DNA from: an uncultured Prochlorococcus sp.
GTDB lineage: Bacteria; Cyanobacteriota; Cyanobacteriia; PCC-6307; Cyanobiaceae
Assembly (NCBI GenBank): GCA_902590775.1
Contig: CACIYC010000011.1
Location: 1 to 37,469 of the forward strand
Length of the DNA stretch: 37,469 nt
Direction of reading: 5' to 3'
Shown: positions 1 through 37,469 of the stretch, in pieces
Layout: each line of letters opens with the position of its first letter
Position numbering within the stretch: position 1 is the stretch's first letter
Made by a program: the position numbers and the translations under genes
Notes under the pieces: model-generated
Databases searched by the model: none
What the model saw: the letters and a program-made list of their open reading frames with translations, nothing else
Told to the model about the DNA's origin: nothing

Positions 1-740
1 CAAAAAGAAAGTAAATGTACTTGCAGCAAATCAATGTACTCCCTAATTTTGAATCTCTCTTAATATTTCAATGAAAAATTCGGTATAAAAGACTACTTTT
101 CCACAGGAACTAGGAAATAGTCTTTGATTTTATTCTCGCATCATTAAAATAATTAATATCTCCTAATTAATTTGAGCTCAAAAGCTAATTTCTCAGTCAG
201 AAAAACTCTGTTAAATGATTTTTAGTACATCTTTCTAAATCCAAAACCAAAATAACCTGAAACAAGTTCTCTTTTACAATAAAGTTGCTTCAGTGGCTCT
301 AAGGGACTAATTATTCCCCAAAGGATGCCTTGCAAATACTTCGATATTAGTTTAGGAATGGTTACCAAATAAAAGTCAATACACTTACTTACGCCTACTG
401 AGAGCATTTCATGAGACAAATAGAGAATCTTATATATATCATTAGAAATTTTAATCAATCAATTTCAATGGATTTTTTCCTAAGGGACAAGATCTTTTTC
501 CACAGGCTATCCACAATTGCAACTTTTTTTTTCCCTTCAATACAGAGTCATGTGGAGAAGTAAACAAAAAGCTTATTTTGCATTTCAAAAGTCACTTTTT
601 ATACAAGAACTTCTTCTTACTATTGACAACGTTGCTAGCCAGTGGATCTCATGTTGAGAATAGCTGAGATGAGTGTTTTCTTTCAACTTGACGGCATGCT
701 GAAAATATGAGGTAGTAGTAGTCCGATTAACAAAGAATCA
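1..740. other. AT-rich region without a convincing gene
   Basis: No convincing coding region is visible here on either strand. A 78-codon open frame on the minus strand (222-458) has low-complexity content and no recognisable motif, so I do not call it. The stretch is AT-rich and holds a few copies of the cyanobacterial DnaA-box-like 9-mer (97-105, 496-504), a run of nine T around 523-532, and leads into the DUF2811 genes. It is probably the end of an older accessory segment. Confidence 0.5.
496..559. promoter_or_regulatory. Cluster of DnaA-box-like sites
   Basis: TTTTCCACA occurs at 496-504, a related CTATCCACA follows at 507-515, and TGTGGAGAA (the reverse of TTCTCCACA) lies at 551-559. 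A further perfect TTTTCCACA lies at 97-105. TTTTCCACA is the DnaA box reported for cyanobacteria. Three sites within 64 bp is more than expected, but no dnaN or other origin gene lies nearby, so this could be chance in AT-rich DNA or a leftover element origin. Confidence 0.22.
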
Positions 741-1022
741 ATGCAAAAGCTGGTTAAAGAAATGATGAAAACACTCAAGGATGATGAGACGGCGAATGTG
801 ACTAGTAACGATTCATTGATCAGTTTCTTAGCAGAGGTACCCCCTCCTATAAAAAAGGCTATGGAAACTTTTATAGAAGATCATCCCAACTGGGACCAAT
901 ATCGATTAATTCAGGCTGCCCTATCAGGCTTTCTTATACAAAATGGTGTCGAGTCAAGACCCATTAATCGCCTTTACTTTCAAAATATGTTTTCCAAAAA
1001 TGGCTTTAAGAAAAGCCTATGA
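741..1022 (+). CDS. DUF2811 family protein (first of a tandem pair)
   Basis: This 93-residue protein matches my memory of the cyanobacterial DUF2811 family, whose function is unknown. The family core is at about residues 33-85, with the conserved pattern PPPIKKAME, then ETFIEDHPNWDQ, then a second helix ending FLIQNG. It has about 30 extra N-terminal residues (KEMMKTLKDDETANV) compared with its downstream neighbour. The gene overlaps the next DUF2811 gene by four bases (ATGA), so the two are very likely translated together. The all-helical, roughly 55-residue core recalls small DNA- or protein-binding modules, but that is inference. ATG start, with a weak purine-rich leader. Confidence 0.7.
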   Translation: MQKLVKEMMKTLKDDETANVTSNDSLISFLAEVPPPIKKAMETFIEDHPNWDQYRLIQAALSGFLIQNGVESRPINRLYFQNMFSKNGFKKSL

Positions 1023-1204
1023 ACTTAGAGACAGAAGTACCAGAAATTCTTTTCCAGGGAATGAAAGAATTTATTGAATCCAATCCCTCTTGGGATCAGT
1101 GCAGCCTTACAAGCTCAGCTCTGACAAGCTTCTTGGTACAAAATGGATCCCAAGACATGGAACTCAGAGAAATGTTCCTCACTAACCTTTTCCCATTAAA
1201 ATGA
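1019..1204 (+). CDS. DUF2811 family protein (second of a tandem pair)
   Basis: This 61-residue protein is a diverged duplicate of the upstream gene: VPEILFQGMKEFIESNPSWDQ aligns with VPPPIKKAMETFIEDHPNWDQ, and SFLVQNG aligns with GFLIQNG. It has the usual length of a stand-alone DUF2811 protein. The ATG start overlaps the stop of the preceding gene, a typical coupled pair. The function of the family is unknown. The tandem duplication within an accessory region suggests either heterodimer formation or recent local duplication. I see no signal peptide or membrane segment. Confidence 0.7.
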   Translation: MNLETEVPEILFQGMKEFIESNPSWDQCSLTSSALTSFLVQNGSQDMELREMFLTNLFPLK

Positions 1205-1273
1205 GCGCTCAATTATGTTGAGAAAATTCATTAGTGATATTTAACAACTGGCTTAGTACCTCCATTAAGTAAA

Positions 1274-1543
1274 TTGAGTTTACTCAAGGTTAGTAAATTG
1301 CCATTAAAGACTAAAAACACAAAGCAAGTCCCTTGGGACTTGACTATAGAAGACAAAAACTATCAAGAGCAGCCTTGGAAATTAAAGAAAGGTAAATCCT
1401 ATATAAATATTGAAAAAGACAAAAATGATCGAAGTAATTTTCACTTACAAAAGGATGACGAAAGGCCCCTTTCGCTTCAAGAAGCACAAGCAAGACTGAC
1501 TTACCATCAACTAATTGAATTCGGATATAAACTACAAAGGTAA
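1274..1543 (+). CDS. Small hydrophilic protein of unknown function
   Basis: An 89-residue frame beginning with TTG. It is lysine-rich and hydrophilic, has no membrane segment, and contains two related stretches, VPWDLTIEDKNYQEQPWKLKKGK, in which PWDL and PWKL echo each other. The C-terminal part (PLSLQEAQARLTYHQLIEFGYKL) looks helical. The opposite-strand frame over the same DNA is hydrophobic and cysteine-rich in a way typical of a shadow frame, so the plus-strand reading is preferred. I do not recognise a family. The start is uncertain because no ATG is available in the frame. Confidence 0.4.
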   Translation: MSLLKVSKLPLKTKNTKQVPWDLTIEDKNYQEQPWKLKKGKSYINIEKDKNDRSNFHLQKDDERPLSLQEAQARLTYHQLIEFGYKLQR

Positions 1544-1690
1544 GTAACCACAAATAATTTTTACTAAAACAGCTAGAAAAAGACTTCGAGCTGATATCCG
1601 TTAACTAAATTCTTGATCTTCAGTGGTCACACAACAAGTAATTCAATATCTTAAAAGTTTCCTAAGGTAATTAAAACGGTCACAAACCAC

Positions 1691-1760
1691 AAGGTCGAAG
1701 CTCAACGGTAGTGGAATCAATTTAGATAAGAGGTCTAGAATTAACTTCCAGTCGTAGCTG
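1691..1760 (+). other. tRNA-like relic (degenerate)
   Basis: AGCTCAACGGTAG at 1699-1711 differs by one base from the D-arm of the two tRNA-Thr genes of this window, and AGGTCT at 1731-1736 repeats the variable-loop side of the same tRNA at a roughly fitting distance. The anticodon and T-arms do not fold, so this is not a working tRNA. It lies on the strand opposite to the intact tRNA-Thr genes. It may be the remnant of an old attachment site, or a coincidence. Confidence 0.2.
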
Positions 1761-1823
1761 TTAACCCAGGCCTATTTTTAAGGAAGCAAAACTAATTTCA
1801 CATTCTAAAGGTTATTTATTTAT

Positions 1824-1854
1824 GAAAGTGAATATGCATTTCATATCCACTTTT
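1824..1854. repeat. Imperfect inverted repeat with ATCCACTTTT box
   Basis: AAAGTGAATATG (1825-1836) is inverted as CATATCCACTTT (1842-1853), with one mismatch across 12 positions and a 5-base spacer. The right half carries ATCCACTTTT, the same box found next to both tRNA-linked recombinase genes at 7966-7975 and, as GTCCACTTTT, at 18987-18996. It may mark the arm of an older, decayed element. Confidence 0.4.
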
Positions 1855-1875
1855 GCTGTACAGGCAATTAACGCG

Positions 1876-2151
1876 TCATACAAATGGCAACCATACTGAC
1901 TTTTCAAAGCTAGTTAAATCAACATTATGGGTGGCAATCCAATCGCTATTAGCATTAAGGAACTTATCAAGAGCACCTGAAGGATGCTGATGAATAACAA
2001 TAACCTTCTGAGAATCGTCCTGACTAACACCTCTAAACAAAGGTTTTATCGCATACTCTGTATGTCTTCGAAGAGCATCGTCACTATCAAAAATTGAAGC
2101 CCATTCGGCAAAGGGTCCATTGATTTTAAATTGAACTACTGTTGTTTCCAT
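1876..2151 (-). CDS. DUF3764 family protein
   Basis: A 91-residue protein that resembles the cyanobacterial DUF3764 family: METTVVQFKINGPFAEWA, then FDS, then IKPLFRGVSQDDSQKV followed by VIVIHQHPSGALDKFL. The function of this family is not known. The predicted fold, with alternating strands and helices on a compact 90-residue frame, resembles small dimeric alpha/beta-barrel proteins, but this is inference. ATG start at 2151, read leftwards. It stands alone: the minus-strand mtnA fragment lies about 280 bases upstream, and an AT-rich, gene-free spacer (2152-2430) separates the two. Confidence 0.6.
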   Translation of the reverse strand: METTVVQFKINGPFAEWASIFDSDDALRRHTEYAIKPLFRGVSQDDSQKVIVIHQHPSGALDKFLNANSDWIATHNVDLTSFEKSVWLPFV

Positions 2152-2430
2152 TAATTTTGTATAAAGTTAATTTGATTTAAACAGATCAAAACAAAAGCTA
2201 TTTAAAAAATGCTTATTTCTAAACAATAAAATTGGAATCCACGCTACATAATTACAGATAAAATGTATATTTAAATACATTCTTTTAGAGGGAAAGATCT
2301 TGAATAATTTCAAATAACTTGTTGACGAAACATAAGATTAGCAAATATTCTTTAACTAAAATCAAAAAAGATTATTCGTCTCAAGATTAATAAGAATGCT
2401 TTTAGGAACTTTATTTTACTTAAATTTCAA

Positions 2431-2841
2431 TCATTTATTATAAAGTTGTTTTAAACCTGCTTCATTTGCTGGAGACAAACCTCTCTCAGTAATTAATCCT
2501 GTTATAAGTTTTGCTGGAGTCACATCAAAAGCAGGGTTAAATCCTCTACTATTAACAAAAGATAAATCAACAGTAGCAATCTCTCCATTGCTTAACTTTC
2601 CATTAATTTTTAGAACCTCTAATTCAGAGCGAATCTCAATAGGAATTTCATTCAATCCATCAGATATAGACCAATCAATCGTTGAGATTGGCAAAGCTAC
2701 ATAAAAAGGAATTGAATTCTCATAAGCAGCTAGGGCTTTTAAATAAGTGCCAATTTTATTACAAACATCACCTTTACGTGTCGTGCGATCAGATCCAACG
2801 ATTACAACATCTACCTGACCATGTTGCATTAGATGTCCACT
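2431..2841 (-). pseudogene. C-terminal fragment of methylthioribose-1-phosphate isomerase (mtnA)
   Basis: The 132-residue frame from ATG 2829, extended in frame to about 2841, matches the C-terminal third of MtnA, the isomerase of the methionine salvage pathway: SGHLMQHGQ, then VDVVIVGSDRTTRKGDV, CNKIGTYLKALAA, IPFYVALPISTIDW, NPAFDVTPAKLI and ITERG. The aspartate of VGSDR corresponds to the catalytic aspartate of the family. A complete MtnA is about 340 residues, so the N-terminal two thirds, including the catalytic cysteine region, are missing. Homology stops inside the GTCCACTTTT box at 2835-2844, shared with the element arms. It is most likely a remnant left by recombination, not a working enzyme. 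Confidence 0.8.
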
Positions 2842-2865
2842 TTTGAGGTGCTTTGGTCCACTAAA
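2835..2865. promoter_or_regulatory. Two GTCCACT boxes 21 bp apart (left arm of element A, putative)
   Basis: GTCCACTTTT at 2835-2844 and GTCCACTAAA at 2856-2865 are direct repeats offset by 21 bp. The same arrangement, GTCCGCT and GTCCACT offset by 21 bp, occurs at 8237 and 8258 near the left end of element B. The core word is also found beside both recombinase genes. By analogy with integrase or excisionase arm sites this is a plausible protein-binding region, but that is inferred from position and repetition only. Confidence 0.45.
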
Positions 2866-2988
2866 GGAGCGGCCATAAGGCCAAGGGGGTATTTCTTTTT
2901 GTTTCTTATACGAAGAATGTCTTAAAAATATGATGCTCTGATTATTGTATTGAGGAGTTCTATTTTAATGAAATTAACTTGACTACTT

Positions 2989-5688
2989 ATGGCTAATTAT
3001 AGGTATTCAAAAAAGAACTATTCATCTAAGAACTCTGGTCATGATCCTGGAAAATGTGCTTTATATATTGTTAGGGACAAAAAGAGTGGCGATGTCAAAA
3101 TTGGAATTAGTAAAGATCCTAAAAGACGCCTTGTAGAAATTGCTGAGACATACAATGTTGGAGTTGTAGAGATCTTGTCGACTATATGGTTTTTTACTAG
3201 GGAAGAGGCTTTGAAATATGAGACACACTTTCATTCAAAATATAGAAATAAACACTCATATTCTAGGGGGGGTAGAGAATGGTTTTGCTTAACCTCTGAA
3301 GAAATTTTTTCTTTCCTTGATTGGATTAAAAGGTCTAATTCTAAGCGTAGTTATAAAACTAAAACTTTATCAGCGAAAATAAGAAAAACTGAACGGGAGT
3401 TAATAATAGATCGAATTGGTTCATTTTTTACTGGTAGTTTTATTGCATTAGTGACTTTAATAATTCCTATTTTAGGAACTAACCTATCAGGCAACCCTTT
3501 TATAGGTTTTTTTGTATGCCCTTCTATGGTTGGAATATACTTCTTATTGAAAACAGATAAAGATAAGAGAATTTATAAGACATATGGAGAAGATGGTAAT
3601 ACCGTACCCAAGCATATATCTAGAATTAAAAGTGAATTAATGATGATGAATCTTTGGGAAAATGAATATATTCAGTTGAAGGATTATAGCCTTAAATCTG
3701 AAGAGGAATTCCCTGAAAAAATTGATTTAGATTCTGGAGCTAACATTGAACCAGATCAGGTAATAAAGAGTTTAAATGATAAAGATATTTCAGTAAGTCG
3801 AAAAATAAAATCTGAGATAAATCCAGGAGTAAGTTTTCTTGAATGGCTATCGTATGATATGAATCATATAATTAATCGCTTAAGAAATGAGGATATAAAT
3901 ATCGAAACTCTGCTATTACTTTCAGATTCTGAATATCCTGAGGTAAGAGAAGAAGTGGCAGCACATAAAAATGCAACAGAGCAATTATTATATGATCTTA
4001 GTGATGATGAGGATCAATATGTAGCAGAAGAAGCTAATCATTCAATTCTCTCTATTCAATTGCCAATCGATTTTAAGGAGCTCACTCATGATCAGATGAT
4101 AAATAAACTATTGTATGAAGAATTATCTTATGAAGTTATTAATCTATTGACTTTTCATGGTGAATCTAGAATTAGGGAGGCCATCGCTTTAAATATAAAT
4201 ACACCCAAAGAAATTGTAGAAGAATTAGCTGATGATTATGACTCTGAAGTTAGACTAGCTGTAGAGAAACGCCAATTACCGTATGAATGGAGATTCCTAG
4301 ATCAAGAACAATTAATTGATAAGTTAAAAAGAGAGAAAGTAGAACATAAAACACTCGAATTACTATCTTTATCTAGTAATGAGAAAATTAGAGAGGCTGT
4401 TGCTAGTTGTCAAAATACTTCAGAAGAAATCCTTCGAAAATTATTTAATGATGAGGATATTAATGTTCAAGAGGCCTCCATTTGGGGATTGCTACCAAAA
4501 GAGTGGAAAGATTATTCAGAAGAACAAATGTTTGAGCTATTGTCAACAGAAATAATTGATAATAAAGTTCTAGATCTAATCTGTTCAGCTCCTGATGATT
4601 TCTATAGCTTTTCACAATTTAAGTATCATATATCTATTAATCCAAATACACCAGATGAAATACTAAATAAACTAGTAGAAGATGAATATGATTATTCTCT
4701 AAGCAGTGAAGAGAGAGAGTATATCTATAGACGTATAGATATAAGAGATATTATTAAAATTAAAAGAATAAAAACTAATATTGACTTTTTAAATGATGAA
4801 GAACTTTTAGAACATCTTGCTAATAATGAGGTAGACCCTGAAATCCTTGAAATTTTAGGAGAATCTGACTCTGAAGAAATAAGAATAGCTGTTGCTTCTC
4901 ATCCTAATACGCCTTTGTCTACGTTGAAGATTTTGCAATTTAACTCCAATCCTGAGCAGCCTAATAATAATGTGATGATAGCTGCTAAGAAATCACTTGT
5001 AAAAAGAAATATTCCTGAAAAAGATTGGGCAGTATCTAAATCAAGTATTAAATATATAAGCCGAAAGCCTCAAAAATTAATTGAAGAGATTGATTATGAT
5101 TTGATAAAAAATAAAGTTGCTGATCGAGTATATGATTTGCTTGCTTCGGGGGATATAAATCTTTCAACAATAGATAAAGTAATACACCATATGATTTATA
5201 AAGAAATTAAGAATAAAGTTGATGGCGTACTAAAAGGAATTAACAGAGAAAGAATTTCCGCAGACTCCTATATTTTTATAGATAAAAAAAATATAGAATT
5301 GGATCTTGAAGTATTGAAAATTTTGACAGAGAGACAGAAAAAGTTTAGTGAAGAATCTATCTCTACACTAACTACAACATTTGGCTCAATAGGAACTATT
5401 TTGCAAGCGGAGCTTGAGAATGAAATCTACAGCTTGAGCAAGGATATTGAAAAGACGAACGATTCGAAGGATAAGGCTAATGGAGAGAATATGAATAAAG
5501 AAAGTCAGAATGAGGTACGTAGATTGTTGAGAGAATTTGGATCTGCAAATCCAAGTAAAACACTTAGAGAATATAAACAGTCAGAGCTAGATGAACTGGT
5601 GATGAAATTAAAACTTGCTAAGCGTCAGGAAAAATTAAGTGATTTTGATGATAAGGATGAAGACGATCCAATTCTTCCTAAAAGATAA
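2989..5688 (+). CDS. GIY-YIG-like (T5orf172) nuclease domain fused to membrane segments and LRV-type repeats
   Basis: An 899-residue protein with three recognisable parts. Residues 23-115 look like a T5orf172/Mug113-type GIY-YIG nuclease domain: CALYIVRD, then VKIGISKDPKRR, the glutamate in YETHFHSKYRN and the closing GREWF. Residues about 145-188 form two hydrophobic segments (GSFIALVTLIIPILG and FIGFFVCPSMVGIYFLL). Residues about 284-687 contain five units of roughly 70-80 residues with the LRV/HEAT-like pattern IREAVA, then NT or NTP, EIL, L, then D/E-rich and V..A, e.g. EKIREAVASCQNTSEEIL. The acidic, lysine-rich tail (after about 820) is low in complexity. This combination suggests a membrane-tethered nuclease with a protein-binding repeat scaffold, as in some defence proteins. 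Its stop abuts the stop of the convergent gene on the right without a gap. Confidence 0.7.
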   Translation: MANYRYSKKNYSSKNSGHDPGKCALYIVRDKKSGDVKIGISKDPKRRLVEIAETYNVGVVEILSTIWFFTREEALKYETHFHSKYRNKHSYSRGGREWFCLTSEEIFSFLDWIKRSNSKRSYKTKTLSAKIRKTERELIIDRIGSFFTGSFIALVTLIIPILGTNLSGNPFIGFFVCPSMVGIYFLLKTDKDKRIYKTYGEDGNTVPKHISRIKSELMMMNLWENEYIQLKDYSLKSEEEFPEKIDLDSGANIEPDQVIKSLNDKDISVSRKIKSEINPGVSFLEWLSYDMNHIINRLRNEDINIETLLLLSDSEYPEVREEVAAHKNATEQLLYDLSDDEDQYVAEEANHSILSIQLPIDFKELTHDQMINKLLYEELSYEVINLLTFHGESRIREAIALNINTPKEIVEELADDYDSEVRLAVEKRQLPYEWRFLDQEQLIDKLKREKVEHKTLELLSLSSNEKIREAVASCQNTSEEILRKLFNDEDINVQEASIWGLLPKEWKDYSEEQMFELLSTEIIDNKVLDLICSAPDDFYSFSQFKYHISINPNTPDEILNKLVEDEYDYSLSSEEREYIYRRIDIRDIIKIKRIKTNIDFLNDEELLEHLANNEVDPEILEILGESDSEEIRIAVASHPNTPLSTLKILQFNSNPEQPNNNVMIAAKKSLVKRNIPEKDWAVSKSSIKYISRKPQKLIEEIDYDLIKNKVADRVYDLLASGDINLSTIDKVIHHMIYKEIKNKVDGVLKGINRERISADSYIFIDKKNIELDLEVLKILTERQKKFSEESISTLTTTFGSIGTILQAELENEIYSLSKDIEKTNDSKDKANGENMNKESQNEVRRLLREFGSANPSKTLREYKQSELDELVMKLKLAKRQEKLSDFDDKDEDDPILPKR

Positions 5689-5901
5689 TCAACCAATCTG
5701 ACTTAGTAACCAAGAAATTACTTTTGAATCTTCTTTAAAGCCACTATCTTTTCTCCATTGATTCATCGCTTGGGAATGACGATCGATTAATACCCTTGAG
5801 CCTCTTGAATCAGAAGAGCAAACAAAGCGTCCTCCTGTTGTTGCTTTTTCCCAAGAAGCGTATGTTCCATCTCCAGCAAAGGTAGGTAATTGGATGCCCA
5901 T
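5689..5901 (-). CDS. Small helical protein, paralogue of the upstream gene
   Basis: A 70-residue protein of unknown function. Its C-terminal half, DRHSQAMNQWRKDSGFKED then SKVISWLLSQ, aligns with EKHSKTINQLREKLGFKEE then ITVIAWLLEQ of the gene just upstream. The two-helix shape with a tight turn at GFKE resembles the helix pair of ribbon-helix-helix DNA-binding proteins, but a clear preceding strand is lacking, so this is a weak inference. The gene is second in a two-gene unit with 3 bases between stop and start, and its own stop abuts that of the large convergent gene. Confidence 0.5.
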   Translation of the reverse strand: MGIQLPTFAGDGTYASWEKATTGGRFVCSSDSRGSRVLIDRHSQAMNQWRKDSGFKEDSKVISWLLSQIG

Positions 5902-5904
5902 GAA

Positions 5905-6144
5905 TTAGTCCTCTAGTAATTGATAGATCGTTTTATTTAGATCTGATTTTTGTTCGACCTGTTCTAGCAACCAGGCAATAACAGTGATCTCTTCTTTGAA
6001 ACCCAACTTCTCTCTTAATTGGTTGATTGTCTTTGAGTGCTTTTCTTTGAGGTAAGTAGCTCTAACTTTTGTATCTGTAGTTTTGCGTATTCGCCTTTGT
6101 TCAGCAGGAGAAGCTACAAAGCTTGGTAGTGCTGTTGAAGTCAT
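5905..6144 (-). CDS. Small helical protein with RHH-like C-terminal half
   Basis: A 79-residue, basic protein. The N-terminal part (LPSFVASPAEQRRIRKTTD) is arginine-rich, followed by VRATYLKEKHSKTINQLREKLGFKEEITVIAWLLEQV, which has the strand-helix-turn-helix spacing of ribbon-helix-helix proteins. It is the first gene of a minus-strand pair with its 70-residue paralogue. It faces away from a plus-strand RHH-like gene at 6263, so the 118-bp gap between them is a divergent control region. A role as regulator of the element, or as an antitoxin-like partner, is possible, but no toxin is recognised. Confidence 0.5.
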   Translation of the reverse strand: MTSTALPSFVASPAEQRRIRKTTDTKVRATYLKEKHSKTINQLREKLGFKEEITVIAWLLEQVEQKSDLNKTIYQLLED

Positions 6145-6262
6145 ATCTTTTTTGACTGGGAAATTTATCGTGCCAAATATTTCTTGCTCATGCCAGTCTT
6201 AAAATACTTAGCCTTTTGAGAGGGAATAGGTAAATATATGAGCAGGTCAAAGGTTTATCGGT

Positions 6263-6421
6263 ATGTCTGAACAGGAATACTCAACTTTCTCAATCAAACT
6301 TCCAACAGCGTGCATAGATGACATTGATGAACTTCGTACTCAGTGGGGAGTAGAGACAAGAGAGTCTGTTTTAGAAAAACTTTTGGAGGTAGTTTTCGAA
6401 GACTCTGAAGAAGAAGATTAG
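6263..6421 (+). CDS. Ribbon-helix-helix-like regulator, 52 residues
   Basis: A short frame from ATG 6263 to TAG 6421. The product begins with a strand-like STFSIKLPT, then helix CIDDIDELRTQWG, then helix ETRESVLEKLLEVV, and ends in an acidic tail (FEDSEEED). That order is the classic ribbon-helix-helix (CopG/Arc-like) DNA-binding fold, which acts as a dimer. It lies about 250 bases before an 11-bp repeat array, a natural target for such a protein, and is divergent from the small-gene pair on the left. The function as copy-number or element regulator is inferred. Confidence 0.6.
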   Translation: MSEQEYSTFSIKLPTACIDDIDELRTQWGVETRESVLEKLLEVVFEDSEEED

Positions 6422-6480
6422 AGATACTAAGCCTATGTTATTTACGCACCTCAAACAGCTGTTAGATAAGGCGCGATAGC

Positions 6481-6543
6481 CCTCAACCCTTCTCTTGAGG
6501 TTAGACATAAGAAATAGACCAGGCAGGCCTTATAGAGGCTTGC
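6481..6543. other. Two consecutive hairpins
   Basis: CCTCAA (6481-6486) pairs with TTGAGG (6495-6500) across an 8-base loop. GCAGGCCT (6523-6530) pairs with AGGCTTGC (6536-6543), with one wobble and a 5-base loop. Neither is followed by a T-run, so they are not simple terminators. They could fold in RNA or in single-stranded DNA. Confidence 0.4.
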
Positions 6544-6669
6544 AGGGGCAGTTAAATGGAAGACGATAAAAAAGAACGAAAATGAGAAGATCTCTCACAC
6601 ATTTTTTCTTAAGTGGCTATAATAATATTATTAAAGGCATTTAATAAGCATTTAAGTAAAGACGTCATA

Positions 6670-6753
6670 GAAGTGCTATTAAAGTGCTATTAAAGTGCTA
6701 TTAAAGTGTTATTAGAGTAGAAGTGTTATTAAAGTGCTATTAAAGTAGTTATT
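6670..6753. repeat. Iteron-like array of an 11-bp unit
   Basis: Four contiguous copies of AAAGTGCTATT (6670-6713, with small changes such as GAAGTG and GTGTTATT) are followed, after 6 bases, by three more (6720-6753). The unit length is one helical turn, so the copies lie on the same DNA face, as in plasmid iterons or arrays of regulator sites. It lies between an RHH-like gene and the recombinase of element A. Confidence 0.7.
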
Positions 6754-6915
6754 AGTAATTTTATAAATATGTTGTAGAAGTGTTGCTTTAATGTATTGTC
6801 TAATTGCATGAATAGTATATAGACTTTTAATTATATTCAGAATGCTATTTACTGCTATTTCCTGTCATTAGATGGGTGCTCATATGTATATAGATAAATC
6901 ATTCTTTTCTATTCA

Positions 6916-7890
6916 TTATTTACCAGGTAAGTAATGGCTATATCTCATTAACATTCGTAGATCTTTGTGACCACTAACAGCACTGATTTCTATTGCATTC
7001 ATGCCTTCTGTCCACATTCTGCTAATAGCTATATGCCTTAAGTCATGGAAGTGAAGATCTCTTAAACCGGCTATCTTCTTGGCTCTATTAAAAGCATGAC
7101 GACTAGCTGGTAGTGATACTTTGACTACTTGCTCCTCACAGTTCTGATATCCCTTTAAGAGCTTGATTGTTGTTTGTGATAGTGGAATTAATCTCTGTGA
7201 ATTAGAGAGTCCTTGAGCTGTACATCCTTTTCTATTCACTCTTGCAATACCTTGATCAAGGTCTATATCAGCCCATTTGAGTGAGAGGAGTTCAGACCTT
7301 CTCATTCCAGTCGCTAGAGCTAGTTGAGTTAGTTTCTTGTGTTCTGGGTTTCTGCTTTGACTGAGAGCTTGGATTAACTGGTTCTCCTCCTCTTTGGTCA
7401 GATAAGGCATCCTTGCGTCACAGCTATCTCTGACTTTCAGAGCCCTTGCTGGATTGCATTTCAGTTCACAGCCCAGTTCATCTTTAGCCCAGTCCAAAAG
7501 AACTCTGAGGATTCTTAGTTCTCTCATCACTGTGTTGGCTTTGACTTTGATCAGTCGTTCGTCTCTCCAGGCTGCAAAATGTCTGATGCTGAGCTCTTTG
7601 AGTGGGACTCCACCAATCCAACTGTTAGCTGTGGCTTGTAAGGGGTATTTCTCGTTGTGGCCACTTCTGTGGTTTTTTAGAGGCCCTTCTATATAGGAAT
7701 TAATGGCTTCTCTGAGAATCTGAGGAGGTTCTTCAGCCAGTCCTTTTGGTTTTTCAAATGAGCATTCAATAGCTTTTGCCCATAGCTCTGCTTGGACTTT
7801 TGTTGGGAAAGTCTTTGATTTTGGACCGATATGATTCTTCTTTCTAATTAAGGCTTGCCAGCCTTTTCCTCCTTTCCGAATCGTTGCCAT
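6916..7890 (-). CDS. Tyrosine recombinase of element A
   Basis: A 324-residue phage-type integrase. The N-terminal part (MATIRKGGKGWQALIRKK then KSKTFPTKVQAELWAKAIE) has the look of an AP2-like arm-binding domain. A SAM-like core-binding region with IRHFAAWRDERL follows. The catalytic domain has GMRRSELLSLKW with the first catalytic arginine at about residue 197, HDLRHIAISRMW for the HxxR motif, SGHKDLRMLMRYSHY for the final histidine and nucleophilic tyrosine. All key residues are present, so it should be active. It reads away from tRNA-Thr, with its start 143 bases from the tRNA 3' end. It is closely related to the recombinase at 17930-18913, but clearly not identical. Confidence 0.93.
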   Translation of the reverse strand: MATIRKGGKGWQALIRKKNHIGPKSKTFPTKVQAELWAKAIECSFEKPKGLAEEPPQILREAINSYIEGPLKNHRSGHNEKYPLQATANSWIGGVPLKELSIRHFAAWRDERLIKVKANTVMRELRILRVLLDWAKDELGCELKCNPARALKVRDSCDARMPYLTKEEENQLIQALSQSRNPEHKKLTQLALATGMRRSELLSLKWADIDLDQGIARVNRKGCTAQGLSNSQRLIPLSQTTIKLLKGYQNCEEQVVKVSLPASRHAFNRAKKIAGLRDLHFHDLRHIAISRMWTEGMNAIEISAVSGHKDLRMLMRYSHYLPGK

Positions 7891-7943
7891 TGGTAGGACG
7901 CAAGAAGTGCAGATGCGTCATCCAAATGAAAAGCTTTTAGAGC

Positions 7944-7975
7944 AAAAGTGGACATAAAAATGGATATCCACTTTT
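7944..7975. promoter_or_regulatory. Box cluster upstream of recombinase A (direct repeat plus palindrome)
   Basis: AAAAGTGGAC (7944-7953) is followed 12 bp later by a degenerate copy (7956-7965), which forms a near-perfect palindrome with ATCCACTTTT (7966-7975). The same layout at the same distance from the tRNA repeat occurs at 18965-18996. Its place, 54 bp upstream of the recombinase start, fits an arm-binding site, an operator of the recombinase gene, or both. Confidence 0.55.
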
Positions 7976-8030
7976 AGATATAAACAACCTCTGGTGCCTG
8001 AGAAGGTTTCTCTTAGAAGAGGTCTGGGCT

Positions 8031-8120
<90 letters not shown>

Positions 8121-8156
8121 TTTTGAGATCACCTAAATAGCCTTGCAATACAGTTA

Positions 8157-8177
8157 ATTGCTTAATGCTTAAGCAAT
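8157..8177. repeat. Perfect 9-bp inverted repeat near the left end of element B
   Basis: ATTGCTTAA (8157-8165) and TTAAGCAAT (8169-8177) are perfect inverted repeats around a TGC loop, 36 bp inside the left attachment copy. There is no T-run after the right arm. It may be a protein-binding palindrome, or act on the transcript of the minus-strand tRNA-Thr leader. Confidence 0.5.
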
Positions 8178-8234
8178 GTAGACCAAATATTTAATGAGGC
8201 CAAATCTTTTTTAGGGAGTGCTGGGATCTGTTCT

Positions 8235-8267
8235 TAGTCCGCTTCTATGTCGTGTTAGTCCACTCAA
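8235..8267. promoter_or_regulatory. Two TTAGTCCRCT boxes 21 bp apart (left arm of element B, putative)
   Basis: TTAGTCCGCT (8235-8244) and TTAGTCCACT (8256-8265) are direct repeats offset by 21 bp, just ahead of the first plus-strand gene of the element. The offset and the GTCCACT core repeat the arrangement at 2835-2865. The site could be an arm-type recombinase or excisionase site, and could also control the gene at 8290. Confidence 0.45.
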
Positions 8268-8289
8268 TTTGTTTGACTAGCATGAGTGA

Positions 8290-8964
8290 ATGAAGAAGCT
8301 CACCAAGGACCAGAAGTACTACCGCAAGCAGAAGAAAGATGGCTTAAAAGACTTTCGTCAAACCACAAGAGAAGATGGATCTAAAGGAGTCAGAGTCACT
8401 CGCAAGACGATCAATGTCAGCATTAGTACTCGAGCATTTGAGAGGCTGATTGAATTGTCAAAGATATGTGAGCTAACCCGTTGGCAGATGCTGACTCGAA
8501 TCATCCTGACTCAATTGCCCCGTTATGCAAGCTTGTCTGGGAGTTCTTCTCCAACAGAACGATATTCATGGGATGAGAGCTTATTAAACCCTTCTGATCA
8601 AAAAATCAGATACAAAGGAACTGAAGGTGAAAGACAAGTCACATATCAAATCACTAGTACGGCTTATAACAAGCTTGAGTGCCACAAAAATGCAGTTGCT
8701 CTTTCCAAAGCTCGCATTATTCAATCCTTGATACTCAACTATGAACCGATGACTAAAGAGCAGCTTGAAAAGCAGAAAACATATATCAATGAATCAAGGA
8801 AGGCACATCAAAAGAAAATTGCTGGTCAATCTTTAGCGACTACTGGGAAGGCTCCCAAGTTCATAGAAAGAGGAGGGACGATTATTCATGTAAAGGGCAT
8901 TCCTCCTGAAGGTTGGGACGATGAAGAGTTTGATGAATTCCTTACGATGCAACAAAGCAGTTGA
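8290..8964 (+). CDS. Protein with two ribbon-helix-helix-like domains
   Basis: A 224-residue basic protein. The N-terminus (KKLTKDQKYYRKQKKDG) is strongly basic. Residues about 40-77 read RKTINVSISTRAFERLIEL followed by TRWQMLTRIIL, and residues about 113-152 read RQVTYQITSTAYNKLECH followed by SKARIIQSLILNY. Both have the strand, helix A, turn, helix B order of ribbon-helix-helix domains, so one chain may mimic a dimer. The rest is a charged tail ending in an acidic stretch (DDEEFDEFL). It is the first gene inside element B, 22 bases after a paired box motif, suggesting a role as excisionase, directionality factor or regulator. I do not recognise a named family. Confidence 0.65.
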   Translation: MKKLTKDQKYYRKQKKDGLKDFRQTTREDGSKGVRVTRKTINVSISTRAFERLIELSKICELTRWQMLTRIILTQLPRYASLSGSSSPTERYSWDESLLNPSDQKIRYKGTEGERQVTYQITSTAYNKLECHKNAVALSKARIIQSLILNYEPMTKEQLEKQKTYINESRKAHQKKIAGQSLATTGKAPKFIERGGTIIHVKGIPPEGWDDEEFDEFLTMQQSS

Positions 8965-9178
8965 AAAAGACAAAGAATATCGCCTATGATAAATTGGCTG
9001 TAAAGATAATAATAGAAATAATTTTGTTCTAATCCCTATTTAATACAGGAGGAGGCTTGAATACCGATAAGACAAAGATCATTCACTGCTATCGAAGGAG
9101 GCGGAGCTTCGATTCTTATTGAATATTCTTTTTCTCTTTCTCTAATCCCTAACTACTTAGACCAGCACGTACAGCACG

Positions 9179-9325
9179 ATGGAAGAACAACAACAGCCCA
9201 GTATTGACCCTTTAAGTTTTAGAGCCAGTCTCAAAGATCAATCGATAAGAGAGATAAGAGCTGCCTCGATGGGTTTGACCTTACAGGCATATGAATCGCT
9301 CTTGAGGCATATCGGACGACTATAA
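9179..9325 (+). CDS. Small protein of unknown function, 48 residues
   Basis: A short frame from ATG 9179 to TAA 9325. It is hydrophilic and probably helical: MEEQQQPSIDPLSF then RASLKDQSIREIRAASMGLT and LQAYESLLRHIGRL. The segment IREIRAASMGLTLQAYESL has a helix-turn-helix-like spacing. A good intrinsic terminator follows at 9391-9415, which supports transcription through here. No family is recognised, and existence as a gene is moderately likely. Confidence 0.4.
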   Translation: MEEQQQPSIDPLSFRASLKDQSIREIRAASMGLTLQAYESLLRHIGRL

Positions 9326-9390
9326 CCAATAGTTATTGGTCCAATCGCCTGAGGACTTTAAAAGCTGAGCGTTAATCAATCCGCAGATAT

Positions 9391-9415
9391 GAGGCTAAAG
9401 ATGGCCTCTTTTTTT
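9391..9415 (+). terminator. Rho-independent terminator
   Basis: GAGGC (9391-9395) pairs with GCCTC (9404-9408) over an 8-base loop, followed directly by seven T (9409-9415). It would end transcripts from the 8290 and 9179 genes. Confidence 0.7.
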
Positions 9416-9445
9416 ATGCGCAATTATCACCATCACATATTAACT

Positions 9446-9619
9446 ATGAGATCTATTAATCAATTAATTAACTCTGGGAAGACATTGACCAAGAGAGAAA
9501 GAGAAGCAGTTGAACGTCATATCCAAGCTCATTCGGAAAGGATTTCGATACGAGAGTCAAACGATATAAAATGTAGGGCTGCTATCCAAAAAAGGTCAAA
9601 ATATGTGGCTTATGGATAA
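9446..9619 (+). CDS. Small basic protein of unknown function, 57 residues
   Basis: From ATG 9446 the product is a basic, helical protein: MRSINQLINSGKTLTKRERE, then AVERHIQAHSERISIRES, ending in KRSKYVAYG. The frame is open further upstream to ATG 9389, but that start lies within the terminator hairpin, so 9446 is preferred. No family is recognised. It follows the terminator and would need its own promoter. Confidence 0.35.
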   Translation: MRSINQLINSGKTLTKREREAVERHIQAHSERISIRESNDIKCRAAIQKRSKYVAYG

Positions 9620-9693
9620 AGGGATCTGAAGGTGCAACTTCTAAAAATCGAGGCTAGAAGGGGGATGTTTTTTGGTCAATGACCGATACTAAT

Positions 9694-9846
9694 CTACTTT
9701 GATGCCACAGCTATCAGAAGCGCTAATCCACCAAAGAAAACGAGGTTCCAAAGAAGAGCTTTTGGATATTTAATACTTTGTTTAATCAGCCAATAAGGAA
9801 AATATAAAAGAAGAAGAACTGAGAAAATCAGATAAATTATTTCCAT
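9694..9846 (-). CDS. Small membrane protein, 50 residues
   Basis: A minus-strand frame with ATG at 9846 and TAG at 9694-9696. The product has two clear hydrophobic segments, IIYLIFSVLLLLYFPYWLI (about 3-21) and LLWNLVFFGGLALLIAVA (about 31-48), joined by the short basic loop KQSIKYPK. It therefore looks like a genuine two-helix membrane peptide. It is divergent from the Mrr-ParA gene, with 82 bases between the two starts. It could be a small toxin or effector of the hydrophobic type, or just an uncharacterised membrane protein. Confidence 0.45.
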   Translation of the reverse strand: MEIIYLIFSVLLLLYFPYWLIKQSIKYPKALLWNLVFFGGLALLIAVASK

Positions 9847-9928
9847 GATTTGTTCCTATCTTTTTGATATTGCACAAAAGAGGTTAATTTAAGCAAATAT
9901 ATAATCATTAAAAAAGATCATAAAAAAT

Positions 9929-11131
9929 ATGGCTGATTTACCTTTCGAAGATCCATATGAATTTGAAAAACATGTAGCAAGACAATGCGAAGACCTTGGC
10001 TATGAGGTCATCATGCCTCCTACTAATCAACCTGGATATGATATCGAGATTATTAAAGGAAAGGAGCGGATTGCTGTTCAAGTCAAATGCTATAAAGCTC
10101 GTTGTCCAATTTCAGCTCTCAATAAATTCCTGGATTTCCTTGAATTACCAGCAGCTTCAGGGTTTACCAGTGGATGGCTAATCGCACAAAATGGGTTTGG
10201 GAAACCATCTTTAACCCATGTACAGACTGAGCGACCCAGCAACTTAAAGCTTGGTACTTCAACAGGCAGGGCAATTAAATGGAATTATGATCCAGAGAAT
10301 AAAGAGTCTGAGGATTTAGAACCTGAAGAGCCAACCTCTGAAGAGCAAGGAATAGATAGCAGCATTAAATATTTTGGAGTCTTTACTTGTAAAGGTGGTG
10401 TTGGTAAAACAACTGTCGCTGCTCACTTAGCAGGTGCCTTTGCACTGATGGGATACGACGTCATTCTGTTAGACCTCGACCCAGACAAAAACCTAAGAAA
10501 ACTCTTCTTAGAAAATCCAAATTCAGATGATGAGGATGAGCCAGCTTCTCTTTATGTCCCACCACATAAAAGAGACACGATGGGGACAACTATCACCGTG
10601 CTCAATGCAGACCAATGGAACGAAAGAGCCTATCCAGAGGTAAAGGTAGTCATATGTGACTGCTCTCCTGTTTTGAGCGAGAATCCAATGCACTTGGTCA
10701 AAAAATTTGATTACTGTGTCTTGCCTACAACTCTGAATCCCTTAGGCATAGCAAAAGGCGGAGATGTAATTACACGGACATTTAGCCATATAAGGAAGCG
10801 TAATAAAAAAGCGGAGATGTTTGCTGTTGTCAACGGCTATAACGCTGCTCAGTCCTATGAGAGACAAAATAATACTCTTCTCTCAATGCTTGAAAGAACA
10901 GTCAGTGCATACAGCAAATCAGACCCCAAGTGTCAATTAATCAATCCTTCCTACGCAAAAATCAGACAGAGCAAATTACTTCAATACTGGGGTATGCATA
11001 TCATTGATGGTTCTCCACCTGCGCTGGCGTTTAGAGAAATAGCAGGAAGGAATGCTCCTAGAACTGATTTTTTGCAATTAGCAGAATTTCTACAAGACCA
11101 TACAGCTATCACTTCAATCAATGAAAGCTAG
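9929..11131 (+). CDS. Mrr-like nuclease domain fused to a ParA/MinD-type ATPase
   Basis: A 400-residue fusion. Residues about 6-115 resemble an Mrr-type restriction endonuclease domain: FEKHVARQCEDLGYEV, then GYDIEI and RIAVQVKCYK, the D and QxK of the PD-(D/E)xK core. An acidic linker (about 122-146) follows. Residues 149-390 are a ParA-like ATPase with the deviant Walker A CKGGVGKTTVAAHL (signature lysine at about 155), LLDLDPDKN and a Walker B-like VVICDCSP. ParA proteins partition DNA or position cargo on the nucleoid. Joining this to a nuclease domain is unusual and could serve element maintenance or defence. No parB-like partner is recognised. A terminator lies about 200 bases downstream. 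Confidence 0.78.
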   Translation: MADLPFEDPYEFEKHVARQCEDLGYEVIMPPTNQPGYDIEIIKGKERIAVQVKCYKARCPISALNKFLDFLELPAASGFTSGWLIAQNGFGKPSLTHVQTERPSNLKLGTSTGRAIKWNYDPENKESEDLEPEEPTSEEQGIDSSIKYFGVFTCKGGVGKTTVAAHLAGAFALMGYDVILLDLDPDKNLRKLFLENPNSDDEDEPASLYVPPHKRDTMGTTITVLNADQWNERAYPEVKVVICDCSPVLSENPMHLVKKFDYCVLPTTLNPLGIAKGGDVITRTFSHIRKRNKKAEMFAVVNGYNAAQSYERQNNTLLSMLERTVSAYSKSDPKCQLINPSYAKIRQSKLLQYWGMHIIDGSPPALAFREIAGRNAPRTDFLQLAEFLQDHTAITSINES

Positions 11132-11201
11132 TTAAGGACAGCCATACCAGAAGCTATATACAGACTGCCTTGCTTCTTTGGGAGGTTCTTGGAGAACATT
11201 T

Positions 11202-11225
11202 TTGTAGTCCTGTTTAGAACTACAA
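11202..11225. other. Hairpin downstream of the Mrr-ParA gene
   Basis: TTGTAGT (11202-11208) pairs with ACTACAA (11219-11225), a 7-bp stem with a 10-base loop. It is followed by AACAACAATTTG, with no T-run, so it is not a classical terminator. It may protect the 3' end of the transcript. Confidence 0.4.
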
Positions 11226-11332
11226 AACAACAATTTGTATACCGAAAAATTACTGACTGCAACTAAATGGTGCATACTCATTGAGAAGGAAGTCTTTTTA
11301 AGTCAATTAAAAATCTAAGCACTCTTAAGTGA

Positions 11333-11355
11333 GCTCTGTTTGCAGGGCTTTTTTT
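11333..11355 (+). terminator. Rho-independent terminator between Mrr-ParA and M28 genes
   Basis: GCTCTG (11333-11338) pairs with CAGGGC (11343-11348), with one G-T pair and a TTTG loop, followed by seven T (11349-11355). It separates the Mrr-ParA transcript from the three-gene unit that begins at 11413. Confidence 0.75.
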
Positions 11356-11412
11356 ATTGCCCAAGTCAAAAGAACGACCAAAGCTTTTAGCTCAAACCAC
11401 TAAAAAATAATC

Positions 11413-12237
11413 ATGAATAAACAACAGCTTGTTGATGATCTAAAGCAGCTTGCAATTTTGCGCCATTCCAAGTGGGATGCACTTGGTCTGATGAGTACTC
11501 GTGTTTATCTCAAGGAGCAAATGTCTTTAATTGGAACAGTAGAGGAATATCACTTTCAAGAAGGTTCAGAAAAAGGCATTAATTACATCCTTAAGCTTCC
11601 TGGTACAAATCCTAAGCTTGACCCAATGCTTATAGGTGCCCACTATGACGGACCTATTCAATCTCCTGGTGCTGATGATAATGCTAGTGGAGTAGCAGCT
11701 TTGCTAGAGCTATGCAGGACTTTCAAGAAAAATCCACCTAAAAGATCCGTGTGGATGGTTGCTTTTGATCAGGAGGAATGGGGGATGCTTGGCAGTAAAG
11801 CCTTATCAAAAGAACTCAAGGCTAAAGGTCAGAAGCTGAAGCTGATGGTCAGTCTTGAAATGTTGGCTTACACAAGTGAAAAGCAGGACTATCCATTACC
11901 TGCAATGAAAAAAATCTATGGAGAAAAAGGCGACTTTATTGCTTTAGTGGCTAATACTGGATGCGCAGTGATGCTTCCTGGCTTGGCATCAAATATGGGT
12001 AAACATGTCCCATCGAAAGTCCTTCCTGTCCCTCTTGGTGGGGATGTTTTGCCGGATGTGCGCCTTAGTGATCACAGCCCTTTTTGGGATCAGGGCTATA
12101 ACGCAATGATGGTGACTGATACTTCATTCCTAAGGAACCCTCACTATCACGAGCCGACTGATACGGTCGATACTCTTGATTTGGACTTTTTCTGTAAAGT
12201 TGTTGAAGGGGTATCAAATAGTCTTTCTATATTGTAG
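11413..12237 (+). CDS. M28-family zinc aminopeptidase-like protein
   Basis: A 274-residue protein with the metal-binding pattern of M28 peptidases: GAHYDGP (zinc histidine), PGADDNASGVAALLEL (bridging aspartate), AFDQEEWGMLGS (catalytic glutamate pair), LEMLAY and the late SDHSPFWDQGY plus HYHEPTDTVDTLD (zinc histidine). All key residues appear conserved, so it is probably active. No signal peptide or membrane segment is seen, so it would act in the cytoplasm, unlike many secreted M28 enzymes. It opens a unit whose next gene starts 8 bases downstream. The partners are not peptidase-like, so a role in processing a peptide or modifying a partner protein is possible but inferred. Confidence 0.85.
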   Translation: MNKQQLVDDLKQLAILRHSKWDALGLMSTRVYLKEQMSLIGTVEEYHFQEGSEKGINYILKLPGTNPKLDPMLIGAHYDGPIQSPGADDNASGVAALLELCRTFKKNPPKRSVWMVAFDQEEWGMLGSKALSKELKAKGQKLKLMVSLEMLAYTSEKQDYPLPAMKKIYGEKGDFIALVANTGCAVMLPGLASNMGKHVPSKVLPVPLGGDVLPDVRLSDHSPFWDQGYNAMMVTDTSFLRNPHYHEPTDTVDTLDLDFFCKVVEGVSNSLSIL

Positions 12238-12245
12238 AAAAAACA

Positions 12246-15200
12246 TTGAAACTTTCAAAACTAATTAAAAGACTTAATAAGTATGATCTGATTTCATGTG
12301 TTCTTTATGCTGCACTATTCCTAGTAATTGTAAATTTTTCTTTTCTATTCAATATAACTAGCTTTAGTAGTTTTTTTTTCATAATTTTATTTATATGGGC
12401 AGCTGGAATGGTTAATAAATTTATGCGAAAAAAGAAATTCCGGTCCTTGTGGGATGAAGGTAATGAGAATCTTTCCTCAGGTAAATATGAAGATGGAATA
12501 AAAAGCTACACTAAAGCAATTAGAATATATGCTAAAGAGCCAATTGTTTTTAATAATAGAAGTTACGCAAATTTACTATTAGGTAATATAGAAGCTGCAT
12601 ATCAAGATATCAACAAAGCACTAGAATTAGACCCTAAGTGTATTTTGGCTATATGCACATTGGGGAATATTCAACAAAATGAAGGGAAGTATAAAGAGGC
12701 AATTATTAATTATGAGAAAGCAATATCTATAGAACCTGCTGATACTAATGCATATTTTTACTTATATAAACTTTATTCAAAATTAGAGGATAAAGATCGA
12801 GCATACAACTATTTAAAACAAGCTGCAAAGCTTGGAGATAAGGCCGCAATAAAAATACTAGATAAATTAAAAAGTGATTGGGTTTACCATCAAGATAAAG
12901 ATATAAATATCATGTCTGATTTCTATGATAATTATGCTCAAAAAACTTTTGATGACTTGCTAGGTGGACATGAGGAGTATTTAAAAGTGATACGTTGGCA
13001 AAGTGAGAATGTAGATCTTGTAGAATCTCAAGATTTTAAAAAAAGTCTCAGATCTAGTAACTTTAATAAGATGTTATATTCACTAGGAAAGCTTGCATTT
13101 AAATATGATCAACTAAATGGTAATGATAGAAGAAAACTAGGAGATATAGAAGTTCAAAATATGATTGAATATAAAAGAAATATACGCACTATTGGTGAAG
13201 AAGATTCAATAGAATTTTCTTATACAATGGGAAATTACTTTCAAGATATTCCTGTCCCTGAACTACTTAGTTTTTACCCTAGTGAAGGAACAATTAGATT
13301 TTTATTCAATACTTTAAGTGATCAATTGATTGACGAAACAATAAAACCCTTAAACGATGCTGAGACAAGAGAAGTCTATGGATTGCTTGGATATTATGGA
13401 CAAATACCAATTAGATTGAGACTTTTAAATGATCATGAGAAAAAAGAGTCACAAAAAAAATGGGCATGTGGTGTTCCACTAGATTCTGAAATAATTTTAG
13501 TAGATGTACCAGATACTCATGGATATTTTGCAAGTGAGATTGAGAGCTCAACACACATAAAAGAGAAATTCCCTAAGTCACTATGGATAAATACTTCAAC
13601 AACTTCAATTACTAATTTAGTTAATGAAAAGCCATCCCCTTGTTCATTAGATGCATTTTATACCTGCTTATATCAAAATACTAATTATATAAGATATGTT
13701 GACCCTTCTAGAAAGGATCTAAGTAAAGAATTTAGATGGGCAACGATAGTTATTCTACTTGTAATTGCAGAGGAAATTGAAATTTATAGCATTAAAGAAG
13801 ATAATGAGATTGATCAAGATTGGTTTGGGAGAATAAAGGATATTTACATTAAGGTTTCTTTTGTTAAAAGCCTCAAGAAATGGGTTCATGCAAAACTAGA
13901 ATCTTGTGATCAACAGTGGCTTGAAAGAACTTGGTGTATAGGAAAGAATAATTTTGTTGATTTTTGTAGATATGAAAATGTTGATTCCTTTTTAGAAGAT
14001 GTTGAATGGCAAGCAATTGAAAGTGTTATAAATTGTTCCTGGAATGATTCTATTTCCAAAGAAAAGACGGAAAAACTTAGAAAATCAAAGTTAGCTTGGG
14101 ATAAAGAAAACTTACCTACAGATATTGGGAATAAAAGCAATTTAGATATTTCATCTAATGAGCAAGATGAAGATATTTTAGAAAGTTTAAAAAAACTTAG
14201 AGAAAATTATGAAGGATCAGGAGGTGATAAACTTTTTCTTCATTCCTTGATCAAAAGAGCAACGCAATTAATAGATTTAAATGAGCATCTAGGGGAAGCA
14301 TATTTTTACAGAGGTTATGCTCATCGATATTATTTACCATGGGGTGATGGATGTAAAGATGCAATAAGTGATTTTAATCTTGCTGAAGAAAATAGTTTAA
14401 ATAATTCAGATGAAATCTTCTATTATCGTTCTCTTACATATCTTGAATTATGGCAGCCAGGAAAAGCATTAAACGATTTTCAATCACTTTTAGAAATTCT
14501 GAAGAAAGAAGATGGTAAATTAAAAAGTGAAAACATCACTCCGCGACAGATCTTAGTTATATTTGAAGATATAGGATTTAGGATTGCATCTAAACTAATG
14601 AAAAGTGGAAAGGTCCTTAACCTAAAAGGAAGTGAAGCTAATGATTACTTCTCTAAATTATTATTAGATGTCGATAAGATTGTATTAGCTAATAACCGTT
14701 TTCTAGATATTGATAAACTTCAGAATTACCAATGTCTAGTTAAAGCAATTATAGGAACAAGGCTTTCAACTAATTTAGGATTATCTAATAATGAAGAGGG
14801 TATTTGGAATGAAGAAAAATTGTATTTAATAATTGATCAAATAAGCACTAGAATAGATAATTCACAATTTAAGGATTGGCGCTTATATGCCTTGAGGGGA
14901 AGACTTAGAGAAGTATTAAAAGATAATGATTATTTAAGTGATGTTGAGATTGCTTTCCAAGAAAATCCAAAAGATATTGAACCAGGAGTATGGATAGATG
15001 ATGAATGGTTGTTTGATTTAATTCCAGTTCTCATGAGAGCGAAAGATGGTCCTCAAAGGGAACTAATGAGTGAAAATTTAACTAACTTTCTAGAAAAAGA
15101 AGGAGAACATTTAGAAAATTGGGAATATTGGAGCGAGGATTATGAGATTCCTTATGGCACTCCTCAAGTTCAAACAAGTAGTGAACCCTATATAGATACA

Positions 15201-15410
15201 ATAAAAACTTTTAAATTTGAGTATGAGATTCCAGATGATTGGTGGGATCTAGTCACTTCTTTACGAAATGAGGAAGGTCTAATTAAAGAGAAATGGCAAG
15301 AGAAATATGCAATATTTACTAAGCAGGATTGGGAACCTTTAGAGAAAGAAATAGAGAAGGAATTTTTGAAGATATGGTCGAGTAAACCTCCAAAAGTATA
15401 CATTAACTAA
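12246..15410 (+). CDS. Large membrane-anchored TPR protein
   Basis: A 1054-residue protein. Residues about 14-58 are two hydrophobic segments (ISCVLYAALFLVIVNFSF and FSSFFFIILFIWAAGMV), followed by the basic stop MRKKKF, suggesting an N-terminal membrane anchor with a cytoplasmic body. Residues about 70-215 contain three to four TPR units (GNENLSSGKYEDGIKSYTKA, ANLLLGNIEAAYQDINKALEL, GNIQQNEGKYKEAIINYEKA). A second repeat-like stretch lies around 660-760 (AYFYRGYAHRYYLPWGDG). The middle and C-terminal regions are not recognised. Translation starts at TTG 12246, 8 bases after the peptidase gene, and the stop is 3 bases before the next start, so the three genes form an operon. It probably serves as a scaffold or sensor. 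Confidence 0.7.
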   Translation: MKLSKLIKRLNKYDLISCVLYAALFLVIVNFSFLFNITSFSSFFFIILFIWAAGMVNKFMRKKKFRSLWDEGNENLSSGKYEDGIKSYTKAIRIYAKEPIVFNNRSYANLLLGNIEAAYQDINKALELDPKCILAICTLGNIQQNEGKYKEAIINYEKAISIEPADTNAYFYLYKLYSKLEDKDRAYNYLKQAAKLGDKAAIKILDKLKSDWVYHQDKDINIMSDFYDNYAQKTFDDLLGGHEEYLKVIRWQSENVDLVESQDFKKSLRSSNFNKMLYSLGKLAFKYDQLNGNDRRKLGDIEVQNMIEYKRNIRTIGEEDSIEFSYTMGNYFQDIPVPELLSFYPSEGTIRFLFNTLSDQLIDETIKPLNDAETREVYGLLGYYGQIPIRLRLLNDHEKKESQKKWACGVPLDSEIILVDVPDTHGYFASEIESSTHIKEKFPKSLWINTSTTSITNLVNEKPSPCSLDAFYTCLYQNTNYIRYVDPSRKDLSKEFRWATIVILLVIAEEIEIYSIKEDNEIDQDWFGRIKDIYIKVSFVKSLKKWVHAKLESCDQQWLERTWCIGKNNFVDFCRYENVDSFLEDVEWQAIESVINCSWNDSISKEKTEKLRKSKLAWDKENLPTDIGNKSNLDISSNEQDEDILESLKKLRENYEGSGGDKLFLHSLIKRATQLIDLNEHLGEAYFYRGYAHRYYLPWGDGCKDAISDFNLAEENSLNNSDEIFYYRSLTYLELWQPGKALNDFQSLLEILKKEDGKLKSENITPRQILVIFEDIGFRIASKLMKSGKVLNLKGSEANDYFSKLLLDVDKIVLANNRFLDIDKLQNYQCLVKAIIGTRLSTNLGLSNNEEGIWNEEKLYLIIDQISTRIDNSQFKDWRLYALRGRLREVLKDNDYLSDVEIAFQENPKDIEPGVWIDDEWLFDLIPVLMRAKDGPQRELMSENLTNFLEKEGEHLENWEYWSEDYEIPYGTPQVQTSSEPYIDTIKTFKFEYEIPDDWWDLVTSLRNEEGLIKEKWQEKYAIFTKQDWEPLEKEIEKEFLKIWSSKPPKVYIN

Positions 15411-15413
15411 AAA

Positions 15414-17864
15414 ATGACTATTTCAAAAAAAGAAATAACATCTTTAATTGAGAAATCTTATTCAAAAGTATTGCGTAGAATTTTTACAGCTTATTCTTTT
15501 CAATCACATGTCTCACTTGATCTTAAACCAGATGATTTAAACAAATTTGAGATTCTCCTATCAACTTGTGTTCGTCTACATATAAGAGAAGCTTTAGAGC
15601 AAGAAAAAATTCTAAATATATTAGAAGAAAAGAGGCTTGAGAAATTTTTAGAATTAGTGAACTGGAGACTATTGGCAAAAAAATATTGCAAGTCTATCGA
15701 TAAAAAAAAGAATGAAGACCCAATAGATCTTGACGAACTTTATAAATTATATGAAAAGCACTATAGAATTGAATTTAATGATTATGACTTTGCAAAAGTT
15801 AGAAGTGATTTATTTTATAAATACCCTCCTCAGAAAATTTTCATCAAGGAAATATTAACAAGTACTGATGAAGAAGACATATATAATAGTAAGAATAAAA
15901 AAGCAAAATTAGCACCTGATTGGTATGAAGCCTCATGCAAAGAGCTAGGACTTATTGGCGTATTTGAGACAAAGAAAGAAGCAAAAGATTGTTTTGAGTT
16001 ATATAAGAAAAATAAACCAGATTTAAATAATTTAGAGATTAAACCAGTGAGATGTATGCCTCCAGGGAGATACTTTATTGGAGACCTTGGACTTATTTTA
16101 GATGATTATGAGAATCAATCAAAATATCCAAATGGTAGAGATGTGTATCAATTGGAAGATGGGACCTTATTTGCAAACTTTAAGACATGGGGTGGCGATG
16201 GAATCTTTGAGGATCAGGTTGGTTGGCAATATGGAGTCGACACTGGAGGAATAGGCGCTATCCCAATCAGATCTCTCCCGAAAGAATTGAGAAATATCAA
16301 GTCAGGGCAAGGTCAAAGAGTAAGAATATTTAAGCACCCTGTTATTTGTTCTTATGGCTTCCCAATTGAAGGATGTATAAAAATAGGAAATGATTATATT
16401 TTTACTTCTGTAAAAGATGTTAGTGAAGAAATGAAAAAATCTCTTTTTTTAGAGGGATATCAAAGAGATGTAATATTAGATAGAAGAAAGTCTGAAGACG
16501 GAAATCCTAATCCAAATTCTTTTTATGGCTATAAGGTCGATGGACCTTATTTAGATACAATAAAAAATCAAATAGATCAAATAAAAGGTCAAAATATACA
16601 ATCAAATACTCAATCAAAAGGAACAGAAATTGATACTTCTATTCTTGATTGTTATAATTTAGATAACTTTAAGCTTCCTGATTTTAGAATTACTTTAAAA
16701 AAAGATATTTTAATTAAAGATCTAAATTTATCAGTTAGGGCTTTTAATATCTTAATGAGATCTGGATTTGAGTATATAAATGATTTAAGTGGTCTTACGT
16801 ATTTTGATTTCCTGGAGATGAGGAATTTAGGATCTAAAGCAACAAATGAAATCATTGTTCGTCTTCATGAAAAAGGATATATCAGTAAAGAATTAATTTT
16901 AGAAATCCCAGTATTAGAAGAACCAATCAGAGAAATTTGGACCAGTGGAGATAAGGTAATTCATAACTTATATGGACCAGGAAGATTAATAGGAAGTAAT
17001 CCTAGCTTTATTGTTGTTAGGTTTGAGCAACTTCAGCAAGCTAAGAAGGTATATCAGATAGATCCTTATACCCCTCATGAAATTAATCAGATAATTAGTA
17101 AAAAGATCTACCCTTATAACTTTTTAAAAGAGCAATCTTCAATCAAAGTGGTAAGAAAAATCTCTGAAGAAAAATATCAAGAGTATATTTCAAGAGGATC
17201 AAACTCATTTGATAATTCTTCAGAAATAGAGACTATTTATGAAATTTTTGAACAGGAATGGAAAGACCTTTTTGAAGATATACCATCAGAGATTCTCTAT
17301 GCCAATGCTCAAAAGTGTATTGGCTCTTTAATAGAACTTTTTAAGCGTTATAAGACAGGGATGGAAATTTTTGATGATCAGGGTAATTCATTAAATGAAA
17401 AATTCTTTATTAAGCTAATAGATAATACAGTTACAGTTTTACATGAATCATTTGCTACAAAGCCCAAGCTTGTTTGGATTAATAAATATGGCGAAACACC
17501 ACCAGCTAATCAATCAATAGAAGTACTTGGTTTTTCTAAAGAAATTTATAACCAACTTAAAAGGCTTTCAGTTTCTTCTCTGTCAAAATTAGCTTTGATG
17601 GGATACGACGATTTTCATAATTATATGCTTATAGGATACGGTCAAATTGTTGATAAATTTAAAGAACTTGGGTTTTTAATGAAACTAAATGAAGGTGATC
17701 AAAGGCTTGATGAATTTTGTCCTGAATATCAATGGGCCAATATCAAAAGATTGAAAGAACTAGGCTATGAAATAAAGGGTCAAGATTATCTCTCTGGCGC
17801 TCTAACTAGATTTTTTGATCAATCTAAGAAAGTATCAGAATCCAGCCAGGCAAATAAATTGTAA
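15414..17864 (+). CDS. Multidomain protein with GD-rich, HhH (alpha-CTD-like) and Tudor-like modules
   Basis: An 816-residue protein of no recognised family. Around 213-295 it has a PGRYFIGDLG, WGGDGIFEDQVGWQYGV and DTGGIGAIPI pattern that resembles a small domain seen in phage and toxin-immunity proteins. Around 435-492, DLNLSVRAFNILMRSGF and FLEMRNLGSKATNEII match the helix-hairpin-helix of the RNA polymerase alpha C-terminal domain. A second, weaker copy lies at 703-760 (LGFSKEIYNQLKRLSVSSLS, YGQIVDKFKELGF). Between them, GDKVIHNLYGPGRLIG resembles the Tudor-like tail of UvrD/PcrA and CarD-type proteins. These modules bind DNA or RNA polymerase. The gene ends the operon and follows the TPR gene with a 3-base gap. 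Confidence 0.6.
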   Translation: MTISKKEITSLIEKSYSKVLRRIFTAYSFQSHVSLDLKPDDLNKFEILLSTCVRLHIREALEQEKILNILEEKRLEKFLELVNWRLLAKKYCKSIDKKKNEDPIDLDELYKLYEKHYRIEFNDYDFAKVRSDLFYKYPPQKIFIKEILTSTDEEDIYNSKNKKAKLAPDWYEASCKELGLIGVFETKKEAKDCFELYKKNKPDLNNLEIKPVRCMPPGRYFIGDLGLILDDYENQSKYPNGRDVYQLEDGTLFANFKTWGGDGIFEDQVGWQYGVDTGGIGAIPIRSLPKELRNIKSGQGQRVRIFKHPVICSYGFPIEGCIKIGNDYIFTSVKDVSEEMKKSLFLEGYQRDVILDRRKSEDGNPNPNSFYGYKVDGPYLDTIKNQIDQIKGQNIQSNTQSKGTEIDTSILDCYNLDNFKLPDFRITLKKDILIKDLNLSVRAFNILMRSGFEYINDLSGLTYFDFLEMRNLGSKATNEIIVRLHEKGYISKELILEIPVLEEPIREIWTSGDKVIHNLYGPGRLIGSNPSFIVVRFEQLQQAKKVYQIDPYTPHEINQIISKKIYPYNFLKEQSSIKVVRKISEEKYQEYISRGSNSFDNSSEIETIYEIFEQEWKDLFEDIPSEILYANAQKCIGSLIELFKRYKTGMEIFDDQGNSLNEKFFIKLIDNTVTVLHESFATKPKLVWINKYGETPPANQSIEVLGFSKEIYNQLKRLSVSSLSKLALMGYDDFHNYMLIGYGQIVDKFKELGFLMKLNEGDQRLDEFCPEYQWANIKRLKELGYEIKGQDYLSGALTRFFDQSKKVSESSQANKL

Positions 17865-17929
17865 GCATAATAAACTCCTTGGAATATTGATAGAAAATTC
17901 CGATTTCATTCCAACGAGCCACAAAGAAT

Positions 17930-18913
17930 TCATGACCCCCTATACCCCAACTGGTAATGGCTATAGCGCATCAACATTCTTAGATCTTTGTGTCCACTAA
18001 CTGCTGATATTTGCAGAGCGTTCATTCCATCAGCCCACATCTTGCTAATGGCAATGTGGCGTAGATCGTGAAATCTAAGTTGATTTAAACCAACAGCTTT
18101 TCGGGCTCGATCAAATCCATGCCGAGCAGAACCAGCGCTTAGGCCAATGATGTGTTGATGCTCTTTTGGATATTGATCGAGCAGCTTCACGGCTTTTGGT
18201 GATAGTGGTACTAAACGCTCACTTCTTTGCAAGCCTTTAGCAGCACAATCTTTTCTAGTTAGGCGAACAAGTCTTCGGTCTAGATCTAGATCATTCCATT
18301 TGATCGAGAGAAGTTCACAACGACGCATCGCTGTTGCAAGTGCCAACTGTGTGAGGCGCAGATGATTTGGATTTTGGGATTGAGCTAACTGCTTGAGTAA
18401 ATCTTGCTCTTGTTTCTTAGTGAGATGCGGAATTCTGGCGTCATTGGTCCCTCTGACTTTGAGCTCTCGTGCTGGGTTTGATTGGAGCAGGCAACCTTGC
18501 TCATCTTTAGCCCAATCCAGCAGAACTCGTAAGATCCTGAGTTCTCTCATGATCGTGTTGGACTTGACTTTGAGCAGGCGTTCATCACGCCAGAGTGCAA
18601 AATGCCTGATCGAAAGGTCATTGAGTCGAACTCCACCGATCCAACTGTTGGCCATTGCTCGTAATGGATATTGCTCGTTATGACCACTGCGGTGCTCTTG
18701 CATCGGCCCCTCAATAAACAAATCGATGGCTTCTTTGAGGATTTGAGGCGGTGGTTGGTCTAATTGTTCTGGTCTTTTGAGAGACCCTTCAACAGCATTT
18801 GCCCATAACAAGGCTTGGCTTTTTGAGCTAAATGTCTTGGCTTTTGGTCCTTGATATTGCTTCTTTCTAATGAGTGCTTGCCAGCCTTTGCCACTCCTTC
18901 TAATAGTTGCCAT
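17930..18913 (-). CDS. Tyrosine recombinase of element B
   Basis: A 327-residue phage-type integrase, clearly homologous to that of element A along its whole length. It has the same N-terminal arm-binding look (MATIRRSGKGWQALIRKKQY), the catalytic AMRRCELLSIKW, FHDLRHIAISKMW and SGHKDLRMLMRYSHY motifs, including the nucleophilic tyrosine. All catalytic residues are intact. It ends about 65 bases after the plus-strand cargo gene and starts 141 bases from the tRNA-Thr 3' end, reading away from it. The divergence from recombinase A argues against a simple recent duplication of one element, and for two related elements targeting the same tRNA. Confidence 0.93.
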   Translation of the reverse strand: MATIRRSGKGWQALIRKKQYQGPKAKTFSSKSQALLWANAVEGSLKRPEQLDQPPPQILKEAIDLFIEGPMQEHRSGHNEQYPLRAMANSWIGGVRLNDLSIRHFALWRDERLLKVKSNTIMRELRILRVLLDWAKDEQGCLLQSNPARELKVRGTNDARIPHLTKKQEQDLLKQLAQSQNPNHLRLTQLALATAMRRCELLSIKWNDLDLDRRLVRLTRKDCAAKGLQRSERLVPLSPKAVKLLDQYPKEHQHIIGLSAGSARHGFDRARKAVGLNQLRFHDLRHIAISKMWADGMNALQISAVSGHKDLRMLMRYSHYQLGYRGS

Positions 18914-18964
18914 CTCTTGAATTGCATCGGGTCAGATGCATCAAGCAAGAATGATCAGGAGAGC

Positions 18965-18996
18965 AAAAGTGGACTAAAAAGTGGACGTCCACTTTT
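18965..18996. promoter_or_regulatory. Box cluster upstream of recombinase B (direct repeat plus perfect palindrome)
   Basis: AAAAGTGGAC at 18965-18974 recurs 12 bp later at 18977-18986, and this second copy abuts its exact inverse GTCCACTTTT at 18987-18996, giving a perfect 20-bp palindrome. It sits 52 bp upstream of the recombinase start and 55 bp from the tRNA repeat, matching 7944-7975 in place and layout. It is probably an arm-type or operator site. Confidence 0.6.
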
Positions 18997-19051
18997 AGAT
19001 ATAAACAACTCCTAGTGCCTGAGACTAATTCTCTTGGAAGAGGTTGAGGAC

Positions 19052-19135
<84 letters not shown>

Positions 19136-19141
<6 letters not shown>

Positions 19142-19217
19142 GGGTTGGATTTGAACCAACGTAGGCATAGCCAGCGGATTTACAGTCCGCCCCCATTAAC
19201 CACTCGGGCACCGACCC
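19136..19217 (-). tRNA. tRNA-Tyr (GTA)
   Basis: An 82-base class II tRNA on the minus strand: acceptor GGGTCGG pairs with CCGGCCC, the D-arm holds GAGTGG, the anticodon stem GCGGA/TCCGC encloses CTGTAAA with GTA, then a long variable arm, and the T-arm is GTTGG TTCAAAT CCAAC. The last seven bases at its 3' end belong to the 90-bp repeat that is also present at 8114-8120. Confidence 0.93.
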
Positions 19218-19326
19218 TAACCACATGAAGGACATTACCAGCTAAAGCGACTTAATTTCTCAAATATGTTGGGCGTTTTATTGTGAAATCGATACGATCT
19301 GATAAGTACTAGACCCGAATAGCCTC

Positions 19327-19767
19327 ATGCAGTTGTTACTTGTTAACGGACCAAATTTGAATTTACTTGGACTTAGAGAACCTTCAATATATGGGCCGCA
19401 GACACTTGAATCGATTGAACTTCTTCTTCAAAAGAAGGCTGATGAAGAAGGCATTTCGCTTCAAAGTTTTCAGAGTAATTCTGAGGGTGTAATTGTTGAC
19501 CGTATTCAACAAGCCTTAGGGAAAGTAGATGGGATTTTAATTAATGCTGGGGCTTATACACATACTTCAGTTGCTCTAAGAGATGCATTGTTATCTACAG
19601 GTATACCTTATGTGGAATTGCATTTAAGTAATACATATGCGAGAGAAGAATTTCGTCAAAAGTCATTACTTGCTGATTGTGCAGTAGGAATAGTTTGTGG
19701 ATTTGGTGCAATGAGTTATGTTCTTGCTTTCGATGGAATATTGGCTCATTTGAATTCTGATACTTGA
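19327..19767 (+). CDS. aroQ: 3-dehydroquinate dehydratase, type II
   Basis: A 146-residue type II dehydroquinase of the shikimate pathway, converting 3-dehydroquinate to 3-dehydroshikimate in the cytoplasm. The N-terminal signature [17 protein letters not shown] carries the catalytic arginine 17 and tyrosine 22. [17 protein letters not shown] and the late VELHLSN supply the substrate-binding residues and the catalytic histidine. The length is normal for the family, which forms dodecamers. It is the first core gene right of the tRNAs and starts a tight plus-strand run: miaE follows after 4 bases and cobI after that, so a single transcript is likely. Confidence 0.96.
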
Positions 19768-19771
19768 AACA

Positions 19772-20386
19772 ATGAATTTTTTACAAGAGAAGGGAAAGTC
19801 TTTTTCGAAGATTAAATGGCTCAAAAGTTCATCTAGTTCAAAGTGGCTTCAACAGGCAATCGAGAATCCTATAGAGTTGTTAATTGATCATGCACATTGT
19901 GAAAGGAAAGCTGCTGGTGTTGCAGTGCAGATGATGTTTCGATATCTTTCTGAACCTCGACTGGCTGAAGTCCTTAGTCCTTTAGCCAGAGAGGAACTTG
20001 AGCATTTTGAGCGGATTCTTGGAATTTTGAATTCTAGGGGTCGTAATCTGGTGCCTTTGCAAGCGCCTCCTTATGGATCTTTGCTTTCTAAAAATATAAG
20101 TAAAGAAGAACCTCAAAGAATGTTGGATAGCTTTCTCGTTGCAGGTTTGATTGAAGCAAGAAGTCATGAAAGAATGACTATGCTTGCATTACATAGTCGA
20201 GATACTGAATTAAGAGATCTTTATAATGAACTGTTGGAAAGTGAAGCTCGTCATTTTTGTCTTTATTGGAGATTAGCCACAGATCGTTTTGAGAAATCAT
20301 TAATTCTTTTGAGATTAAAAGAACTTTCTAAGATCGAATCAATGATTCTTTCTGATTTACATCCAGAACCAAGAATGCATAGTTAA
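19772..20386 (+). CDS. miaE: tRNA-(ms2io6A37) hydroxylase (MiaE-like)
   Basis: A 204-residue ferritin-like di-iron protein of the MiaE family, which hydroxylates the isopentenyl group on 2-methylthio-N6-isopentenyladenosine at position 37 of tRNAs reading U-starting codons. The metal ligands sit on four helices: HCERKAAGVAVQMMF, REELEHFERIL, LIEARSHERMTML and ESEARHFCLYW, giving the EX28-30 and ExxH patterns of the family. Length is normal for cyanobacterial members. It lies between aroQ (4-base gap) and cobI (1-base gap), an arrangement that suggests cotranscription and no functional link. Confidence 0.92.
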   Translation: MNFLQEKGKSFSKIKWLKSSSSSKWLQQAIENPIELLIDHAHCERKAAGVAVQMMFRYLSEPRLAEVLSPLAREELEHFERILGILNSRGRNLVPLQAPPYGSLLSKNISKEEPQRMLDSFLVAGLIEARSHERMTMLALHSRDTELRDLYNELLESEARHFCLYWRLATDRFEKSLILLRLKELSKIESMILSDLHPEPRMHS

Positions 20387-20387
20387 A

Positions 20388-21179
20388 ATGATATTCTCAA
20401 ATTTTCCGAATTTATTTTCTATATCTAAAACGAATGAAAATTCTTCTACTCCTAATTCAGGGTTGACGTTTGTAGGAGTTGGCCCAGGGGATCCTGACTT
20501 GTTAACCATTGCCGCGGTTAATGCAATTTCTAAAGCAAGTTTAGTTGCTTATCCAGTAGCAGGAATAGGTAAAGAAAGCATGGCTCTAAATATAGCTTCG
20601 GAATTTGTGAAACATAAGAAATGCTTGCCAATATTTCTTCCAATGATTAAAGATATAAAAATTCTTCAAAGAGCATGGATAGATGCTGGTAAACAATTAG
20701 TAAAAGAAGTTTGTCAAGGAAAAGAAGTTGTTTTCTTAAGTCAAGGAGATCCTTCTCTTTACTCTACGAGTTCATACCTTTTGCTATTTGTAAAGGAAAG
20801 ATACCCATCACTTTCTGTGAAAGTTATTCCTGGAGTTTCTTCTTTTAATGCAGCAGCAGCAGCAGCTAAACTGCCACTATCTTTGCAAAAAGAAGATCTT
20901 TTATTGGCCTCTGCACCTGATGAACCTGAAAAGTTGAATGCATTGCTTGATGAAGTTATTTTTTCTAATAAAGTACTTATTTTGCTGAAATTAGGTAGCA
21001 GATGGAAATGGATTAAAGAAATAATTTCTAAAAAGAATTTACTAGAAAATACACTTCTTGCTCAAAGAGTCGGTTTCTCTGATGAGGTAATTGTTAAGGG
21101 CAGTGAAGTGGATTTAAAGAATACTCTTTATTTCTCTCTATTGATTGTTAGAAAAAATCCAGATTATGTTTTTTATTGA
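20388..21179 (+). CDS. cobI: Precorrin-2 C20-methyltransferase
   Basis: A 263-residue SAM-dependent tetrapyrrole methylase that adds a methyl group at C20 of precorrin-2 (or its cobalt form) in cobalamin synthesis. The SAM-binding loop TFVGVGPGDPDLLTIAAVNA lies near residue 25, and the region FLSQGDPSLYSTSSYLLLFV and VIPGVSSFNAAAAAA is the second conserved block. The pattern LVAYPVAG is typical of CobI/CbiL. It is preceded by a short serine-rich extension (PNSG) before the first strand. It follows miaE with one base between. Picocyanobacteria make pseudocobalamin, so the gene is expected. Confidence 0.93.
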   Translation: MIFSNFPNLFSISKTNENSSTPNSGLTFVGVGPGDPDLLTIAAVNAISKASLVAYPVAGIGKESMALNIASEFVKHKKCLPIFLPMIKDIKILQRAWIDAGKQLVKEVCQGKEVVFLSQGDPSLYSTSSYLLLFVKERYPSLSVKVIPGVSSFNAAAAAAKLPLSLQKEDLLLASAPDEPEKLNALLDEVIFSNKVLILLKLGSRWKWIKEIISKKNLLENTLLAQRVGFSDEVIVKGSEVDLKNTLYFSLLIVRKNPDYVFY

Positions 21180-21262
21180 TTTTATTTAATATCAATTCTT
21201 GTAGACTTTCTATACTACCTTTAGAGTAAAAATATTTATTTTTAGGAGTTAATAGACTTGCT

Positions 21263-21724
21263 ATGAACTCAAATTGGCCACTTAGTCGAGAATTGTTGAT
21301 AGCAATTCTTTCTGATCGAGTTAGTGACAGATTTGTTTGTAGTCTTATTTGGGAAAGACTTGGGTATGAGCAATCGAAGGATCTTGAGAAGACTTTTTAT
21401 GCTGGTCCTCATACTCCGCTTTATTGGAGTGAGAGGTTCCTAGAAGCTCCAGAAATAATAGCGAAAAGACAGGCATCTGTTCATTTAACTCGGTCAATTC
21501 CTAAGGAATATAAGCAATCTTTAAAAATGCATTTAAATTTTGAAGGTTATCGTATTGGTGAACTGTTTCCTAGGAGAACTCGTAGAGCAACTGCCGTAAA
21601 TTGGCTTTTGGCATGGGTTTTAAGTGGCGAAGAAAATCTTCCTGATCAAGGACCTTTACCGTTAATTAGTGAGACTCCAGTCAATCCTTTAAAAGGCCAT
21701 TTTGGGGACCCCGATATCGAGTAA
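21263..21724 (+). CDS. DUF1823 family protein
   Basis: A 153-residue protein matching the cyanobacterial DUF1823 family: [19 protein letters not shown], then [27 protein letters not shown] and the conserved [18 protein letters not shown]. The function is not known. It is highly conserved across cyanobacteria and plastid-bearing lineages, as I recall. It lies between cobI and der. No membrane segment or signal is seen. The C-terminus is proline-rich and probably flexible. Confidence 0.8.
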
Positions 21725-21810
21725 TTTGTTCAGATTGTTTTCCTCATAAGAAAAGGTGGTATAAGTTCCTTTGCCTAAGTATTGTCTATATATATTTACT
21801 TTGTAAGAAT

Positions 21811-23184
21811 ATGGTGCGACCTATTGTCGCCATAATAGGACGCCCTAATGTTGGCAAGTCGACTCTAGTCAATAGGCTATGCCGTAGTCGCGAGGCCATA
21901 GTTCATGATCAACCTGGTGTAACAAGAGATCGAAGTTATCAAGATGGTTTTTGGGGCGATAGAGAATTTCAAATTGTTGATACTGGTGGGTTGGTTTTTA
22001 ATGATGAGACTGAATTTCTACCTGAGATACGTGAACAAGTAAACCTAGCTTTGATAGATGCATCTATAGCTTTAGTAATAGTTGATGGACAACATGGAAT
22101 AACTGCTGCTGATGAAGCAATAGCTGCATGGCTTAGACGTTTTAAGTGTAAAACTATTTTGGCTGTGAATAAATGCGAATCTCCTGAACTTGGTCTTTCT
22201 ATGGCAGGGGAGTTTTGGCGTTTAGGTCTTGGAGAGCCCTATCCTATTTCAGCTATTCATGGAGCAGGTACAGGTGATTTGCTTGATCATTTGATATCAT
22301 TGTTTCCACCAAAAGATCTTGTCGAAGAAGCAGTTAACCCCATTCAACTTTCCATTATTGGAAGACCAAATGTTGGTAAATCAAGTCTCCTGAATGCAAT
22401 TTGTGGACAAAATCGTGCGATAGTAAGTTCAATGCGTGGTACCACACGTGACACTATTGATACCTTGATAAATAGGGAAGGAAAATCTTGGAAATTGATT
22501 GATACTGCAGGTATACGAAGACGAAAAAGTGTTAATTATGGGCCAGAGTTTTTTGGAGTAAATCGTAGTTTTAAAGCTATAGAACGTAGTGATATTTGTG
22601 CATTGGTTATAGATGCTATTGATGGCGTCACGGAGCAAGACCAACGTCTTGCTGGAAGGATTGAAGAAGATGGACGCGCTTGTTTAGTTATTGTTAATAA
22701 ATGGGATTTAGTTGAAAAAGACACCTACACAATGCCATTAATGGAAAAGGAACTTCGTTCAAAATTATATTTTTTAGATTGGGCTAAAATGTTGTTTTGT
22801 TCAGCACTTACTGGTCAAAGAATTGAGCCCATTTTTCGTCTAGCATCTTTAGCGGTTGAACAGCATCGAAGAAGAGTAACTACTTCTGTAGTTAATGAAG
22901 TTGTTTCTGAGGCTTTGAGTTGGCGAAGTCCTCCGACGAGTCGAGGAGGAAGACAGGGCAGATTGTATTATGCAACTCAAGTGGCTAGTTCTCCTCCAAG
23001 TTTTACTTTTTTTGTTAACGATCCTAAGCTTTTTGGGGATGCATATAGACGATATTTGGAACGTCAATTGCGAGAAGGTCTTGGATTTGAGGGCACCCCT
23101 TTGAAATTATTTTGGAGAGGGAAGCAGAGACGAGAGGCTGAAAGGGATTTAAGGCGTCAGCAAGAAAATTCTTTTAATAGCTAA
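21811..23184 (+). CDS. der: Double-GTPase ribosome assembly factor Der (EngA)
   Basis: A 457-residue protein with the hallmark two tandem GTPase domains of Der. The first has [10 protein letters not shown] (about residue 10), the switch motif DTGG and VNKCE. The second has [12 protein letters not shown] (about residue 180), then DTAGIRRR and NKWDL. A KH-like C-terminal domain ends the protein. Der promotes maturation of the large ribosomal subunit and is essential in most bacteria. The length is typical. Its stop and the start of the next gene abut exactly (23184/23185), so the ECF-T-type gene is very likely cotranscribed. Confidence 0.97.
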
Positions 23185-24102
23185 ATGGAGTTTTTAAAGA
23201 ATGTTCCCATTGGTCAATATGTATCAGGTAGCACTGGCTGGTTAAGAAGCCTTGACTCAAGGTTGAAATTTGCTTGGACGTTGATGTTTTTGATTTCACC
23301 TGTACTTTCAGGACCTATTTGGAGGCTTGGATTGGTTGTAATCCTTTTGAGCATAACTTTGCTAGGTGCAGTTCCTCTTAGAATCCTTTTGAGACCTCTT
23401 GCTTTCTTGGCTTTAATTGCTTGTGCTTTTGGACTTTTAGCTATTTTCCTCCCAACTAATGAAACCGCAGCAGCATTAACGGTACGATCTTCCCAAGAAC
23501 TCCCAAATGCAAGTTTGTTCGGAAGTTCTTGGGAAGTCCTAAGAATTGGCCCACTAGATATAGGTAAAATTAATTTAGGAACATTTGTAGTTGATAGGCG
23601 CTCAGCTGAGCTGGGAATTAAAACTTCAACTTTAATCTTTACGGTTGTTCATAGCGTTAACTTGATGCTCATAACTACCTCTCCGGAGGATTTAATGTGG
23701 ACATTGAGATGGTATCTTTCTCCTCTGTCTTTTTTAGGACTTCCATTAGACAGATTAAGCTTTCAACTACTTTTAGCACTGCGTTTCATTCCCTTGGTTC
23801 AAGAAGAGTTTCAGAACTTGATGAGGTCAATAGTGACTAGAGGATTTAACTTTAAAAAACTTGGACTTAAAAAATCTCTAGGTGTTTTCCTTGCAATTGG
23901 TGAACGTTTTCTTACAAATATTTTGCTAAGAGCTGAACAAGGAGCAGATGCATTGATAATTAGAAATGGTGGTATATTGCTAAATCCTAATCTATTTAAA
24001 CCTAAGCTTTTATTTAAAGGAAGAAGATTTTTTGTTAACACTTTCTCGATGATTGTTCTTTTATTGATTCTTTTCTTAAGGACAAAATATGGGGCTTTTT
24101 AA
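23185..24102 (+). CDS. Energy-coupling factor transporter T component (CbiQ family)
   Basis: A 305-residue membrane protein with several hydrophobic segments (e.g. WTLMFLISPVLSG, ALIACAFGLLAIFL, FSMIVLLLILFL) and the two CbiQ-type coupling motifs with conserved arginine/glycine pairs (MRSIVTRGF and LRAEQGADALIIRNGG). T components link substrate-binding S components to the ATPases of ECF vitamin or metal importers. No S or A component is adjacent, so the substrate is not determined. ATG directly follows the der stop codon. A possible role in vitamin or cobalt/nickel uptake is inference from the family. Confidence 0.85.
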   Translation: MEFLKNVPIGQYVSGSTGWLRSLDSRLKFAWTLMFLISPVLSGPIWRLGLVVILLSITLLGAVPLRILLRPLAFLALIACAFGLLAIFLPTNETAAALTVRSSQELPNASLFGSSWEVLRIGPLDIGKINLGTFVVDRRSAELGIKTSTLIFTVVHSVNLMLITTSPEDLMWTLRWYLSPLSFLGLPLDRLSFQLLLALRFIPLVQEEFQNLMRSIVTRGFNFKKLGLKKSLGVFLAIGERFLTNILLRAEQGADALIIRNGGILLNPNLFKPKLLFKGRRFFVNTFSMIVLLLILFLRTKYGAF

Positions 24103-24248
24103 TGCAAGTTTGATGTTGAGAAATTATTTCCTTATTCTCAACAGTTAATGCTTTTACTTCGTTGTGGAACATATCAGCAAATGAATATTTTGTTGAAATA
24201 CGAAGTATAATATTTAAGTTAGATAGTTTTCTTATTGTTTCTTGCAAA

Positions 24249-24521
24249 TTGAAAGCCTCATCTGAGCGATATCTAAATCATCCAACATTTGGGATGCTTT
24301 ATTTGGTAACTCCTGCAGGAGAGGGTAGAGATATTTATGCAACCTTATATGCTCAGAAAATGTTTTTTTTAGTTACTTTGCAGCCTCGTGGTGCTGAGTT
24401 CGAGGTTATTCCATATATGGATGCAAGGCATTATGCAGAAATTAATATTTCTCGTTGCAGACAACAAAGATCTGATGATTTGGAGCTTTGGCAGAAACTT
24501 TTTAAACAGACCTTCCTTTAG
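24249..24521 (+). CDS. pipX: PipX, PII-interacting coactivator of NtcA
   Basis: A roughly 90-residue protein matching PipX: ERYLNHPTFGMLYLV, then LYAQKMFFLVT, the PRGAEFEVI stretch and the C-terminal KLFKQTFL. PipX binds PII (GlnB) or the nitrogen regulator NtcA in a 2-oxoglutarate-dependent switch. The in-frame TTG at 24249 (giving a protein starting KASSERYLNHP) restores the normal length of about 89 residues. An upstream ATG at 24162 would add 29 residues not present in other PipX proteins. The next gene is its usual partner pipY, 18 bases downstream. The gene codes for the Tudor-like N-terminal domain that contacts PII. Confidence 0.9.
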   Translation: MKASSERYLNHPTFGMLYLVTPAGEGRDIYATLYAQKMFFLVTLQPRGAEFEVIPYMDARHYAEINISRCRQQRSDDLELWQKLFKQTFL

Positions 24522-24539
24522 CTTTGATTCAAGAAATTG

Positions 24540-25163
24540 ATGGATTTTAAAACCTTTCGTAATTCACTACCAAGTAATGTGAAATTACTTGCTGTTAGCA
24601 AAGGACAACCAGTTGAAAAGATTCGTGCTCTTGCCTCTAAGGGGCAGTATGACTTTGGTGAAAGTAGAGTTCAAGAGGCCTTGCCAAAGTTGAGTTTATT
24701 GCAAGATATAAATGAGATAAGATGGCATTTTATTGGGACTTTGCAATCTAATAAAGTAAGAGAAGTTGTCAAAGGATTTGACGTAATTCATTCGATTGAT
24801 TCTATAAAGTTAGCGAAAAGAGTTTCAAGAATTGCTGGTGAAGAAGAAAAGAATCCTAAAGTTATGGCTCAAGTTAAGTTTAGAGAAGATCCAGACAAAT
24901 TTGGTTTCGATTCTCAAAAACTTTTAAATGTTTGGTCTGACTTTATTCATTTACCAAACATTGAAGTAATTGGATTAATGACGATTTCACCTATTGATCT
25001 GGACTCTGATCAGAGAAAGATCCTTTTTAGAGAATGCAGGCTTTTTGCAGATAAGTTGCAATTAAAGGATTGTTCTATGGGGATGAGTCGAGATTGGAAG
25101 GAAGCCGTAGAGATGGGAGCAACGTGGATACGACTAGGTTCTTTTTTGTTTGGATCAAGATGA
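24540..25163 (+). CDS. pipY: PipY/YggS-type PLP homeostasis protein
   Basis: A 207-residue member of the YggS/COG0325 family, single-domain PLP-binding proteins that keep pyridoxal phosphate balance. The PLP lysine lies in VKLLAVSKGQP, and GESRVQEALPK, WHFIGTLQSNKVR, VIHSID, MGMSRDWKEAVEMGATWIRLGS are the conserved blocks, with the phosphate-binding end at IRLGSFLFG. The start is ATG 24540; a TTG three bases upstream is in frame. In cyanobacteria it is cotranscribed with pipX, as the 18-base spacing here also suggests. Confidence 0.93.
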   Translation: MDFKTFRNSLPSNVKLLAVSKGQPVEKIRALASKGQYDFGESRVQEALPKLSLLQDINEIRWHFIGTLQSNKVREVVKGFDVIHSIDSIKLAKRVSRIAGEEEKNPKVMAQVKFREDPDKFGFDSQKLLNVWSDFIHLPNIEVIGLMTISPIDLDSDQRKILFRECRLFADKLQLKDCSMGMSRDWKEAVEMGATWIRLGSFLFGSR

Positions 25164-25221
25164 GATCTTGAATTGCTCAGAGATATCAACAAAACCAATT
25201 GAAAACCTTGCCCCTGCCTGA

Positions 25222-25235
25222 AAATAGCGCTATTT
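25222..25235. promoter_or_regulatory. Perfect 14-bp palindrome upstream of sepF
   Basis: AAATAGCGCTATTT is a perfect palindrome, flanked by TGCCC (25209-25213) and GGGCA (25246-25250), which can extend the stem. There is no T-run right after it. It could be an operator of the sepF promoter, or an RNA hairpin after pipY. Confidence 0.35.
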
Positions 25236-25334
25236 AGATAGATAAGGGCATATTTATTCCTTTTCCTAAGGGTAAGCCACTTAAATTCGGTCTTAACCGA
25301 AATAGTTCAAAATTATTCAGTGAGGATTTAACTG

Positions 25335-25904
25335 GTGTCGCTTATTTCACGTCTTAGAGCCGTTGTTGCCGGTGATGACTATTTAGATGGTGACTTTGAT
25401 GAGCTTGACTATGAAAATGGCGATGGATTTGATTCGCAGCATGATGGAGGAAGAAATTATTCCAGTGGATTGGCTTCTCTTTCAGATTCCAATCCTTTCG
25501 AAAACAGACGTACCACTTCAAACGTAATTGGCATGCCAGGTATCTCAACAGCAACTTCAGAAGTTAGCTTAATGGAGCCTAGAAGTTTTGATGAAATGCC
25601 TAAAGCAATACAAGCTTTAAGAGAGCGAAAGACTGTTATTTTAAACTTAACTATGATGGAACCTGATCAGGCGCAGAGAGCAGTAGATTTTGTCGCAGGA
25701 GGTACTTTTGCAATTGATGGTAATCAAGAAAGAGTTGGCGAGAGTATTTTTCTTTTCACCCCAAATTGTGTAACTGTTACAAATTCATTTCAGGAAGAGC
25801 CATCCCCATCAAGTGCAATGAACAAGGGCTCTGAAAATATTACAAATGAGAAGACTAGTGCTCCGGAACCTGCTTGGGGGGCATCTGTTCCGTCAGCAGT
25901 TTGA
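25335..25904 (+). CDS. sepF: Cell division protein SepF
   Basis: A 189-residue SepF, which binds membrane and FtsZ and supports the cytokinetic ring. The N-terminal amphipathic helix ([15 protein letters not shown]) is followed by an acidic, glycine-rich linker and the conserved core [40 protein letters not shown] and [21 protein letters not shown]. The start is GTG 25335, chosen because it places the membrane-binding helix at the N-terminus. It is followed by proC after 10 bases. The poor C-terminal tail (about 155-189) is low in complexity. Confidence 0.94.
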
Positions 25905-25914
25905 TTGTTTTTAG

Positions 25915-26739
25915 GTGTCTTTATCGCTTGGTGTGATTGGTTTGGGAAGAATGGCTCAGGTCATTCTTCATAGTTTGTTTGAGGTAGGGGAATATGTCCC
26001 TGAGGAGGTAATAGGAATAGTTGGTCAATCTCGAAGCATTCAAAAGGTCTTAACGCAATTCCCTAAAGGTATTTCGGTTGTTGATTCAAATAATCCAATG
26101 GCTGAAAATGTGTGGGATGCTCCTGTGAAAATTTTAGCCGTGAAGCCTCAGCAGCTCAATGAAATAAAGGAGAAAGTATCATCGAAAGTTCAGTTTTCAA
26201 AAGATAGACCTTTATTGATTTCAGTTTTAGCTGGAGTCAAATTAAAAAGACTACAAGATTTATTTCCCTCTCATGTTTGTGTTCGTGCAGTACCTAATAC
26301 ACCTGCTCTTGTTAGAGCTGGTGTAACAGGTTTGTCTTGGGGAGAAGCAGTTTCAACTGAGCAAAAACTACTTGTAGAAAAAATGTTTCAACCAATTAGT
26401 AAAGTGTTTGATTTGCCGGAAGTATATTTAGATGCATTTCTTGCTTTGACTTCTTCAGGACCAGCTTATTTAGCATTGATTGCAGAAGCATTAGCTGATG
26501 GTGCTGTTGCTGCTGGATTGCCGAGGCATTTGGCACATCAGTTAACTTACTTAACTTTTGAAGGTACTGCATTATTACTTAAGCAAAAAGAATTACATCC
26601 TGGAGAACTAAAAGATATGGTTGCATCACCTGCAGGAACAACTATTAGAGCTCTTCGCCATTTAGAAAAAGAAGGAGTTCGTTCTGCAATGCTTGAGGCT
26701 GTGGTGTTAGCAGCTCAAAAAAGTCGTGAAATGGGTTGA
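25915..26739 (+). CDS. proC: Pyrroline-5-carboxylate reductase
   Basis: A 274-residue ProC, which reduces pyrroline-5-carboxylate to proline with NAD(P)H. The dinucleotide-binding start is LGVIGLGRMAQVILHSL. The catalytic region includes VRAVPNTPALVRAGVTGLS, ALTSSGPAYLALIAEALADG and the C-terminal HPGELKDMVASPAGTTIRAL. All family signatures are intact and the length is normal. GTG start at 25915, 10 bases after sepF. It converges on the glycosyltransferase gene with only 2 bases between stop codons. Confidence 0.95.
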   Translation: MSLSLGVIGLGRMAQVILHSLFEVGEYVPEEVIGIVGQSRSIQKVLTQFPKGISVVDSNNPMAENVWDAPVKILAVKPQQLNEIKEKVSSKVQFSKDRPLLISVLAGVKLKRLQDLFPSHVCVRAVPNTPALVRAGVTGLSWGEAVSTEQKLLVEKMFQPISKVFDLPEVYLDAFLALTSSGPAYLALIAEALADGAVAAGLPRHLAHQLTYLTFEGTALLLKQKELHPGELKDMVASPAGTTIRALRHLEKEGVRSAMLEAVVLAAQKSREMG

Positions 26740-26741
26740 AA

Positions 26742-27908
26742 TTAGAATTTTTCAAGTACTGTCTTATAAAGATTCTCAAGTGAATTGATATTTTTTGTAA
26801 GAGTAAATTGTTCAAGAACCCTAGATCGAGCTTTCCTTCCAAGTTCAGATATTAAGAGAGGGTGTTCTTTTAAAACTGGCAATAGAGTTTTTAATTGAGA
26901 AGTAACTCCTTCAGTGCTCATAACAATTCCTGCTCCTTCTTTTAGTACTTCTCCATCAGCCCCTGCGTCTGTAGCAATACAAGCTGTTCCTGTTGCCATT
27001 GCTTCTAATAAAGCTAATGATAACCCTTCTACTAAACTTGGAAGAATGAAAACCTCCGTGCATTGAAGAAGGGCAAGCTTAGTTTCAATATCGGCTTCAT
27101 AGCCCCACCAAGAAATTTTGCAATCATTAGTTGATAAAAAGTTGTTTTCTAAAGTTGGCCGAAGAGGCCCATCTCCTACTATTACTAGCTGACAATTTTT
27201 TGTGTTTATTGACTTCCAAGCTTTAAGAAGAGCTTCTACGTTTTTCTCTGCAGCAACTCTTCCCATGTATAAAAATATTTTTTCTTTGCCAAGTTTTTTT
27301 TGAACTTCGATTTGCTTTAAAGTTGCTTCTTGCTTGTTTTTAGGTACCCATAGATCTGCGTTGATTCCATTTGGAATAATTTCAATGCGACTTTCTCCAA
27401 CTCCTAATTTTGCAAGTACTTCACCTTGTATTTCAGAAAAAACGATTACTTTTTCAAAGCGAGAGAGAGAAGGTGCATACAGTTGATAAGTAAGTTGCTG
27501 AGTACTAGCAGCAAGGCTCCTAACATTTGAATCAAAAGGGGGGTGAAATGTTGCTATTAAGGGAACATTGATTTGTTGGCATAAATCAGGCAATCTAAAA
27601 TCCAATGGTGAAAGGGTAAGACTTGCATGAACAATGTCAGGCTTTAACCTTTCTAATGATTCTCTGAGTTCACGTTGAGCTCTTGGAGAAGGAATCGTAT
27701 AAACTTGAGATTTGATCAAATATGGAAGACTGACATCAGGATCATTAGCAAGTAAAGATGTTTTAGAAATATCTGAATTAGTTGGGTTGTCAAAATGAAT
27801 GAAATTTATTTGATGACCTCTATTTTTCAGTGCTTCGGTAGTACTTAAGCCATAGCTTACGTTCCCACAAAAGGGTGATTTTTTGCCAAGCCAGGCTATG
27901 TGTGACAC
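26742..27908 (-). CDS. Glycosyltransferase family 4
   Basis: A 388-residue GT-B fold glycosyltransferase. The N-terminal half (HIAWLGKKSPFCGNVSYGLS, IVHASLTLSP, IATFHPPFDSNVR) is the acceptor domain. The C-terminal half has the nucleotide-sugar signatures IPNGINADLWVP, YMGRVAAEKNVEALLKAW and SLVEGLSLALLEAMATG, the E-x7-E pair of family 4. It is likely to add a sugar to a lipid, polysaccharide or other small acceptor; the acceptor cannot be told. GTG start at 27908. It lies downstream of recO on the same strand, after a gap of about 70 bases. Confidence 0.9.
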   Translation of the reverse strand: MSHIAWLGKKSPFCGNVSYGLSTTEALKNRGHQINFIHFDNPTNSDISKTSLLANDPDVSLPYLIKSQVYTIPSPRAQRELRESLERLKPDIVHASLTLSPLDFRLPDLCQQINVPLIATFHPPFDSNVRSLAASTQQLTYQLYAPSLSRFEKVIVFSEIQGEVLAKLGVGESRIEIIPNGINADLWVPKNKQEATLKQIEVQKKLGKEKIFLYMGRVAAEKNVEALLKAWKSINTKNCQLVIVGDGPLRPTLENNFLSTNDCKISWWGYEADIETKLALLQCTEVFILPSLVEGLSLALLEAMATGTACIATDAGADGEVLKEGAGIVMSTEGVTSQLKTLLPVLKEHPLLISELGRKARSRVLEQFTLTKNINSLENLYKTVLEKF

Positions 27909-27978
27909 CTAAAGACTTTTAGCGCAACTTATAGAAAGTTAGCAGGTGTTTAAGTGATCTTCTATGGGTTTTCTTTTT

Positions 27979-28767
27979 CTAGACAATTTTTTCTGTAGAG
28001 ATAAGAGCCTTCTTAAGCATTTCAATTGAATTAAGCTTCTTATTTAAATGAGTCTTTATCCAAAGTTCAAGTATCGCTATAAACTTGAGCCAAACATTAA
28101 ACGGACCAAGAATTTCCCCGGTTTTTTTCCTTGGCAAAGCTGGACTTAAGAGACGTTGTAAAAGTGCTAGCTCAGATGCATTTAACATGATCTCACAATT
28201 AACAATTTCACCTATTGCAAAACCTTCACTTTCTATAAGACTACAGCGCCAGTTCCAATCTCCTATAGGAGGTACTAGTTTTTTTCTACATTTACAGCAT
28301 TCTTGAACAGGTAAACCATATCCTCCAAGAGCAAGTAAATGAATACATCCTTGTACGCAATTTGCTAAAACTCCAAGAGATGAAAATTCTGAACTTTGTA
28401 GACGATCTAGATGAATTAAAATGGTTTCCAATATTTCTGGTTGAGGGTCATTAGTGCTAACCAGTAGCATGGATAGCTCAGTTAATGCTTGAGCTGCAGC
28501 AAGAGTTTCTAGTTTCTCACCTAACTTACTAAAGCTTTTTATAATTTTGACTTGTCGAGCTTTGAGCAGATTGCCTTTCCCCCCAATTTGCAACTCAAGA
28601 AAAGTTAGTGCTGAAGTTGGAGCAAGTCGACTTTTTGGACGCCTTGCTCCTGGTACTGCAATGCGCATAATTCCTTCTTCAAGGCTTAATAATGTCAACA
28701 AACGATCGTTCTCTCCCAAGGGGCCAACTTTCAAGGCAAGACCTTTAACTTTTTTTTCACGATTCAT
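27979..28767 (-). CDS. recO: DNA repair protein RecO
   Basis: A 262-residue RecO, which helps load RecA on SSB-coated DNA at gaps (RecFOR pathway). The N-terminal OB fold carries the usual KVKGLALKVGPLGENDRLL then EEGIMRIAVPGARRPKSRLA. A cysteine cluster of the zinc-binding type (CCKCRKKL) lies in the middle. The gene overlaps deoC by four bases (ATGA), so the two are translationally coupled. Length is normal. Confidence 0.93.
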   Translation of the reverse strand: MNREKKVKGLALKVGPLGENDRLLTLLSLEEGIMRIAVPGARRPKSRLAPTSALTFLELQIGGKGNLLKARQVKIIKSFSKLGEKLETLAAAQALTELSMLLVSTNDPQPEILETILIHLDRLQSSEFSSLGVLANCVQGCIHLLALGGYGLPVQECCKCRKKLVPPIGDWNWRCSLIESEGFAIGEIVNCEIMLNASELALLQRLLSPALPRKKTGEILGPFNVWLKFIAILELWIKTHLNKKLNSIEMLKKALISTEKIV

Positions 28768-29453
28768 TTTTGTTTTAAATTACTTTTGAATTGTTTTGCT
28801 AGCTCTGCTCCAACTGACGTACCAATTGACGATGCCCCTGCATTTATAAGTTCTAATGTTTGTTCAAGTCTTTTTATCCCTCCGACAGCTTTTAGAGAGC
28901 AGCGATTCTTTATTAATGAATTTAATTCTAGAAGATGAGAAGAGGTAATTGGTTGACCAAAGCCATTACCTGTTTGAATGCCTTGGACTCCAGAATCAAT
29001 TGAAGCTTCGATCGAAATGGAGAGTTTATCTCTTGAGAGCTTCATAGTATCTAGGATTACTCTAGAAGGTAGGCCTGTTGACACTATCCCTGCTATCTCT
29101 TCTGCAAATTTTTCTATCTTCCCTTCATGAAGATGTAGAAAGTTGGGCACTATATCTAGTTCTTCTGCTCCATGTTCGGCAGCCCATTCGGCTTGAGATT
29201 TTTTTATTTCATAGGGAATAGCACCAAAAGGAAACGCTATTAAAGCAATTAGTTTTGTGCTTTTGTTATTACCCAGATATTGTCTTGCAGAGGGAATCCT
29301 AATTAGATTTGTACATAAGCCTGCAAAATTATAATGATTACAAGATTCACATATTTCACTTAAAGATTTTAAGTCAAGATGAGGGTCTAAGGCAGATTCA
29401 TGAATATAGGAAGAAATATCATTTAGCTGATCTCTGATTGATTCTGAAAACAT
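28764..29453 (-). CDS. deoC: Deoxyribose-phosphate aldolase family protein
   Basis: A 229-residue DeoC-family TIM barrel. Family blocks are YNFAGLCTNLIRI, GAEELDIVPNFL (with the active-site aspartate), VILDTMKLS and SLKAVGGIKRLEQTLEL, which holds the second active-site lysine. The expected Schiff-base motif KTSTGF is GIQTGNGFGQP here: glutamine stands where the catalytic lysine normally is. The enzyme may therefore not cleave deoxyribose-5-phosphate, or may have a changed activity. It overlaps recO by four bases and the lrtA gene by one base (TAATG), so the three form an operon. Confidence 0.85.
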   Translation of the reverse strand: MFSESIRDQLNDISSYIHESALDPHLDLKSLSEICESCNHYNFAGLCTNLIRIPSARQYLGNNKSTKLIALIAFPFGAIPYEIKKSQAEWAAEHGAEELDIVPNFLHLHEGKIEKFAEEIAGIVSTGLPSRVILDTMKLSRDKLSISIEASIDSGVQGIQTGNGFGQPITSSHLLELNSLIKNRCSLKAVGGIKRLEQTLELINAGASSIGTSVGAELAKQFKSNLKQK

Positions 29454-30040
29454 TAGTTTTTTGATTGAATAACACCATATCCTCCATGGTTTCTTCTATA
29501 AATAACTTGCAATTGATTACTATTTTCGTCTTTAAAAACATAGAAATCATGATCGATGAGATCAAGCTGATGTCTTGCTTCTTCAATGCTCATTGGTTGC
29601 ATCGAGAAGTATTTTCTACGAATCCCAGGGCTTGGGAGCTTAGGCTCCAGATCTCTCGTAAGCGAGCTATCTACTGATTTATCTTCTAAAACTTCTTCTG
29701 ATGGTTGCGTTATGGATGCGTTATGACCATGGTTATGATGATGGTTAGTATGACGCTCTTTATATCTTTTTAATTGCCTGCAAAGTTTGGTTGCTACTAG
29801 ATCAATGCTTGCATAAAGATTTTGACTGCGTTCTTGTGCTCGAATGATGGTGCCATTAGCAAAAACAGTAACTTCTGCAGTTTGTTGGGGGACTCTTGGA
29901 TTTTTTGCTACTGATAGGTGAACATCAGCTTCTTTAACAAGTTCATCAAAATGGTGAATCGCTTTTTCTAGCTTTGATTTTGTGTATTCACGCAATGCTG
30001 GAGTCAACTCAAGATTTCGACCATGAATCAGCAATTTCAT
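29453..30040 (-). CDS. hpf: Long-form ribosome hibernation factor (HPF/LrtA)
   Basis: A 195-residue long-form HPF, the cyanobacterial light-repressed protein LrtA. The N-terminal domain (MKLLIHGRNLELTPALREYT, then DVHLSVAKNPRVPQQTAEV) binds the 30S decoding site, and the C-terminal domain (SMQPMSIEEARHQLDLIDHDFYVFKDENS) dimerises 70S particles into 100S. The linker contains a histidine cluster, HTNHHHNHGHN, at about residues 97-107. It is the first gene of the lrtA-deoC-recO unit. Its start is 25 bases from that of divergent lipB, so a compact divergent promoter region is present. lrtA genes are classically repressed by light. Confidence 0.93.
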   Translation of the reverse strand: MKLLIHGRNLELTPALREYTKSKLEKAIHHFDELVKEADVHLSVAKNPRVPQQTAEVTVFANGTIIRAQERSQNLYASIDLVATKLCRQLKRYKERHTNHHHNHGHNASITQPSEEVLEDKSVDSSLTRDLEPKLPSPGIRRKYFSMQPMSIEEARHQLDLIDHDFYVFKDENSNQLQVIYRRNHGGYGVIQSKN

Positions 30041-30065
30041 TTTTTCTTCTCCATATCTAGAAGAT

Positions 30066-30791
30066 ATGCATAATTTAGCTATAAATTATTTAACAGAAGA
30101 TGGATACCCTACGGTTCTTTTTGAACCATCTGAATTAATAGATTTTAAGGTTTCTTGGGATTGGCAAAGAAAATGGCAAGACAAATTAGTTGAGAACCCA
30201 TTAGGAACACAGGCTGTTTGGATCCTTCAGCATCAAAAATGTTATACCCTTGGCAGGGGTGCAAATGAAAATAATTTGCTTTTTAAAAAAGAAAAATCAC
30301 CTTGTGATTTGTATCGAATTGATCGAGGTGGGGAAGTAACCCATCATTTGCCTGGTCAATTAGTTGTTTATTTGGTCATAGATCTTCATCGATATAAAAC
30401 TGACTTGAATTGGTATTTAAGACAACTAGAGAATGTTTTGATTGAGGTTTTGGATGAGTTAGGTCTAAAAGGTTATCGAGTCCCTGGGATCACAGGTGTT
30501 TGGTGTAATGGAGAAAAAGTTGGATCTATTGGAGTTGGTTGTAGAAGATGGGTCACGCAACACGGTATGGCTCTAAATGTTAACTGTGAACTATCGGGTT
30601 TTAATGAGATAGTACCTTGTGGCCTTCATGGCCAGACAACAGGTCGCATTAGTAAATGGCTTCCTAATGTTCAAATAAATGATGTTCGTTCTCAAATGAA
30701 TAAGAGCTTGAAAAAGCATTTCGAACTGTTGTGGACGCATGAAAAATCTTTAGTAATTAATAAGAATTACTTTGATGAAAAAGATGATTAG
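30066..30791 (+). CDS. lipB: Octanoyltransferase LipB
   Basis: A 241-residue LipB, which transfers octanoate from acyl carrier protein to lipoyl domains. The conserved blocks are TLGRGANENNLL, IDRGGEVTHHLPGQLVVY, GVWCNGEKVGSIGVG (active-site lysine) and NEIVPCGLHGQ (active-site cysteine). The product modifies the E2 subunits of 2-oxoacid dehydrogenases, including PdhC, whose start seems to be disrupted downstream at 33389. The 3' end overlaps the start region of fadD. Confidence 0.95.
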   Translation: MHNLAINYLTEDGYPTVLFEPSELIDFKVSWDWQRKWQDKLVENPLGTQAVWILQHQKCYTLGRGANENNLLFKKEKSPCDLYRIDRGGEVTHHLPGQLVVYLVIDLHRYKTDLNWYLRQLENVLIEVLDELGLKGYRVPGITGVWCNGEKVGSIGVGCRRWVTQHGMALNVNCELSGFNEIVPCGLHGQTTGRISKWLPNVQINDVRSQMNKSLKKHFELLWTHEKSLVINKNYFDEKDD

Positions 30792-32805
30792 CATTGAAAA
30801 CAATTGGAGAAAAAGCTTGGAATTAATTAGAAGAATCAAAGATTCAAGAGTTATTGACAATTCTTCGTCTTTAGCTGAGGCAACTTGGGTTCCTAGAAAA
30901 GTAGAGCAAAATGCTTTATCAGCTCGAAATTTTGTTAATCAAATCAATCGTGTTGATCAACTCTGGCCATGGTTAAAAAAAAATCATGGAGAAATTTTGG
31001 CACTCAATGCGCCTCATCTCACCCCTCCAGAAAGGTATAACTATAAAGAACTTGCCGAAAAAATTTCTATAGCAGCAGCTGCTTTGAATGCGCTAGGTGT
31101 TGGTAATGGTGACGTGATTGCATTGTTTGCAGAAAATAGCCCTAGTTGGCTGATCGCAGATCAAGCCATAATGCGAGTGGGTGCCTCAAATGCAGTAAGA
31201 GGAGCTTCTGCTCCAGTAGAGGAATTGAGATATATTTTAAACGACTCTCGTTCAGTCGGTTTGATCGTTCAATCTTCACAGTTATGGCGAGATCTTGCTT
31301 TGCAAGAAGAAGAAAAGAATCGATTGAAGTTTGTTTTACAAATAGAAGGTGAGACTGAAAATGATTTGCTTGGATGGGAGCAGTTTCTTGCAATCGGTGC
31401 TAAAAATACTCCTATTAACTCTTTAGAAGAACTAGGGGTTAGTATTTCGTCTGATTCGATAGCAACAGTCCTATATACCTCTGGCACTACTGGGAAACCA
31501 AAAGGAGTCCCTCTTAAACATAAGAATCTTCTTCACCAAATTCGCTCGCTAGCTTGTATTGCTAGTCCTTCTCCAGGGACTTCTCTCCTAAGTGTTTTGC
31601 CTATTTGGCACTCTTATGAGAGAAGTGCAGAGTATTATTTCTTTTCTTGTGCATGTTCTCAGACCTATACAAGCATTAAGCATCTAAAACAAGATTTACA
31701 GATAGTCCGACCTGTTGTCATGGCTACTGTCCCAAGACTTTGGGAGGCAGTTAAAACTGGTTTTGATGATGCATTAAAAAAGATGCCCAAATCTAGACAA
31801 ATAATCTTGAAAGCTGCTCTTAAAAATAGCCGATTATTTAAATTTGCATTAAGGAAATCACGAGATCTCTTGTTGTTTAAGGCAAATAAAATGACTAGAA
31901 CACTTGCTGGTATTGAGGTGATTGTTCGTTGGCCAATGCATGCCCTGGCATCAGTACTTCTATGGCCGAAGGTCTTAAAACAACTTTCGGGAGGGAGATT
32001 GGTTTTTCCTATTAATGGAGGAGGGGCAATAGCTCCACATGTTGATGAATTTTTTGAATCTTTAGGGATTGAACTACTTGTTGGTTATGGACTCACTGAG
32101 ACAAGTCCAGTTGTTAGCTGTAGAAGAACTTGGCGGAATATTCGAGGTAGTTCTGGTTTACCTTTGCCTGAAACTGAATTTCGAATTGTAGATCCAGAGA
32201 ACGGATCACCAATGAGGTTCTCTCAACAAGGGAGAGTTCTTGTTCGAGGTCCTCAAGTTATGTATGGCTATTTAAGAAAACCTGATGAAACATCAAAAGT
32301 TCTTGATAAAAATGGTTGGTTTGATACTGGTGACCTTGGGATGTTGCTTGAAGATGGATCTGTTGTTCTCACAGGGAGAGCTAAAGATACGATTGTTTTG
32401 AGTAATGGTGAGAATATCGAACCTGGTCCTTTAGAAGAATTCTTAGTTGCAAGCCCATTAATTAGTCAGGTAATGATTGTGGGGCAAGATGAAAGGCAAT
32501 TAGGAGCATTATTAGTACCTAACGTTGAAGAGATCTTGATTTGGGCCCAAGAAAAAGGTCTTTCTTTAAGGGAGGATTTGGGATGCCCTATTGGGGATAT
32601 CAATTTACGAAAGAGTCTTCAACGGGAGGTAAATGAATTGCTGTCTCACAGAATCGGTTCTAGATCCGATGAAAGAGTAGCTGGTATTGCTTTGGTAAAG
32701 CCTTTCTCAATAGAGAATGGTTTGTTGACTCAGACACTTAAGCAAAAGAGAGATAAAATTGTTGAACGTGATGAATATGCTATAAACGAAATATTTGGGA
32801 GATAA
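30775..32805 (+). CDS. fadD: Long-chain acyl-CoA/acyl-ACP synthetase (AMP-binding)
   Basis: A roughly 676-residue adenylate-forming enzyme activating fatty acids. It has the phosphate-binding VLYTSGTTGKPKGVPL, then GYGLTETSPVVS and WFDTGDLG, followed by the C-terminal catalytic GRAKDTIVLSNGENIEPG. Cyanobacteria use such an enzyme (Aas) to recycle free fatty acids onto ACP, so the acyl acceptor may be ACP and not CoA. The start is uncertain because of the overlap with lipB: ATG 30775 is chosen, with a TTG at 30772 and a further ATG at 30784 as alternatives. It is probably transcribed with lipB. Confidence 0.93.
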   Translation: MKKMISIENNWRKSLELIRRIKDSRVIDNSSSLAEATWVPRKVEQNALSARNFVNQINRVDQLWPWLKKNHGEILALNAPHLTPPERYNYKELAEKISIAAAALNALGVGNGDVIALFAENSPSWLIADQAIMRVGASNAVRGASAPVEELRYILNDSRSVGLIVQSSQLWRDLALQEEEKNRLKFVLQIEGETENDLLGWEQFLAIGAKNTPINSLEELGVSISSDSIATVLYTSGTTGKPKGVPLKHKNLLHQIRSLACIASPSPGTSLLSVLPIWHSYERSAEYYFFSCACSQTYTSIKHLKQDLQIVRPVVMATVPRLWEAVKTGFDDALKKMPKSRQIILKAALKNSRLFKFALRKSRDLLLFKANKMTRTLAGIEVIVRWPMHALASVLLWPKVLKQLSGGRLVFPINGGGAIAPHVDEFFESLGIELLVGYGLTETSPVVSCRRTWRNIRGSSGLPLPETEFRIVDPENGSPMRFSQQGRVLVRGPQVMYGYLRKPDETSKVLDKNGWFDTGDLGMLLEDGSVVLTGRAKDTIVLSNGENIEPGPLEEFLVASPLISQVMIVGQDERQLGALLVPNVEEILIWAQEKGLSLREDLGCPIGDINLRKSLQREVNELLSHRIGSRSDERVAGIALVKPFSIENGLLTQTLKQKRDKIVERDEYAINEIFGR

Positions 32806-32879
32806 AATTTTGCTGATTGATTACTTTAGTTGACCTTTTGCATGATGCCTGAGAACCTTGGCATGGATACTGTTTTTAA

Positions 32880-33323
32880 ATGTCTGAAGTAGCTACTGTC
32901 TCAATTAAGCGCTCTATTACTATTCGCGCTGTTGTTACTCCATCCTGGAAAGAAGAAGCAGAAAAGGAAATAAGTGCTGCCATATCTACCAGTGATCAAC
33001 AATTAGCACAATTAGAGAAAGAGGGCCAACAAGTTGTTGATGGATTGAGAACACAAAGTGCGAATCCTTTAGATCCAAGAATTCAGGAACAAGTGTCTCA
33101 AGTTCAACAACAAGTTGCTGGTAAAAGATCTGAACTCGAAGAACAAAAGAGAAATTTGCTTCAACAGCAAGCCCAGGTTAGGGAATTAGAAATGGAGCAA
33201 ATTGTAGAGCAGGGGCAGATTGAGAGCTTCTGTGACCTTAAAGTTGGGGATAATTTAGTTAGCAAAATGCAAGTTTCTATTCTTGTAAGAGATGGTGTTG
33301 TTGAGTCTATTAATCAAGACTGA
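32880..33323 (+). CDS. YlqD-family protein
   Basis: A 147-residue protein resembling the YlqD family of unknown function. It has a central coiled coil (about residues 35-105), rich in glutamine and glutamate (QVSQVQQQVAGKRSELEEQK, QQQAQVRELEMEQI), and a short strand-rich C-terminus (VGDNLVSKMQVSILVRDGVV). In picocyanobacteria this gene is normally followed by pdhC. In this window that neighbour seems to be replaced by an integrated element about 65 bases downstream. Confidence 0.75.
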   Translation: MSEVATVSIKRSITIRAVVTPSWKEEAEKEISAAISTSDQQLAQLEKEGQQVVDGLRTQSANPLDPRIQEQVSQVQQQVAGKRSELEEQKRNLLQQQAQVRELEMEQIVEQGQIESFCDLKVGDNLVSKMQVSILVRDGVVESINQD

Positions 33324-33388
33324 TTTTTGTTTTTGTTTCTTTTGGCCATAGGTCTTTAAGATTGGAGTAAGACTTTAAGGAGAAGGTA

Positions 33389-33421
33389 TTGGCAAGTCAC
33401 GACATACTCAAAACTATGTGA
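33389..33421 (+). pseudogene. pdhC: 5' end of pdhC (dihydrolipoamide acetyltransferase), interrupted
   Basis: A ribosome-binding site AAGGAG (33377-33382) precedes TTG 33389, which opens the peptide MASHDILKTM and then stops at 33419-33421. Prochlorococcus PdhC, the E2 subunit of pyruvate dehydrogenase, begins with MASHDIF or MATHDIF followed by the lipoyl domain, from memory. The reading matches up to about the sixth codon and then departs. As E2 is expected to be essential, either the other junction of the element rebuilds the gene or a second copy exists outside the window. Confidence 0.55.
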
Positions 33422-33437
33422 TACCAGTGCCTTTGTT

Positions 33438-33527
33438 GTTGGACATCGTGTTGGACACGGAAATTAGAATGAGATAGACTTTGATATAACTAGGTCGCTT
33501 GATTGCGGTTGGACAGAACCTTGGACA
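33438..33527 (+). repeat. Two pairs of TTGGACA direct repeats
   Basis: TTGGACA occurs at 33439, 33451, 33509 and 33521. The copies in each pair are 12 bp apart, and the two pairs are 70 bp apart, almost seven helical turns. They lie between the pdhC remnant and the recombinase gene, where arm-type integrase sites are expected. Confidence 0.6.
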
Positions 33528-33552
33528 GTTCTGACCTCAATTCTTTTCATTT

Positions 33553-34890
33553 ATGCCAAAAATCCACAGCAAAGAACCAACGCTTAATGGACAGGCAGAT
33601 GTTGTTGCTTATGCAGATCGGGAATATCTCTACCTAAGAATCAAAAGAGAAGGCAGAAGATACACAAATGTGTCCTTGGAGACCACTGACATCAGAACTG
33701 CCCACAAGAAGGCACTAGATGCTTATACAAAGGCGATTAGTGAACCACCAAGGTCAAGGACAAGGCGGTTCAGTTTTGAGAAGGCGTGTGCTGAATATCT
33801 TGAGTACAAGCATAAGCAAGCAGAGCGTGGGCAAATCACACATCGTTCTGCTGGTACTTATGAGCAGCGTGTTTATCAGCGAATAATTCCTTTTGCAAAA
33901 AGTGTTGGGGTTGGTTCAGTTGGGGATATCGATAAGGAAAGTTTTTCTGGTTATGGCGAATACTTCCTTGATGTAAAAACAAAGGGGAAGTGGCATAAGA
34001 AAACATCTGGATTATCTGCATCAACAATTAACGCTGACTTGGCAACACTGAATGAACTGCTCAATTTCTTGGTTAAGCATGAGGTGTTAGACCCAAGAAA
34101 AAAAGGTGAACTTCCAAAAGTAAGGGATAGGAAAAATTATCGAGAAGAATCTAATCCAGCATTTCTACCAGATGAATTTATTCGTTTTAAGGATGTGCTT
34201 TATGAATTCGATCAGAACTGTGTAGATGAAATGGATAAATGGAAAAAAAGATGGTTCATTAACTGGGTCTTATTTCAATATCAAAGTGGTTGCCGTGTTC
34301 ATGAAAGTAGTCAAATACTTCTTGGGGATACTGAAGTACAAAAAAGACCTGATGGAAAAGTAAAGGGAATTATCTCCATTTCTCCTTCTACAAAAACTGG
34401 AAGAAGAACTTTAATCATGAATGGGAACACTCTTAGGAAAGTTAAATCGCACCTGAGTAAAGGAATCAAACTTCGCAATGAGCAAATTAAAATCCACAAT
34501 GAGATGGTGTTGAGTGGCGAAGGTAAGCGTCGAAAATGGACTAAGAACTATGAACTCCCAATGCTTGAACCAGCAGGTAAAGATGACTTTCTTTTGATGA
34601 ATCCATTCATGGATGGCAGGACTGTTTATCACACAGAACACATCAGGGGGTGGATGAATGAGATCCTTTCCAAGTGTGAGTTCGAGAAGAGATTCACACT
34701 GCATTCCTTACGTGCCACGCATATCACTCATGCCCTTCTGAAGGGATATAGGACAAGGGTGATTGCTGACAACGTGGGTAACTCTCAGGCAGAAATAGAA
34801 CGCACTTATTACCGTTTATCAAATATTCTCAACATCGATGAACTTGGATTTCATAAGGATGCAGAAGAAGGCGTGATGATGAATGAATGA
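33553..34890 (+). CDS. Tyrosine recombinase of element C
   Basis: A 445-residue phage-type integrase of a different subfamily from those of elements A and B. The N-terminal region (residues about 15-65) looks like an arm- or DNA-binding domain. The catalytic domain has SGCRVHESSQILLG with the first arginine at about residue 247, KTGRRTLIM, LHSLRATHITHALLKGY for HxxR at about 384-387, and a tyrosine in ERTYYRLS at about 418. All catalytic residues are present. It reads inwards from the disrupted pdhC, with its start 150 bases from the boundary. Length is somewhat above average because of an insert around 330-360. Confidence 0.9.
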   Translation: MPKIHSKEPTLNGQADVVAYADREYLYLRIKREGRRYTNVSLETTDIRTAHKKALDAYTKAISEPPRSRTRRFSFEKACAEYLEYKHKQAERGQITHRSAGTYEQRVYQRIIPFAKSVGVGSVGDIDKESFSGYGEYFLDVKTKGKWHKKTSGLSASTINADLATLNELLNFLVKHEVLDPRKKGELPKVRDRKNYREESNPAFLPDEFIRFKDVLYEFDQNCVDEMDKWKKRWFINWVLFQYQSGCRVHESSQILLGDTEVQKRPDGKVKGIISISPSTKTGRRTLIMNGNTLRKVKSHLSKGIKLRNEQIKIHNEMVLSGEGKRRKWTKNYELPMLEPAGKDDFLLMNPFMDGRTVYHTEHIRGWMNEILSKCEFEKRFTLHSLRATHITHALLKGYRTRVIADNVGNSQAEIERTYYRLSNILNIDELGFHKDAEEGVMMNE

Positions 34891-34894
34891 TTGT

Positions 34895-35170
34895 CTACGC
34901 AACATCGTCATTGATCTGATGCTCAACCACCTGCCATCCATTGCTCAATAACTCAAACCAAGTTTCATTGGCATCTTCTAGTGCCATTGTTCGGGTGTTC
35001 TTGATCTGCGTGGGGATACCTTCAGAAGTGGAGTGCCAAAGTTGAGTAATGACTTTGGGCATCCGCATGAGGGACTTTGGATCTCTGATGAAGAAGAGAA
35101 CTAATTTTTGCTCTGGGTGCATTAACCATCCACTTGGTGTTGGTACTGCACGACCAAAATCTTCAGTCAT
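34895..35170 (-). CDS. DUF1651 family protein
   Basis: A 91-residue protein resembling the picocyanobacterial DUF1651 family: PSGWLMHPEQKLVLFFIRDPKSL, then TRTMALEDANETWFELLSNGWQ. The function is unknown; members are often multicopy in islands of Prochlorococcus and marine Synechococcus, as I recall. It converges with the recombinase gene, with 4 bases between. A terminator-like hairpin with an A-run (35192-35218) lies just upstream of its start. Confidence 0.7.
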   Translation of the reverse strand: MTEDFGRAVPTPSGWLMHPEQKLVLFFIRDPKSLMRMPKVITQLWHSTSEGIPTQIKNTRTMALEDANETWFELLSNGWQVVEHQINDDVA

Positions 35171-35191
35171 AAGTCAATAATTCGAGGCATC

Positions 35192-35218
35192 AAAAAAAGC
35201 ACCTACTCACTGGTGCTT
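35192..35218 (-). terminator. Intrinsic terminator-like hairpin (minus strand)
   Basis: AAGCACC (35197-35203) pairs with GGTGCTT (35212-35218) over an 8-base loop. The A-run on the left (35192-35198) gives a T-run for a minus-strand transcript. No minus-strand gene is seen to the right, so it may instead be an attenuator-like structure in the leader of the DUF1651 gene. Confidence 0.5.
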
Positions 35219-35368
35219 CCTTTGCCGTTTGTGATGGGGACCAAACTAATACAAAGATACTACTTTTGTCTATTCAGTCAAGCGTATGAATTTTTCGTTA
35301 CCTCTAAAAAGACAAACTGATGAGAACCTGCAAAATAGGAATAAGAGCAAAGGATCCAAAGATAAAAA

Positions 35369-37469
35369 GTGGCGACCTTTGACGAGTTCTACAAATCATT
35401 AGATCCCAACGACAACGTTAGGGGAGAGCAGTTTGAAAAGAAATTCGCAAAATGGTTCTTAGAAACTGATCCAACATGGTCAAGTCAAATTGATGAGGTC
35501 TGGTTGTGGGATAACTATCCACAACGCTCTGAGTGGGGACCTGATTGCGGAATAGATATTGTTTTTCACCATGTCAATGGGGAAAGATGGGCAGTTCAGG
35601 CAAAATGTTTTTCACCCGATAACTATTTAAATAAAGCAGAATTAAATAGTTTTATTGCTGATGCGAGTGATGAGAGATTTCAAGGGAGATTACTTATTTC
35701 AAGTACAAATAAAATCGGACCAAATGCAGATAAACTTTTAAAAAGGCACAAAGTAATAAGGATATTATTAAAGGATTTAAGAGATGCATATTTAAACTAT
35801 CCTTCTTCAATAAAAGATTTATATAAGGTAAATCAACCCGAGAAGTACACTCCTAAACTGCATCAGAGGGAAGCAATAAATGAAGTAACAGAAAAACTAA
35901 ATTCTGTAGATAAAGGTCAAGTAATAATGGCATGTGGAACAGGGAAAACTCTTACTTCTCTTTGGATTAAAGAAAAGTTAATTGCTAAAAACACTCTTGT
36001 ATTAGTTCCATCATTAAGTCTTTTAAGGCAATTGCTAAAAAGTTGGAATTCTCAAAAAACTCAGTCTTTTAAATGGTTATGTGTTTGTTCAGATAATACA
36101 GTTGCTAAAGATAAAAAGAATGATACATGGATTACAAATACATCTGAATTGGATATTTCAGTGACAAGTGATTTGTATAAGATTAAAGACTTTTTATCTC
36201 AATCAGGTCAAAAAGTTGTTTTTTCAACGTATCAGTCATCTGACTTGATTTGTCAGGTACAAAATATAATGAGTAATTTTATTTTTGATTTAACTATTGC
36301 AGATGAAGCACATAATTGTACTGGAAGACTTGAGACTTATTTTGGAAATATACTTGATGATAAAAAAATAATTACTAATAAAAAATTATTTTTTACGGCA
36401 ACTCCAAAAATTTTATCTCAACGAATTAAAAAAAAGTCAAAGGAAAAAGAAATTGAAGTTGCTTCAATGGATGACAAGTCAAAATTTGGCGATATTTTAC
36501 ATAAATTAGATTTTTCGGATGCAATAAAAAAAGGAATTCTGACTGATTATCAAGTTTCAATAGTTGGTATTGATAATAAAGAGATTAGAGAGTCAATTCA
36601 AAATAGAGAATTAATTACAACATATGGTGATCATATTTTTGATGCAGAAAGTTTAGGTACCTATATTGCAATCATTAAATCTATAAAAAATTATAATCTT
36701 ACTAAATTAATTTCTTTTCATAATCGTCTTGAACATGCAGAAATTTTCTCTAATAATTTTCCAATAATATCAAATACTTTTCAAAAAGATGTAAAGGATA
36801 AAGTGAATATTTCTTCTGACTTTGTTAAAGGAAACATGAATGCAACCTTGAAGGAGGAGAAAATTCAAAAACTGAATTCAGTAGATAAAAATGATTGTTT
36901 TATTTTATCTAATGCAAGATGTTTATCTGAGGGAGTTGATGTCCCTACTTTAGATGGTGTTGCATTTATTGACCCTAAACATAGTCCAACTGATATCGTT
37001 CAGGCAGTAGGTAGAGCAATTAGAAAATCTGGTGATAAAAAAAAGGGTACTATCATTATTCCAGTTTTTCTAGATGATATTGATCATATTGATGAACAGA
37101 TTCTTGCTACAAAATTTACTACTGTTTGGAGTGTAATTCTTGCTTTAAAATCACAAGATAATGAGTTATTGGAGAAAATAGATTCTCTTAGAGTTGAACT
37201 AGGAAGTAAGAAAATAACTAAAATTACTAGTAAAGGATTTGAAAAAATACATTTTGATCTGCCTGATCATATAAATCCTAAATTCTATGAATCTCTCTAT
37301 ACAGTTTTAGTTGATAATACATCAGATGATTGGTTAGAAAAATTTGGTCAATTAAAAACATTTAAAAATGAATATGGAAATGCAAGTCCATCAAAGAGAG
37401 ATAGTTCTCTGGGTGAATGGTGTCAAACGCAAAGAAGAAGTTTTAAAGCAAGGAAGTTGTCTCAAGAAC
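35369..37469 (+). CDS. Restriction-nuclease/SF2 helicase fusion with helicase-associated domain (partial)
   Basis: An open frame of at least 700 codons that runs off the window. GTG 35369 is taken as start, because a TAA in frame lies just before it. Residues about 50-85 hold a PD-(D/E)xK-like nuclease core (GPDCGIDIVF, then WAVQAKCFS). SF2 helicase motifs follow: MACGTGKT (about 187-194), ADEAHNCTGR (about 310), FFTATP (about 340), and QAVGRAIRKSG near 548. The last part (DDWLEKFGQLKTFKNEYGNA then LGEWCQTQRRSFKARKLS) is a helicase-associated (HA) repeat. This is a restriction-like nuclease-helicase, often found in defence islands. Whether a methylase accompanies it cannot be seen. Confidence 0.85.
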   Translation, partial: MATFDEFYKSLDPNDNVRGEQFEKKFAKWFLETDPTWSSQIDEVWLWDNYPQRSEWGPDCGIDIVFHHVNGERWAVQAKCFSPDNYLNKAELNSFIADASDERFQGRLLISSTNKIGPNADKLLKRHKVIRILLKDLRDAYLNYPSSIKDLYKVNQPEKYTPKLHQREAINEVTEKLNSVDKGQVIMACGTGKTLTSLWIKEKLIAKNTLVLVPSLSLLRQLLKSWNSQKTQSFKWLCVCSDNTVAKDKKNDTWITNTSELDISVTSDLYKIKDFLSQSGQKVVFSTYQSSDLICQVQNIMSNFIFDLTIADEAHNCTGRLETYFGNILDDKKIITNKKLFFTATPKILSQRIKKKSKEKEIEVASMDDKSKFGDILHKLDFSDAIKKGILTDYQVSIVGIDNKEIRESIQNRELITTYGDHIFDAESLGTYIAIIKSIKNYNLTKLISFHNRLEHAEIFSNNFPIISNTFQKDVKDKVNISSDFVKGNMNATLKEEKIQKLNSVDKNDCFILSNARCLSEGVDVPTLDGVAFIDPKHSPTDIVQAVGRAIRKSGDKKKGTIIIPVFLDDIDHIDEQILATKFTTVWSVILALKSQDNELLEKIDSLRVELGSKKITKITSKGFEKIHFDLPDHINPKFYESLYTVLVDNTSDDWLEKFGQLKTFKNEYGNASPSKRDSSLGEWCQTQRRSFKARKLSQE

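Follow-up and report, generated by a model that had tools for sequence, protein, structure and literature searches.

The 37,469-nucleotide stretch of DNA analysed here (the window) very probably carries the attL end of a site-specific integrative element that has entered the 5' end of pdhC, the gene for pyruvate dehydrogenase E2, with the host gene being rebuilt behind a replaced 5' end. The window is the complete contig C11 of a 1.24 Mb assembly in 48 contigs that is 67% complete, and its end at 37469 falls within the element, inside a restriction-type gene. The features of the junction and of the visible part of the element are collected in the table.

Features of the left junction and of the visible part of the element (positions in the window)
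Feature	Position	Strand	Basis or detail
ylqD, host gene left of the insertion	32880..33323	+	PF11068, E 1.4e-36
Candidate -10 box TTTAAGAT (native pdhC promoter, which now points into the element)	33355..33362	+	sequence and conservation
Shine-Dalgarno of native pdhC, AAGGAG	33377..33382	+	sequence; conserved in sister genomes
Hairpin, left arm host and right arm element sequence	33382..33434	+	-18 kcal/mol, z -3.46
pdhC codons 1-6, TTG GCA AGT CAC GAC ATA (MASHDI), host half of attL	33389..33406	+	
Probable att core/crossover region CACGACAT	33398..33405	+	last bases common with empty sites
Element-derived codons CTC AAA ACT ATG TGA, closing the truncated pdhC frame	33407..33421	+	
Arm-type repeats TTGGACA at 33439, 33451, 33509 and 33521	33439..33527	+	four of five window copies, one strand
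Tyrosine integrase, 445 aa	33553..34890	+	phrog_1 integrase 2.7e-23; PF00589 2e-5
DUF1651 gene, element cargo	34895..35170	-	PF07864 4.2e-23
Restriction-type gene (Type IIG-like; Mrr-like nuclease and helicase), truncated where the contig stops	35369..37469	+	PF13156, PF04851

A preliminary description of this DNA, made from its letters, had placed a ribosome-binding site and the start MASHDI of E2 directly after a YlqD-like gene, and had proposed that this start is broken by element sequence. Both statements hold: the upstream gene is a YlqD family member, the Shine-Dalgarno motif and the first six codons follow it, the frame stops at 33421, and DNA homology to sister genomes reaches 33405 (query position 526) and then ends. 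In sister genomes the same leader runs on as TTGGCAAGTCACGACATTTTTATGCCAGC, the E2 start MASHDIFMPA, and empty sites of the same genus continue as ...CACGACATTTTTATGCCAGC, again encoding MASHDIFMPA; in genomes with an empty site, ylqD precedes pdhC and a TAAAAT-like box is conserved between the two. A comparison with empty sites in sister strains had also been proposed, and in these strains E2 homology is present exactly at the position of 33389. The start codon of pdhC in the window is TTG, not ATG, and the CACGACAT core is common to attL and attR in related elements.

The hairpin that spans the junction resembles a terminator, and G013, a sister genome that shares this junction, has AAGGCACTGCTATCACAT and its complement, which form a perfect palindrome, in place of the pdhC start, at the position matching the window hairpin. 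We considered such a hairpin as a feature of the family and set it aside, as it is strong only in the window and G013; G233 has a terminator-like structure that is not significant and the other five elements show nothing significant, so the hairpin is not claimed for the family.

A 400-genome sample of the family has homologues of the integrase, with about 42-88% identity, in 15 genomes besides that of the window, and three more come from the named contigs AG-349-G15, AG-355-P16 and AG-426-L07, which gives 19 with the window. The genes are broken in G013 and G335. Wherever the contig reaches the left end (18 of 18 cases) the integrase comes after ylqD, at the start of pdhC, with the same repeat spacing, which is beyond chance; G097 has an extra gene between ylqD and the pdhC start, and the contig of G323 starts inside the integrase and extends to E2. 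As a control, none of 14 distant homologues (30% identity or less) has ylqD or E2 within 1.5 kb. It is hardly credible that a chimera, made when a single-cell genome was amplified or assembled, produced the junction with no real integration behind it: the genome is fragmented and in sister G013 the gene order is inverted beside the same integrase remnant, but many independent assemblies, single-contig genomes among them, show this junction with core, arm repeats and integrase spaced in the same way. In G013 itself (L037, contig C7, 5604-8064) lipB keeps its orientation relative to neither the integrase remnant nor ylqD and fadD, all three being inverted, an arrangement that is either a true inversion or a single-cell amplification chimera.

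The PF00589 match of the integrase lies slightly under the Pfam cut-off, its invariant residues in the alignment are Arg248, Lys281, Arg387 and Tyr419, and its catalytic boxes are non-canonical, with Asn/Thr replacing the usual His/Trp and HxxR carrying His or Tyr. The predicted structure has a mean pLDDT of 73.7, with a poor C-terminal stretch of 58 residues, and fold comparison places lambda Int (1z1b) closest to it (E 2.8e-07); a sequence-profile search of solved structures with the integrase gave nothing informative. In L151 (G325:C25) the contig that holds the pdhC integrase has a second, distant integrase-like gene of about 20% identity at 8924-10120.

The arm-type repeats of the window lie 50, 62, 120 and 132 bp from the pdhC TTG, and these left-end offsets are kept within a few bases in other elements, with some sites lost. 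At the right end, repeats lie 61, 50 and 38 bp before the start codon, or 53 and 41 bp in AG349, AG355 and AG426. This arrangement of arms around a core is what would be expected of a lambda-Int-like enzyme that binds both arm and core sites. The spelling of the repeats differs by lineage, being TTGGAACA in G080, G118, G097 and G220, TTAGACA in AG349, AG355 and AG426, and TTGGACA in most other elements (spelling compared at L075, L076, L077, L078 and L097-L099), and it may track integrase subtype.

Decisive for the fate of pdhC are the relatives that can be followed to their right end. E2 is reached and intact in 12 of them (G080, G118, G097, G220, G271, G305, G017, G319, G323, AG349, AG355 and AG426), in each case behind an upstream region, start and first codons supplied by the element, which bears out the earlier proposal that the far junction provides a new 5' end for the gene. 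Because attR carries an in-frame start and first codons, we conclude that in these relatives pdhC is rebuilt with a replaced 5' end. The elements measure 4,554-21,234 bp from core to core (11 measurable elements), and in G325, G351 and G335 the right end is on a separate contig. In sequence, attL reads TTGGCRACCCACGACAT followed by the element, and attR reads element followed by ATGGCRACCCACGACATCTTCATGCC. G017 and G271 have the longest block common to both ends, 16 bp, with an unusual allele, CACAGACAT, that is the same at each end; most other elements share 7-15 bp, and the degenerate G319 and G335 share 4 and 6. At the left junction of L085 (G369) part of the core is present a second time (TTGGCGACCAACGAC TTTGGCGACCCACGACAT), which may be the trace of an earlier insertion.

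Which codons come from the element can be read from G005, a genome of the same genus with a 6.9-kb insert that contains a small serine recombinase and no integrase of the pdhC-element family. The sequence at its right end, ATGGCGACTCACGACAT, encodes MATHDIF, in contrast to the SHDIF of empty sites in the genus, and the codons left of the core are therefore element-derived. The start codon of pdhC is TTG at 30 of 30 empty sites and ATG at 15 of 16 occupied ones, counting G005; these counts are of related genomes and not of independent events. This difference implies that the element puts its own leader, start codon and few following codons in place of those of the host.

These observations are best explained by the following mechanism. 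The element site would have, besides the arm repeats, its own copy of the first pdhC codons, and a lambda-Int-like tyrosine integrase would recombine it with the 5' end of the host pdhC, with the crossover falling around CACGACAT, at codons 4-6. At attR, the upstream region, start and first codons of the element would form one reading frame with the remainder of E2, as is seen in relatives, and the native pdhC promoter would now face the integrase. The far end of the element would then bring a working promoter, for which AG349 and AG355 make the strongest case, each having a -10-like box, GTATAAT, in its attR that may serve this role.

The far junction of the window copy cannot be seen, since the contig ends at 37469 and E2 is absent from the 67%-complete assembly: an E2 family search of the assembly found no catalytic domain, and neither an E2 N-terminus nor a match to the att/E2 pattern was found there. 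Absence of E2 from this assembly and from G013, which shares the junction, might be taken to mean that the insertion broke pdhC in this cell and that E2 was lost or resides on an unlinked copy. We consider this very unlikely, as the two assemblies are merely 67% and 54% complete, E2 is intact and in frame in every related element traceable to its right end, and E2 is present in 247 of 251 near-complete genomes of the family. We infer that the window copy, too, has an intact attR past the contig end and a rebuilt pdhC.

The cargo differs among elements. Beyond the DUF1651 gene, which also adjoins the integrase remnant in G013, the window element carries its Type IIG-like restriction gene (PADLOC REase_MTase_IIG, 4.9e-134), whereas G118, and by similarity G097, have Type I restriction. 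DruA-like proteins are found in AG349, more weakly in AG355 and by similarity in G271; the loci are L097 14315-15295 and L098 11858-13162, with PF14236 at 7.7e-21 in AG349 and weak in AG355. In G220 the cargo is a DNA methylase carrying a ParB domain. Small serine recombinases (PF00239) occur in most related elements and none in the window part, where no transfer genes were seen either.

The elements are patchily present among the genomes, and near-identical hosts carry different integrases, both of which are indirect signs of mobility. YlqD of G271 and G233 is 98% identical while their integrases share 49%, and for AG355 and AG426 the corresponding values are 100% and 58%. Since hosts with near-identical YlqD carry such different integrases, the pdhC site has been entered more than once. 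Related integrases were absent from the viral contigs, phage records and plasmid records searched, and a class-wide sample of 291 genomes gave four matches at E 1e-20, all from the same family and none from outside this cyanobacterial family.

Replacement of the 5' end may have left lasting marks. Among the matches listed, 84 genomes have ylqD and E2 on one contig, genomes in which a contig break splits the pair being left out. The gap between ylqD and pdhC is 51-80 bp (short, empty) in 33 of the 84, 90-240 bp in 39, mostly clade-wide, and more than 240 bp in 12; clade-wide gaps are about 197-201 bp in one genus and about 225 bp in another, the latter being, we presume, high-light (HL) Prochlorococcus. 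We compared the 75 nt before pdhC with the attR set, using 500 shuffles in each of 28 comparisons. The resemblance was reached in 0/500 shuffles for G024, G376 and G131 and in 1-3/500 for G061, G190, G004 and G344; among leaders of the HL type it was reached in 0/500 for AG349, AG355 and G128, in 1/500 for G029 and in 4/500 for AG426. Because 28 comparisons were made, leaders with 1-4/500 are suggestive only. Six empty-site control leaders were not significant, and about 60 nt of the AG349 pdhC leader can be aligned with its own attR. A decayed attR would be the simplest reading of the HL-type leader, and on this similarity we think it somewhat probable that the pdhC leader of high-light Prochlorococcus is a decayed, domesticated right end of the element, a leader that outlasted the element that brought it. 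The changed leaders of clade g79 and of G016, G066, G107, G113, G137, G025 and G019 were also considered as scars but are not claimed as such, as they have no significant similarity to attR.

The pdhC element fits the class of elements that target the 5' end of a gene: it has a tyrosine integrase at one end, its attB lies in the 5' coding end of pdhC, and 12 relatives have an in-frame new start and N-terminus at attR. Elements at dusA, for example IMEVchUSA3, likewise pair a tyrosine integrase and a host-gene 5' end with an attR that provides a new upstream region and N-terminus in frame; they differ in targeting a tRNA-modification gene of Proteobacteria, in being mobilised by conjugative plasmids, while no such genes were seen here, and in replacing 35 codons instead of a few (PMC8409611). 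The SXT/R391 elements at prfC also have a tyrosine integrase and an attB near the gene 5' end and supply a new promoter and N-terminus, but they are large conjugative elements of Gammaproteobacteria (PMC2654960; PMC8409611), whereas the pdhC elements span 4.6-21 kb. Both systems are precedents for promoter replacement (PMC2654960; PMC8409611).

Closer in host range is a picocyanobacterial element (integrase cluster158946) for which tRNA-Phe and tRNA-Cys were given as the sites and whose integrase family was reported as missed by PHROGs (PMC10187409). The two have in common their hosts, a tyrosine integrase, a nearby small serine recombinase and variable cargo with restriction systems (PMC10187409), so that the pdhC element might belong to that element, with pdhC a mere passenger position. 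The positions of tRNA genes speak against this: a scan of pdhC elements found no tRNA in them, the 20 kb that follow pdhC hold none in six genomes, and the next downstream tRNAs, Asp and Trp, are 64-67 kb off (three genomes). Each element end lies in pdhC codons, and the pdhC integrase is found by a PHROGs profile. We therefore reject tRNA-Phe or tRNA-Cys as the true site and regard it as highly improbable that the pdhC element belongs to that element with pdhC as a passenger position. The site and the visibility to PHROGs suggest that the pdhC family is distinct, the latter being indirect evidence against membership of its integrase in cluster158946.

Tycheposons (Hackl 2023, as cited in PMC10872708), Prochlorococcus islands that combine cargo and a tyrosine recombinase, are reported to lie at tRNA genes; by that description the pdhC element differs, as its site is pdhC and a tRNA is found at neither end. 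Elsewhere in the window, there are two tRNA-Thr(ggt) genes (8032-8104 and 19053-19125), after each of which comes one of two related tyrosine integrases (6916-7890 and 17930-18913), and the two units flank about 11 kb of variable genes; this region, 6916-19217, looks like a tycheposon-like tRNA-Thr island. G002, G128 and G143 have the same tRNA-Thr/tRNA-Tyr pair upstream of their ylqD.

We found no description of pdhC as the integration site of such an element in the open-licence literature searched. The mechanism is known at other targets (SXT at prfC, and dusA), and the pdhC target and this integrase family seem undescribed in that literature. The finding would add a protein-gene target to the picocyanobacterial islands, whose sites in the literature examined are tRNA genes, and the precise att core enables a search for excision in cultures and metagenomes. 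An element that targets a gene start must carry a compatible replacement, and each insertion therefore swaps the control region of the gene. Nineteen integrases at one site, with fixed geometry and many apparent scars, constitute a natural experiment in leader replacement in globally abundant phototrophs. If our reading is correct, these elements have on repeated occasions exchanged both leader and start codon of an essential gene of central metabolism, and, if the high-light leader is indeed a domesticated right end, a mobile element would have rewired pyruvate dehydrogenase expression across a very abundant phototroph lineage.
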